Source: Hymenochaete sp. R1
Taxonomy: Eukaryota; Basidiomycota; Agaricomycetes; Hymenochaetales; Hymenochaetaceae
Reading direction: 5' to 3'
DNA length: 64,000 nucleotides
NCBI GenBank assembly: GCA_019400425.1
Contig: JAFREE010000074.1
Location: 56,970-120,969 of the forward strand
Of this stretch, positions 1-64,000 are shown piece after piece (the stretch's first letter is position 1; each line of letters begins with the position of its first letter). Under the pieces are notes generated by a model, which saw only the letters and a list, made by a program, of their open reading frames with translations, did not search any database and was not told the origin of the DNA. The position numbers were made by a program, and so were the translations under genes.

Positions 1-746
1 TGTGTATACCTAGCGAGCCGAACGAAGAACATGCACATGACCCCCACATACAATTTCTGAAAATCAGCACCGCCGTCGAGTGCATTCAACCCATTCAAAG
101 GCGGGGCCGACCTGGCCGACCCATGCATACAATTCCACACACATTTGAAAGTATCGACGTCCATTTTGACTGATCATGCTGAAACACAGAACCAAGCTGC
201 TTTAATAACGACAATGACGAAAAAGAAGAGAGTATTGGTAAAAAGAACGGATGTATTGCAATTGTCAATGTCCTAAGTGAGTGTTCTAGCGTTACGATGG
301 ATAATTGATTATACAGAGCGCCCAAGCCTAGGCCGGACGCTGAAGAGTTATTTTCTATCGATACAATACAAAGAGTAAAACAAGTCTATTAGCAGTTTCA
401 AACGAGAGCGTGAGTGTGAGCGTGTTTATTTTCTGTTCTTTTTGTTACTTCTAGGTCCATCCGTCTCCTTCCACTACACAGCAATAAAAGAACATAGAAA
501 CAGGCTATGCGACAGGATACCAACAATCCGATCCAGATATGCCACAGAAGAGTCGAGTAAAGAGGGGGTAAAACGATTGATGGTCGAAAGCAAGGGGGGA
601 AATGAGCGACTGGTCCCGGGGACGGAGCGAAAGAACGGGCGAATGGTGATAAAATGACGAATTCAAAAGGGATGCATTGAAAATATCCGAGAAAGCCGAA
701 AGAATGGAAACAACAGACGAACGAATGTTTTATTTTCTTCTGACGA
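1..746. other. 3' flank, no gene seen
   Basis: Short open frames occur on both strands but none has coding character, a splice partner or a recognisable domain. The right part is presumably the 3' untranslated region of the minus-strand gene that ends at 747. Confidence 0.5.
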
Positions 747-2401
747 TCAGATTTTGTCTCTCCGCGTGAGCCTAGAGAGGAAGTTCCCAACATTCAGAGA
801 AAGCTTGGAAGACTTCCGTGGGATCGTCCTCGCACGCGACTCGGGTCCAGGACTGGAACTGGACCGTCCACGGGTCGTGTACGTTGCCGTGGATGTGGAA
901 TGTGTTACGCTGGATGAGGTGAAAGTCGTAGGGGTAGAGGGTTCGGGGGTTGTAACGCCCGTGGTATTGGCATCTGATTCTTGCATACTGTAGATAGGCT
1001 CTTCGCGTCCCATCGGTATTTGCGTCTTCCCAGACGAGGAAGCGCCTGATCCAAAGGCGAGCAAGGCGCTCGTACCTGGTGTTGCAGGGCGTCTTTTCCT
1101 GAAACTCTTCGCGCGAGCGCGAGGAGCATGAGGGAGGTTCGCCGCAAATGAGATAACTGCGTTACTCTTCAGCGAGGGGTCATCCGCCTCTTCATTCTGC
1201 CCTGTGGTAGACACAGACCACCTGGAAGCACCCGCACCGATCGGGGCAGGGGGCATCAGGGAACCCGCGGACAAGTATGCTGCTCCCGGATCCGCAGCAA
1301 CGCCCGGCAACGGCAATGGTACCGCGGATGACAGTACATTGAATTCTGTCGTCGCAGGTGAGTTGGGCACGGAGAATGATTTATTGAGGGCCGGGTGCAT
1401 TAGTACGGCGCGTGAATGCGAGTCCGTCGCTGCGTTTAGTTCCCTCCGGCGTGTTTCCTGTCCGTGCGTAATCGCGGAAGGACTCAGCGGGGGTGGTCGG
1501 CGCCGTGGACGGCCTCCATCCAGGCTTGCCTCCGATTTGGCTGCCCTTAAGATTTTTTTGGTGCCGGGTAATGAAGCCGACCGAGCTCGCGTCGATGCGA
1601 ATTTTTCTGGAGGCGAAGGCGCTTTCCGGGTGGGAATGTATGCGGGCATGTCTGATTCTGGTTCTTGGAAGGAATAGACAGTGGGAGAGCGGGGAACGTC
1701 TGCGAAAGGACGGTGTGGGCTCGGGTAATCGTACACGAGAGGTTCCCTGGAGGGATTGCGCGAGGATGTAGGAGTATAGGGTCCGCGAGGAGTGGAAGGA
1801 GAGAGTGTGGAGGTTGAGGATGTTGGCGTCAATGTTTGCCAATGTCCTTCTTGGGGACGTTGAAGAGTGGAAAAAGTCGGTGACGAAGGGGACTGAGGAA
1901 CGGGAGGCAGTGGAGGAAGCTCGTTGGAAAGCTTGCGTAGGGCACGAACTGCACCATAAGGCTTACGAATGGCATTGACTGCGCTATCCTCGTCGGAGTC
2001 ATCGATTGAAGGAATCGAGGGTAGTGGCTTGAAAATAAAAGCGTCAGCCGCAGACAAAACAAGCATCAACCTCTGTATTCACATACTTTATGCTTCATCA
2101 TTTCCACTTCCTCGGGATGATCCAAATACCAATCGCGCATTTCATCCAATAACTCGCGTATAGGTCCTTCATTAGCATCGGCGTCGAGCATGGCATCCTC
2201 GATGCGCGTCCCCATAAACGCGTCATAGTTCCCACCACCGCTGTACGCGTCGAATGCCCGTGACTCGCGTCGGGTTTTCGCTGGTCGATTGAATAACTCC
2301 TCGTAAGAGGGGAAGTCCGTTCGATCAGTCCATGTTGAGGTCCTCGAGCGACGCGTCGTTGTACTTGATTGTGAGCCTGACCGACTCAGCCTTGGTGTCA
2401 T
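747..2401 (-). CDS. Disordered Pro/Ser-rich protein of unknown function
   Basis: Two exons, complement(join(747..2027,2087..2401)), about 531 aa. The first ATG in frame is at 2401; the frame also opens with a TTG just upstream, which I do not use. Exon 1 encodes a Ser/Thr/Arg-rich start followed by an acidic helix-like stretch ending EEVEMMKHK. A 59-bp GTATGT..AG intron in phase 0 with a CTGAC branch site joins it to PLPSIPSIDDSDED. Exon 2 is long, low in complexity and rich in Pro, Ser and Thr, with basic clusters (GGRPRRRPPP, SFRKRRPATPG) and a basic C-terminus NFLSRLTRRDKI. There is no signal peptide, membrane segment or catalytic motif. I do not recognise the family; a regulatory or scaffold role is possible but unsupported. 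Confidence 0.7.
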
Positions 2402-4412
2402 CGTAGTACACAATAAACTCTTTTACAGGCGAGGTACAGTAATAAACTCAGATGAAAGACCGATGAGGGGAACACGTTTTTCTGGCAGGGAGCGGTAAGT
2501 AAAGAGGAGTCAAAGCGGGAGCACCGGAAGTAAAGACAGCGGGAAGGAATGTGAGCGGGGGCATGTTATAAACTTTCTGGGAGGCTATGATGAGCCAAAA
2601 GGAAGCGTTGAGGCATCGGTTAAGCGAACGGTGGATCTGGCCCCAAACGGCTGGAATCTGTTGACTCTCGGACCCTCTAATTCATTACCCCTACTCCCTA
2701 GACTGCAAGGCCAGCCTCTCTTCTTCTTGCCGATGTGTGTCGATTTACCAAATCAAGGGTAGAACCAAATGTTTTGACGCCGGTCCTTCGCTCCTTCCCA
2801 TGGGAAAAAAACACACAGGGAGGAAAGAAAGGAACCATCTCTCCAAGTTGAACTTCAAGACGGCATTCAAACTGCGGTCGACGATCAACTCGGAAAAGAC
2901 TCCATGCAATTCATCCTCTTCCGCCCTCTAATTCCTCAAAGTAGGCAAGATGAACGGAGATGTGACGAACCGTGCGCAGGTGACATCCCTTTCTTTCTTT
3001 CTCAAGAATAGAACCAGTTGTACGGAAGTCGGTCGGTCGCTGGGTCTGGTCGTTGGTTGCCAGCCGCTGAGCCTACCCTACCGTTGGTGTTTTGCGTTAA
3101 TTTTCTCTTTCATTGACAAGCGACCAGAGTTTCGGCGATTTCAAAAGCTCTAGTGCCAGATACGCGTTGTTTGTCCCATATCTCGTCAATTGCTGATTGG
3201 TCGCCCCTTCCCGTTCGTTCGCTTACTGCAACGGAGTGCCCTTTCCAGCTCTTCACAGTACTGTCACAGGTAGTTTCCGGAGGTGCCTTCGGTTTGCTAC
3301 TTGATTTGATGGTCGTTTCCTTTTCCTCTGCCCAATCTTCTCTTAGAGCAGTCCATTGCGTCTCCCGTTCATCTTCTGCTTAACCTCGGGTAGATGGTTG
3401 ATGCGACTCGGAGTTCCATGGGTACGTACGAAAGCGGACGAAAGGGAGCGTCTGTTTCCGATCAGAAGCACCTTGTTTCTCAAAAGAAGAGCGCTTGGGG
3501 TGCAGTAATTAAGCCGACCCTTTGGAGATCTCTCCCCCATCTCGCGTGGGGTGCATTATTTTTTTTCTATCCTTTCGTCCCGTGCAGTTGTATGTGTTTG
3601 AGAAAAATTGAACCTTGGAAAATCTTGCATCCCTTCTTGAAGGCGCTGCTGCCATGGTGAACTAGACCCATGACGACAGTGCTATGTATGCACAAGAGTT
3701 GGGTTTGAATGTCGTTACGCGCCCCTCCCCTCGTTGTACGTACGCGTCCGTTGGCCCCGCGTAATGCAACATGAAAAGATTGACATATACACGACACAGC
3801 ATAACGCAATGGCGTTCGCGCCTCAACATGCGTTGGATGTCGCACAAACAAGATGGTACACAGACCAAGCTTGGCGCGGTGTTAAGATGTGTTTGGTTTC
3901 GCCGGGTGCGCTCGACTGTATACAGAGAGGACACTAAACAGTGGCGGAAGAGTGGCAAACACGAGGCAGCCTGACACCTCGGGGAGCTACGGTCATACCT
4001 CCATAGACTTTTGCGTTGTGGATTTGTCACAATGATGCACTGGTTTTTACGAATTAAGCCTTCATCCGCTCGTGGGCGTAATGAAGGGCGGCGTCTGTCG
4101 CAGTAATGGAAGACGGAAGGAAGATGGGAAATCGAATGCAACTTTCGGCGATCGTCGTGGGCGAAAAGCTGATCAGTGATCATGCTCGAATGAGCTGCGC
4201 TGCGCCAATCGATGTCGGCGTTAGGGGACTTCGGAAGATGCTTCATATGCCCACTTCCTCATTTCTTCATACTCGAGTTCAGTCTCAGATGAAGTTCTCT
4301 TCTGTAAGCATTGGGGAAAATACAATGGTGATCGTACTGTTCAAATGATGTGTTCTTTATTTTGGTCGTCTGAAGTGCAAAGTGTATATTTTTATAATGA
4401 AGACTTGTACAC
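2402..4412. other. 2-kb stretch without a convincing gene
   Basis: This lies between the start of the disordered protein and the tRNA. Several 60-194 codon frames are present on both strands, the longest on minus at 3662-4246, but they read as mixed Cys/Arg/His text with no domain or splice-linked continuation. I see no tRNA, repeat array or mobile-element end here. Confidence 0.45.
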
Positions 4413-4491
4413 GGTCTTATAGTGTAGTGGTTATCACACGGGATTTTGAAAATAATTTCCCGTGACCCCGGTTCGAACCCGGGTAAGACCT
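4413..4491 (+). tRNA. tRNA-Gln (anticodon UUG) with intron
   Basis: The sequence folds as a full cloverleaf. The acceptor arm GGTCTTA (4413-4419) pairs with TAAGACC (4484-4490), with discriminator T at 4491. The D arm carries GTGTAGTGGTTATCAC. The anticodon stem CGGGA pairs with TCCCG, and the T arm is CCCGG-TTCGAAC-CCGGG. The anticodon TTG is at 4446-4448. A 7-nt intron (4450-4456, aaataat) lies one base 3' of the anticodon, the usual place for nuclear tRNA introns. It closely resembles yeast tRNA-Gln. It stands alone about 130 bp downstream of the NOSIP-like gene's stop. Confidence 0.95.
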
Positions 4492-4618
4492 AGTTCAATG
4501 ACCTTGGCTTTTCATTAGACAACGAAATCCTTTTTGCTATATCCTTTCACCATTTTCTTCATTATATGGAACACATATATGTAGCATAGTAGAGGGTAAT
4601 ATATAGCCTGTGAGCTAA

Positions 4619-6057
4619 TCAACCCTGGAAAGCTACTCCAGTTTTAGACGTTTCGGCTAACCCACCTCCAGCATATCCCGTGCCTAGTAACGACGTGAGC
4701 AAGGGATAACGACAAATCATTGAACATACCTTCTCGTTTGAGCTCTACAATTTTCTCCTTTGTAGCCGGAGTGTCACAAACTACGCACTGCTTAGCTGGA
4801 GAGACCAGTGTATCGTTGCACGTCTTACAGACAACGTGCGAACACGAAGTTAAAACTGATTAAAGACGCGAGAACAACCAGCCAACTCAGCAATGCAATC
4901 TCACTCATCCGATCGCAAAAGACTTACGGAACATCTTCGTGCTATTTGAAAAGCCCTTCTTGCACGATGGACACATCGCGTCCCTTCGATCGGCAGCGCT
5001 GCGAACGTCCGGTGGCAGCTCCTTCGGATACGCGAACTCCACAGGTACCAGCTTCTTCATTCTGCTCGGGACCAGGGGAGTTAGAAAGATACTCGCTTAA
5101 TCCAAGGAACTTGTAAAAGTATACATACGAAAGTTCATGCGCGTCTGTGCCACCGTGACATGTCGGAACTGCCTTGACATCTTTGAAATTAAGCTGTACC
5201 TTTGCGTTATCGTGCGTTGGAGTTAATGAGGGGAGCCAGAAGTCTGGTAGCTTGGCTTTCATTGCCTCTGCTGTTTCGCGTTCGATCCGTACCGCTGCGT
5301 CCGCCTCAGCTTCGGCAGCCAGCTCCTCAGCCGTCGAGGGAGAGAATGAGAGCTCCGACGCTTTTCGTTTCATTCCTCTTGCTAAGATAAAGAATCAACC
5401 ATCACTCAAATTTGGTACCGAGACCATGAATGAGAATACGAAAACGTACGTTCATCTTCCGTTTTCCCGTTGTGCTCCTCCGATTTCCCGATTTCCTCTA
5501 TCTTGTCCTTCGAAGCTCCGAATGTTGATGTGAGTTTGGCACCTCCTAGACCTAGCCCTATCTGACCGCGCTCAAATTCAAGAAGCACACGTTTCCTCGC
5601 CTCCGCCTGAGCTCGTGCCCTATTTATGTCCGCTTCCTTCTTCAAGCGCTCGAGCGCATCTTTTTGCTTCTTGATTTTGTTTTTCTGCTCTACTGCAGTC
5701 GGGGAGGTAATAGTCGGACCATGGTCGGAAGTTACGTTCAGTCAGCGCGACTATAGTGGAACAAAGTATGCGATACGCACATAGGTCGGCATAGACGCAT
5801 TCCTTGCAGAATAAGTGGCCAGTTTGGCAAGCGACGGCATCCCGAGCTTTCTGCAAGCACAGAGCGCATGCGTCGTACGGCCGCATGGATTCATTCCCGA
5901 GACGTTGCTATACGAAAGAACAGATAGCCTCAGCTCGGGTCGTGAGTTTTCTGTTTGAATGGAAGTTCCGAACGCGTTGTGTCCCATAGTTTAATCGCTT
6001 GTACTCGTGATAAGAGAATATCGAGGAAGCGGTATTATTCTTGCTGTGTTTTGTCAT
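4619..6057 (-). CDS. NOSIP: NOSIP-like RING/U-box protein
   Basis: Seven exons: complement(join(4619..4683,4730..4855,4928..5061,5129..5381,5450..5692,5781..5907,5974..6057)), 343 aa. The start MTKHSKNNTASSIF and the following YHEYKRLNYGTQRQRL match the N-terminal signature of nitric-oxide-synthase-interacting protein. A first half-domain has CALC..C..GHLFCKEC (about residues 40-65), then a charged coiled coil follows (EQKNKIKKQKDALERLKKEA). A C-terminal U-box/RING part reads CPSCKKGF..CSHVVCKTC. The conserved tail is AGGGLAETSKTGVAFQG. In other eukaryotes NOSIP is a nuclear E3 ubiquitin ligase associated with the spliceosome; here that role is inferred from homology. All seven exons close in frame. 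It is head-to-head with the acyl-CoA dehydrogenase gene, 239 bp apart. Confidence 0.93.
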
Positions 6058-6296
6058 CGTGGATAGAGGACAAAGTTTATGGACTCCAACTTGCTCAACA
6101 TTCGAAGATCGACACATCGTACGTCGTTCTTTTCACATGCGCCCATCTCAGATGATGCTCAACACGAGACCATGGGACATTCAATTTCATTCGAACAGAG
6201 CCTCCAGGGAACATTCATTGACGGATTCATTCCTCGATCTTCCTCTACCCGGACGACGTACACTTACCAGAAACTGAGCGTCTACCTCCACCTTCC
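6058..6296. promoter_or_regulatory. Shared divergent promoter region
   Basis: These 239 bp separate the start codons of the NOSIP-like gene (-) and the acyl-CoA dehydrogenase gene (+), so both promoters and 5' leaders must lie here or overlap the genes. No clear TATA box is visible. Confidence 0.5.
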
Positions 6297-8359
6297 ATGT
6301 CATTCTCTCGGGTCGGATGGAAAATCACCACCCAATTCAGATGTCTGACACCGAGTCTAAGTCTGAGTCTGACCCTCAGAACTTCATCCCAAGGCGTTCG
6401 ATCCTTTTCTGGAATGAGCACTTCTGGTCTTTCTCCGACGCAGATCGAAGTCCGCGATTCCGTACAGAAGATATGTCAGGCCTTTCCTGATGAGTACTGG
6501 GCTGAGAAGGACAGGTAAAGCCCTTTTTAACTACCCCGCACTTCTAATCAAACCCACTACTGTGCGTGTTCTAAAACCTTATATTTCTCAGAAAGTCTGA
6601 GTATGCGGGCGACCTTCACCGTGAACTAGCGAAGGCCGGGTACATAGGAATCTGCATGTAAGAGAAGGCTGTCGAACAACCTCATTCGTGTCTTGAATGC
6701 ACTTTGCAAGGCCCCAAGAGCTCGGCGGATCCGAACTCGGAATATCAGAGGCAACGATTATGATGGAGACCATATCTGAGTCTGGTGCAGGCATTGCTGG
6801 ATCGCAAACCATCCATGCGAAGTAGTCGTCATGTCCAATCCAATGTTATTCTTCATTTTTTGACAGGTTTGTACATAGTGTTTATGCGACCGTGCCGTTG
6901 CTTTCGTTTGCGACGGAAGAGCAAAAGTCCAGGTACCTCCCAAACATCATATCGGGAAAAGAGAGAACTTGCTTCGGTGTGACGGAGCCCGATTCTGGGC
7001 TTGACACCTTAAAACTGAAGACAAGGGCCACGAGAGCCTCTTCTCCAGGAGGGAACCAGTATCACGTATCTGGCCAGAAAATGTAGGATTTTCTGTCCTC
7101 AGTAATCTAGCCTGGACAGGAGTGTTTTTCGACCAGCTCATGCCACAGAATCTAGATGGATAACGAATGCTCAAGCAGCAGAACGGATGGTCCTCCTCGC
7201 GCGCACCACTCCTCTCGAAGAACTACAGGCGAAGGCCTCAGGAGGATTGTCTTTGTTCTACTGTGATTTAGCCGCGGGGAAACGGGAGGGCACCGTCGAG
7301 GCCCGACCAATCCACAAAATGGGCGGACGATCTGTTGATGCAAATCAGGTGAGTTGGATAGCCCGGCATTCGTTTTTGGTAAACCAGCACCGAACCATCG
7401 TGATGAGGTGTTTTTCGATAATTTCGTAGTGGACGAAAGAGACTTGAGTAAGCCCATAGCAATATCATCCTTTGGGACGCGAAGATGACTAAAATGATCC
7501 TTTCAGTTGGAAAGGAAGGAGAGGGGTTCAAAATTGTGCTCCATGGCATGAAGTCTGTATCTACTCAAGCCCACTTGACACGAAGTTGAATTAACCGACA
7601 ATGAAATTGCATCTTTCAGCGCCGAACGATGCCTTCTTGCGGGCGAAGCCCTCGGTTTAGGCTACGCAGCCCTCCGTCGAGCCACCGAATACGCCAAAAC
7701 TCGCCATGTTTTCAGCCGTCCTATTGGGATGAATCAAGCGATACAGCATCCTCTGGCTCAAAGCTGGTGTGCGCTCGAGGCTGCGAAGATGCTTGTGTTG
7801 CATGCTGCAAAGAGGTGAAGTGGAACCATGTCTTCAACCCAGAGAAAGAAAGATCAGAGCAACGATGATACTGACGCTGATGACGGGAAGGTTTGATGAG
7901 GTCATTGGTATTGGGAAGAGCTCGGACATTGCACCTGCTGCCGCGCGAGAGGAAGTTGGCGCTCTCTGCAATGCAGCGAAGTATATCGCTGCCGAAGCAG
8001 CGTTTGAGGCTTGCGAGCGAGCAGGTACGGCAGTTGGATCCTCTTAATCACGTTGACCTATCTTTAACATATTCCCAGTGATGGTCCACGGAGGCATGGG
8101 CTATGCCGTTGACTACCACGTTGAACGGTAATACATACTCCTCCGTACCTTTTTTCTTCAAAAAACGATCTCTGGCTTACAAAAATTATAGATATCTTCG
8201 TGAATCGTTCGTACCGAGACTGGCACCAGTATCACGCGAGATGGTCCTTAATTTCGTCGGACAGAAGGTCTTGGGATGTAAGTTTTTTATATACATTTAC
8301 GACAATATTTTTCCGTGTCGAAATTGATGTGTGTGTGCGCAGTACCAAAGAGCTATTAG
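6297..8359 (+). CDS. Acyl-CoA dehydrogenase, probably mitochondrial
   Basis: Twelve exons: join(6297..6514,6592..6657,6711..6821,6879..7082,7156..7348,7408..7447,7507..7552,7620..7814,7891..8024,8079..8127,8192..8277,8343..8359), 452 aa. It is a flavoprotein that introduces the alpha-beta double bond into acyl-CoA esters. The order is the N-terminal helical domain (SPTQIEVRDSVQKICQAFP), then the FAD/substrate beta domain with CFGVTEPDSGLD and GQKIWITNAQAAERM, then GEALGLGYAALRRATEYAKT and the C-terminal helices ending HGGMGYAVDYHVERYLRESF and ISREM-like PVSREMVLNF. I chose the ATG at 6297 because it adds an Arg/Ser-rich stretch without acidic residues ending VRSFSG, which looks like a mitochondrial presequence. 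The ATG at 6414 would give a 413-aa form without it. Substrate chain length cannot be read from the sequence. The last exon codes only five residues. Confidence 0.93.
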
Positions 8360-8626
8360 GAACTTGGAAACGAGAGATATGTCGAATGCAAATGGTCAGA
8401 GTCGATGAAGGCCTGAATTACTCGAGTGAGGCGTCGTTGAACAAATATAGATGCGGATAAGGACAAGGAAGTTGTGTTGCAAGAGATCGTTAACGAAATG
8501 TTGTAGCTGGTCATTCCTAGCCTTCACCTTAGTAAAGCAAATAGAAAAAGATGTCTGTCCTTCAATCGTAGTCCTACATGAGTTTAATCTTGCTATTGGT
8601 TATAACTTTGCTTTCTTCCCATATTG

Positions 8627-10181
8627 TCAACACAAACTTTTCAAAGCTTCCTTCAGAATGGACACGAGAGTTTCGACCTCTTGCACGGTATTGTAATGTA
8701 CGAGCGAAATGCGCACCACAGCGTCACCTATATCGAGCTTAGGCGACGTCTTGTCCACGAGTGTGTATGCGTAAAAGTGACCGTATCTGATACCCATCTA
8801 TAAAGTCAATTTGTAAAACGTTCGCTGCTTGAGAAAGGAATATTTACATACCTTTCCTTTACGATCAAAGTACGCCACGATGTCCTTACTTTTGACGACC
8901 TTACCATCCGCCCTCCGAACGACAAAGCTCACAGTTGGTGCCCTCGTCGCATCAACCGCCTCGCCACCTACCACTAATATACCTTCCTCACGCGCTTCTG
9001 CACTTGTCAGATACCCTAACAACGATCCCAACAGGGTCCTCTCATGGACCGCAATTTGCTTGAAGCTCTTCTCCAAAGATGAATCGCCGGAGGAAGCGGA
9101 GAGAGAAAGAAGGTATGGAAGGACGGCAGTGGCAGCGAAGGTGAGTTCGTAGCCTGTCCCGCCTGGGCAGAGTTTGTATGCTGAGGACGATACTTGCAAG
9201 AAGTGGTGCGTTAAGGGAGCAAGCGAGTTCGTAAGGCTTGATCTGCGAGCGTAGAGAGCGCTGATGTGTGGTCCATACACCTAAACACCAATACGGACGA
9301 TAAGTTCGGTCGATATACTGTATAAAGCGAAACGTAAAAATTACCTTGTAATATGAAAAATAGCAATACTCAACATCCCAAGCACGGACGTCCATCCTCC
9401 GATGAGGGGCGTACGCTACGCAATCGAGGCAAAACTCGATCTTTCGGACACCAAGCTCCGACGCACGCTTGCGTGCCGCCTGTACAATGTTCGTGACGTC
9501 GACCAATGTACCGAGGATGTTGGAACATGCCGTAAAGGCAATGAGACGCGTCTTGGGAGTGATCAAGGGAAGGAGGCCGTCCAACGTGAGGGCGAGGGCG
9601 TACGGGTTTGCCGTTGGCGTCGGAAGGACTGAATGAGGCCATAGTTTCAGAGTAATGTTTCGACGTTCGCTTAGTTTCTTCCAGGGACTTGCGTTCGCTG
9701 TAAAACTTGGTGTTAGGTACTTTTGCATGAAGGAGACGTTTGGGGTAGGGGTCGTTCACATTCGTGTTCTCCGGTGATGATGAGTTCTTCGTTCTCGAGG
9801 ATATCGGCATCGATTGCACGTGCGAGGTTGTCGACGGCTTGGGTCGAGCTCGACGTGATAGCGATCTCGTCGGGCGATTCTGCATTGAAGAGCTCCGCAG
9901 TCGCACGGACGCCATTTGTGACGCGGGATGTGCTAAGAGCTGAAACACTGTAATCCGCGCCTTTTGAGGGTAGACGTCAAGTACGCATATCAGAGATCTT
10001 TTGAGTACTCACCGAGTTGTGCATTAGTGTTAAGGAGATAGTCTGATACTCGTTCGGCGACACTCTTCAGACATTGGCTTCCTCCGGCGTTGTCTGCGAA
10101 GATGTATCCATTCGAAAGAGAAGGAAAAGCCGCCCTGGCATCCTCGACGTCTATTGCACGATCTTCACTTGACTGGGCCAT
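8627..10181 (-). CDS. Cysteine-desulfurase-like PLP enzyme (class V aminotransferase fold)
   Basis: Five exons: complement(join(8627..8797,8852..9280,9345..9697,9760..9960,10013..10181)), 440 aa. Fold-type I landmarks appear in order: YIFADNAGGSQ and NAQLGADYSVS near the N-terminus, ITSSSTQAVDNLAR, GEHESNASPWKKL, CSNILGTLVDV, DCVAYAPHRRMDV, and SYYKVYGPH with Lys241 as the expected PLP Schiff-base lysine. The C-terminal domain ends with MGIRYGHFYAYTL and RISLVHYNT. This pattern matches the cysteine desulfurase-like subfamily (TIGR01976 type), not the mitochondrial Nfs1 group, so the true substrate is open: cysteine, selenocysteine or another amino acid. No organelle-targeting signal is evident. 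It is head-to-head with the FAD monooxygenase. Confidence 0.9.
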
Positions 10182-11059
10182 GCCTTAGGCTGTCCGTTAC
10201 TTGCACTCTTTAGACTATCTTTCAAAGTTGAAAGCAAAGTATCAATTCGATCCAGCCCCGATACGACCGAGCCTGCGAATTTTCTAAGGGGTGAGAACCG
10301 GTGAGAACGAGTTTGAATCAACAAGGTAAACAGACACCCACGTTACACTACACAGGAGCGCACAACCATCGATGCCGGGCACGATACCATTATCGGTGCG
10401 TAACCGGGTTTAAGTTTATCTTATCTCGTCGATAACTTCTTCCTGGGATGAAAACAAATGTTTTGATATCGCTGTCCCAGAATCCTAAAGATGACGATCT
10501 CTCTTATTTTTCAACATATCTGGCTCACTAGCACATCTAAATTAGCTTAGGTTCAATGGGAAGCTGCTTGAATCATGCTGTAATAAAGGCGATTTTGAGG
10601 TAGAAGACGGGCGTCGTTGATGTTCAAGTTGTCGGTTGAGGAACGACGCGAAAAAAGAGATCTACGCCAGAGATGCCGTGCCGAGTTCGTTGTCGAAGGT
10701 CGGAAGGACCTCTTGAGTTCTTTCCACCATGTCCCACGCGCACCCACGCTCATTACTTCATGTTGCACGCTATGTTCCGACTACATCGTACGCGTTCTAA
10801 TCGTCTATTACAGGTTTATTCATTGGCCAAAGCGGCCGCTAAAACATAAAGTCAATGACGACGATACATTTCTCGGAGCAAGCTTGGTTATAGCAAGTCA
10901 TGGGATGCCTTTATAGGGACTTGGCTCAACTATTCTTGAGACAAACGCCCTTAAAATCAGAATTCAAGCGCTCACTAGGTCCTAAGTCCCTTGTCTCTCG
11001 TTCAAGCTCCTTTTGCTATTTTATTAAACCCTCGACATCGAGCCATTCGTGTCTCCAAT
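10182..11059. promoter_or_regulatory. Divergent intergenic region
   Basis: These 878 bp lie between the starts of the PLP enzyme (-) and the FAD monooxygenase (+) and must contain both promoters. I find no repeat, RNA gene or long open frame, and no clear TATA box. Confidence 0.4.
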
Positions 11060-12871
11060 ATGCATGCAACCGTCCCTGCCACAGAAACGTCTCCAGCACG
11101 AGTAGCTCACATCTACAATGGTCGTACGGCAGCATGTCCTCTCCATATCCTCATCATAGGCTGCGGTCTGGGTGGTCTCGCAGCCGCTTTTACGCTCTCA
11201 CAGGCCGGACATACCATTACACTCCTCGAGTCCGCCAAACGCCTTGGCGACGTTGGCGCCGGCATCCAGATGTCTCCTAACGCGACCCGCCTTCTGTTTC
11301 GCTGGGGTCTTCAGCGAGACCTCGAGGAAAAAGGCGTCGCGCCCGAGGCGATTGTGTTTCGTAGATTCGAGAATGGTAAGATTGTGGGCTACTCGAGGTG
11401 GGGAGAGAGCATGCGAGCTCAACACGGGGCCCCGTACTATCACGTTCATAGGGCCGATCTGTTCGGGATGGTGCATAAGCTTGCTCTAGAGGCGCCCAAT
11501 GTCACGATTCGCCTGGCAAGCACTGTCATGTCTGTCAATCCATTACCTTCGCAGTCCACAAATAAAGTATCAGTGATCCTGACGTCAGGAGAGACGCTCT
11601 GGGGAGATGTTATTATAGGAGCCGATGGTGTCAAGAGTATTGTGCGGGGTGTTGTGTTGGGTCAGCCTGGTCAGGATCGGGCAGAGCCCACAGGCGATGC
11701 AGCGTATCGCGCAGTCATATCGACGGATGTGATGTTAAAGGATCCTGATCTTAAGCCCTTCGTGGATACTCCCGAGATGACCGCTTGGATGGGCCCAGGA
11801 AGGTGAGCGCCTGTCTTGTCCCCCCCACACCCGTCGAACCATTTTAATGCATTCTCTATAAAGGCATCTTATGGGATATTGTATTGTACGCAATTCCTTC
11901 ACCTCTATATGAGCTCTTTTTTCACAATACGTTACAGAGAGGGAAAAAAGAATACAATTTGGTGATGCTCCACCCAGACGATGGCTCTGTCGAGTCCTGG
12001 ACAGCGGAAGGTAGCGCTGACAAACTTCGAGCAGACTTTGCAGACTATGATCCTCGGTGCATTTTTTCTTTCGTTTATTGGCACAAAAAAAAAATTAATC
12101 TTTATCTTTCATTACATACAACGTAGGATACGAAAACTACTAGCGCATGTTGATTCGACGTTGAAATGGCGTCTCATGGATCGCAAACCCCTCGAAAGAT
12201 GGGTGCACCCCGCAGGCAGGGTCGTCCTCCTCGGAGACGCTTGCCATCCGATGCTTGTGCGATTTCAGCCAATTCCATTCGCAATAACAAAATTCTGACT
12301 TTTTTGTAACTCTTTCGATTTAAATCAGCCTTACCGCGCCCAAGGCGCTGCCATGGCCCTCGAGGATGCCGCCGTCCTCGGCTCTCTCCTCTCCCGCATC
12401 TCCCACCCTGCTCAACTCCCTACACTCCTCAAAGCTTACGAACGTCTCCGTCACAAACGCACGGCAAAGACACAAGCGGCCTCGCGCATGAATCAGCACG
12501 TATTCCATTTGCCTGATGGTGATGAGCAAAAGGAGAGGGATCGGTTAATGACGGAGGCGATGGAGGCGGAAATCAAGATGGGGAAGTACTGTGTGCCGAG
12601 ACGTGCACGGGGCGGGGCGGTTGACCACGAGTCCGAAGTCCGTGGACATGAACTGGTTCTCCAAGATACAGGAGTGGACGAAGCCAAAGAGGAAGCAGAC
12701 GAAGTTGGAGCAAATATGCATCATGTAAGTTCAGAATATCGCTCCGAGGGGAACCCGAACCAATGGGCGGATCGGTCCAAGAACTTGGAGCAGTTTGGGT
12801 ACGATGCGGACGAGGTGGCGGAAAGATGGTGGATAGAAGAAGGAGAAGCGGCATTAGAGAAGGTCGTGTAG
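11060..12871 (+). CDS. FAD-dependent aromatic-ring monooxygenase
   Basis: Five exons: join(11060..11802,11864..11885,11938..12056,12127..12256,12329..12871), 518 aa. It belongs to the group A flavin hydroxylases (salicylate hydroxylase / 6-hydroxynicotinate monooxygenase type), which use NAD(P)H and O2 to hydroxylate aromatic substrates. The Rossmann motif GCGLGGLAAAFTLSQAG ends in an acidic residue (LLE). It also has GDVGAGIQMSPNATRLL, the DG motif IGADGVKSIVR, and the FAD ribityl motif GDACHPMLPYRAQGAAMALED. Exon 2 is only 22 nt. The C-terminal 110 residues are acidic and longer than in simple salicylate hydroxylases (GVDEAKEEADEVGAN). The chosen ATG at 11060 is the first in frame; the frame is open upstream but has no ATG. 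The substrate is not identifiable. Confidence 0.9.
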
Positions 12872-13489
12872 AACTCGGCGTGTTACGGCTGGAATGGAGG
12901 AAGGTCGGAGTTTGGGTTACTGGTATTGTTGCTTGTTTCAGCGGAATGAGAATAATAGTCTCTCGTTGAGCCTGATATCTGTTCACTGAGGTTCAATGGC
13001 CTCAGTTCACGTCTTTCTCATTTTAGCAATCCCTGTACGTGCCTTACTCGTACGTTTTCGATGATCATGTATTAACAGCTCTTCAAACTATAGTACAGAC
13101 AAACCATGAAATAATAAGCTTGCTGTAAAAGACACCCTATAAACTTTAAAGACCGTTCCTTACAGTGAATGTTCTGTGGGAGGCAAGCGAAGACGCTATG
13201 CGGAAGACAAACAATTCAACAGCTTTCACTCTTGAATGGTACTCGTGAGTCAGATTGGCAATTTCGAATCCAATTAATGGTTGTGCATTGACAAAGTCTA
13301 TGGTAGAGACGATAAATGAAATAAATATATTGACTATGGACTATTGGAAGGGCGTAACAGGCTATCTTCTTTGATAGAAAGCTTATGAGGGAATGCTTGT
13401 GACAAGGTAAGAATTAGCAAAGTCGCCTAAGACGTGAATGCAGAGAGCGAAACTTACCTTTTTAATAGACCACCGGCCCAAATTTAAGA
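12872..13489. other. Convergent 3' region
   Basis: This is the tail-to-tail spacer between the FAD monooxygenase and the first copy of the unknown family. The part from about 13275 to 13489 is repeated in inverted orientation at 21051-21262, so it belongs to the duplicated unit of that family. Confidence 0.7.
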
Positions 13490-14527
13490 TTACGCTTCAA
13501 CATCCCTAACGAGCATCTTGATGCGAATTCGGGTGATTTCTTTCTCCTCCGGGTCGGTACAACTACGAAGTTTGTCCTTGAGTATCTCAGCCAACTTCTC
13601 TCTAATCTGCAAAGTATCCAGCAACTCTTGAGGTGGCGTCCAATTTTTGAAGTCTACATCCTTATGTGACCGATTGAAGTTGTTCATATTTTCTCTGTTT
13701 TTCTTGATATCGTTTTTTTTCGCAGGATAATCCTCTGAGTTCGACAGATCGGTATTCTTCTGTGTATAATAATCCCATTGTTTCTGCAATTTTCCGATAC
13801 CATTTTCTGCTCCTCTACCGCCATCAGAAAGGTCTTTGCGGACACTCTCTGCAGCCTTTTTGACCGTAGCGCTTAGAGCTGCAAAACGTTTCCCTTCGTC
13901 TGTGTCGGCGACACCACTCTCACTGGCTGCGACTTCGAGGGATGCGCCGAGCGCATCCATATACTTCAGCAGCTTCGCCCTGAACCTCCTTCGACTAGAA
14001 ATCCATTTCTGACCCTTCGCGTCATTCTTGTCTTTGATGTCTACTACCTTGAGTGGACCGCTTGGGTATAAAACTCTGTACAAGAGACCGTCCAAGGTGA
14101 GGAATCGCCATAACTCTAGATTGACCTGATCCGCAAGCCCCTCTAATATTTTGTCCTTTAGACCCATCCCATATGCTTCACCACGATCGTACTTTCCCTT
14201 GACTTTTCCGTACATGTCATGGTTCTTCCCCGGCTGCCGAGCCTCCTCCATCTTCAACTCCTGGGACTTTTCGACGCGGCTGTGCGTCTCTGAGTCTGCG
14301 TCGAACTCATCGTAATCGTAGTCAATGACGCAGATATTGCCTTTGGCGTCCATCTCTTTCAATATTCTCCGGGTGACGGGGCTGCTGTAAATTTGAGGTT
14401 TAAATGGAGGGACGGGCATGCCTGCATCGAATTTAGCCTTCTTCGAGGCTGAGCTATGCTGGGAACCATCCTTGACGGCTCGGGGGCGCTTTCTGGAACT
14501 ACCGCCAGAGTTGGCTGGGGTTGTCAT
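13490..14527 (-). CDS. Unrecognised nuclear-type protein, copy 1
   Basis: An intronless 345-aa frame, ATG at 14527. I do not recognise the family. A Ser-rich N-terminus carries a basic SRKRPRAVKDG stretch that could be a nuclear localisation signal. Then come a conserved PPFKPQIY..VTRRILKEMDAKGNICVIDYDYDEFD block, a helical middle (LEGLADQVNLELWRFL; RRFRAKLLKYMDALG) and a C-terminal block NWTPPQELLDTLQIREKL with LKDKLRSCTDPEEKEITR and a final IRIKMLVRDVEA. The C-terminal block is strongly conserved in copy 2 (15602-16630) and still readable in the decayed copy 3 (20509-21050). A six-unit TGGA microsatellite (14601-14624) lies in its 5' leader. No enzyme motif is visible. Confidence 0.8.
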   Translation of the reverse strand: MTTPANSGGSSRKRPRAVKDGSQHSSASKKAKFDAGMPVPPFKPQIYSSPVTRRILKEMDAKGNICVIDYDYDEFDADSETHSRVEKSQELKMEEARQPGKNHDMYGKVKGKYDRGEAYGMGLKDKILEGLADQVNLELWRFLTLDGLLYRVLYPSGPLKVVDIKDKNDAKGQKWISSRRRFRAKLLKYMDALGASLEVAASESGVADTDEGKRFAALSATVKKAAESVRKDLSDGGRGAENGIGKLQKQWDYYTQKNTDLSNSEDYPAKKNDIKKNRENMNNFNRSHKDVDFKNWTPPQELLDTLQIREKLAEILKDKLRSCTDPEEKEITRIRIKMLVRDVEA

Positions 14528-15601
14528 GTCGAAGGGATGTGGTGAGCGTAGGGAGCGGTGATAGAAGATGTGTGATCGTTGAAATTCCGACTAGGGATGA
14601 TGGATGGATGGATGGATGGATGGACGTGGAGTTTTGTTGGGGAGAGGGAATGGGATGAAAAAAAAGGGGGGGAGGGCAGTTGATATATGACTCTCTTTGC
14701 TCTTTGCTCTTTTGTTCGCCAGTGGTTTCTCTTCCCCTTTCATCACATACAATCGGATCTAATCGCTTATACAAACTAGGAAAAGTATGTATGACCCTCA
14801 CTATTGACTTTTCTTTGCAGTTCCGTGTTCTAGTGATGAGCAGGTGTCTGCAAGGCTGCATCCATTCAATGGATTCGATGCCGGTAACAGCCATGTTATT
14901 ATGTTGCGCATACGCTGACGTCATCTTGGATCTTTGGATTAATTATAAACTTCCAAACCAAGCTGGCCATTCCCGGAGCCGCCACCGGTGAAGACAGCAG
15001 ACTCTGAGGCACATTCAAGTTAACAGTGAAGTTTGAGGACTCGGACCTGCCAGTGGCACCGAAAAATCAATACCCAGCTGACTGGGGCTGAGAGTGAAGA
15101 CCTTTTGGACAAGCAGGAAGTGACCAAATATACAAAATATGAATATTGAAGCCATTTGCTTACAATCCACAATCACCTTTGCCCCTTGTCATCGATCATT
15201 GCTTCAGACCGCTTCATGGCACATTCAAGAGATCTTTGTATTCAGGCTTCCAGCACACTGACCTAAGATGCCTCGAATCCGAGTGAGATAGGAAGTAGTG
15301 ACTTTCTGGTGCTTTAAGACGATATCAAATGCAGAAGTAGCTTTTCGTATTGCTGAGTCATTTCATCTGTTTGTTTAGTGTGAAGTATTTGCGATGCATT
15401 GGATAAATGAAACAACTCTATTGACTGTATATAGTATAGCCCTATAGGACACGAAAGGGACCTAATGGTCGGCAATTTCCAAGTTCAAGGACGATAAATC
15501 GCCTAAGAAAGTTTATGGGCAAATAAGAGGAGGAATCTAACTTGTGCAGTCGGATTGATTACATACAGGAGGCCAAAGCAGATCCACTCCCGGGCTCGAG
15601 T
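14528..15601. other. Spacer between copies 1 and 2
   Basis: About 1.07 kb holding the promoter and leader of copy 1 and the 3' region of copy 2. Apart from the TGGA microsatellite and a purine/pyrimidine-rich leader I see nothing structured. Confidence 0.4.
14601..14624. repeat. TGGA tetranucleotide microsatellite
   Basis: Six perfect TGGA units, 74-97 bp upstream of the start codon of copy 1 of the unknown family. Confidence 0.9.
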
Positions 15602-16630
15602 CTACACGGCAACATTCCTCACGAGCATCTTGATACGAATCCGGGTCATTTCCCTCTCCTCAGGATTGGTACAGTTACGAAGTTTGTCTTTGAGTACATC
15701 CGCCAACTTCTCCCTAATCTGCAAAGTATCCGTCAGCTCTTTAGGCGGCGTCCAGTTCCTAATCGCTTCCGTATCGTGGTTACGCTCGAAATTCTGTAGG
15801 TCCTTTTTGGCTTTCCGTGAAAGGGACTGAAAGTTTGCGGGACGTTCGCCCGGATTATAAGCTAAGAGATCGGCCTTGATCTGCTCCTTGCTTTCCAACC
15901 GCGCCTGCATGATCCCCATCCCCGTTTTAGACCCCGCGTCCTTATCCCGTCTGTCATTCGAAAAGTCTCTGCGAATGCTTTCAAGGGCCGTTGAGACCAT
16001 GTCGCGAAGCTCCTTGTAGCGATTGCCTTCGTCCGAGTCAGCGTCACTACTGGAACTGGTACCAGTACTGCCTGCAGTGGACGCGGTGCCGAGAGCTTCT
16101 ATGAGCGCCTCCATGTATTTCAGCACCTTCCTTTTGAATTTTATCCTGCGCAAATTCGAGGTCGCAGCATCCAACGTATCGTTCTTCATTTGGATATCCG
16201 CAGCCCTGAACCGACCATCCGGGTATAGAACCTTGAGCATCAGAGCATGACAAGTGAAATAACGCCATAGTGCGATGTGGGTCTGCTCCGCGAGTCCTTC
16301 CAATAAGAGATTTTTGAGTTCCTGCCCGTTGAGCTGCCCGTACTTCGCTCTGATTCTGTTCTCTAATTTCTGGGTGTTCTCGACTTGGACGTCCGATGTA
16401 TTCTCCGGGTCGTCGAGCTCGAAGTAGTTGTAGTCGAAGACGCTTATTTCCCCCTTTATATCCTTCTCCTTTAGCATCTTATGAACATCTGGATTTTTGT
16501 AGATGCTGATGCTGAAGGGAGGAATCGGATCGGCGGAAGTTGTCTTCAAGACTTTCGAGGATGGGCCAGACTGGGAATTATCACCGGCACGACGCTTTCT
16601 CGAGTCGCGAGAGTTGCTTGGGGTTGTCAT
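15602..16630 (-). CDS. Unrecognised nuclear-type protein, copy 2
   Basis: An intronless 342-aa frame from the ATG at 16630. The frame is open further upstream only through TTG codons, and the aligned start MTTPSNSRDSRKRR matches the MTTPANSGGSSRKR start of copy 1. The architecture is the same: basic N-terminus (SRKRRAGD), PPFSISIYKNPDVHKMLKEKD with FDYNYFELD, a helical centre with KFKRKVLKYMEAL, a Ser-rich insert (STGTSSSSDADSDEG), and the conserved C-terminal NWTPPKELTDTLQIREKL with RIRIKMLVRNVAV. It has diverged more in the middle than at the C-terminus. It is tandem with copy 1 on the same strand. Function unknown. Confidence 0.8.
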   Translation of the reverse strand: MTTPSNSRDSRKRRAGDNSQSGPSSKVLKTTSADPIPPFSISIYKNPDVHKMLKEKDIKGEISVFDYNYFELDDPENTSDVQVENTQKLENRIRAKYGQLNGQELKNLLLEGLAEQTHIALWRYFTCHALMLKVLYPDGRFRAADIQMKNDTLDAATSNLRRIKFKRKVLKYMEALIEALGTASTAGSTGTSSSSDADSDEGNRYKELRDMVSTALESIRRDFSNDRRDKDAGSKTGMGIMQARLESKEQIKADLLAYNPGERPANFQSLSRKAKKDLQNFERNHDTEAIRNWTPPKELTDTLQIREKLADVLKDKLRNCTNPEEREMTRIRIKMLVRNVAV

Positions 16631-18406
16631 GCTTTCGAGAGGAGGAGCTGGAGGAAGAGCGTAGCGTTGATTAGGTTCGCGTTGCAATTTCAACAAAGAG
16701 GAGAATCGAAAGTGGGTGTGGAAGAAGAGAAGGGAAACGAGAGGGAGGGGGAGTTATATACAAGTCGGGCTTACTTTGTCCTTTGCCTTTTTTCGTCCGT
16801 TCAGATGCAGTCTACCCGTCCTCCTTTCGCACATACTACCTCTCCCGGTTGCCTGTCTAAACCATAGGAAGTAGGGTACGTATTCTCATATTGCCGAATT
16901 TGTTTCTCGCTTTACTAGAACCTGGCGATCATGAGGGGGCAGGACTTTGTCGTCGTCATTCGAAACGGTTTCGAGAACAAAGCTCTTGAAGTTTTCTAAC
17001 TGCGAAATCCATACTCGGAAAATTTGGAATCCCGTTCGCTGGTGTGCGTCATCACAATTCATGAGCGGCACTGACCTTCTACAGTGGTAGGAGACCAAGG
17101 AGAGGGGCGTCCGTAAGTTGTAATCGTTCACTTGGGGAAGAATGCGGGCCTAGCTCGGAAAACTCGACGAATGCGAAGGACATTTGGAAGATTGTATTCA
17201 GATAAGCAAAGGACGAAAGTCGAAGCAACCCACAGCCCAGTCCCCCCCCCCCTCCCTCACGGTGGATCAGCTTGCTCAATGACAAGTATCGTCTAGTATC
17301 TAGACTTCGGGGTGCACCGATCCAGGTCGCCTTGAATCTGAGCGAGAGACAATAAAGATGTCCGACTCGTCCAAACCTCTTGCTATTACAAGTCCATACA
17401 AGACTCTTCTATCCATGTCCCACCTCTTCCATGAGTATATATGATGTATCAGAACGAAGCAATAGAACATGTCGAGTCGAATGAGTGGGCACATACCATT
17501 TTTTCCACGTTTACTTATACGATCGAGCGTAGGCCGCTGTCAGACATGCCCACTACAGCACTACTCCCTGAAAAAGTCTTCGATGCAGTGAGGTGAGGAT
17601 GAGTTGTATCCACACCGGACCGACAAGAAGTCAAGAAGTCAAAGAAAAAATTCAGGCACGAGAAGATAATCTTGGACCGAATCTTCTCGGCTCGGACTCG
17701 GGTTGATTTGGAGTAAAGTTATGCTCTACTAATCCACCTTGACTCCAACATTATCCTTGAAAACGATACTGCGGACGGCGTGCGTTCGCCGCCGCCACAG
17801 GCCACCTTGACTCTGCTCTTCAACCGGAAGTTGGATCCAATTTCAAGTTCTCTTCTTCTCCGGATCCGAGTTTCAAGGGGATTCGGGCGGTAATAACTTC
17901 GCCGACGACTCAACTCAGCCATCCGCAGCGCAGCACAAGCCGCTGAAGTCCGAAAGCCGAAATTAGCGCCGAAATTGACTTACATAAGCATAATTTTACC
18001 AACATTTCCACAATCTTCACATTCGTCACAATATCAACCACTAACGCATTCTGCTCAAGCTAATTGAGTCTCCTTCAGAGGACGCAAAAGAGTGCTCACT
18101 CAGATTTAGAGGGGGGTCACAAACGATCCATGTTACATCTCTGCACAGTGCACAAGAGTTCGAAGTGTACGTATTAGGGTGAACATAAAAGACCGGTCAT
18201 GGAAAGTCCGAAGTGAAAAAAAGTTGATTTCAAAACCAAAACAAGAACGCGTGGATAAGGCAAGGTCCGCGGTGTGGTGGAGTAGGACAGGGTTGAAGAG
18301 ACGTGAATTAAAAAAGGCGTGCAGAAACGTGAAACATGAAGAAGGGTTTTAAAGAAATGGACGCTGACAACGCTTGATGCGGGTGATGCAACTAAAGGAG
18401 AATCCC
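16631..18406. other. 1.8-kb region without a convincing gene
   Basis: The left end is the promoter of copy 2, with a TATATA-like box near 16757 read on minus. The rest contains only short frames, a poly-C run at 17241-17252 and locally C/G-rich, A/T-rich patches. I see no recognisable gene, terminal repeat or RNA. Confidence 0.4.
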
Positions 18407-19051
18407 TTACACAAGTCCGGCGAGAGCGAGGGCACCAGCTGCGAAAGCTGCGACGCCACCGTTAACAACACCAGCAGGGACGGCGCCAGAGCTCGACGAC
18501 GAGCTCGCGGCGCTGGACGAAGCGGTGCTAGAACGGCTGGACGAAGCTCCAGATGAGGCGACGTTGCGGCTTGTGGAAGCACCAGAGGCGGCAGAAGAGA
18601 TGGCGGATGACGCTCCCGTTGCTACGGAGGAAACGAGCGAAGTGGCAGAAGAGATGACTGAGGACAATCCGGTGGCGAGACTGTAAAGACCGAGTTTAGC
18701 AATCCTGCTCTGATTGACTGGTTGAATGCGGAGCTACTCACGTGTCCGTGCCAGTTGCAAGCGTGTCTGTACCGGTGGCGAGAGTGTCAGTTCCCGTCGC
18801 AAGGGTGTCAGTGCCAGTGGCAAGGGTATCGGTGCCCGTAGCGAGCGTGTCGGTACCAGTCGCAAGCCTGCATGCAAAGTCAATCTCCGAAGTCCCATTC
18901 AGTTTGAAAGAGGTGGAACGAACGTGTCAGTGGCCGTTGGGTCAACACCCGCTGGGTCCGTCGTCACCGTCGCGGCCGTGGTGTCCGCCTGAGGAGCAGC
19001 CGAAGCGAAGGCGGCGAGGGCAGTGAGGAAGAAGACCTTCTTGAAGAGCAT
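18407..19051 (-). CDS. Small secreted, probably GPI-anchored Ser/Ala-rich protein
   Basis: Three exons: complement(join(18407..18680,18742..18867,18924..19051)), 175 aa. A signal peptide is clear: MLFKKVFFLTALAAFASAAP. Exon 1 ends in a Thr-rich stretch. Exon 2 is exactly 126 nt and consists of six 21-nt repeats encoding TLATGTD-type heptapeptides. Exon 3 is Ser/Ala/Gly-rich (SSSRSSTASSSAASSSSSSG) and finishes with the hydrophobic tail GGVAAFAAGALALAGLV, preceded by small residues as at a GPI omega site. The Ser/Thr content suggests O-mannosylation and a cell-wall or surface location. No catalytic domain is present. Both introns around the repeat exon are in phase 2, so the exon could be copied or lost without a frameshift. 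A TATAAG box lies about 155 bp upstream. Confidence 0.85.
18742..18867 (-). repeat. Six 21-bp tandem repeats forming one exon
   Basis: The whole exon is a 6 x 21-bp array with substitutions mostly at third positions, encoding the heptapeptide LATGTDT. A partial seventh unit (LATG) begins the next exon. Confidence 0.9.
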
Positions 19052-20508
19052 TGTTGCGAAAGTTTGAATGCGAATGCGAAGCAATGAACGGAGTGAAGAC
19101 GAGCGCTGTTGAGACGACGACGGCGACAAGCTGTTGCGAGGAGAAAAGAAAACTCGAACGGGATGGGGAGAAAAGAAAATGGAAAACGGTGGAGACGGGG
19201 GGCTCTTATACTCCGAGAAGGGGACCCCGCCCCACTGCGGCTCGCTAGGCGGACTGATGCGCAGCAGGTGCTGCTGTTCAAAAGATGAGATGGGATGGCG
19301 CCATGGACGAGACCGAAATGACAGGAAATTGCGGGAATTTTCGCCTATTTCTTCTCCCGACGTCATCCAATTATTCCTATTCAAAGTAACTTTTTCTCTC
19401 CTTTTTCTCTTTTTCTTTCTTTTTTTTAAAGAGATTGTCCAAATGGCTTGTGTTCATCCACCTTCACATTAATTTTATACCTAGCGCCCTTCAAAGAGCA
19501 GGGCAGACGAGCCTGACGGATGTCGCGCCCGCAACACACCCCAATTCCATCGGTATTCCCAAAATAGCCAAGTGGCGGGATCCCAACCCCACACAGCCCC
19601 GACAACTCGTAAAACCAGCGCGCTTCTTTCGGACTCATTTCCCCATCTTGTCAGTTTTCGCCTTCGGGGGTTGGAAAAATGCTCACCCAGTCTCCAGTCA
19701 CCCACTTGTTTCCTTTCTACACTTTTGGATCTCTCGGGGAGCCGTCGGCACAACGCTGTGCTGGCCAACTGCTGCGGACTGCCAAACGACTGGCAACTGG
19801 GTTAATTGAGACTACGTCGACGCTCTGCAGGCCGCCATGTGGCGACCGTAGACCGTTGGAGTGAGACCTGCCAGTACGCCGGTGTGTCCAGTTTCAGCTG
19901 CGGTCCTTCACAAATTTACTACGGCGCCCTGTGTCAGGTAAGCCTAGGCCTTTTTGAACACAAAAGCCATTTCGTTGGACTGCTTGAATGTACGCGCGTA
20001 GGCTTTTTTCTCTCTGCACAATCTGATTTGCGGCCATATATAGTAAGAGTGGGAATATGAATGGGAAGACAGAAAACGCGCATTTGAAACGGGTCTAGAC
20101 CTTCGCCATTTGTGTGCTTCTGGTCGATCCCATGCTGCAGATGCGGTCCCACGCTCAAACTCCGAAGTCCGTCTTCGTCAATGCACTGGCTCCGAGCCCA
20201 CTTCGGTACCGAAGCCGGAATGTGAGCAAATCGCAGGATGCATGCTTTACTTCGGTCTCACTCTCACTACTTCCCATTCTCCCGCGTAATCATCATCACA
20301 TCACAGGTACTTTCCACAGGCAGCGCTTCCTTGAAGCCAGGCCACTGAACGAAGTAGGACTTTGCCTTTGCCAATTGCCATCGTTGACGACATTAATGAT
20401 GATGTGCTGCTTGATCAACCCATAGTCGGAGTAGGAAAGGAAAGGGAATCCGGAATCTCATTCTATGATGTGTGCCGTCATGAATGATATTGATGTTATC
20501 CTACGGTA
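19052..20508. other. 1.4-kb region without a convincing gene
   Basis: It holds the promoter of the secreted protein, a T-rich run near 19386-19430 and several short frames with no domain. I see no feature that needs a gene. Confidence 0.4.
19205..19210 (-). promoter_or_regulatory. TATA-like box of the secreted protein gene
   Basis: TATAAG on minus, about 155 bp upstream of the start codon at 19051. Confidence 0.4.
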
Positions 20509-21050
20509 AGACTCGGAGATTCTCGTAACGCGAGGTTCAGGGCGAAGCTGCTGAAGTATATGGACGCACTTAGTGCAGCTTTCGACGTTGCCGCCCAGGA
20601 CAGTGGTGGTGCCAACGCGGACGAGGGGAAACACTTTGGCGCTCTTGGCGCCATGGTTAGGGGGGCTGCAAAGTGTCCGCAGGGACCTTTCTGATGACAC
20701 GAGGGGGGGAAAGAAGTTGACGGGAATGGGGAAGTTGCAAAGACAGTGGGATTACTTTGCTCGGAAGCAAACCGATCTGTCGAACTCAAATGATTCTCCT
20801 GGAAAAAAAAGACGATATCAAGAAGAATAAAAAGAATATCCAAACCTTTATAACTGCACGCAAGAAAAGTGGAGTCGCTATTGAAAGCATAATCAATTAG
20901 ACGCCGCCTCAAGAGTTACCGGACACCTTGCAGATTTGAGAGAAGTTGGCTGAGATACTCAAGAACAAACTTCGTAGTTGTACCGACCCCGAGGAGAAAG
21001 AAATCATCCAAATTCGCATCAAGATGCTCGTTAGGGACGTTGATGCGTAA
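20509..21050 (+). pseudogene. Decayed copy 3 of the unknown family
   Basis: Read on plus, this matches the C-terminal half of copy 1 from RFRAKLLKYMDAL to RIRIKMLVRDVDA and its TAA at 21048-21050. It is broken in several ways. The 5' half is missing. At about 20672-20676 two bases are lost where copy 1 reads AAESVRKDL. A poly-G expansion lies near 20703. Two conserved codons have become stops: the Trp of NWTPP is TAG and the Arg of LQIREKL is TGA. Similarity to copy 1 continues through 3' flanking DNA to about 21262, so the duplication was made at DNA level and lies inverted relative to copies 1 and 2. Confidence 0.9.
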
Positions 21051-21262
21051 AATTAAACTTGGGGAGGTAGACTATTAGAAAGGTAAGCTTCGCTCTCTTC
21101 AATCACGTCAAAAGTAACTTTGCTAACTCTTACCTTGTCACAAGCTTTCCCACATAAGCTTACTATCAAAGAAGCTAGCCTGTTACGCCCTTGCAATAAA
21201 TCATAGACAATACATTTATTTCATTTATCGTCTCTACCATAGACTTTGTCAATACACAAACG
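21051..21262 (+). repeat. Inverted copy of the 3' flank of copy 1
   Basis: The segment is readily aligned to the reverse complement of about 13275-13489, including shared stretches such as CTTACCTTGTCACAAGC and TTATTTCATTTATCGTCTC. Similarity fades after TAGACTTTGTCAAT. Confidence 0.85.
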
Positions 21263-21495
21263 TTCGTTCTTTGAATCTGAATCTATCGGACGGACTCACG
21301 AGTATCAGGAGCTACTTACCGCAGGTGACATCGTCTGTAAGCTCCAGATATGTCTGCTTTATCGCTCTACAGTCATTGTGCACTATCAAGATACCATCCC
21401 GCCGCTTCGGCTTATCAATAGTCCTGGGTGACCTCTTTACCTCTTCACCTTTACTAAAAGCATTGACTTTGCATGCTTATAAGAAGCAAAATATT

Positions 21496-23041
21496 CTATT
21501 TCGAGATATCGAGTATAACACGGCCTATGGTGGCGTTGGATTCCATGTCGGAGTATACTCTAGGCGCAGTATCAGGTTCATCGTCGGGCAAGTCAAAACA
21601 TAAGACGGCCACATACTGTTGGAGTTCTGACAATCCACGGATAGAGTGGTGACATCGCACTTTTCCCGATGCAGCGAGGCTTATGGCTTCATTCGCTTCT
21701 TGCCGTGACCTGATTGGGTGAGCGAATTATCAGAAACGAGAAAGATTAAGAGAATTGAGCATAGGCTCACCCAACGAAGACGCCTTGAAAAGTCAGTCCC
21801 TAAGACATTGACTTAGATCTTCATATGAGACCCCGCGTTAAATATCACTCTAACCTTCATCATCAGAAGCACTGGTACTTCTAACTTTGCACCCGGCGGC
21901 AAACCCACCACCATTAGCCTTCCTCGTGCCCTCAGAAACTGTGCAGCCAGTTGGTACGGGTTTGGTGGCAACTTCTTTTCCTCCGATTTGCTTGATTCTC
22001 CACCGGCGGAAGCGACAATCACAACATGTGCCCCCAACCCGTCGGTAATCCGACGAATATCGGACACGAGATCGGCAGAAGTGCTAACGTCGACGAATGC
22101 GTCTGCATGGAGCATTTGAGCGAGTGCGCGTTTGTCAGAACCTGTGTCGAGCGCAATAACTCGGGCTCCTGCAAGTTTCGCAAATTGGACAGCTGGGAGA
22201 TAGATAGTGAAAAGTTAGGCTGAGAGAAAGATGACTCGGATACGTAGACGAAAGATGCGTACCGAGATGTCCTAAGCCTCCACCGGCTCCTGAAACGACA
22301 ACCCACTGTCCAGCTCGAGCATCGCTCTGCTTGACAGCGCTATAAGCTGCTAAGCCCTAGCCCGGCCATTGCGTTCGAATAGTGGTCAGAAATGATTGGA
22401 TTGAGGGAAAGTAAAGGACCGACTCACTGCACACATGAATGCGGCCGCATCCGCGCTCGGCAGCTCGTCAGGGATAGGAACGACGTGGTCGATATATGCG
22501 ACGGCATACTCGCAGAAAGTGCCATCGATGCCGCTCCCTGTTTTCTTCGAATCGGGGCAGTCTACCATAGTCACAACCACATTGCTGATCAGCTTCATCG
22601 AACAATCGAACTTACATTCAATACTGATGACAAAGGGCTCAGACAATGAGCCGCCCGAGAACTACACTCACAACAATCATTTCCAGAAAGACATTGTTCG
22701 CAGCTCGAGCAAGTGTCCCCGACGTATTTGATACCCACCCTCTGTCCTAGCTCTATTCTCGCGTTTTTGCCCTCATCACTAGCACCTTTGCCAAGAGCAA
22801 CCACAGTTCCCACACCTTCATGTCCGCCGACCAGATCCCTCTTTGGCGGTGAAAAGAAGCCTTTGATAATGTAGAGGTCCGAGCGACAGACACCGGAATG
22901 GGAGAGCTTGACGAGGCATTGTCTTGGCGCGAGAGACAATGGACGAGGGACGGGATGCGTAGTAACGAAGCGAAGCGGTTCCCCTAGAGTGGGAAGGATG
23001 AACGCGCGTTGTGTCGGTGGAATGTCGAAGGTAGAAGACAT
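21496..23041 (-). CDS. Zinc-dependent alcohol dehydrogenase (MDR family)
   Basis: Seven exons: complement(join(21496..21559,21617..21709,21771..21799,21855..22192,22263..22356,22428..22561,22672..23041)), 373 aa. It oxidises alcohols or reduces aldehydes with NAD(P). Catalytic zinc ligands are in SGVCRSDLYIIKG and GGHEGVGTV. The structural zinc site is C-x2-C-x2-C-x7-C (DTCSSCEQCLSGNDCYC), which also confirms the 110-bp intron junction inside it. The cofactor motif is VVSGAGGGLGHLAVQFAKLAG, and the dimer-interface segment KGLTFQGVFVGSRQEANEAI follows. The C-terminus LSELQQVYSDME and GRVILDI match yeast-type ADHs. The N-terminus is about 15 residues longer than in yeast ADH1 and the middle has a charged insert (SAGGESSKSEEKKLPPN). 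No mitochondrial presequence is obvious, so a cytosolic enzyme is likely. Confidence 0.93.
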
Positions 23042-23251
23042 TTAGTATAAGGATGTAGGAATATGGACAGGGCGTGATGGCTAACGGGTGTCAACATCCC
23101 GGAAACTTAAGGATGCTTTAAGTAAAGCTCCCTTAAATAAGTAAACTCGCGGCCGCACTGATTAGACAAGGGCGGAAGTAAGTGGGGATGTCTCAAATTC
23201 ATGCCCTAAAATCTCAAACCGAATCGAAAGTAAGATAGCGAACGGAAGAAA

Positions 23252-25445
23252 TCATGATAAAGATTCTGATTTCGACATCTTTTCGCGTTCTTCATAGCTA
23301 AAATCGTCGTCATCAACCCTCAGTAGAACGCCCAACTTCTTCGCCTCATCTTCCACGACCTTCACCTCACCCTCAATATTCTCCGCAAGCTTCTCCAACT
23401 CCTCGCTAGCTACCTGCGGTACGATGCACACCTGTTTATCCAAGACTTCCTTCACCGCTATGTCTAGATCACGCTCGAGACCTTCGCCCACGCGTTTAAA
23501 TGATCCCCACCATCGGTTTTTCGCCTTTGTCCAAGAACCTACAGCCCATCTCAAGCCAGCCAGCGTTCCTAAAGTCCCGGCGGCGATGCTACTGGGCAAA
23601 TCCATTACATCGAAACCACACAGCGAAGCACCGGTTGTGAATGAGACCGCGGTGTTGGTGAATGATAGCAGGAGAGCACGTTGCGCGGAAAGGTGCAGGG
23701 AACGAGTTGCATGGCTGAACTGGCTTGAGCGTGTGCGTAGAGGCGTTAGGAGTGCTGGAGGAGATACCGATATGGAAAAAGGGGTCCCGGAAAATGGTAA
23801 CGGAGAGGAAGAAGTGAGGCTGAACGTCGCGGAAGACGTCAGTTGATCAATTTTGTTGTCCAGTAGCGAGGAATGATAGTCAGGGTCGACATCTCCGAGC
23901 TGTGAGCGAGTCTTTGCAACGAGATCTTTCTGTATTACTGAAAGGCGACCAGTTTGGAAAAGAAGCTATGAAATTCAGTGAGATGATTTGACAAAAACAG
24001 AAGAACTTTCATATCTCACCTCATTCTCAAAACGCCTAGCAAAAGATCGCTCAACAGCACCATCAATCCTTTTACTCACATCGTCGACGACGAAGGGCAG
24101 ACGCATCCAGGACAGGCCATCCAAAATGGGTTTAACGTCAGCCTCAACTTGTTCAAATGTGTCTGATATCCGCCCTTTCTCCCCACGTGCAACTAGGACC
24201 GGATCGGAGCCAAAAAGAGCGGTGAGAACCTGCTCACGTACTGTCGCACTGAGATCCTGTAACGAGCCTGCGCAGCTTTGAAGATTTTCAACATCATCCT
24301 TTAGCGTTTCCATATAGTTTTGATAGCGTCCCACCACAATTTGGAACAGAGACTGGGCAGAGCTAAGCCTCAGAACATTTGGTCCTTTCTCAACTAGGTG
24401 CAAAAGACGTTGCAGGACATATGATAGGTTGGAAGCGGAAATATCCTCCTGAAAGGCTCGAACAGCTTCAGCTGATGAATTATCCTTTGACAGAATTGAG
24501 ATGCCCCGCAGCACCCTCGAAATATCGCAGACAGCTACTTGCTCAAGCTTCACGTCTGAAAGCCTTGCATAATATGTCTTTAGTTGTTCTGCTGCGGGGG
24601 AATTTGCGGCAATCGGGCCATCGAGCAGTATAAGAGAATGAGGATGTTCCTTGATATCGGACACAGAGACAGGAGAAAAAAAGTTCGAGGTTCCCATTTC
24701 TGCAATTGGCACGATAAAAATGGCAATATCTGATGATGTGAAATCGGTGCCAGGAATATCGCTCCAATCTGTAAGCGACCTCTCTTTTGGACGGAACTCG
24801 TGAACGGTAACAGGTTGTTGAAAGCGACTGAAGAAAGAAGATGGGAGGGTAGCCTGGCTAGAGAAGAGTTATTCATCTGATTCTCCAAAGTAGAACTATT
24901 GACTGCTCACTCGTAAGATAAAATATCTTCCCCTCGCCGTGCCAACTTCTCCCATCGGCTCTGTATAGTGGACCGCAAATCCCGTGCTGTCAATGGATCG
25001 CCCAAAATTGCGGTAACAAAGTCACCTGTAGCAGAGTCGTTACTGCCACAGACTTTTAAAGTATTAGCACCGGTGGCATTTGAGTGAGCCTGAGGGGGAG
25101 TGACTTGCTCGATAAAAAGACCTTGTCCTTCGGTCGTTCGTACAGCCTAGTCGCAATGTCCTTGAACTGGTCGACAGTTTCTGGGCTTACAGAACGAAGG
25201 CACCCAATCACTTTCAACAGTTCAAGCGTTTTCGTTTGCAATTCATCATATGATATCTCTGAACGCGGTGTCGTATCGCCCGCATCGCTATGAACGGGTG
25301 TAACACCTTTCCACGACGTCCGAGACGTAGTGATGTAGCGAAGCGAGACCACTCTTGTAGGCTTCCAGCTACGAGCTAGACATAAGTGATGCCTATGTAT
25401 CCTGGAAATCAGCAAAAAGGGTGAGGTCGCATAGACTGTTGGCAT
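23252..25445 (-). CDS. Mitochondrial Mmc1-like protein (tentative)
   Basis: Four exons: complement(join(23252..23965,24020..24857,24911..25042,25105..25445)), 674 aa. The start (MPTVYATSPFLLISRIHRHH then SWKPTRVVSLRYITTSRTSW) is a typical Arg/Ser-rich mitochondrial presequence. The body has an ILGDPLTARDLRS segment, a hydrophobic strand DIAIFIVPIAEMG, ILLDGPIAANSP, and a long helical part ending in RLPFVVDDVSKRIDGAVE. A C-terminal hydrophobic stretch (SSIAAGTLGTLAGLRWAVGSW) may be membrane-associated, followed by an acidic tail. This layout resembles fungal Mmc1-type proteins distantly related to dynamin-like GTPases, but I cannot verify this and see no intact P-loop. The 62-bp first intron was placed using a GCTAATAC branch site. 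Confidence 0.6.
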
Positions 25446-25801
25446 AAATACGCCAAGTTGGAGGGAATAGGAAGAGATGCCGGGAGCTTGTAATCGAAGT
25501 CCTGGCCAAAGCAGCGAGGGCCAAAATCCATGCGTCGATCAATGAGGCCCAAAACGGGAAGAAAGCTGAATTGATTTCGCCTTCACTCTCGAATTATCCA
25601 ATTTCACTGGCAATAATCTCACTCAACAGCTCTTTCTTTGTTATCTACAGTAAAGATTGGAAACCTAACCACAGTTCGAGAAGGAGTCTCATTATTTGAA
25701 AGAAATGCTGTGAACACGCAGACAAAGTATACTATTCCTTTCATATGCACTATATGCACAAGGTCTTTCTTTCGATATAATGTCCCTGATTTTGTCCGTC
25801 T
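25446..25801. other. Short intergenic region
   Basis: It holds the promoter of the Mmc1-like gene and the 3' end of GH1 copy A. No other feature is seen. Confidence 0.4.
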
Positions 25802-28495
25802 TCAAGACAGATGAGAACCAAAAAACTCAGCTATGTAGTGAATTGGAGTAGGTATACCATCCATGAAGCCCATTGGGATGGGACTCACACAACGCCAAAG
25901 CGGACCTCTTGAACGTTCTCTCAAGAGTCGTGTAATTGACGTACTGGATACCAAAGCGGGTAGTTGTTCCTGCTTGCCACTCGGCATTATCAATCATTGC
26001 TGTCAGGGAAAATAGTTCTTCAATAGTGTCGATAGCTTGAATGAAGAGGAGACACTTACCCCACGAGAACGTGCCGGCTAAAGGAATATCATCTTCGTGG
26101 ATAGCGAGAAGAGCTTCGCCCAGGTAAGTCATGTAGTAATCTATTCTTAATCAATCAGCGAAAGATATTTGGATTAATGAATTGAAAAAACACCCACCGA
26201 CTCGCAATGCATCATCAAGTACATACGCCAAGTCAGTTCGGATGCCCTCCTCCGGACCAGTGAAACCAAATTCGGAGATGTACTGGAAGAGTCGAAAATC
26301 AATACGGATAAATACAAGAGGGCAGACTGACGCACAACTTTATTATACGGCCATCTCTTTTTCAGCTCCGACAACTCATACCGCACGTTTTGAGGTGTCG
26401 TGAGCAGCCCAGAAGAAACATATTCGGCGGCAATGCCAACAGGCCATCCAGTCTCAGCGTTATACAACATCCGAACAGCGCATGCAGGCCAGTTGATGTC
26501 GTTCGAATCTGCGAGACATGCATTTATTCCATTTGGTGGGGCAGCAGTATACATGCTTGCATAGAGGTCAATTGCGAAAAAATCGGCGGATCCTAGTTGG
26601 CATACAAAGTCAGAGCATGATACAAGCACGCAGGATAGCAAGACACGTACCCTTAATCTCCGCTTTTTCTTCATCTGTAAAGCGAGGCAACAACGACTCG
26701 TTCAATGTTTGCTTTAGTATATCGGGCCAATCCCCAGAAACATAGACGGGATCGGCGAACATTCCGATATAGAAGGCTGCGCTTCTCTCAACCGCTTCAG
26801 CGTCCTCTGTTGAGTTCAAACGCCACTGACGCCCACTGTAAATGTTTCAGTAATTTCAAAGTGATTGGTTTTATTATGACGAGAACCCCAGGCTCACATT
26901 GATCCGCTGCTTTTAAATGCTATTTCACCCGATATCCCGAGCTCTCGGAAGATCTTCACTGCTCGCGCATGTGCCTTGACTGGAATACTGTCAGAAAGAC
27001 CCTTGGAAGGGATTTTTTTGACGCACGAAGATAATAGCTACAGTGATATAGGACATTCGCGCTCGTAACATTGGCGGAGATCGTTGAATCTGCAGGTTGA
27101 TCAGAAGAAACCGTCTTTATATGAGATGGGTTCGAACATACTGAACGGGTACGAAAGAAATTCGGAACAATAAATTAGTCTAGGGCAGACCATTAGAAAA
27201 GATAATGCAACTCGGCAGTATACTAGTATGCGACTTACGGTTCATTGAACGTAAACCATGTTTTTACTCGACCGTTGTACGCTTGGAACACGGTCTTTGC
27301 ATAACTAAGGACTCAAGTCAGATAGATGAAATCGTAGGGAAATTGCCGGACACTCACTTTGCGAAGTCTTCCACGAACTCCTCCGAAGTAAGGCCTCCAT
27401 AAAATGCGACGAGAGCCAAAGGCATGTCCCAATGAACTATATTCATTCAACCAGTAGCCAGCTGAGAAATTGACACTGAAGAAGGCTACACCTACAGAGA
27501 GTCACCACTGGCCTCACTCCAAGAGACAGGGAATAGTCGATTACTTTATGAGTGAAGACTGTTAACTTAGATTTCGCAAGCGGATACTCTTGTCTTACAG
27601 TCGGAGTAATGATCAATCCCAGCCTGATTCACTGGGGAATCTCTCGTTCCAAAAGGGAGAATTCGAGCCCACGATATACTGAAAGGCTGCTGAGATTTTC
27701 TACTTCTCATTCGAAACAAGTTATACGTACGAAAAGGAGTGAGCATTAACTCCAAGCGCTGCAACTCGAGCAGTATCTTTCTTGTATAGCAGGTACTGTA
27801 GATCCACGATATCACCGTTTGTCCCATCGATGATGACACCCGGCTGATGGCCGGCCCAATCCCAAGTGGTCGGACCCTTTCCCTCAAGCTTCGTCGCACC
27901 CTCCACTTGATATGCCGCCGTTGCGACTCCAAACGTGAAATTCGGTGGGAACTTCAACGATGGAAGGACGTTCGCAGGGGTAGAGGCATACCAAGTTGGG
28001 TAAACGGGCGGGGCTGATGATGGAAGCGTCACGGGTGCATCACCTGGTGCGGTGGTAGTAAAGGGAGGCTCGTCGACGTCACCGACCTATTTCTGTAGTC
28101 AGTGGGATTTATAGATGAGATGAAAACGAGAGGCGGGTGAAACTCACGAGGCTCCAGAGTTCGTTGAATGTTTCTTGAGTATAATTTCGTGGGATACTTC
28201 CTATGGGTATGAAAGGTGTGCAAATCGAGATTGACTTTGAAGTGCTGGAGGTTCCAGATGAAGTGACTATGGATCTTTCGGAAGAAAGCGTTATTGCCTC
28301 TTCACTAAAGAAACTAGAGGGCGTAAAGCTCGTCTCGAGCGTTAATGAAGAGACGGTGGAAGCTGATCCAATAGTTGATGTTGCAAGTGAAGTAGCCGGA
28401 GACAATAAAGTACTGCTCAGCGCATCCTGAGAGATAGCATAGCCCTTGAGAGCTAGCAAGAGTAGAACAGGGAATAATAGAGACGAAAAGATCAT
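25802..28495 (-). CDS. Secreted glycoside hydrolase family 1 enzyme, copy A
   Basis: Fifteen exons: complement(join(25802..25830,25889..25999,26060..26140,26198..26282,26336..26592,26651..26835,26898..26979,27042..27089,27142..27179,27239..27304,27358..27436,27496..27543,27599..27678,27731..28086,28148..28495)), 630 aa. Retaining beta-glycosidases of this family release terminal glucose or related sugars. A signal peptide (MIFSSLLFPVLLLLALKGYA) is followed by a Ser/Thr-rich linker (about 25-90) and a conserved NYTQETFNELWSL segment. The barrel begins at FTFGVATAAYQVEGA, then HSFSISWARI, HYSDLIDYSLSLGV, TLFHWDMPLAL, and the acid/base motif TFNEP (Glu325). The nucleophile lies in YISEFGFTG (Glu533), where the usual ENG is EFG. 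Ends GIQYVNYTTLERTFKRSALAL. It is tandem with copy B, which has the same exon lengths throughout. Confidence 0.92.
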
Positions 28496-28541
28496 TCTTC
28501 ACGTATTCTCTTCAAATCCAAGTTTTGGCCGAGTACAATGG

Positions 28542-28548
28542 CTTTATA
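28542..28548 (-). promoter_or_regulatory. TATA box of GH1 copy A
   Basis: TATAAAG on minus about 50 bp upstream of the start codon at 28495; copy B has TATAAAA at a similar distance. Confidence 0.55.
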
Positions 28549-28696
28549 GCCCTATCATGGTGTAAGAACCACAACGATTGCTAGCATATGCAAACTATCC
28601 CTTAAAAACGCTTCTGCGAATGGGAGAAGTTGATCGTCAGACCTGTAGAACTGAGAGCGGCGGTGTTCACTCTGAAGGAAAGAAAAACGGATGCGA

Positions 28697-28738
28697 TCGG
28701 GTCCGATCCTTTGTCGCGGTAGCGGCGGACCGTGCAAA
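28697..28738 (-). promoter_or_regulatory. Conserved upstream block of GH1 copy A
   Basis: A 42-bp block about 200 bp upstream of the start codon matches 35 of 42 positions in the equivalent place upstream of copy B (32091-32132), amid otherwise diverged DNA. Its core on plus is GCGGTAGCGGCGG followed by A/T-CCGT. CGG triplets facing CCG are the kind of site bound by fungal Zn2Cys6 regulators. Confidence 0.5.
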
Positions 28739-29203
28739 GCAGTATATTTGAGGCATCTGAATTATATTGAAGATTAAATGATGATTAATATTCTTTCACG
28801 TACTCTAGAATACCCGTTGGGGTCAATGAAGGGAGACGCGGAGAAAGGAACTCACTGTAGTTCATGAAGTCAACACACTACTCACCGTCTGTCAACATTT
28901 CGGTATTTTGCTGTGTTGACACGTACACGCGTCGATCAATAAATCCCAAAATGAGACCAAGGTGAGCATTGGCCCACCAACTGAACGACTTTGAATGTTC
29001 ATCCCCGACTGCCGATAGCTCGCCCTACGGGTCTTTCTTTAAATTGCTAAATAACAATATTTCTAGAATCCATCCAAGAGGCTGAAAAAGGGTTTCAACC
29101 ATAAGATGGAAGTACTCCGAAAATGCGCAAACCAAGTCAATTTTATTCGTTAGATTTGAATTGCATTCACAAGCACTACTCTTTCGATAGTATTTCCCCG
29201 CCT

Positions 29204-31888
29204 TTAAGACAAGTGAGAACCAAAGAACTCAGCTATGAAATTAAAAGTTTTAAACATATCATCCAGGAAGACGCTGACATCATACTCACACAAAGCCAAA
29301 GCGGACCTCTTAAACGTTCTCTCGAGAGTCGTGTAATTGACGTACTGAATACCAAATCGAGTAGTTGTCCCGGATTGCCACTCAGCATTGTCGACCATTG
29401 CTGTCAAAGAAAACGGTTCTTCGAAATTGTCAACAGTCTGAATAAATAGGAGACACTTACCCCACGAGAACGTGCCGGCTAAAGGAATACCATCTTCGTG
29501 AATTGCTAGGAGAGCTTCACCTAGGTATGTCATGTAGTAATCTATCCATATTTAATCAGCAAGATACGTTCCAAATCCTGATCTGCGGCATACGCACCAA
29601 CTCGCAGAGCATCATCGAGTACGTATGCTAGGTCTGTTCGTATTCCTTCTTCCGGACCAGTGAAACCGAATTCCGAGATATACTGCAAAAGTCAAAAAAT
29701 CAATACAAATAATTACAAGAAGGCAAACTAACGTACAACTTTATCGTATGGCCATCTCTTTTTCAGCTCTGATAACTCATACCTCACGTTCTGAGGTGTC
29801 ATGAGCAACCAAGAAGAAGCATTCTCAGCGGCAATGCCAACAGGCCATCCAGTCTCAGCGTTATATAGCATCTGAACATTGCATTGGGGCCAATTGACGT
29901 CGTTCGAGTCTGCAAGACAAGCATTGATACCATTTGGTGGTGCAGCGGTGTACATGCTTGTATAAAGATCGATTGCGAAGAAATCGGCGGATCCTGGCCG
30001 ACATACAAAGTTAGACATATTGCGAAGTTGATGCAAATGTGCGAAAGTCCAAGAAGGCTCACCCTTGATCTCTGCCTTTTCTTCGTCCGTAAATCGCGGT
30101 AAGAAGGACTCGTTCAGAGTCTGCTTCATCAGGTCTGGCCAATCTCCGGATACATAGACAGGATCACTGAACATTCCAATATGGAACGCGGCTCCTCTCT
30201 CGATCGCTTCAGCGTCATCCGTTGAATTCGAGCGCCATTGATGTCCACTGTACATACTTTAGTAAGTTCATACAGAAAAGACTTATTTTTCAGGACCGCA
30301 CATGGCTCCGTCGTTCTTAAATGCAATTTCACCCGATATTCCGAGTTCTCGGAATATTTTGACTGCCCGTGCATGGGCCTTTACTGAAGCATTGTTAGCC
30401 ATGTACCGAAGAAAGAAAGAAAAGTCATCGGACTCACGAAGATAATAACCACAATGATAGAGGACATTCGCGCTCGTAACGTTGTCAGAGTTTGTCGAAT
30501 CTATGATCTGGTTAGACAGTTTCATCGAGAGAGATGATTTGAACTTACTGAACGGGTACGCAGGTAATTGGGAGCAGTACACGTGTCTGTCGGAACTGTT
30601 CAGAGTTTTTAATCGATCCGAAAAAATATGTATCTCACGGCTCGTTGAACGTGTACCACGTTTGGACTCGACCATTATAGGCCTGGAATACTGTCTTTGC
30701 GTAACTTGGCCTTGACTCAGACGGGAAACATTCGCTGGGACGTTGTACCACTTACTTTGCGTAGTCTTCGACAAAATCTTCCGAAGTTAGACCACCGTAA
30801 AAGGCAACGAGTGCCAAGGGCATGTCCCAGTGGACTATAGTATTTCAGCAAATCGAAAAGATAACTGATGCTAGAGAAGGCTACACTTACAGAGAGTGAC
30901 CACTGGCCTCACTCCAAGAGACAAGGAATAGTCGATTACTTTATGAACCAAATGTCAAACTGACTTTTGCAATCTGGAGCCTCTTTCTTACAATCAGAGT
31001 AGTGATCAATCCCAGCCTGATTCACTGGAGAATCTCTCGTTCCGAAAGGGAAAATGCGAGCCCATGATATACTGAAAAGCTGATGAGAACCAACAAGAGA
31101 TATATTGAAAGGAACTAACATACGAAAAGGAGTGAGCATTGACTCCAAGAGCTGCAACTCGAGCAGTATCTTTCTTGTATAGCAGATATTGTAGATCTAC
31201 AATATCGCCATTGGTCCCATCAACAATGACATTTGGCTGCCGGCCGGCCCAGTCCCAAGTGGTCGGACCTTTTCCCTCAAGGTTCGTCGCACCCTCCACT
31301 TGATATGCCGCAGTTGCGACTCCAAACGTGAAATTCGATGGGAACTTCAATGATGGAAGGACATCTGCAGGGGTAGGAGCATACCAAGTCGGGTAAACCG
31401 ACGGGGCTGACGACGGAAGTGTCACGGGTGCATCGCCTGGTGCGGTGGTAGTAAAGGGAGGCTCGTCGACGTCACCGACCTATTTCTGTAGTCAGTGGGA
31501 TTTATAGATGAGATGAAAACGAGAGGCGGGTAAAACTCACGAGGCTCCAGAGTTCGTCGAATGTTTCCGGCGTATAGTTTCGTGGGATACTTCCGATGGG
31601 TATGAAAGGCGCGCTAGTAGGGGCTGACCCTGAAACAGAGGAGCCAGACGAGTTCGAGGAAGGAAATGAACTCTCGGACGTAGCTGTCACTGCCGTCTCT
31701 GTACTAGAGATGGTCGGTGTAAAGCTACTCTCAAACGTGGATGAAATGATAGAAGCTGAATCAATGGTTGAAGATGCTAGTGAACTGGTCAGAGATAGCA
31801 GAGCACTACTCGATGTTTCCTGTGAGCTCGCATGGCCCGCAAGGATGGGCAAGGCCATAGCCCAGAGTAGCAGAAACGAAAAGTCCAT
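29204..31888 (-). CDS. Secreted glycoside hydrolase family 1 enzyme, copy B
   Basis: Fifteen exons: complement(join(29204..29232,29290..29400,29461..29541,29598..29682,29737..29993,30063..30247,30302..30383,30453..30500,30549..30586,30639..30704,30756..30834,30891..30938,30992..31071,31124..31479,31541..31888)), 630 aa. Every exon has the same length as its partner in copy A, so the pair arose by tandem duplication with all introns in place. Start MDFSFLLLWAMALPILAGHA is a signal peptide; an ATG three codons upstream (31897) is not conserved in copy A. The Ser/Thr linker is more diverged than the barrel. Acid/base TFNEP and nucleophile YISEFGFTG are both kept. Differences are concentrated in the linker, in SQLPAYPF versus SEFLSYPF, and in the KNDGAM/KSSGSI loop. 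Probably an extracellular or wall-bound beta-glucosidase-type enzyme. Confidence 0.92.
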
Positions 31889-31921
31889 TTTGAGCATCCA
31901 TACGTTTCCAACGAATAGAAT

Positions 31922-31930
31922 GTTTTTATA
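31922..31930 (-). promoter_or_regulatory. TATA box of GH1 copy B
   Basis: TATAAAA on minus about 40 bp upstream of the start codon at 31888, matching the placement in copy A. Confidence 0.5.
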
Positions 31931-32090
31931 CTTCTGCCAGTAAACCCAAAGCTGCCTAATCCACCAGCCACAAAGCTAGCACATGATGCCAAGTTGTCTC
32001 TTCGAGAGTATTATTGATGGCGGTAGAAGCTATCTATCGGCTTGTGAGGACTGAGAGCGGACGTTGTTCTCCGTCATATGACAGATGTAG

Positions 32091-32132
32091 TCGGTCCCGA
32101 TCCTGAGTTGCGGTAGCGGCGGTCCGTTCAAA
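32091..32132 (-). promoter_or_regulatory. Conserved upstream block of GH1 copy B
   Basis: The partner of 28697-28738: same length, same distance from the start codon (about 205 bp), with the shared core GCGGTAGCGGCGG and CCGT. Confidence 0.5.
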
Positions 32133-32429
32133 ACATCTTTTTGCAACCCCCGAAGCAAGTTTGAGATTATTTGATGATTCTTTCCGGTACGATATGACTC
32201 ATTTGCGACGTGACTCACTTGATAGAGCAGAGCAGAGAAGGAAGGAAGAGGTCAAGTTTTCGGAACTTCGGATGCCTATGTTTGTCTGTATTTGGATGAC
32301 ATAATATGACGTTCCACTTGAAGTTGAAGCCCCAAACTTACTCAGGACGCGACTCGCAGCTCGAAGCTTGATCTCATCCTACCATCCTCCCATACCCCTG
32401 AATTTCTCAAAGGACCTCACTTTCTCCTC

Positions 32430-33975
32430 ATGTCCTATCTTGATTATTATCGCCAGAACCCCGCTTGGGCGACCAATCAATGGCAGAGCCTCGCTCCTCC
32501 GCAGCCCTCCTTTCAGCCCCAACCGACATGGGGAGGAATGGATTACTTTCGATCTGTCACAGGAGGAATGAATGTCGACCCCGGTCTGTACAATCACGGA
32601 TGGAACAGCGTTCAAAGTCTGGGAGCTGGTATGCAGAACTACGGTGCGGCAGGATCCAACATACTTGAAGCAAAGATGCAACATAGGAGAGCATACGGGG
32701 GGTTGGGTGCGTTTCCTTTGTTCGTCCGCTGAATTGACTGTGTATATTGATGATGTCCTAGGCGATATCGTCGTGATGGCACCGACTGAGATCGGTGCTG
32801 CTGCTGCATATGAAGTTTGGAGGAACTGGAGATACAACTACGGCGTCCTCGCTCAGCCACTCTCAGGGGATGCCATACGTCAACGAGAAGCTCTCATTGG
32901 TCTCGCCATCGGTGAAGCAGCTAAGCTTTGGCAATATACCAGGCGCATGGGAGACACAGGAGGTCAGATTGCCGCAGTAGAAACCGCTGCTATTGCTGCT
33001 GCCCGTATCTTCGATCAAGGAAACGAGTCATTGATGCGCTCGGGAGGTGCTTACGGATCTCTCGGATCATCAGCGATGTCAGGTGCTCTAAGCCCGGCGC
33101 TTCCTCCAAACATGATGAATGGTATGGGGTCTGGAATGGGAAGCATGGGTGGTATAGGTACTGGAATGGGAGGGATGAGCGCTGGGATGGGAGGGATGGG
33201 CTCTGGGATGGGTGGAATGGGAACTGGTATGGGTGGAATGGGAACTGGTATGGGAGCTGGTATGGGAGGGATGGGTGCCCTTGGTACGGCTGGCGCAGCG
33301 TCGGCATACAGCCCAGTCTCGGCAGGTGCAAGTTTGGCTGCTCCTCCTCCAATGATTCGTCGGCGTTCTGCTTCAGTGGGTGCTTTCCCGGCGTACGGTG
33401 GAGCTCCTGAATACACTGGATCCGAAACTGGGATGTATGGAGGAGGGGATGGTCTACTTGGAGCTGGTCCACTTGGTGGTGCATCCCTCTCAAGGCCTAT
33501 GTCTTCCGCAGGATACGCTTCCCGTCCAGTCACACCCATGGGCTATGGCGCGGCTCCATCGTACGGTGGATCTGTTACCGATTACCCTGCAGATGACTTT
33601 GGCGAGTACGCTCGGAACCGTCTCACTGAACACGAACTGCATCGTGCCGAAAGACGCGCCCAGCGCGCCGAAATGAGTTCCCTTCGTGGTGCCAGACACA
33701 TGGGCGGTCGTGCGTACGACGACGGCCTTGCGTACGGCTATGGTGGGGGTGGCAACGGGGGCGGATATAGAGACGGATATGATGGATATAGTGGTGGCCG
33801 CTACGGGGATGAAATGAGTAGCTATGGAAGAGGATACGATGATCTTGATGGATATGGGTATGGGGGAAGGTCTCGTCGTCACCGTCATCCTGGCCGTAGA
33901 TACCTTGAAAGGGGCATTGAAGCTGCGAGAGACGCAATGGAGGGTGGAAGGTTGGGCCCGGGATCATACTATTGA
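32430..33975 (+). CDS. Gly/Met-repeat protein of unknown function
   Basis: Two exons, join(32430..32706,32762..33975), 496 aa. The N-terminus is Gln/Pro/Tyr-rich (MSYLDYYRQNPAWATNQW). A compact helical domain spans the intron: RAYGGLGDIVVMAPTEIGAAAAYEVWRNWRYNYG followed by REALIGLAIGEAAKLWQYT and AAVETAAIAAARIFD. Next comes a low-complexity array of GMGSGMGG / GMGTGMGG units encoded by near-perfect DNA repeats at 33121-33276. After that are Ala/Pro/Tyr-rich text, a basic helix (RNRLTEHELHRAERRAQRAE), Gly/Tyr-rich repeats (YGYGGGGNGGGYRDGYDG) and a basic end. There is no signal peptide or membrane span. The domain before the repeats looks like a conserved fungal unknown. Prion-like or condensate-forming behaviour is possible but only an inference from composition. 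Confidence 0.8.
33121..33276 (+). repeat. Minisatellite encoding GMG repeats
   Basis: Tandem units of the type GGTATGGGTGGAATGGGAAC with variants, about 150 bp, encoding alternating Gly-Met-Gly text. Confidence 0.85.
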
Positions 33976-34570
33976 TGAGGCCTTGATATGAAGCAAATTA
34001 CTCGTGATCGTAATGTACAACTGTATTCGGATTAAAGGTCGTATTGATCTATCGCTCAGACTTTGCCAAAATTTCGTACTTCTTGTATATCTACTTCAAT
34101 CTACTTGTATAAATTTGCTCCAGATCCAGATATGTTTCTCTGATATATATATTGCTGTACCTGTAGTTGTCATGATGGATGATGGGAAGGGAAAATAAGA
34201 TTCATCGTAAATAGTGCCAAACAGAGACTTCCAGTGGGCGCGTAAAAGTCATGTGACCGCGTTGAGTCTTAGAGATAATGAAAATGAAAGACAGTTTGGC
34301 GAGACAACACATACTTGACGCTGACTACCCACTGGCATACCTCATGGTGCTCAGAACTCCTATGAATAAAACAGTGCTTTGGATTCGAACGCCCTGCTTT
34401 TTGTACGGCTCATAACACCTCGTGGCATCTAACAGACCCACTTCCAATTCAAACGAGTGCATTCCTACTATATCGAGCTCTTGGAACCCACGACCCATTC
34501 CTCGTCGCTTTTTTCACGTCACTCTTATCTATGAAATTTTGGACTGACAAGAACCTGCTTTCACGCCTCG
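33976..34570. other. Intergenic region
   Basis: 3' region of the Gly/Met-repeat gene and promoter of the urea carboxylase. No gene or repeat is recognised. Confidence 0.4.
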
Positions 34571-37500
34571 ATGTCGTTCGACCCAACCATATTTTCCGGA
34601 CATAAACTTCTCGTGGCGAATCGCGGGGAGATCGCCGTGCGCATTCTGAAGACCGCGAAGCGACTCGGGCTCCAAACCATCTCAATTTACACCCAAGTCG
34701 ATGCTACATCTCCCCATGTCATTCTAGCGGACGAATCCGTTGCTCTATCCTCCTCTTTCTTGAGCCCGGGGTCAACAAAGTCGGGGGAAGAACCTCTCGC
34801 GAAGAATGCTCTCTTATACCTTGACGCGCACGCTATCCTGAAAGCATGTCTCGAGCACGGTGCCACGCTCGTCCACCCGGGGTATGGATTTCTTTCCGAG
34901 AATGCCTCATTTGCACGTCTACTTGAGAAGCACGGGATAAAACTAGTGGGACCTTCAGCGCAAACGATCGAAGAGATGGGGTTGAAGCATCGGGCTAGAG
35001 CTATTGCAAAGGGGGCCGGAGTTCCGATCGTGCCAGGGTCTGAAGGGTTGGTAAAGAGCGTTGAGGAGGCTGTGGAGATATCATCAGATATTGGTTACCC
35101 AGTGATGCTGAAGGCGGATGCAGGAGGGGGTGGAATGGGGCTCATAGTCTGTAAAAGCGAGAATGAGTTACGGGTGCATTTCCCGGTCTCGAAGCAGCGA
35201 GCTGAGGTAGCTACGGTCTACTATTCAGCGTGCCCCAGTACTGACCAAATACCTGTCAGAGCCTTTTCCATAACTCTGGTTTGTTCGTAGAGAAATATTT
35301 TGATTCCTCTCGGCACATCGAGGTCCAGGTGAGCAGTGAAATCAATTTTTCCAAGCAAACGATGAATAAAATTTTAAAGATATTCGGAGACGGGCATGGT
35401 AATGTCATCCATATAGGAGAGCGGGAGTGCAGCGTGCAAAGACGACATCAAAAAGTGGTCGAAGAGTCGCCGAGCCCCTTTCTTCGGAATCGTCAAGGTA
35501 TCCTGAGTTTTTTGTGGTTCGAAATGCACCCTCATGAGATATTCCTAAAGATTTGAGAAGTATCATATGCAGTGCTGCAGTACGTATCGGGAAGGTGATA
35601 AGTTACGAATCTGCGGGTGAGCCTTTTGCCTGTGGTTTATGAGTTTGTCGTGGACGCTTTTTCATTACAGGTACGGTTGAATTTCTTGTGGACGACAAGA
35701 CAGCAAACTTCTATTTCTTGGAAATGAACACCCGCCTCCAGGTGCGACTGAACAGCATGCAAGTCGCCCTAGCTAAATAATACACCGCTTTTAGGTCGAA
35801 CATGGCGTAACGGAAATGCTGCATCCGGGGCTGGATATAGTAGAGCTCATGGTTCTGCAAAGTGTCCCTCACGAAGCGCCGCAGGCTAGCGTTTTCGAAA
35901 CGCTCAAGCTCGACTTAATACGCCTTGCTCAACCTGTGTCCCACGCTCATGTTATCGAGGCTCGAGTCTACTGTGAGAATCCAGCAAACGATTTCTGTCC
36001 GACTCCCGGTCTTCTCCAATATGTACATTTTCCGGATGCGACGCACGATGTTCGGGTCGATACTTGGGTACGCAATTCCGCGTATATGACGATTCGTTCG
36101 TTCTTTGACCATAGAAATCTTAGGTCTCTACTGGAATAGTAATAAGTCCATTCTACGACCCTTTGGTCGCAAAAATTATCGTCTCGGGTCCTTCACGGGA
36201 GGATGCTATCAGTAAAGTTCTGAGGTTGCTCACCATCGCAGAGGGCAGAACCGGTTCAACGAAGAGGGATCAAGTGTTACTTCAAGGACCCGCGAATAAT
36301 ATTGAATTTCTTTGTCAACTTTTGAGTCATGATGTCTTTCGAAAAGGGTTGGCTACTGCCCAGTGGGTCGATCAGGACGGCGTTAATTATAGGCCGAGGT
36401 TCGTGATCCAGCAGAATATATGTAATATAATTTCATTCCTGAACCTGATCCTTGTGTTTTAGTGCATTCACGATCGTATCACCCGGAATCAGCGCTTCCG
36501 TCCAGGCCCTTCCAGTTCGAGACATTGGTCTTGGAATTCCCCCAAGTGGACCCATGGACCCCGTTGCCGTTCAAATTGCTAACATACTCATCGGAAATGT
36601 CATGGGATGCGAAGGAATTGAGCTTGTCGTCCCACCTCCTTCCACATCCAGCTCAATACCTCTGTCATTCGTTGCAATATTTCATACAATGGCCGTCATT
36701 TCGGTCACGGGTTCTGCCACAACTATTTTTGTGGATGGAGAAGAAAAGTCGGCATGGTCGAGAATCGAAGTACCAGCTAAGAGCACGGTCACGATCTCCG
36801 GCCCGAAAACGGACTCCTCGACAAATGGAGGGCTACGTGCGTACTTAGCAATCGCAGGAGGCTTACCTGGTATCCCTACATATCTTGGCTCTAAATCGAC
36901 ATCCATGGGATGTGGAGGGTATCAGGTGTGTCGCTTTCTTTTTTTGCGATTCTTTGCCTTGACACTTAAACTGATACCCTTTTCAGGGACGCGATTTACA
37001 AAAAGGTGACCTTCTCGATCTGAGACCGTACACGAAAACTGAGGGTACTTTGTCGGCCCTGCCGCAAAGTCTCATTCCAATCTACCCGTCGGAATGGACG
37101 CTGTTTGCCCTTCCTGGCCCGCATGATGACGAAGAATTCTTGACCATGGAAGGCATCGAATTATTTTATGCACGGAAATGGAGAGTGAGCTCTGCAAGTA
37201 ATCGGATGGGCATTCGTTTGGAATCCGTCTACTCTTCAGAAGACCAGCCCTCAGACGAACCAATTTTCGCTTGGGCTCGGGAAAGTGGGGGCTCAGGGGG
37301 CTCACATCCTTCAAACATCCTTGATAACGGCTATGCGCGTGGATCAGTCAACTTGAATGGTGACACGCCAGTCATTCTCACGAACGAAGGACCAAGCATG
37401 GGAGGATATCTTTGCGTATCGACGATTGCGAGCGCCGACCAGTAAGACAAGTTTCCACTGTCTCCTGGGTTTGGTTCTGAATCGCTCCAGGTGGAAACTG

Positions 37501-39545
37501 GGGCAGCTTCGACCAGGAGACGAGATTTGTTTCCATAGAATCTCGGTCGGGGATGCGAAACGTCTGCAGGATCACATTGATCAATGGATCGAAACTATCT
37601 TTGCATTGGTATCTGGGTTCAACGCTCCACCTTTCAGCATTCTAGATTTCAAGCCTTCGGATATTTTCGTTCTGGATCCAAAGTTACACGTTGATAAAGG
37701 CACGACTCAGAAACCAAAGCTCGTCATTCGTCAAGTAAGTACCATATCTTTCTACATGTATGTCGCACCAATTTTAGTCAACGAACATATAGGCTGGTGA
37801 TTCGGCTTTGCTCGTAGAATACGGAGAAATGACGCTCGATTTCGCCGTTCGCGCTCGTGTACACGCTTTAGAGGTCAAGCTACGTGAGCTTGACCCTATC
37901 GGTTTGAAGGAGCTTTGTCCTTGTATTCGGTCAACGATGGTGACGCTCAATATAACCTTCCGGAGAAGCAAACTTATATTCTTTTTAGCTGTATTTTGAG
38001 CGTGCCGAAACGACACAGGAAGAAATGACCCAAGAGATTATCCTGGCGGACGGGATGCTGCCCGATTCAGTCGAGTCACTGCAATTTCCGGGACGGAGGA
38101 TCACGTTTCCGATTGTACTCGACGACAAATGGAACAGGGATGCTTTGGAGCGTTATATGCGCTCTGCACGGGATAAAGCTGTCTACCTACCTAGTAATAT
38201 CGAATATTTGGCTAGGAATAATGGCGTCGAAGGAGGCGCAAAGGAGGCGTTGCGACTGTTGGTTTCATCCCCTTGGGCACGTCCACTTATATATTCTTAA
38301 TATCTCTCATCGTTAATCATTATGCTAGCTTGTTTTCGGAGTTGGATTCTACCTTGCCTGCCCTTTTCTGGTGCCGGTTCGTATTGCCTTTATTTCTTTA
38401 ATTGGATTCATGTCAGCTAAGACCCTATGGGGTCAGATTGATCCTCGTTGCCGACTAGTTGGTCAAAAGATGAATCCTTCTCGAACTTACACACCACGAG
38501 TGAGCTACAAAATTTTCAGAGACTTACAAATGTTCAAATGATCTATGATAGGGTGCCGTCGGGATAGCGGGCCCGGTCGCGGCAATCTATCCAGTGGACT
38601 CTCCTGGAGGGTACCAGCTATTTGGCAGGACTTTGTCTCCATGGCAAGCCTGGGGCAATGGCGCCAACTTCTCCGCAGAAACCCCTTGGTTGTTAAAGCC
38701 ATTTGATCAGGTAAGTTATTATACATTACCATAGGACCTAAGCTTGAGCTCAGCTTCTCCAGGTTGTTTTTGAACCGGTGGTAGAAGAAGCTTATACTCA
38801 AGTGCACTATGTTCATCTCCGTGTGTCTCATTTTATCTGATCGATGTCACAGATGGAGAAGGATCTTGACAACGGAAGGTATTCCTTCAAAGTACGCAAT
38901 CTCAACCATTAGATCTACTATTCTTGATCCACCGAAACTGTGCTTTCAGATTGAAGACGTTGTGTTTGCAATGAAAGAATATATACAAATGATTTCATCA
39001 ACCTACAAAGAGGTAGAGGAATTCAAAGCCAGGCAAAGCACCGGTATTCAGTTAGAAGAGGCTAGGTATGTATTTCTTAATGAATTATCACATATTTCAA
39101 CGTGCTAATATTACCGCAGAGAAAGTGAGCTACTGAGACAATGGCAGGAAAGTAAAAGAAAAAGTCCCATCTCGAAGACTTTCCACATCGGTATGCATGT
39201 TGCATCATGAAAGGCTGCGTTTTTATCTGAACGATGCATCAGACGAGACTTCCAACTTCGTTTCCGCGTCGCTGACGGGATCCGTCTGGAAAATTAAGAA
39301 CAAAGTTGGCGAGGCGGTGAAAGATGCGGATCAAGTCTTGATAATACTTGAAGGTTCTTCCTCTTGCTTATCGCAAAAGTTGCATACATGTCTGATGCCC
39401 GTTCCGTTACTCATTATCCATAGCTATGAAGACGGAGATACCCGTCACAGTCGGTGTAGAGAATGTTGGGCTGCATATCTCGTCTCTTGCTGTCCAAGAA
39501 GGCGACATGGTCAAAGCAGGCGACAAGCTGATGTTTTTCAGCTAA
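34571..39545 (+). CDS. Urea carboxylase (biotin-dependent), without allophanate hydrolase domain
   Basis: Twenty-one exons: join(34571..35206,35260..35328,35380..35497,35551..35616,35671..35741,35795..36067,36124..36398,36463..36925,36987..37441,37491..37734,37793..37939,37989..38276,38329..38376,38437..38499,38552..38710,38763..38801,38853..38891,38950..39065,39120..39190,39243..39353,39424..39545), 1290 aa. Order: biotin carboxylase ([53 protein letters not shown]), KipA/KipI-type carboxyltransferase ([33 protein letters not shown]), and a C-terminal biotinyl domain with AMKTEI (biotin Lys1253). Such enzymes carboxylate urea, or in some members guanidine, using ATP and bicarbonate. Yeast Dur1,2 has an N-terminal amidase that is absent here. 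Intron 12 (38277-38328) appears to use a GC donor. Confidence 0.9.
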
Positions 39546-40638
39546 AGGTGCTCTTTAAGATACATGTTCGAAAAAAATGGATTTTATTTGACGAAGTGAG
39601 CATTAGTACCTCATTTTAAAGAAAAACGTCGAAAAACGACGGTGCCCAACTTGAATTACTTTGTCATAGCGAAGTAAGCATTAGTATACGAAGAGGACAA
39701 TGACTACATTGTGTTGGGCAGGCAACAACAGAGCTTTGCGTCCGAAGTTTAGCGCGTAGCATTGCCAATATGTGTACTTTCAAGATGTCAAGGTGACAAG
39801 GTGTGCACAGGTAGGACCCCCGAATCTTCCTATACATGTATCCACAAAAGGACACCCGGTTGGGGTTGGTCCACCTGTGTGGGTGGTGGAGGTCTTCCCA
39901 AAATATCGGATAGCCGAATTTAGCCGAGTTCACTCGCCCATTTCGAGTATATAATTATCACGATCACGTGACTAGAACTGACTTCACTTGCACTTGCACT
40001 TGCCTCTGTAGCTTACGTAACGCTGATCCGTTTGTTCTCCATGGACCGAAGTTCTCACGTTGCCTTCCTTCCCTCCCTTCGTCGACGACTCTGCGGGCCG
40101 CCATTGGTTTATTTGAAGCTATGGAAGCTGGAAAGGCAATATAATGATCGGCTTCGAAACGCTCAGTATCATCAAGTGAATCCATTCGAACTCTGGGCTG
40201 CATTATCGCTCTCTGGCAAGCGATCTTATTCTAAGGTTACTCTCTGTTGGTGCATTTATACGCAATTGTTAAGGTAACATGCTATCTTTTCGTGGTACAT
40301 CGGAGTTTTACTGGTACAGGCTGCATTCCGCAACAAACGCTGACATGTACTCAGATTAGTCTCGGTGAAATGGTGTCGTATCCCAAGTCATCAGTCAAAA
40401 GGAGGTTTTTCCCGTATCCTACCCGAGACACGATCCCTGGTTCCTCATGCTTTCTGGGAATCCAAAGCCTTTGTAAAGACTACTGGACTGCACTGAATTC
40501 CCATATCCGCTTACCCGAGACAAAACACTCCTCGGTCTATCCGGCGAACTGCCAAGTTCAAATGGCGAGGGCTTGTATGGGATGAGGTGCTCGCAAATAG
40601 GCCCCAGTTTCATTCACCTTCCACTTTGACTCCACATA
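39546..40638. other. 1.1-kb region without a convincing gene
   Basis: It includes 3' DNA of the urea carboxylase and the promoter of the next gene. An 81-codon plus frame at 40032-40277 and a 112-codon frame at 40247-40585 show no domain, and I could not link them by splice sites. Confidence 0.4.
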
Positions 40639-42804
40639 ATGGCGACACCTGTAGCAATTCCTCGCCTCGATGATACGCTAGGTGCGGCCTTCATAGGCTT
40701 CATCTTCGCCTCTGTGTACGTCTTCTTTGTAGACTGAATCTACACCATCCGGGTGACCCACATTCTGCTTTCACCCTTACTTATCTTCATCTATTATCAG
40801 GTTATGCGGTATAACGAACGCACAGTGCTTCTTTTATTACCAGAGCATGGGAAGAAAAAAGGATCCGCTGCTTCTCAGGTGGTCTGTGAGTTCTCTCTTT
40901 GGGGCATCGCTGTAGACGGCCGTGATGCTGACTTTTTTACTACTGTTCGATTTTCTGACGTTCTCATGTGGTCCCAAATGTCTCAGATCCTCTTTCTTTG
41001 GTACGCCTCTTCCCTACAAAGTTAATATGCGCTTATGGACTAATATCTCGGTTTCTTTCTGTGGACGACCTCAGGCTCCTAGACCTCCTCCACCTTGCCT
41101 TCATTTCGCACACAATGTACACCTATCTCATCACGGACTTCTCTCATCTCGAACTCATCACTCGATCTACGTGGAGTCTTTGCGTAAGCTAGCAGCTCGT
41201 TTTATTCTGGGTTTGCTGAAAATGTCAATCACCGTGGGTTCGTAGATGCAACTCGTCGTGAACGTGAGTAACGCCCGTCCTGGATTTAAAAGTGACCACT
41301 TCGAGCTTTTGTATTCACCCGATCTTTGGTAGAGTATAAGTGATCTCTGCGTGCGAATGTACGTTTTCTCCTCCCTTCTCTCCTCCCGTCTTTTTTCCTC
41401 ACTCCACCATCTTTAATTCATTCCTAGATTCTACGCTCGAAGAGTATACATCAGTGTGTTCACTCGTTTTATTTTATATAACGCGAATAGACGCATAATC
41501 GTGTCTCGTACTTTTCTTTCTTCGATAATAAAGTGAGCGGGAAGAACAAGTTCCTCGCAAGCATTGTGGTAAATTTATCTTAATTCTTTGAACAGAAAGG
41601 TGTTCCTGCCGCTGACAAAGTGTGTTTTTTGACGCAGATCGTGTTGGCAGCTGTCACTTTTGGTCAGTTGTCCCTCACCTTTGAACGATAGGCAAACTCA
41701 TTGTTTTGAGCAGTCAGCGGGATCGGGGGTGCAAGCAAGGCGTGAGTCGACGTCTCTTCCCATTTACAATCAGTATCATCACCAACAATCGACGCTTGGA
41801 CTATATTAGGTTCCAATTCAAACAAGTAGATGAAATTAAAAGCATCTCCGTACGCCAACATTTTCACTTTCTCAGCACCCCTCCCCCTCCAGTTAAACTT
41901 ATTAAAATCTTATTGCTATTGGATCCAAAAATTTGCAGTGGGTGTTGAACATCTACTTCGCCGCCGGCGTCTCAGCGGACGTATGGGTCGCCGCAACTCT
42001 GTGTTACTACCTTAAGAGGTCTAAGACGGGGTTCAAAGCGTACGTTTCTTTTATCCCTTGCATCCTCTGTTCGACTGGCGCTTCGTCCCTTTCCCTTTGT
42101 CTGCGCTTAACACCCTCTGCTTTTGAGACATCTGGCCAGCGTTCTGTACGTACAAGCTATTATTGACGATGGTAATTAGAATGGACACAAAAGTGAACGT
42201 AGTAATGGCGTATGTTATCAACACTGGCCTGCTTACGAGCATTGTGGCCATTTGTGTCTTGATCACGGTGCGTTTTTGTCGAATGTTCAAGCCGTTCGTC
42301 GGCTGACTCGTGAGGGACGGGACTGCAGTATGCAACAATGCCCGACAACTACATCTTCTTGGGAATTTATTACAGCTTATCAAAACGTGAGTCCTTCTCC
42401 ACCTCTCCTTTCCCATTTCCCTCACATTCATTGGCCTTTCGTACTGATTCTTTTCGACCTTGGTTTTTTTCTACTGACTTTCACCAGTGTACTTCAACTC
42501 TCTCCTCGCAACCCTCAATAACCGTACACACCTCAACGACGCCAACAGCTCCGTCATTGCCAACATGACCAACTATCCCCTTGTGCAGTCCAAATTCCGA
42601 ACCAATCAGAGAGGAAACGCGAGTGTGTACGACTATTCACCGCGGAACTCTGCAGGCTCTGGGTCAACTGCAACGACTGCAACGGTGGGTCGAAACTCGA
42701 GTATCCGGAAGCCCGTCCCCGTGCACGTCTTTGAAGAGGCGGAGATGCCGATGGGGATGGTGAGGACGATGTCGATTCCTGACGTGCGTGCGACGTTTTC
42801 TTGA
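40639..42804 (+). CDS. DUF6534-type seven-helix membrane protein
   Basis: Fifteen exons: join(40639..40715,40801..40885,40987..41000,41075..41183,41246..41263,41333..41358,41428..41453,41534..41568,41638..41662,41714..41741,41810..41849,41939..42039,42180..42267,42329..42386,42488..42804), 348 aa. Several exons are tiny (14, 18, 25, 26, 26 and 28 nt). The protein follows the agaricomycete DUF6534 pattern: DDTLGAAFIGFIFASVLCGITNAQ, ILFLWLLDLLHLAFISHTMYTYLIT, SISDLCVRIFYARRVYIMSGKNKFLASIVIVLAAVTF, then NIYFAAGVSADVWVAATLCYYLKRSKTGFK, VMAYVINTGLLTSIVAICVLIT, and IFLGIYYSLSKLYFNSLLATLNNR. A cytosolic Ser/Thr-rich tail follows. The fold suggests a receptor-like membrane protein; no ligand or function is known. 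Each micro-exon was accepted because it restores the family motif and the frame. Confidence 0.88.
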
Positions 42805-43732
42805 GGGTGAGAGGATGGGAAAATTATACATAAGAAGTCAAATATTACTACAACGAGTACGACGAATTGGGGCCACGCTAGTCATTGGGTGTCAGTAGAA
42901 GGTATGCCCTCGGTCTTATACGTGCTCGTTATGAGCAACGTATCATGTATACTCGATCCATCTTCTGGTGGCACTTGCCGCAGAAAGGATTGGCCGTCTT
43001 GAAAGATGTATGAGTGGCTCGTTGGGAAGCTCATTACCTCTGTGTTCCATTTCGCCATATGTTCCCATATGTATTTTCGAATATACAGCAAATGGTTGCG
43101 ATTCCACATCACTGCTCTTTACTTTATAACCGCTTACGCTAAGCTGGTCTTCTCCTTGTCGAAGATACGATGCTTAATAGAAAGGTCTTCGAGTTTGTTT
43201 TCTTCAGAAATCAACTCTTTTGGACTGTGGAGGCAGTATTCGGCCGTGCCCTCAGACGTAGTTCAATTTGAACGGTTGATTACAAGTGAAAACGAAAGTC
43301 TAGGATATTGGGTTTCCAAGTCTCTTAAGAGCATGTCTCAAAAATCAGACCACCATTCGAGTTGCCAGAAATTGGGGTTTAGCATTTGGATTGAGACAAA
43401 GAAGAAGAGGGGAAGGGAAAACTCTTCTAAACGTCCTCCAATTAGCCAGTGGCAATCATGTTGTTCTGTATGTTGAAGGATTATTAGTCAGTACTGCTAG
43501 ACTAGTAAATAACACAGAAAAACATTCCGTCGCGGTAATGTGCATAAACCCTCACATCTCTTGTGAAGTTCATAGTAGAAATGTGCATCAAGGAAGAACG
43601 GAAATAGAGTCAGAACAGGCAGAGTGGGGGGAGGAGGGGGGCGGAAGCTAGTGCTAGAAGTGCAACATACCGAAGAGAGCGTTTATAGGAAGGGAATAGG
43701 AAGGGAAATTTGATAATGAAAGGAAGTAGCAC
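42805..43732. other. Convergent intergenic region
   Basis: A tail-to-tail spacer. A 156-codon plus frame at 43006-43476 has no domain or splice-linked extension and is probably fortuitous. Confidence 0.4.
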
Positions 43733-44564
43733 TCAAACTTGAAGGATTGATATTGGCTTTCGCCCCCCTCCTCCCCCCACTCCGCCGCCTAGCAAAATAC
43801 GCGACTAAAAACACAGTTGCCATGGTTACTGTCTTTTCTAGACCATATCTTACCCGTCGCTCGAATTCAACTTCGATACGCAAGGAATGTACTTGCATCC
43901 CAAGGTCACCGACTTTCGAAGACACTGTTTCCATTCCTGTTTCGACACGGATCTGGGATCCGGTCTATGGACATAGAAAGTGAAAGAAGTGAGATGGTAA
44001 GTTTAGGAAGAGACGTATTGGAGAGATTTAGTTCACATACATTGAACCTTGCAACGATTTCAGTTAGCTGACGTGCAAGATTTTGCAGCTCGTCTCGGTC
44101 GCTGAAGGCCATCAAACCTCGACGAATGATATTGGTCTTCTTTCGTAGATAATCAACGCTACTGGCTACTTCCGCAATCTCTGCAGCGAGCTTGTCCAGG
44201 GCTTTGCATAGTTGAGGGGAGAAGTCCTCAATGCATCCTATATTTTCGTCTATGACTTCGTAAAGGTGGTTGACGCTCTGGTTTATCTGCTCGGCCGCCT
44301 GAGAATTACCAGATACAGCCTATTTATGAGGATACAAAATGGAAAGGGAGAACGATATGAGTACGAATCGATATTAGGAACGAAATCTTAAACGCTTACC
44401 CTCGCGAGATCCAGTAGACTACACAAGCTCGCAGCCACACCCTGTAAAGGTGGGAAGGCGGCAGAGCTTTCACGTGTGATAGTCATGATGGCCAAGAGCG
44501 GTCCGAGCACGTCTTCAGTTGACTTGCTTTTCCTTCTTTTCCTTTTAAATCTCCAGGTCGCCAT
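43733..44564 (-). CDS. STAND/NLR-type N-terminal domain protein lacking a NACHT domain
   Basis: Four exons: complement(join(43733..43804,43854..43964,44041..44319,44400..44564)), 208 aa. Start MATWRFKRKRRKSKSTEDVLGPLL, then TITRESSAAFPPLQGVAASL and CSLLDLARAVSGNSQAAEQI, a long amphipathic helical stretch (NHLYEVIDENIGCIEDFSPQL; LDKLAAEIAEVASSVDYL), and TGSQIRVETGMETVSSKVGD. This text matches the helical N-terminal adaptor of basidiomycete STAND (NACHT/NB-ARC) receptor proteins involved in self/non-self signalling. No P-loop or repeat domain follows before the stop. The last exon, Gly-rich (GGGVGGGGGRK), is the least certain. It may be a stand-alone adaptor or the remnant of a truncated receptor. 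Confidence 0.6.
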
Positions 44565-44943
44565 CGTATGCGTAAGTTATCAAAATCGTGCAGAATATCG
44601 CGACTGTAGAGATGGTTTTTCGAAAGGGTCGCGTTTGGAACGTTCGGTAGATGAAGCTTAGAGATGATAAAAGTTGTGGTTGTAAGAAAGTCTGGCATAC
44701 TCGTTTCATATAACTCCCTAAAAAAGACACCGTTTTGGTAGCGCATAGCTTTACCAATGCGCAATTCTAAGGTGTCAACGTGCGCACAGGATGAATGATC
44801 TTTTGTTTTCCTGTTAGTGTGAAATAAGTCGCTCAAAGAGGAACTGCTCGGGCATGAGTCACAGCGAATGCAGTGTTTCGTCAGAGATCTAAGCGCCTAT
44901 AAACATGGCATCTCATTCAAAGTATTCATCGATCTACCCAAAC
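44565..44943. other. Short intergenic region
   Basis: Promoter side of the STAND-type gene and 3' end of the transporter gene. Nothing else is seen. Confidence 0.4.
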
Positions 44944-47900
44944 CTATGGTACACCCTTCTTGGAAACGTAAACCGGAAGCCCGCTGATATGGAACTGTTC
45001 CCCAACAAGTTCCTTTGTAGCCATCATCAATCGGTCCAATCGCGTGATAATGCTGAATGCTGTGGTAAGACCCACGCAGAAGTATCTGGTCGAAAGTAAG
45101 GTTTGATGGGCGCCTATAAGCATAGGGGATTACTAGTATCAGGAATGAAAATAGACACACAGGTATTGCTCGTCTTCCAGCGTCTCAATGCTCAGTGTCC
45201 GAGGAAGACCGTACTCGTCTGCTATTTCTGATTCTTCCGCTCGTAACACGCTGAGGCCATTTCGCGGTACGATAAAGCGATCTAAGAGGGGGCAAGGTGT
45301 AATCTGAGGCAGTGGTAGACCAGTGCGGAGAGATGTTGATATCAAACCTAGTAACAAAGGAAGCCGTTCATATGCAAGTTCTCATGAGCATTTGATAGAA
45401 CTTACTGATCACAGCTAGTACATCGCCTTGAAATTCAGGTTCAATGAAACGGGTACGCTTCAAAAACGCTCGAGCCCAAGGAAGCTCCAAGTGTTCTGTG
45501 ACCGATCGAAGATGTGAGAGCAAATATGCGATTTCCCTAAGCAATAAGCACTTTAGCGCTGAACTCGGCAATTGAAGGACAATCACTGACAGTTGAATAT
45601 CACACACAGCTTGGTATCGTTCCTTCGGCCACTTGCCTTGCAATGAAAATTCGTATACAACATTCGTCATTAAAGCTTTCGAACGGCGTAGTTTGAGCCT
45701 GTTTGCGATAAGCTCTTTCACGATCGCTTCCGTCTGTGTATTGCCAGGTACGGTCGCGAAGGATAGTACATCACAGTAAGCCTGGCCGATCTGCTGAGTT
45801 GTAGTAGCATAGGTTGTACGAAGATATCGGCGAAGAGTGGTCGAAGGCGGGAGAAAAGAGAAGAGGCTTGTTTGGGCGTCAGTTATAAGCTTTGAGAAAT
45901 AAAATTGGGATATTCAACTTACAAGGCCACTGTTACACCGATTGTGACCAAAACGAAGCGTTTCTAAGGGGAAAAAATAATCAGAGTAACGATTCCGTCA
46001 AATATCAACTAATGTACACACCCAAGCGACTTCGTAACCCTTGCCTATTCTATCGGTCAACAAAAGCGCCATTACAATAATAGAGGTTACTCGCCTGAGT
46101 TGGCAATGAGATCTAAATGCGTATCCTGCCACGAATATCCGACCACCAGACCCACAGTGACACACATGATCGTTAAAGTCATCGGGGACGCCGGATAATA
46201 CAACTTGACGAAGAACAGTACGGGGAATACGACAGCGCATATGATAGCGATACCGTACGCGTTCCCGTCGCCGAGACCGGTCGATATATACCACATGGCT
46301 GTTCCAAGAATGCCACCGCAAAATGTGGCAAGAACACGAGAGAAGAGTCCGAAGACTGTGTCGCCTCGGAATCGGCTCAGCGTAAGTTGCCCGATGACAC
46401 TGATGGCTTTGTCAGAGGCTAAGTCTGAAAAGTTACTGCGACACTTACAGAGCCCAGATAGAACGATTTGCTGGATAGTAATGTGAGAAAATGGTGACTT
46501 AGAATGAGCATGCTATAGGAGGAACTTACTATATGCGAAGTTAGTTGTATGCGGGAAGAAATTAAGTAGACTGAGTAAAACTGCCCGACGACCCATCGAA
46601 CATTATCAGCTTATTTTAAGACCAGTGAAAAAAAATCTATGTACCTGAAAGGATACCAGCTTTGAAGCCAAAAACAGCGTTTCCATGTCCCAGAGCGGAG
46701 GCTGAATGGTAAAACATGCTACCAAACGCTTCAAAGACATTGCTCGGTGGCAAGGCATCGGGATCTCTTCTTGAAGCTACACCAAGCTCTGGCTTGTCAG
46801 GATCGATACCCTGGATCAAGTCTAACGGGGTGGTGAGTAAGTGGATGACACGGTTGCTTTCGAGTGTTCGAAAGGCTTACCAGGGTCTTCATCTTCATTG
46901 CGTTCCAACGATGCGTCCGTTGGCTCCCATTTGCTCCACACCATTGACTGTTTCAGAGGAAGAATTGGATACCAGATGCGTGAACGCGGTCGCGTTTTCT
47001 CCAAGTCGATCAGTTCGTCCAGCTAACATGAACGTTAATTCAGGAACCGAAGTTTGAGGCGACAAGAAATTACTTACGAACTTGCATAAATGCTCAGCGA
47101 AGAAAAGGAGGTGGTATTGGTATAAATAACACCGAAAAAGGTAACGATGGGGAGGCGCTTCTTCCCCAGGAGTCTGGATTTGCGGATCGAGATGATCGCG
47201 GAACAATTCCAAAATGCGCAATCTGGAAAGAAGAGTCAGTTTTACGGCAAATCATTTTTTACAGGGCTTCAAGATTTTGACCTTTTATTTTGTCGAAAAT
47301 CGTTCAATCTGGCTTTCAACTTCTCTTTTACGGTTTCGTCGTCCCGAATCCCTTCGCCCCACGTTTTCGCTCTCGTTCTCCCAAACAACTTCCAGAATCG
47401 ATATTCATTCAAATGCGCAAAACATTGAGCGAGATAGTCAAGAGTCTCCGCACAGCATTCGACAAGCTCAAGCGCGCTCTCGCCCAAAAGCTCGACGATT
47501 TGGGGAATGAACTCTTCCGCATTCGGATGCATGAGTCGATTTTCGATATTGTTGTAACGCTGGATTTCGAACACACCAACAGCATTCTCTGCGGAACGGT
47601 TGAGAGCGTCGTGAAGGACGGAAGGTGTAAAATGGTGGTGTTGATGGCGGTGGTGGGAGTGATGATGAAGGGACTGAAAGTGGTGTTGGCTTAGAGTGTG
47701 GTGATACAGGCTATGCGGATGGTGGAGAACAGAGTGTCGGTGACGGCGTCTTCGACCCGTCGTCGACGCTATAGATATGTTTGAGGGTGTATTAAGCTCA
47801 CTCTGGGATGCAGAGGGTGAAGGAGGACGAGAAGGAGCTGGAGACCCAGCCGGGGTTCCCAATAAAGAGAAAGCGGGAGTTCCAGGCTGTTTATTTGCAG

Positions 47901-49458
47901 CGGAGTCCATAATTTTGAAGAAGAATGCCATTCCGTTCGCCCGAACCGTCATTAACCGAGCTAACTCGTGCAGACGTGAGAAGTCCTTCGATCCAAAACG
48001 ACCCCATGAAAGATCTCGTTTTAGAATGCGACTCGAGGCGGCGAGGGGAGCAAGAGCCGCATCCGCTGCTTCTACTTCTTTAAAAAACGGTTGAGGGTCG
48101 AATTCGTCCGACATAGCAGAAACGGAGAAAATAGTTGGTTGAGTACGCATCGCTCTCGCAAGCGGGAGGAATAGGCATCTAAATCGTTTGATGAATTGCG
48201 CGTTTGCAGTCTCGGGGAAAATAAAAGCAGCGCAAAATAGTGAGATACCAGTATGGAGTGCAAGGGGAAGCAAAACGCCGGAACCGATCTATAAGACTCT
48301 ATTGAGCGAGAGAAGAAGAGAATATCTAGGATCGACGCACCTTGTAGTAGGGGTATGGGTAAAGGTGCGATGTTGTCAAGGAAATATCTAGAAGAATGGT
48401 GACTATATGCGCGTTAAAATGAAGCAGCGCAACATACCCATAACGATACACGAGAGAATGAAAGTGATAGCATATGGCCCGGGACCAACGCGGGCCCTAG
48501 TGTACAAGAGAAGACCTGTCCCGATAAACAAGAATACGGCACTTATTACAACAGGCTGTACATGCTTCCGTTAATTTTAATCTTTTACAAACGTATAATT
48601 GAAACATACCCCTGCCTCTATGTACCTTCCAGAGTAAATTTCTGTCGTTGCTGCAGAACGATTGACTTCTTTACGAGCCAGACCAGCTAAGAATATACCC
48701 AGGCATGTCCATCTGGAAGCATGCGTAGTCAAGTGAGCTTGAAGTCACCACAGATAAAAGGGCGATGCTAAAGACTCACGCGTACGATATAGTAGCAAGC
48801 GTGAGGAGCATCACCTCCCGCTCTAACACTTGTACAAATGGCTCCACGGGTGGAGAAAGGAAGGCGGCAATGATAATTACGAAGCCCGCCTGCACGCCAT
48901 TTACGTCACCCAAAAAGCCGCAGGTAACACACAGATGAGACGAGAACAATGATGAGCAATAGAAGCTTAGAAAAGATAAGAGAAATAGGGTCGAACCTGT
49001 CCCAGAAGAGTTTCTGTAGGGTTGATGATGAGGAAGAGGAGAGATATCCAAGCTGCAAGGCCCGCGCGAATGGGTGGTTTACAGCGTCCAGCTTCCAGGT
49101 TCCTCATTATCCATCCAAAGTCTGGGGCGATACTTCTCATCCTTTCTAATACATTCTTCCCATTTCCGCTGTCTCCATCGGCCTTCTTGGATGAAGAGGC
49201 AAACTTGACACCATGGCTGGTACCTCCACCTGTTTCTCCCGTGCGTTGCTGTGATTGAGACGGAGTCGAGTCGTCCAAAGACTCGTTGCCGCCGCTCGGT
49301 AGTCGTATTCGTAGCTTCGGTCGACTGCCAGACTTGTCTGTCATTGAGGTTTGTATCCGTTCGGGAGGTTCGCCAATGGTGAACATGTGTTGTTCAGACT
49401 TTTCCCTCTCGGAGTCCTTCGTCCGTACCTTCTCGATGTTCGAGTTGGTTGTTGCCAT
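44944..49458 (-). CDS. ArAE-2-type (FUSC-like) membrane transporter
   Basis: Eighteen exons: complement(join(44944..45085,45161..45347,45406..45536,45591..45866,45923..45963,46022..46049,46091..46399,46449..46470,46530..46580,46645..46821,46881..47022,47078..47222,47282..48288,48341..48387,48438..48555,48610..48712,48780..48889,48997..49458)), 1165 aa. A long disordered N-terminus ends at DFGWIMRNLEAGRCKPPIRAG. The first six-helix bundle starts AGLAAWISLLFLIINPTETL, with AGFVIIIAAFLSPPVEPFVQ. A large cytosolic loop carries a His cluster (LHHHSHHRHQHHHF). Then SVLLSLLNFFPHTTNFAY begins the second bundle, with WALVIGQLTLSRFRGDTVFG and a C-terminal helical domain. The two-bundle layout fits the fungal putative ER transporter / aromatic acid exporter-like family. 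Substrate and exact membrane are unknown. Confidence 0.87.
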
Positions 49459-50478
49459 GTCTGTGTCGTCGCGTGCGTGGTCGTGTCAGAGTCGTGAAAG
49501 GGCTTTGTACGTTCATGTAGGTGGTGGGCAGAGGACAAAGAACGAGAAATTTGCGATCCGCGAATTGAAACATCTCCGAGTCAGACTCAGTCGGAAAGGT
49601 CAGCAATTGAAGCACGAGCGAGCACGGATAATCATCCAAAGCGTTGCCCAAGATCGTCGGTCCGGCCTTGCCGATCGCCTCCATCTCTTCCGCCTTTCCC
49701 GAGGGCTCGCTTATCCTTAGCTACAAATTTCTTATGAGATCTCACTCGTGTTTCCAGATTGTCGCAGTGGCTGCGCCTATCTCGATCCTCGGTTCTCGAT
49801 GCCAAGATCGTTTGCGCAGCAGAGAAGAATGAACCGTACCTGTTGAGACGGAGACGTAAACACAATCTCAAGGCGACTAGTATTTGTCAAACTGAAAAAA
49901 ATGTACCAGAATCATTAATCATTCAATTAAGTAGGAAAGACAGATAAGAATACAACATTGTAAGGACAACAGATGGACATCGTCGTTCATAACCAAGAAT
50001 CACAAGGGCCGAAGGGGGAAATAGAAAGAAGGGTGAGGTGGACTTCCTTGAGATGTAATGCAAGAAAGACGGGTCCTAGACGATGTTCGAAACGGGAAGG
50101 GTAATCAAAGGAGTGGAACCGTTGGGTAAAAAGGGGCAAGTCAAGAAAGGCGACAAAGAAAGGAGTACACGAAAAAAATGTCAATGTCAGGGCGAAAGAA
50201 GAAGAGGGGTGTTGCAGGTGGTGAAATGGAAGTAGAATTGGATCGGGAATCGAGTTGTGAACATTCAAGTGAAGGAAAATGAGCCAAAGGAAGAGGGTTC
50301 ATGGGGAGAATGCCCAGGGGTTGAGCATGGAAGAGACTGCAAAGCAGTAGAATCGGAGATTATGCCTATAACTCATGGGGAGAAGGGCAAACCAAAAGGA
50401 AACCCGAAATCAAAATTGAAGGAAGAGAATAGGGCGAGTTGCTGAGACAGTAAGAAGTCCCAGTCAAGAAAACCACGT
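49459..50478. other. 1-kb promoter region of the transporter and 3' end of the zinc-finger gene
   Basis: Short overlapping frames only. No repeat or RNA gene is recognised. Confidence 0.4.
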
Positions 50479-51877
50479 TTACATCATGTCAATCATAGCG
50501 AATGCCACCGGCTGCTCCTCCTGCTCGATCTTCGCCCTCTTCGCCTCCCTCATGCTCTCGTTCTTAAACATATAGTCATAGCAATCGAGTTTCTGAGCTT
50601 CTGACGCGTACGGCTCGAGCGTCCGCACAGCGGAGGCGGGCGTAGAGTATGCAGAGCTCTCACTGTCGGATGCGCCAGAGTAGTAAGGATGGGAGAGGAT
50701 CGATGAATTTGAGGAGTGGCGGGAGTGCGAGGAGGTGGAGGGGTAACTGGTGGGTGTGTTTGAAGAGGGATAGCTCGAGGACGTGGCTGGTCCATGATGT
50801 GGGTAGTGTTGGGCAGCGATTAGGGTATATGCGGGTCTGCTACGTTGCACGGGGACGAGGTTTTGATGATGGTAGTGTTGGTAATGTTGGATGTGGTGAT
50901 GATGATTCTGTTGTGGTGGTTTGTGGTGGTCCTGGTAACTGAGACAAGACGGACAGTTACACGAATTTAGGCGTGTGTTGCTCTCCATCATGTCAACTTC
51001 AGCTTCAGCTTCCCATTCGTCTTCGTGGGCGTAGTGCGTCGCTGAGACGGGAGGTTCGTCTCGATGCTGCATTTGAAGCCAATGATGGACCTTCTCCGTT
51101 GGGCGAGCTAGAATCGGCGCACGAGTCGGAATAGAAACAACTTCTGCCGCCACGTTACCCCGCGATTCCTCTTCTCCCTCCGACTCGATATCGAAAGGGC
51201 TCTCTTTACGCTTTTGTCCGGTTTCGGGAGGGTGCATGAGCATATCCGTCAACGGTGGCAAGAACGTGAGTGCCTTGCCCTTGCCCTTCTCCGACGGCTC
51301 TGTCAGCTTCAAGCCTGCCATCGCCTCTTCAGGTGAGAAGTGATGAGCGGGCTGAATGATGTTCTCGGCATCTGAGTGGGTCATAGCCATTTTTGTTTTT
51401 GCTTTCTGTTTCTCTTGACGGCGGAAATAGTCATGAGCAGTCTTCTCGTGCCGGATGAGGGCTGATGCATCGCTGAAGTCTATGAGGCATAATTCGCCAG
51501 GCTCAGCCCCTGGTTCAACGCTCGGGAGAAAACATTTGTGTTTTATCTTTTGACTGAGAATATTGAAGAATCGATCAGTATCAGAACGACAACAGTCCAA
51601 CGATCGCGCAAAAAATGACTTACTGAACGGACTCGATATGAGATTTCACATTGGACTTTTGAAGCGAGGAGTAATTGCAGCCTTCATACCCACATCTGTG
51701 TTCCAACTCTGAGCGATTATCCAGATGAGTCACATTATGCCGTTCGAGGCCGTACGCCCGTGTAAAACTCCTTCCGCATTGTTTGCATATGAACCGGGAT
51801 GCGGCTGTAGGAGGTTCAAGCATCACTCCAGCTGGAAGAAGAGTCGGAAGAATGATGGCTGAGGGAGGTGCCGACAT
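50479..51877 (-). CDS. C2H2 zinc-finger protein, putative transcription regulator
   Basis: Two exons, complement(join(50479..51553,51624..51877)), 442 aa. A classic C2H2 finger near the N-terminus reads FICKQCGRSFTRAYGLERHNVTH. A second reads HRCGYEGCNYSSLQKSNVKSHIESVH and is completed across the intron. A third, looser one has KCFLP..CLIDFSDASALIRHEKTAH. The remainder is disordered: a basic KQKAKTKMAM, GQKRKESPFDIESEGEEE, a His/Gln-rich tract (QQNHHHHIQHYQHYHHQN), Ser/Tyr-rich text and a C-terminal MREAKRAKIEQEEQP. A CNCPSC motif lies near residue 295. Nuclear DNA binding is likely from the fingers. Target genes are unknown. Confidence 0.88.
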
Positions 51878-52747
51878 GTGTTGTGCGAAGAAGAGGTTGA
51901 TTGTAGTTAACAGGTAAGATACGAAAGTACGGAACGACGAGACCGCTCAGCGGAGTCTCGTACTGAAAACCCACAAGTATGCCAATCCAAGCGCGAAGGA
52001 AGAGTCAACGAAAGGGAAAGCGACAAAGGGCCGTGACCAATGGGCATATTTATACACTTTTGGAAAGCCTGTTGAAATTTTCATGGTTCGCCCTTGGCTT
52101 CGGTAAGACTTTACCAGAGACCCGTAGAAGAAGCCCATCAGGAAATCGATTGCAACGTGTACCCTCAGGAGGCCAGGACTTGATCATGAGTACAGTGGAC
52201 GGGCCTAAGGTAAACCCAACATGCCCGAATGAAGAACAAGGGTGTTGAATGGGATGTTGCGATGTGGTAGACCACCGCTTGTACTTTTATGATTTGTTTG
52301 TTTTTCTTCTTGCTCACCAGCGAAGAATCAGAGTCGACCAGACGACGAAGTGCAGAACCTTTGACGAGCACTGAAGCACTTCGATACGTTTTATTTAAGC
52401 ACTTGTCAGTTCAGATCGAATAGCCAGTCCAGGAGAGAAGCGTTAAAGGGAAAGGACGTGTGGACAACCTTTGAGTCTGTGGGCGACCATGGGCTCTGAT
52501 TGATCTGAACTGATCGGTCTTACCATATTGGGAGGGGCATTACATAGCCCCCATCAAAATTTAGGCGCCCGACCTCCTTCTACTTTTAGCGCTTCGTTTC
52601 AAGTCTCGCGAACACAAAACGGATAAGAATTGAGTGTAAAAAATTAAGGAATAAATGAATTGAGAGGTGGATTTGCGATTATCCAACAAGCTTACACAAG
52701 GAGTCAATGAAAATTATATAGAAACATGAGCGTTCTGCTGCCTGCTT
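51878..52747. other. Intergenic region
   Basis: Promoter of the zinc-finger gene and 3' end of the OM14-like gene. Only short frames without domains occur. Confidence 0.4.
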
Positions 52748-53579
52748 TCATTTCCTTTCACGGTACTGTTCCGCCAAATATCCCTCTCCACCCCACAGCG
52801 TCAGAAGCCCAACACTGACCCCGCTCACAACCCGCTTGTCCCACCTGGGAGCATCCCAGTTTGAGTACGCAGCGTATCCGACACCGCCAAGAACACCCAA
52901 GTTGACGGCCCCGACAATGCCTCCGAGAACACCCGGACGAAGCACAACTTCACGCGTATGGCGGTAAAGGGCAGCACCTTCCTTGCGTGCCTTGCGGCGT
53001 TCCTCCTTTCCGCGAGGCGTTTGGGCGTAGCGCTCTGCTGCGAAGCCTTCGAGGCCGAAAAGAGTAAGAAGGGAGACTCCACCGATAGATAGAACACGCG
53101 TGTCGCGACGGAGGGCTGGATCAGAGTAGAGTGCATATCCGGCAAAACCAAGAATACCAACGTTCACTGTAAATATGGTCAGAAAGAGTTTGCATTCGGA
53201 GGAGCCTTCATCAAAGCTCACCAACTCCGATAAGGCCACCAGCAACGTCTGGACGAAGTACATGCTTCTTTGCCACAGAAAAGAAATCGTTTGCCTCCGC
53301 CTCAAGTTCAGCGAGTCTTTTCTTGACCCGACGTTTACGCTTCTCGCTCCCGTTCACGTTGCCATCATCTTCGTCATCCGTGACCTCGACATAGATCTCT
53401 GCTTCAGAAGTGTTTGTCGCAGGATGCTCCTTGAAGTCAGGGGCAGCGACCTGGACCTTTGAGGTGTCGTCGATGACATTGGAGGCGGTCGGCTGCTCTG
53501 TCTGGAGCAACGCAGGATCGGGCTTTGGTTGTTGGGAAGGAGGAGGGGCGTTTTGAGCAGCTACGTCGGCGTAAGACAT
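52748..53579 (-). CDS. OM14-like membrane protein with internally duplicated helix pairs
   Basis: Two exons, complement(join(52748..53166,53222..53579)), 258 aa. The start MSYADVAAQNAPPP resembles fungal mitochondrial outer-membrane OM14-type proteins. An acidic region and a basic coiled stretch (KRKRRVKKRLAELEAEANDFF) follow. The rest is two homologous modules. Module 1 has VLRPDVAGGLIGVVNVGILG and SIGGVSLLTLFGLEGFAAERY. Module 2 has VLRPGVLGGIVGAVNLGVLG and GVSVGLLTLWGGEGYLAEQY. Each module holds two hydrophobic helices, giving about four membrane segments. The modules are joined by a basic linker (KEERRKARKEGAALYRHTRE). The OM14 assignment rests mainly on the start motif and topology. No catalytic motif is seen. 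Confidence 0.7.
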
Positions 53580-53884
53580 GATGGTGACGGTGGTTCGAGG
53601 AAGGAAATGTTGAGGGAGGAGACTCGCGTGCTCGCCCTGGTTTTGAGGAGACTGGCAAGTCTAGATTAAGCACTACGTCATCGATGCGATACTCGTCATC
53701 TACGCGTATGCGCCCGGCCGCGCTGGAGCTGTCCCTAGGCCTGTCTCTCATTGTGGATTTTTCCATGATTCTCAATCGACGTTTTGAAGAAAAATTGCAC
53801 AGGAAAGTCTCTCATTTATACATGTTCTGGTTCTAACGTACACAGAAAAAGCTATATGAGTACGTTACGCAGAGACCATCAAGA
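53580..53884. other. Short intergenic region
   Basis: Promoter of the OM14-like gene and 3' end of the GH10 gene. Nothing else is seen. Confidence 0.4.
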
Positions 53885-55265
53885 CTACGGTTCGGGTTTG
53901 CCTTCAAACGCATCCGCGATGGCGAAAAACGCCGGCTTCGGATTCTTTTCTGCGTCAAACGGCAATACGGACCCATTTGGTATCCACGAATGATCATCCG
54001 ATACTCCCCACGTCGTCTGCATTCATTGCAAAACCATTCTTATCAAAAACACGGTCTTAAGGATAGTGACACCGCCAGAACTCACCACACTGACACACCG
54101 TTCCACTTGCACGCAAGCATTCACGACCGTGAAGTAGTCTTTTGCTTGCTGCTCAAGTGCCGTCGCGTTCGGTGGCCCAGCCATGTTGATATCCAGCTCT
54201 GTTATCGCAACGTCAAGCCCCAAGTCCGAAAATCGCTGCAGATTCTGTTGCAACGTATCGGGAACTTGGCCGAGCGTGAAGTGACACTGAAACCCAATGG
54301 CGTCGAGCGGGACACCTTGCTGCATGAACGACTGTGCAACGTTGAAGAGAGTATCCGATTTAGGCCCCAGGCCTTCGGTGCCGAAATCGTTCATACTGCC
54401 AAAGTTGTCAATTCTCAGAATTACATTTGACTTGGTGCACAGACTCACTAGAGCTTGGGCCGACTGTCCACGGACCGGGCGATTTTGAGGGCCATCGGAA
54501 CAGCTTGGTCGCCAAACTTCTGCGTCCAAATGTTCTCTTTGAACGTCTCATTCGGTGCGTTGTCCGAAATCATTTCATTCTAACGCATCAGACAGTCAAC
54601 CTCAAAATCATCCCGTCACAAAATAGATGGAGACTCACGATGACATCCCATGCAAAGAAATTATTGTCGCGGAAATGATCCATTACCGTCGTGATATGAT
54701 TTGTGAGTGCGTCTCTTAGTTCGTCCGCAGTGAGCGTATCGTTCACCCATGCCGGAAGTTGATTGCCCCTTCGTTAGAGTATCAACAACATTTGGTTGGC
54801 TTCGCAAGACATTGAGGGACGAATGCTTACCATTCGAAGTTATGCCCACGAATGGATGCGTTGACGCTCTTAGCAAAGTTCACGATCTCATCCGCGGCGG
54901 TGAAATCGAAGACACCTTGTTCTGGCTCGAGGGCGTCGAATTTCACTGTTGTTGACAATAAGAATTATTGGACTGAAGACAACCCAATGTCAAGTTGACC
55001 CACTTTCATTCTCAGCCGTGAAGAGAGAGTACTGAATAGAAGTAACATGTTTTAAGTTTCGAGATACGAAAACGGATAGAAAGTGAGGAAGGCGGACCTG
55101 CGTCGAGATGACTTTCGTATAGTTCGCGTCATGGAAGAGGAATGTCGTGTTTGCCGCCGCCCCAAAAAATCTGGACCCCGCTAGGTCTCGAAGGATGATA
55201 GACTGAGCAGATGCGACATGGGCCACAAGTGCCAGGAGGCCAAATCGCGTGAAGCTTGAAGGCAT
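53885..55265 (-). CDS. Secreted GH10 endo-beta-1,4-xylanase
   Basis: Seven exons: complement(join(53885..54016,54086..54395,54449..54579,54639..54768,54831..54945,55005..55032,55098..55265)), 337 aa. It cleaves internal xylan bonds in plant cell walls. A signal peptide (MPSSFTRFGLLALVAHVASA) leads directly into the barrel, with no cellulose-binding module. Family landmarks: YSLFTAENEMKFDALEPEQG, SIRGHNFEWGNQLPAWV, WDVINEM with acid/base Glu149, GFQCHFTLGQVP, AITELDI with nucleophile Glu257, and TTWGVSDDHSWIP. The usual HxLVWHSQ is HNFEWGNQ and the usual YINDYN is YMNDFG. These are changes at substrate-site positions that might alter specificity. A TATAAAG box lies about 105 bp upstream (55368-55374). 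Confidence 0.92.
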
Positions 55266-55892
55266 CGTAGAGATCTCGCACTACCAGTCTAAGTCCGAAT
55301 TAGTCCGCGAGCCAACGGAGTTAATGGTGTTTTGGGAGAAATAAGGTAGGGATTTTATCAGAGAGTACTTTATACTAACACTGTTTCATTCATGATCCGA
55401 GGTCAACAACTATTCTACCGCCTGAAATCATCTGGCGTGAAAACCCTGCGTGGTCTGTGCAATTTTGGGAACGCGAGGATGGCCATTCAGTGGTCACTTG
55501 ACCGTGGCTGGACTGAAATAGCTTGAATGGACTCAGTGTGACCTTTAAGGCGGTCCGCAGAAAGTCGAATAGCAGACGTACGTGGTCATACGACCCACTT
55601 AAAAGTAGGCGAAGGGAGATGAAACGCAATCAAAGGGGCTTAAAATAGAACGTAGGACCGCGTAGCTTTAACAGTGGACGAACTTGAGAATGAATGGAAC
55701 GAAAGAAGTAGGCATTAGGAAGCAAAGAACCGCATGTCTACACACGGGCACGTCATCGACGTAAATATAGTACAAAACAAAGCACGTAAGAGGGCAAAAA
55801 AAGAAATAGAAGTGTCCGTGTGTATCGAAGGTGGAAGAAAGTTCAAAGCAGCTCCGCCTGCGAAGAAGAGGAGAACGGATGACGCGAGTTAA
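55266..55892. other. Intergenic region, GH10 and thaumatin-like genes
   Basis: 627 bp containing the GH10 promoter and the 3' end of the thaumatin-like gene. No further gene is recognised. Confidence 0.45.
55368..55374 (-). promoter_or_regulatory. TATA box of the GH10 gene
   Basis: TATAAAG on minus about 105 bp upstream of the start codon at 55265. Confidence 0.45.
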
Positions 55893-57176
55893 TTATTTCG
55901 GGCAGAACGTCACCATGTAGTCCGTCTTGAGAGACGAAGAACAGTTACGCAAAGAGCTATGGTCATCGTAGGCGTACATGTATGCTTCTGGGCATGCCGC
56001 CTCTGCAAAGCAAATACGGTTTGAATGACGTCAAGTCAAAGAAAGAGAGACAGTCACTCACTGAATAAATCATAGTACTTGACGCCCGAACTAGGGCATT
56101 TATCGGAGGTGTTGTAATTGGCACCACTGCAGCAGTTGGGGGAGTTTTCTATAAGATACGGTAAGGTTCAATCATTCTGACGGAAAGAATATCGTTTGCT
56201 TTCTTACGTGGGTCTGGATCGAGATGCGCCGCGCACGAGCTTAGACAACCATTATCGCCATACTTAAGTTCATCAGGGCCTGGAACGAGTAAATAGTTCC
56301 ATGTCAGTAGAAAGCATTGAGTTTCAGCTACATCAGGCTTACATTTTGCCCCAATATCTTCCTTGCACGTAGAGGACATGCACCCTTTGTTTGTAAGAAT
56401 TTGCAGAGGGACATTCCATCCATCCACAAGTGACACATCATACCAATCGAGGCCGTTAACGTCATCGAGTGTCCATTCGGCAAGACTCGCGGGAGGAACG
56501 CCCTAATGAATATGAGATGTGGCACCCAAAGCAAAGTCAGGGCATGTAGGACAAGATGTAATGGTTCCATTCTCACAGTACCAATAGATTCGTTACATAA
56601 GAGCCCGCCGATGCAACCGCCAGTCGAACATGACGCTGGCTGCGTGCCATTATTAGGATCACTGAAGTCACAGTCTCTTCGTCCCTAATTCGCAAATAAG
56701 ATCAACCCTGTTATGATTGAGTGAGCAAAGAAAATGAACCCACCCATAGACGCCCTGATGTCCAACCGTCGGGCACAGGGAAGCTCACGAAACTTCCTGC
56801 TTGTTGTTCCCAGCTGGAAAAAAGATTCTGTCAACAAGAGTTGGGATTGTCTGCGTTAATACAGGTGAACTCACCCTGTTGGTGCATCAGGCTTGACTTT
56901 GGATTGTTTTAAGTCCGTGAAAAGCTATGAGCGGATTTCGAATGAGTACGACTTCGGGCTCTGAGAAGGGAAGACAAACAGCTGGCCTATTAACAAGAGA
57001 TGACCTTAGACTCGGATCTAGCAAAAGTGTGGAAAAGCTCACCAGACCGTATAATCGCAAGAGTTGACAACGTAGAACATCCTGTCACCTGTCGCGGATT
57101 CCCATAGGAGCCCGGACGACAAAACGAAGGCCAGGAGGCCCGAGATAGTGCGTTTCGAGAATGTAAAGGAAGGCAT
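55893..57176 (-). CDS. Secreted thaumatin-like protein
   Basis: Nine exons: complement(join(55893..56002,56062..56148,56208..56279,56343..56502,56577..56684,56744..56813,56875..56924,56980..56986,57043..57176)), 265 aa. A signal-type N-terminus (SKRTISGLLAFVLSSGLLWESATG) precedes the thaumatin fold: VVNSCDYTVWPALFTDLKQSK, WEQQAGSFVSFPVPDGWTSG with RLWGRRDCDF, GGCIGGLLCNESIGTGVPPASL, AEWTLDDVNGLDWYDVSLVDGWNVPLQI, then CLSSCAAHLDPDP, SPNCCSGANYNTSDKC and ACPEAYMYAYDD. The many conserved Cys and the DWYDVSLVDG signature are diagnostic. Fungal members may act on beta-glucans or in wall remodelling or antagonism; which applies is not shown. One exon is only 7 nt (56980-56986, GCCAGCT) and is needed to restore the WPA motif. 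Confidence 0.92.
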
Positions 57177-57414
57177 AGTGAGAACAACGGGTAAATTGCT
57201 TCTCAAAGGGGGCCGTCAGCAAAAGCAGGATTATAACCATGTCCATGCTGAAACATTGCAGCTTCGTACGTTTGCGCGTCAAGAATCAGCCAAGAGTCCT
57301 TCACATTCACTTTGCACTCAGCTAGTGCTCGTTATCGCATCAACAATATCATTTCAATATCGGAGCGGGTAAACGTAGGTAATAATGTGGCATCCTTTGC
57401 TGGTGTAACTTTGC

Positions 57415-57654
57415 CTAGATACCCTCGGCGGCCTCCTTGTCGGTCTTGTCATAGAATAGATGAAACGATTCTGATTCGACTTGCGGTAGAGTCTGCCTCG
57501 GTTTGACTGTAATGTCGTAGTCAACCATGATATGGCCAGAAGGGTTGTCGATGATATAGTTTGGCAGACCTAGAGCATGGATGTCGATATAAGTATCATA
57601 GGATGATGCCGATGTCGTGAGGAAGAGAAGCTGGAAGAGAACAAAAAATACCAA
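57415..57654 (-). pseudogene. Fragment of an unrecognised gene
   Basis: A 79-codon open frame with no ATG, ending at TAG 57415-57417. It follows a good splice acceptor (TTCTCTTCCAG), so it looks like the terminal exon of a gene: SYDTYIDIHALGLPNYIIDN, GHIMVDYDITVKPRQTLPQV. I find no upstream exon. The region just upstream appears to be mobile-element DNA, so the rest of the gene may have been cut off by insertion. The family is not recognised. Confidence 0.35.
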
Positions 57655-57734
57655 AAGGCACGAATTCTCACGTCGTCGCTCCTTGCCCTTTAACCACCAC
57701 CACCCAAGTTTTTCCCACGCTTCTTTCCTCGTCG

Positions 57735-57741
57735 CTACTCA
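57735..57741 (+). repeat. Target-site duplication, left copy (CTACTCA)
   Basis: The 7-bp sequence CTACTCA directly abuts the outer end of the left terminal inverted repeat and recurs at 61672-61678 outside the right one. Confidence 0.85.
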
Positions 57742-57777
57742 TGGGGGTAGGCAAAGGTGGGGTGGCATGTGTCACCG
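57742..57777 (+). repeat. Left 36-bp terminal inverted repeat
   Basis: Reading inward it begins TGGGGGTAGGC and ends GTGTCACCG. It is a perfect 36/36 reverse complement of 61636-61671, and similarity stops abruptly inside. Confidence 0.95.
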
Positions 57778-57978
57778 TTTCGTAGGGGACCAGACTCACG
57801 TCGATCTCGTTCCCACGGCTATTTTTTGTCTCGGATTCCAAGTCGCTCGCATGTACAATAGAATTTAAGCTTCCCTGTCAAGGGAAGCAATGAATATGAT
57901 TTACGCTTACGATGAAGATCTCGGAGAAGTGTCAGAAAGTGAAATATGGAAATCTGAAGTACAAATAAGTGAAGAATA

Positions 57979-60900
57979 TTATACAATTGGACCTACAAGG
58001 TGTAGGCTCGCCAAGGTTTCCGGATTGTAACTATTAAGTACGTTGAGTAATTTATTGAGTTTCTGCTGTAAGTTTCCGCTGAGGTTCCTAAGTTCCGGGT
58101 GAATGGGGTTTCGCATTTTGTGTTTCTTGAGTTGGTTGGAGAGAAATGTGGCTGATTTTGTGGAAAGGACGGTGGGGTTAGTTTCGAAGGGTATGCGTTC
58201 TAGTTCTTCTCTGTTTCGTGTCGTTCTCTCCATTCTTGCTGCCAGTTTTGTTCTTGCTTGTTCCGCCTTCTCGTTGAGTAGGTTATTGATTCGTTCAGCG
58301 GCTTTCCGGTCCAGTTTTGCTTCGTCGTCTCTCCTTCCTTCTCTCCGAAGCCATTTGCCCATTTCTTCCCCCGTGCATTTCATCTCGTACCATTCTTGCG
58401 TTCCATTGCGTATGCACTGCTGGAGAGCGTTAAAAGTAGAGAATGTAGCCGTAGGATTGTTACCGAAAAAAATGCGTGCAGATGCAAGCACGCTCTCGTT
58501 GGCATCGTTGGTGGCGGGCATCCATGCACGCTCCTTGTCCTCCCTCGACATGCCCGCAATCACCCCTTCCTCAGCGTGCTCGGCAGCAAAATGAGTCAAT
58601 GTTTCCCGCGCAGCATTGAGCAGCCGGAGCCATTGGCTTTGGTAATGCAGAAGCTTGGGTTTTAAAGCCCAAATTGCTTGCATTGTGTCAGAACGTTTCC
58701 AACCGTCAAAGCCGAGTAATGTGGCTTGCGATGGTGAAACGTTGGGTTCCCAAGCGAGGTCGGGGTAGTTGATGTGTTGTTGGAGGTGCTCTGAGCAGCG
58801 CAAGAAGAATGGTTGAAGGTCGAGTGCATTTGTGCCCTCGAGTCCATGACGACGAACTTCCAAAATGAAATGAAACGAAAAGATTTCTTGGAAGAGTGTT
58901 GAACATGCTAGTTCAGTAAGAAGACATGGATCTTGCAAGCCAACTCGTACGTTGGTTTCCATGTTGTTAAGCCCTGGCTTGAGTTTCAAAGCCTCGACGC
59001 GGTCAAGGTAGTCAAGGTATAAATGACGATTGGCAAGAAGCTCGGCGCTGCCATCTTGCCCGGAGGAATATCGGGAATTCTGTACGTCAGGAAACGTAAT
59101 ACTTTTGCCGAGTTTCTCGCGCATATATTCCCTCCAACGGTCTTGATGGCCTCTCTTCTTGTCTCTATTGTTGAAAAGAAACCCGGCCAACGAGACAAGC
59201 TTATGGCCAGTCCCACGCGATGCTCTAGCAGCGTGTCGTTGGCTGTCTGTCTGCTCGTCTCCTTCCATTTCTCCTTCTACGTGCATGAGGTTGTCCTTGT
59301 TGGGCAACAGACACGGCTGCACACCCAAACCCTCCCACCCTTCCTGGACCGCCTCATCCCCTCTCTTTGCGATGTTCAGCTCTTTATGCATCGCGCAGCC
59401 GGCAAATGGAAGGTCTTTGGCCTTCTCCAAGGTTTCTTTTTCTTCTTCGTCGAGTCCATCGTACGCCTCCTGGAATAACTGGGCTTCCAGGTTGTGCTTC
59501 TCTTCCAGCTCTCGTTTCTGCCGCTCCTCGCTGCTCAGGTTCTCCCACACATCGGGACCGCCTATGTTGTCTACCATCTCTTCTCTCATTTGTTCTATGA
59601 TATAGTTCCGCTCGTCCTCCGGCTTGGTCGCCAAAAAGTCGGCTCCGACTTGTCGCCGAAGGCAATCCAGTCGCCAGCTCGCCATAAGCTCGTTGAGCTT
59701 TTTTTGATCGGCTGCGTGGTCACCATGGGTGCCAGCGAGCTTCTGGCCAATGCCAGGTAAGGTAAGTGAATTTTGCGCATGAGAACTTGAATCAAATAAC
59801 GGGCTAGAGTTATAGGTCTCAATAGCACGTTCGATGGAATTGAGCAGCGTTTCGCGCTGCGTCTCGGAACAGTGGTCTACCGTGGGCCGAACATCAAGAA
59901 GACGAACCCTTGGAACACCTTCGACGTGAACGTTTATATGGGATGCTTGGAGTTGTTGATTCCGATAGGAGGTTCCATCGGTGCTAAGGGTAAAAGCTAT
60001 CCTAAGGTAAGCATTCTTCTTTCTTTACTATACTCTTGACACTACTGACCCGGAGTCTCACTCAGCTCCTCAGCGGTTTGCAGCTGGGCTGCCTTTTTCA
60101 TTTCCCTTTCAACTCGTTCCACCGTTCTCGTATTTGGCGCGCGCTTCTTTGGCCTCGCAGGGGTCTCTGGTAAGCCATGAATAGCATCGAAAATGAAGTC
60201 ATTAAACATTCCAATGGCGGGACCAACTCCCTTCCGAGGAAGATTCAGTGTACGAAGATGGAACATCATCTGTCGGACTTGAGTCTTGTAGTGACCTTTT
60301 TCGGTAAGTTTTGTTGCCTCTAAAAGTCTATTCTTCATTTCTGACAATTTCTGGATACCATAATTTGCCCTGAGATTCTTCCTTTGAAGAGCACGGATAA
60401 ATTTCTGTTTCGAAAGAAGTTGAGTTTCGAACTGGGCAATTTGGTACGTATATGCATTCTTCTGTAGTTCGAGCTCGTCAGTAAGCTGTTGTACGGCTTG
60501 TTCTTGTAGTTCCAGGCCAAGACAAGAAACCTCGAGATTAGAAGACGTAGATGCAAGGCAGTCACGAGTCGAAGAGAGCATGCCGAGAGCGGAGTCCAGC
60601 GAGTGAGTGATCTTCTTTTTTGTCAACTTGAAGTCCTTCCTGGCAGATTCCAGCTCTCTCTGCGCCTTAATGCGCGATTCATGAGAGCGTTTGAGTGCTC
60701 GGCGCTGGTATGACAGCTCGGAAGACTGGAATGAAGCCTTCTGCTTGAAGGAGTCGCGAGAACGAGAGATTGAGGTGAGTCGCTTGTTGGTATCGCAAAG
60801 GTCTTTGACCTTGTTATTCAATAGGCTACTGAGTTCCGAATTTTCCGCTTCCAGAGCGGAAACGTTAGCCGCTTCCATTTCAAGATCATTTCGGAGATTT

Positions 60901-61173
60901 GTAAGTTGAAGATTTTGTTCTTGAAGTTTGCGCAAAAGTTCATTTTCGCGTGTTATAGATGATCGTGTCGCCCTGTACCCAGCGCCGAGAGCATCGCGAT
61001 ACTGGTTGCGCTCGCCTGGGTAGTTCTGAGGATGTATCTCGTGGAGTGCCACCCTGGGTCGCTTTTCCGCATTCTGGGCATTTTTGGTTCGCCTCCTGCC
61101 CTTGGTTTCACCCTGTAGACCCAGTAAGTCTTTTTTCAGTTTCTATACCACTAGATTTGGATTATTTTACCAT
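57979..61173 (-). CDS. Transposase-like protein of the TIR element
   Basis: Two main exons are clear. The N-terminal one spans 60042 to about 61112 and is a long coiled coil (LLRKLQEQNLQLTNLRNDLE; ARKDFKLTKKKITHSL) ending in a basic RPKKRAPNTRTVERVERE. It probably starts at an ATG at 61171-61173 joined over a 58-bp intron (61113-61170). The second spans about 60001 to 57979 and carries IAFTLSTDGTSYRN, RLLDVRPTVDHCSETQ, HGDHAADQKKLNELM, FAGCAMHKELNIAKRG, CLLPNKDN, RHAARASRGTGHKLVSLAG and PATNDANESVLASARIF. I could not join the two main exons in frame with canonical sites, so a small exon or damage is possible. Asp of STDGT, Asp of DHAADQ and Glu of NDANES are candidates for an RNase-H-fold catalytic triad (inference). 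The family is widespread in agaricomycetes as hypothetical proteins. Confidence 0.7.
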
Positions 61174-61635
61174 TAGAGTAGCATATATGCACTTCGAAGG
61201 TGAGTGAATTTAAGAAAGATGTGTGGCACACGCAGTCACATGTTCGCGAATTTCCTTTTTAACACTCTTTTCCCTTCATTTCTTTCTCTTTACACCATTC
61301 GCTTTTCCCCTATCTAACTTGTCTTTTTAGAATGCCGAATGTCTGTTTTTTTGGTCAAAGAATCATGCTACATCGCGCATTTTTGTAAATTTCAACTCTA
61401 ACATGGGAATATGGCCATTCATAGGCCAGTTTCTCCATGTTTTCTCAATACAATGTACATTTTTGACGATGTTACGCTATTCCTTGACCCCAAAAACCCT
61501 TACTTCGCTCAATCGACTTCTTTTGAATTTGTGTTATTCATTCGTCGTGCAAATGGGACCTTAACTACAAGGATTCAGGTAAGTCGTTCTATATGCAATT
61601 ACTGGCGGGAGCGTCGATCGCTTCCTTTGAAATTT

Positions 61636-61671
61636 CGGTGACACATGCCACCCCACCTTTGCCTACCCCCA
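61636..61671 (+). repeat. Right 36-bp terminal inverted repeat
   Basis: A perfect reverse complement of 57742-57777; reading left to right it begins CGGTGACACATGCC and ends CCTACCCCCA. Confidence 0.95.
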
Positions 61672-61678
61672 CTACTCA
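61672..61678 (+). repeat. Target-site duplication, right copy (CTACTCA)
   Basis: Matches 57735-57741 at all seven positions, directly outside the right TIR. Confidence 0.85.
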
Positions 61679-61799
61679 ACGTTTTACGCTCATATCTATC
61701 CTGACTGCCGGTTTCTTTTCTTGTTTTGTCGCTTTTACCTTTTATTTTTGTCTTTGTCGTCCGTTTCTGTTTGGCTGCTAGTCCCCTTTTGTTGTAATT

Positions 61800-63551
61800 A
61801 TGGCGGGAGCCGCCGGTGGTCCCCCTCAGGACTTTACCATTGTTCCTGATTCTCTTTCTTCTCCTCTCACCTCCCTTTCCTCCCGTCCCTCTCGCTCTTC
61901 ATCTACTCCTCCTCTTCACCCTTCTCATGTTCCCCTTACTAACCCCTTGACAGCTCAGTCTATTCAAGAGGGAGGGGGGGAGCCAGTTCGACCCCCTTCA
62001 GGATCGCGTACCCTTCACATGGAGGAAGATATACACATGCCTTCCCCTTCACATTCCACACGTTCTCCCCTTTTTTCAGCTCCTCCCTCGGTCTCTCATT
62101 CTGTCTTGGCTTCGCCCCCCCCGGTTAACTTTCGCCCATCACAAATTGACAAAGTCAGCTCATCGGAAGATAGCGGACGTTGCCAGGCCCGTTTCCGCAC
62201 CCTCCTCAAGTCTTTTGCCGCTACGCAGACGCGTTTCAGCGAGATCGCATACCAACCGGAATACTCAGTTCACCAATACGATGCCCTGGACCTTCTCTCT
62301 ATCTTTGAAACATCGGCTAATCTCCTCACTGACCTCTTTCCCCTTCTTAATCAGGAAGGGCAGGACCGTATTCAAACCTCGATGAGGGGTACAGCTTCTG
62401 CACTAGGTCTCCAGATGGACACAGGTTATAACGTCAACGCACACCTCCTACAGGTTCAGAAACAACTCGCAACCATCACTCAGCATGTCGCCTCCTACGA
62501 ACAGCGTCCCCCTCCCTCCTCAGAACCTATGGTCGCACCAGTTACTCCCGCCCCTGCCACCAGACCCTCCTTCGCCCAAACGGCAGCAAAACCCGCCCCA
62601 CCTGCAACTAAACCGGCCTCAACTAACACCAAACCGACTCCCCAACAACTGAACCCGCTTCCCGGTGCCCAATTCCTCCGATTCACAGCCGTCTTCAACA
62701 AGCAAGCCCCCCCTAAGGTCCGCCTCATCCCCGAAAAGCTACTTGCCAAGTTGCACATCACCCTCGAGCGCAACCCAGCCACTGCCAAGCTCCATGTGCT
62801 TGGTGCACAATGGAATTTGAACAACAACTGCGTCTTCACCTTTCCTGCCGGCACCGATCCTGACCTTGTTCAAGCCCATGCAGACAAGTTCACCAAAGTC
62901 TTTGAGCACTTCCCTCCCCCTGCACTCCGGCAGTCTGTCAAGTGTGCAACCATCCATCTTCCAGGTGTTCCGTTCAAAGATCCCTTCTCCAATGAGCCTC
63001 ACTCCGCGGATGAGCTCCTCGCTGCTCTTCAGGCTAATCCGTGCGTCAAACACTTCACCATACGTCGTCCTCCTACATGGCTGCGTAAGATTGAAAATAT
63101 AACTGCACCCTCGTCTTCAATTGTCTTCGAAGTCGAGGACCCTACTGACATCATACAGAAGCAGATTCTCCGCACCCCATTCTATATGTTTGGCATGCGC
63201 GTCTTCCCGAAAAAGTGGGTTGACCAACCCCGCTTCCGTCAGTGTTCTCAATGCTGGCAACCCGGTCACACTGCCTCCGAATGTAAGTCAAAAACTCCTA
63301 TCTGCGTCCAATGTGGAGGTTCCCATACCTTCCAACAACATCGCCACAAATGCTTCGCTTGTGGCGAACAACCTAATTCTGACCCTATCTGCCCTCACCC
63401 CCCAATCTGCGCCATTTACAAGGGGGAGCACCGCGCTGATGCTCTTTACGAGTGCCCTGTCAAACAGAAGTACCGTCTTCCCAACCGGCCTGTCCCTGTG
63501 GCAGACCTGGACACCCGCTCACACCGATCAGACATGATTGATGATGAGTGA
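61800..63551 (+). CDS. LINE ORF1, gag-like protein with zinc knuckles
   Basis: A 583-aa intronless frame from the ATG at 61800. The N-terminal 120 residues are Pro/Ser-rich and disordered. A helical part follows (RFRTLLKSFAATQTRFSEIA; LDLLSIFETSANLLTDLFPL), then a Pro/Ala/Thr linker, and an RRM-like nucleic-acid-binding region (AKLHVLGAQWNLNNNCVFTF; KCATIHLPGVPF). The C-terminus holds a CCHC knuckle CSQCWQPGHTASEC and further Cys/His clusters (CVQCGGSHTF..HKC; CFACGEQ). In LINEs such proteins bind the element RNA. The frame has no interruption, so this copy is young or still constrained. Confidence 0.88.
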   Translation: MAGAAGGPPQDFTIVPDSLSSPLTSLSSRPSRSSSTPPLHPSHVPLTNPLTAQSIQEGGGEPVRPPSGSRTLHMEEDIHMPSPSHSTRSPLFSAPPSVSHSVLASPPPVNFRPSQIDKVSSSEDSGRCQARFRTLLKSFAATQTRFSEIAYQPEYSVHQYDALDLLSIFETSANLLTDLFPLLNQEGQDRIQTSMRGTASALGLQMDTGYNVNAHLLQVQKQLATITQHVASYEQRPPPSSEPMVAPVTPAPATRPSFAQTAAKPAPPATKPASTNTKPTPQQLNPLPGAQFLRFTAVFNKQAPPKVRLIPEKLLAKLHITLERNPATAKLHVLGAQWNLNNNCVFTFPAGTDPDLVQAHADKFTKVFEHFPPPALRQSVKCATIHLPGVPFKDPFSNEPHSADELLAALQANPCVKHFTIRRPPTWLRKIENITAPSSSIVFEVEDPTDIIQKQILRTPFYMFGMRVFPKKWVDQPRFRQCSQCWQPGHTASECKSKTPICVQCGGSHTFQQHRHKCFACGEQPNSDPICPHPPICAIYKGEHRADALYECPVKQKYRLPNRPVPVADLDTRSHRSDMIDDE

Positions 63552-63887
63552 CGACCTTCATGCATCCCCTCTCCATATTTTTCATCTTAATGTAAATCGC
63601 TCTAACGCATGCATGCATGTTGCTCTCAACTCCATTGTTGATGACAACTTCTCCATCGCAGTCTTCATAGAACCGTGGTGTGGTATTATTGGCCACCGAC
63701 CCCAATTTGATTCCGCTGACCCTCACCCCATCATCGGATCGGTCTCACATCCCATGTGGACATCCTTCATTCCGCCTCACTCTTTCTCTGAAACTTCTCC
63801 ATTCAAAGTCATTATTTATGTTCGGAGACACATTTCACATTTATTCTCAATTTCACCCTCTCTCTCCCCTTCGCTTTTTCTACTTGG
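63538..63887 (+). pseudogene. LINE ORF2 fragment, endonuclease N-terminus
   Basis: The ATG cluster at 63538-63547 overlaps the ORF1 stop (63549-63551), an arrangement consistent with termination-reinitiation. The product begins LHIFHLNVNRSNACMHVAL and continues VFIEPWCG, matching the start of an apurinic-type endonuclease domain (NVNRS, EPW). The frame stops at 63898-63900 after about 116 residues, before the rest of the endonuclease and the reverse transcriptase. Confidence 0.75.
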
Positions 63888-64000
63888 TGTTAGGAATTGA
63901 ATTACAAGAGCGTAGGAAGGCATAAGATAACGTAATCAAGATAGGACAGTTGATGGCATTATATCAGCACCATCAAGATATGGAAGTAATAAGACGCCGA
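63888..64000 (+). mobile_element. Possible start of an LTR element (partial)
   Basis: At 63888 the sequence changes to TGTTAGGAATTGAATTACAA, an LTR-like 5' end (TGTTAG). The ORF2 frame is lost at that point. The window ends before any internal sequence, so this is only suggestive. Confidence 0.35.

What the first reader, a model, noticed from the sequence alone, without database searches (positions are those of the whole stretch)
57742..61671. A complete TIR transposon reveals the ends of an agaricomycete 'hypothetical protein' family
Perfect 36-bp inverted repeats (57742-57777 and 61636-61671) with exact 7-bp target duplications CTACTCA enclose one minus-strand gene. Its protein belongs to a family I recognise as abundant in agaricomycete genomes (motifs STDGTSYRN, DHAADQKK, CAMHKELN, NDANES) and usually left unnamed. 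The terminal repeats and duplication are seen directly; that the encoded protein is the transposase is inference. Neither the 7-bp duplication nor the TGGGGG end matches common superfamilies, so this could be a new or poorly described one.
Basis: partly seen in the sequence, partly recalled or inferred. Interest (0 to 1): 0.92.

Follow-up and report, generated by a model that had tools for sequence, protein, structure and literature searches.

The report
Unnamed mushroom transposon with hAT-like transposase
A stretch of mushroom DNA is a complete cut-and-paste jumping gene whose enzyme belongs to an unnamed fungal protein family that is predicted to fold like the enzyme of the known hAT jumping genes but differs from it in sequence and in its ends.

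Summary
Window 57742-61671 is a complete TIR transposon: perfect 36-bp ends and an exact 7-bp target duplication. Six other copies of the repeat it entered lack the insert and carry one target copy. In this genome 5 of 6 complete family elements, each with a different target, have TGGKGGTRSGC ends and exactly 7 bp duplicated; one of the five lacks the gene (757 bp) and one is pieced from two contigs. The sixth, nested, shows a 3-bp overlap.

So: a cut-and-paste family, hAT-like in architecture without hAT's sequence signature. Whether relatives in other species have these ends was not tested; Repbase was not searchable.

The parts
57735..57741 (.). target-site duplication, left copy CTACTCA
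   Evidence: exact match to 61672-61678; single copy at six empty sites, identical CTACTCA in one of them, L062
57742..57777 (+). left terminal inverted repeat, 36 bp, TGGGGGTAGGCAAAGG...
   Evidence: 100% complementary to 61636-61671; first 13 bp fit TGGKGGTRSGCRA, as do all ten ends of the five elements with 7-bp duplications
57979..60001 (-). exon 2: catalytic region (RNase H fold with all-helical insertion) and C-terminal helices
59977..59979 (-). codon of proposed catalytic Asp 1 (D16, on strand 1)
   Evidence: D in 32 of 32 rows with a residue there; position in the fold
59719..59721 (-). codon of proposed catalytic Asp 2 (D102, after strand 4, GDHAADQ)
   Evidence: D in 33 of 34 rows
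59386..59397 (-). CxxH motif (C210..H213, GCAMHKELN) after strand 5
   Evidence: C and H in 37 of 37 rows
59068..59073 (-). R318-Y319, likely counterpart of the hAT RW motif (Hermes CPTRWNST)
   Evidence: R in 33 of 35, Y or F in 35 of 35 rows; same place in hhalign, not significant
58495..58497 (-). codon of proposed catalytic Glu (E510, PATNDANE), likely counterpart of Hermes E572 (PASSAASE)
   Evidence: E in 34 of 34 rows; Hermes motif
60002..60045 (-). proposed 44-nt GT..AG intron
   Evidence: in-frame junction giving ...ETPGQ|IAFTLSTDG...
60046..61112 (-). exon 1: predicted coiled coil, then a helix-turn-helix-like region before the catalytic domain; no zinc finger recognised
   Evidence: open frame; helices in the model of a full-length relative; no Pfam match over cut-off
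61636..61671 (-). right terminal inverted repeat, 36 bp
61672..61678 (.). target-site duplication, right copy CTACTCA

Best explanation
A complete cut-and-paste DNA transposon of a so far unnamed agaricomycete family. Its gene encodes a DDE transposase of hAT-like architecture: an N-terminal coiled coil and helix-turn-helix-like region, then an RNase H catalytic domain split by a large all-helical insertion. Proposed mechanism: the enzyme pairs the two TGGGGGT...-ends, cuts the element out with its D16/D102/E510 active site (probably through flanking hairpins as in Hermes), and joins it to a target with a 7-bp stagger that the host fills in, leaving the 7-bp duplication. It also moves gene-less copies that carry the same kind of ends. 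Shown here: the ends, the duplications, empty sites, gene-less copies, conserved motifs and the predicted fold. Inferred: that this protein is the transposase, the catalytic roles of the residues, the hairpin step, movement of gene-less copies by this enzyme, and present activity.
Against: No sequence-level match to any transposase model in Pfam, nor to Hermes in the PDB sequence search with a 17-row profile. Profile comparison with a shallow fungal hAT alignment is not significant (probability 0.08%, E 0.64). Foldseek's TM-scores for Hermes are low (0.13-0.32 by query length). One of six complete elements, the nested C16 copy, has only a 3-bp overlap. The C231 fragment shows no ends. No movement was observed.
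Confidence: 0.88

Rival explanations
1. A plain, fast-evolving member of the hAT superfamily, comparable to hAT7 of rust fungi, not a separate lineage. (This overlaps with the best explanation, which leaves the rank open.)
For: Hermes is the clear best fold match. CxxH, an R-aromatic motif and PATxxxxE stand in hAT order. hAT families with 5-, 6- and 7-bp duplications are described (PMC12730594 section 3.1.2).
Against: No hAT model in Pfam for 38 family proteins, while ordinary hAT genes of the same genome score 41-75 bits and two fungal hAT proteins 59 and 64 bits with PF05699. hhalign not significant, but against 4 sequences only. Y or F replaces W in all 35 rows. No BED finger recognised in exon 1. 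Ends TGG, whereas hAT ends are usually YARNG (recalled).
Confidence: 0.35
2. The protein is a passenger or captured host gene, moved by another transposase in trans.
For: Activity was not shown. Gene-less copies suggest that the ends can be moved in trans.
Against: The protein has a predicted DDE-type RNase H fold with hAT architecture. All four gene-bearing elements with ends encode it. Other frames of these elements were listed for C309, C113, C16 and the C110 part but not searched against protein libraries, and the C205 part was not translated.
Confidence: 0.04
3. A KDZ (Kyakuja-Dileera-Zisupton), Plavaka or Dada element.
For: Two Kyakuja families of Laccaria make 7-bp duplications; Dada makes 6-7 bp.
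Against: Neither the KDZ nor the Plavaka Pfam model matches the family proteins, though both models work in this genome: KDZ 2 matches, Plavaka 16, none on the contigs of this family. Those Kyakuja families have CA..TG ends without inverted repeats. Plavaka makes 2-3 bp. Dada lacks terminal inverted repeats, has DxxH and targets small RNA genes.
Confidence: 0.03

Closest known systems
hAT superfamily (Hermes transposase, PDB 4d1q, 6dwz, 8edg)
   Same: RNase H fold with large helical insertion, CxxH motif, R-aromatic motif, final Glu in P-A-[ST]-x-x-x-x-E, multi-base target duplication, short inverted ends
   Different: 10-12% identity in the structural alignments, no hAT Pfam match, 7 bp instead of the usual 8, TGG ends, RY/RF instead of RW, coiled coil and helix-turn-helix-like N-terminus without a recognised BED finger
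hAT7 of Pucciniales (PMC12730594)
   Same: fungal, 7-bp duplications
   Different: hAT7 was classified as hAT by transposase similarity and groups in a tree with other fungal hAT and with Ac and Tam3; the present family showed no such similarity here
Kyakuja (KDZ) of Laccaria bicolor
   Same: agaricomycete, 7-bp duplications
   Different: CA..TG ends without inverted repeats; transposase of the KDZ group, whose Pfam model does not match here
Dada
   Same: DDE with C/DxxH motif, 6-7 bp duplications; present in Laccaria among fungi
   Different: no terminal inverted repeats, DxxH, zinc fingers, RNA-gene targets

Membership tests
hAT | DDE transposase with RNase H fold interrupted by an all-helical insertion | tested here: met
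hAT | hAT dimerisation domain or other hAT model recognisable by sequence (Pfam PF05699, PF14372) | tested here: not met
   no match at E up to 0.2 in 37 rows or at E up to 1 in P0024; positive controls: five ordinary hAT matches over cut-off in the same genome, P0038 and P0040
hAT | 8-bp target duplication (5-7 bp in described variants) | tested here: not met
   7 bp in 5 of 6 elements; variants hAT5, hAT6, hAT7 are described, so this alone does not exclude hAT
hAT | CxxH motif | tested here: met
   37 of 37 rows; listed for hAT
hAT | RW motif in the insertion | tested here: inconclusive
   R in 33 of 35 rows, but Y (26) or F (9) instead of W; register with RW suggested only by a non-significant hhalign
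hAT | N-terminal BED zinc finger (usual, not universal; recalled) | tested here: inconclusive
   no Pfam match over cut-off in exon 1; the 5'-most exon was not resolved
hAT | profile similarity to hAT transposases | tested here: inconclusive
   hhalign probability 0.08%, E 0.64 against only 4 sequences
KDZ (Kyakuja/Dileera/Zisupton) | KDZ transposase domain recognisable by sequence (PF18758) | tested here: not met
   no match in 37 rows or P0024; the model finds KDZ elsewhere in this genome
KDZ, Kyakuja type | CA..TG ends without inverted repeats, 7-bp duplication | tested here: not met
   7 bp met, but TGG..CCA ends with a 36-bp inverted repeat; feature
Dada | no terminal inverted repeats, DxxH, small RNA gene targets | tested here: not met
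   36-bp inverted repeats; CxxH; window target is the 5' region of a repeat; features
Plavaka | Plavaka domain (PF18759); 2-3 bp duplications, TGT..ACA or CATCA..TGATG ends | tested here: not met
   model works in this genome; features

The most novel reading that the evidence does not exclude
A separate transposon superfamily, sister to hAT and perhaps confined to Agaricomycetes: 7-bp duplications, TGGKGGT ends, RY/RF in place of the RW that hAT uses (in Hermes for the flipped base; recalled), and a coiled-coil/helix-turn-helix front end in place of the BED finger. It would account for a large group of unnamed proteins in mushroom genomes.
Probability: 0.5. Interest if true: 0.62.

Novelty: new variant of a known kind. 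Interest (0 to 1): 0.52.

Why it matters
It gives a likely function and exact element boundaries to a protein family that databases list as hypothetical in many mushroom genomes, and supplies end sequences that can be used to mask, date and test these elements. It also suggests that hAT-type transposases reach beyond what sequence profiles detect, and offers a natural comparison for how the length of the target duplication and the RW motif are set.

Tried and rejected
Chance inverted repeat: rejected. Relatives outside eukaryotes: pattern-based scans of viral contigs and genome contigs confirmed none (5 and 4 pattern matches), nor did tblastn in phage records. Structural neighbours among viral proteins: none at E <= 0.001. 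NCBIfam: no transposase among the 25 of 27 families shown. Families not listed by the fold searches (MULE, P, KDZ, Dada) are not thereby excluded; only Hermes stood clearly above the RNase H core matches. The exon-1 alignment A4 was smeared over the core and was not used; a full-length relative (P0003) was folded instead. A promoter/terminator scan of 57700-57760 gave nothing and is not meaningful for a fungus. The last protein search, meant to gather hAT proteins, gave only three, so the hAT profile stayed shallow.

Results against the reading: the nested copy in C16 (L021:3268-4024) has flanks TGGGAAG and AAGGGAG. Compared with the uninterrupted C205 copy, the overlap is AAG, 3 bp. A 7-bp duplication AAGGGAG followed by loss of 4 bp on one side would fit, but this is a guess. 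The C231 fragment (one TAG, one TAA) has no recognisable ends; the one end-like match there is at chance level. hhalign against hAT was not significant. Joining C205 and C110 into one element is inferred from matching GACCTAG flanks and complementary content. The searches of the own genome score only the best candidates, so copy numbers are lower bounds.

Literature: ten searches in the open-licence library listed no paper that I could recognise as describing this family; Repbase was not available, and the 2014 KDZ/Plavaka paper was not seen. PMC12730594: outline and abstract, sections 4, 6, 11, 12, 19 and passages. PMC3706591, PMC4455052, PMC9674265, PMC3411680, PMC7641404, PMC12810828: passages only. 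Others: search listing only.

Full report
The ends. The inverted repeat at 57742-57777 and 61636-61671 is 36 bp and perfect, flanked by CTACTCA on both sides. In 100 shuffles of 57001-62400 no exact inverted repeat longer than 20 bp arose. Of the duplication lengths tested, 5 to 9, only 7 fits.

The empty site. The two flanks, joined with one CTACTCA, were searched in the window's own genome (27.8 Mb, 336 contigs). Eight matches came back: the two flanks themselves and six other places, each running without interruption across the junction (query 175-183 to 500, junction at 250/251; 80-90% identity). Aligned, 6 of 6 carry one copy of the target, CTACTCA itself in one (L062) and CTGCTCA or CTGCCCA in the others. 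The host sequence is the 5' region of a repeated element whose first frame (61800-63551) has zinc-knuckle-like cysteines, Pfam below cut-off; I take it for a LINE (inference).

Other copies. Protein and DNA searches of the own genome gave four gene-bearing elements, two gene-less ones and a fragment; the tool scores only the best candidates. C309 is the window. C113:141273-146318 (69% protein identity) has TSD TGGTAAG. C16:29838-34717 has TSD CATATAA. C205:17759 to the contig end, with C110:1-3045, looks like one element split by the assembly, TSD GACCTAG. C24:322289-323045 is a 757-bp element without the gene, TSD GAACAAC. All five show exactly 7 bp. The sixth complete element, a gene-less copy nested in C16 and 98% identical to C24, shows a 3-bp overlap. 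C231 is a broken fragment. Ends of the five elements read TGGKGGTRSGCRA over the first 13 bases (10 of 10 ends).

The gene. Exon 2 (57979-60001) and exon 1 (60046-61112) join in frame over a proposed 44-nt intron to at least 1029 aa; the start exon is unresolved. Two searches of 5.8 billion proteins gave 25 and 12 relatives; in each only about 8,000 candidates sharing most words were scored, so the family is probably larger than shown. 27 of these 37 carry an organism name, and all 27 are genera that I know as Agaricomycetes (one checked). 26 of the 27 are called hypothetical; one carries the name of a translation factor subunit, probably a misannotation. No Pfam transposase model matches the window protein or the 36 relatives in alignment A2 at E up to 0.2 (18 families listed, none a transposase, best E 0.0045; one weak match to ribonuclease HII, E 0.017), nor P0024. 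In NCBIfam the three matches at E below 0.001 are coiled-coil models (Rad50, SMC), each in a single member (25 of 27 families shown).

Mechanism. A hAT-like cut-and-paste reaction with a 7-bp stagger is the simplest account. The ends, duplications, empty sites, gene-less copies and predicted fold are shown; catalysis by this protein, hairpin intermediates and activity today are inferred.

Place among known families. hAT by architecture, not by the sequence-based tests, with ordinary hAT genes of the same genome (41-75 bits) and two fungal hAT proteins as positive controls for PF05699. The KDZ and Plavaka models find 2 and 16 matches in this genome, none on the contigs of this family. 7-bp duplications are known for hAT7 and for Kyakuja, so the duplication length alone is not new. 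Whether this is a remote hAT subgroup or a sister superfamily is open. Ten searches of an open-licence library listed no paper that I could recognise as describing it; Repbase and most subscription papers were not covered.

Noticed in passing
window 57669-57741 and 61679-63551: The transposon sits in the 5' region of a repeated, LINE-like element (first frame 61800-63551 with zinc-knuckle-like cysteines); at least six further copies of this 5' region exist in the genome.
   Followed up: partly
L058 (C205) and L022 (C110): Two contigs appear to be adjacent, broken inside one transposon copy; their flanks share GACCTAG.
   Followed up: partly
L020:3273-8318 (C113 copy): About 1 kb of extra sequence lies between exon 1 and exon 2 compared with the window copy; not identified.
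   Followed up: no
L021:3268-4024 (C16): A gene-less copy nested in a relative's 5' end, with a 3-bp instead of a 7-bp overlap.
   Followed up: partly
P0023: A Rhizoctonia member of the family is named eukaryotic translation initiation factor 3 subunit A in the database, probably a misannotation.
   Followed up: no
G000:C260 and eleven other contigs: The genome also holds KDZ (2 matches, with stops) and Plavaka-type transposase stretches (16 matches), most of the latter without stops.
   Followed up: no
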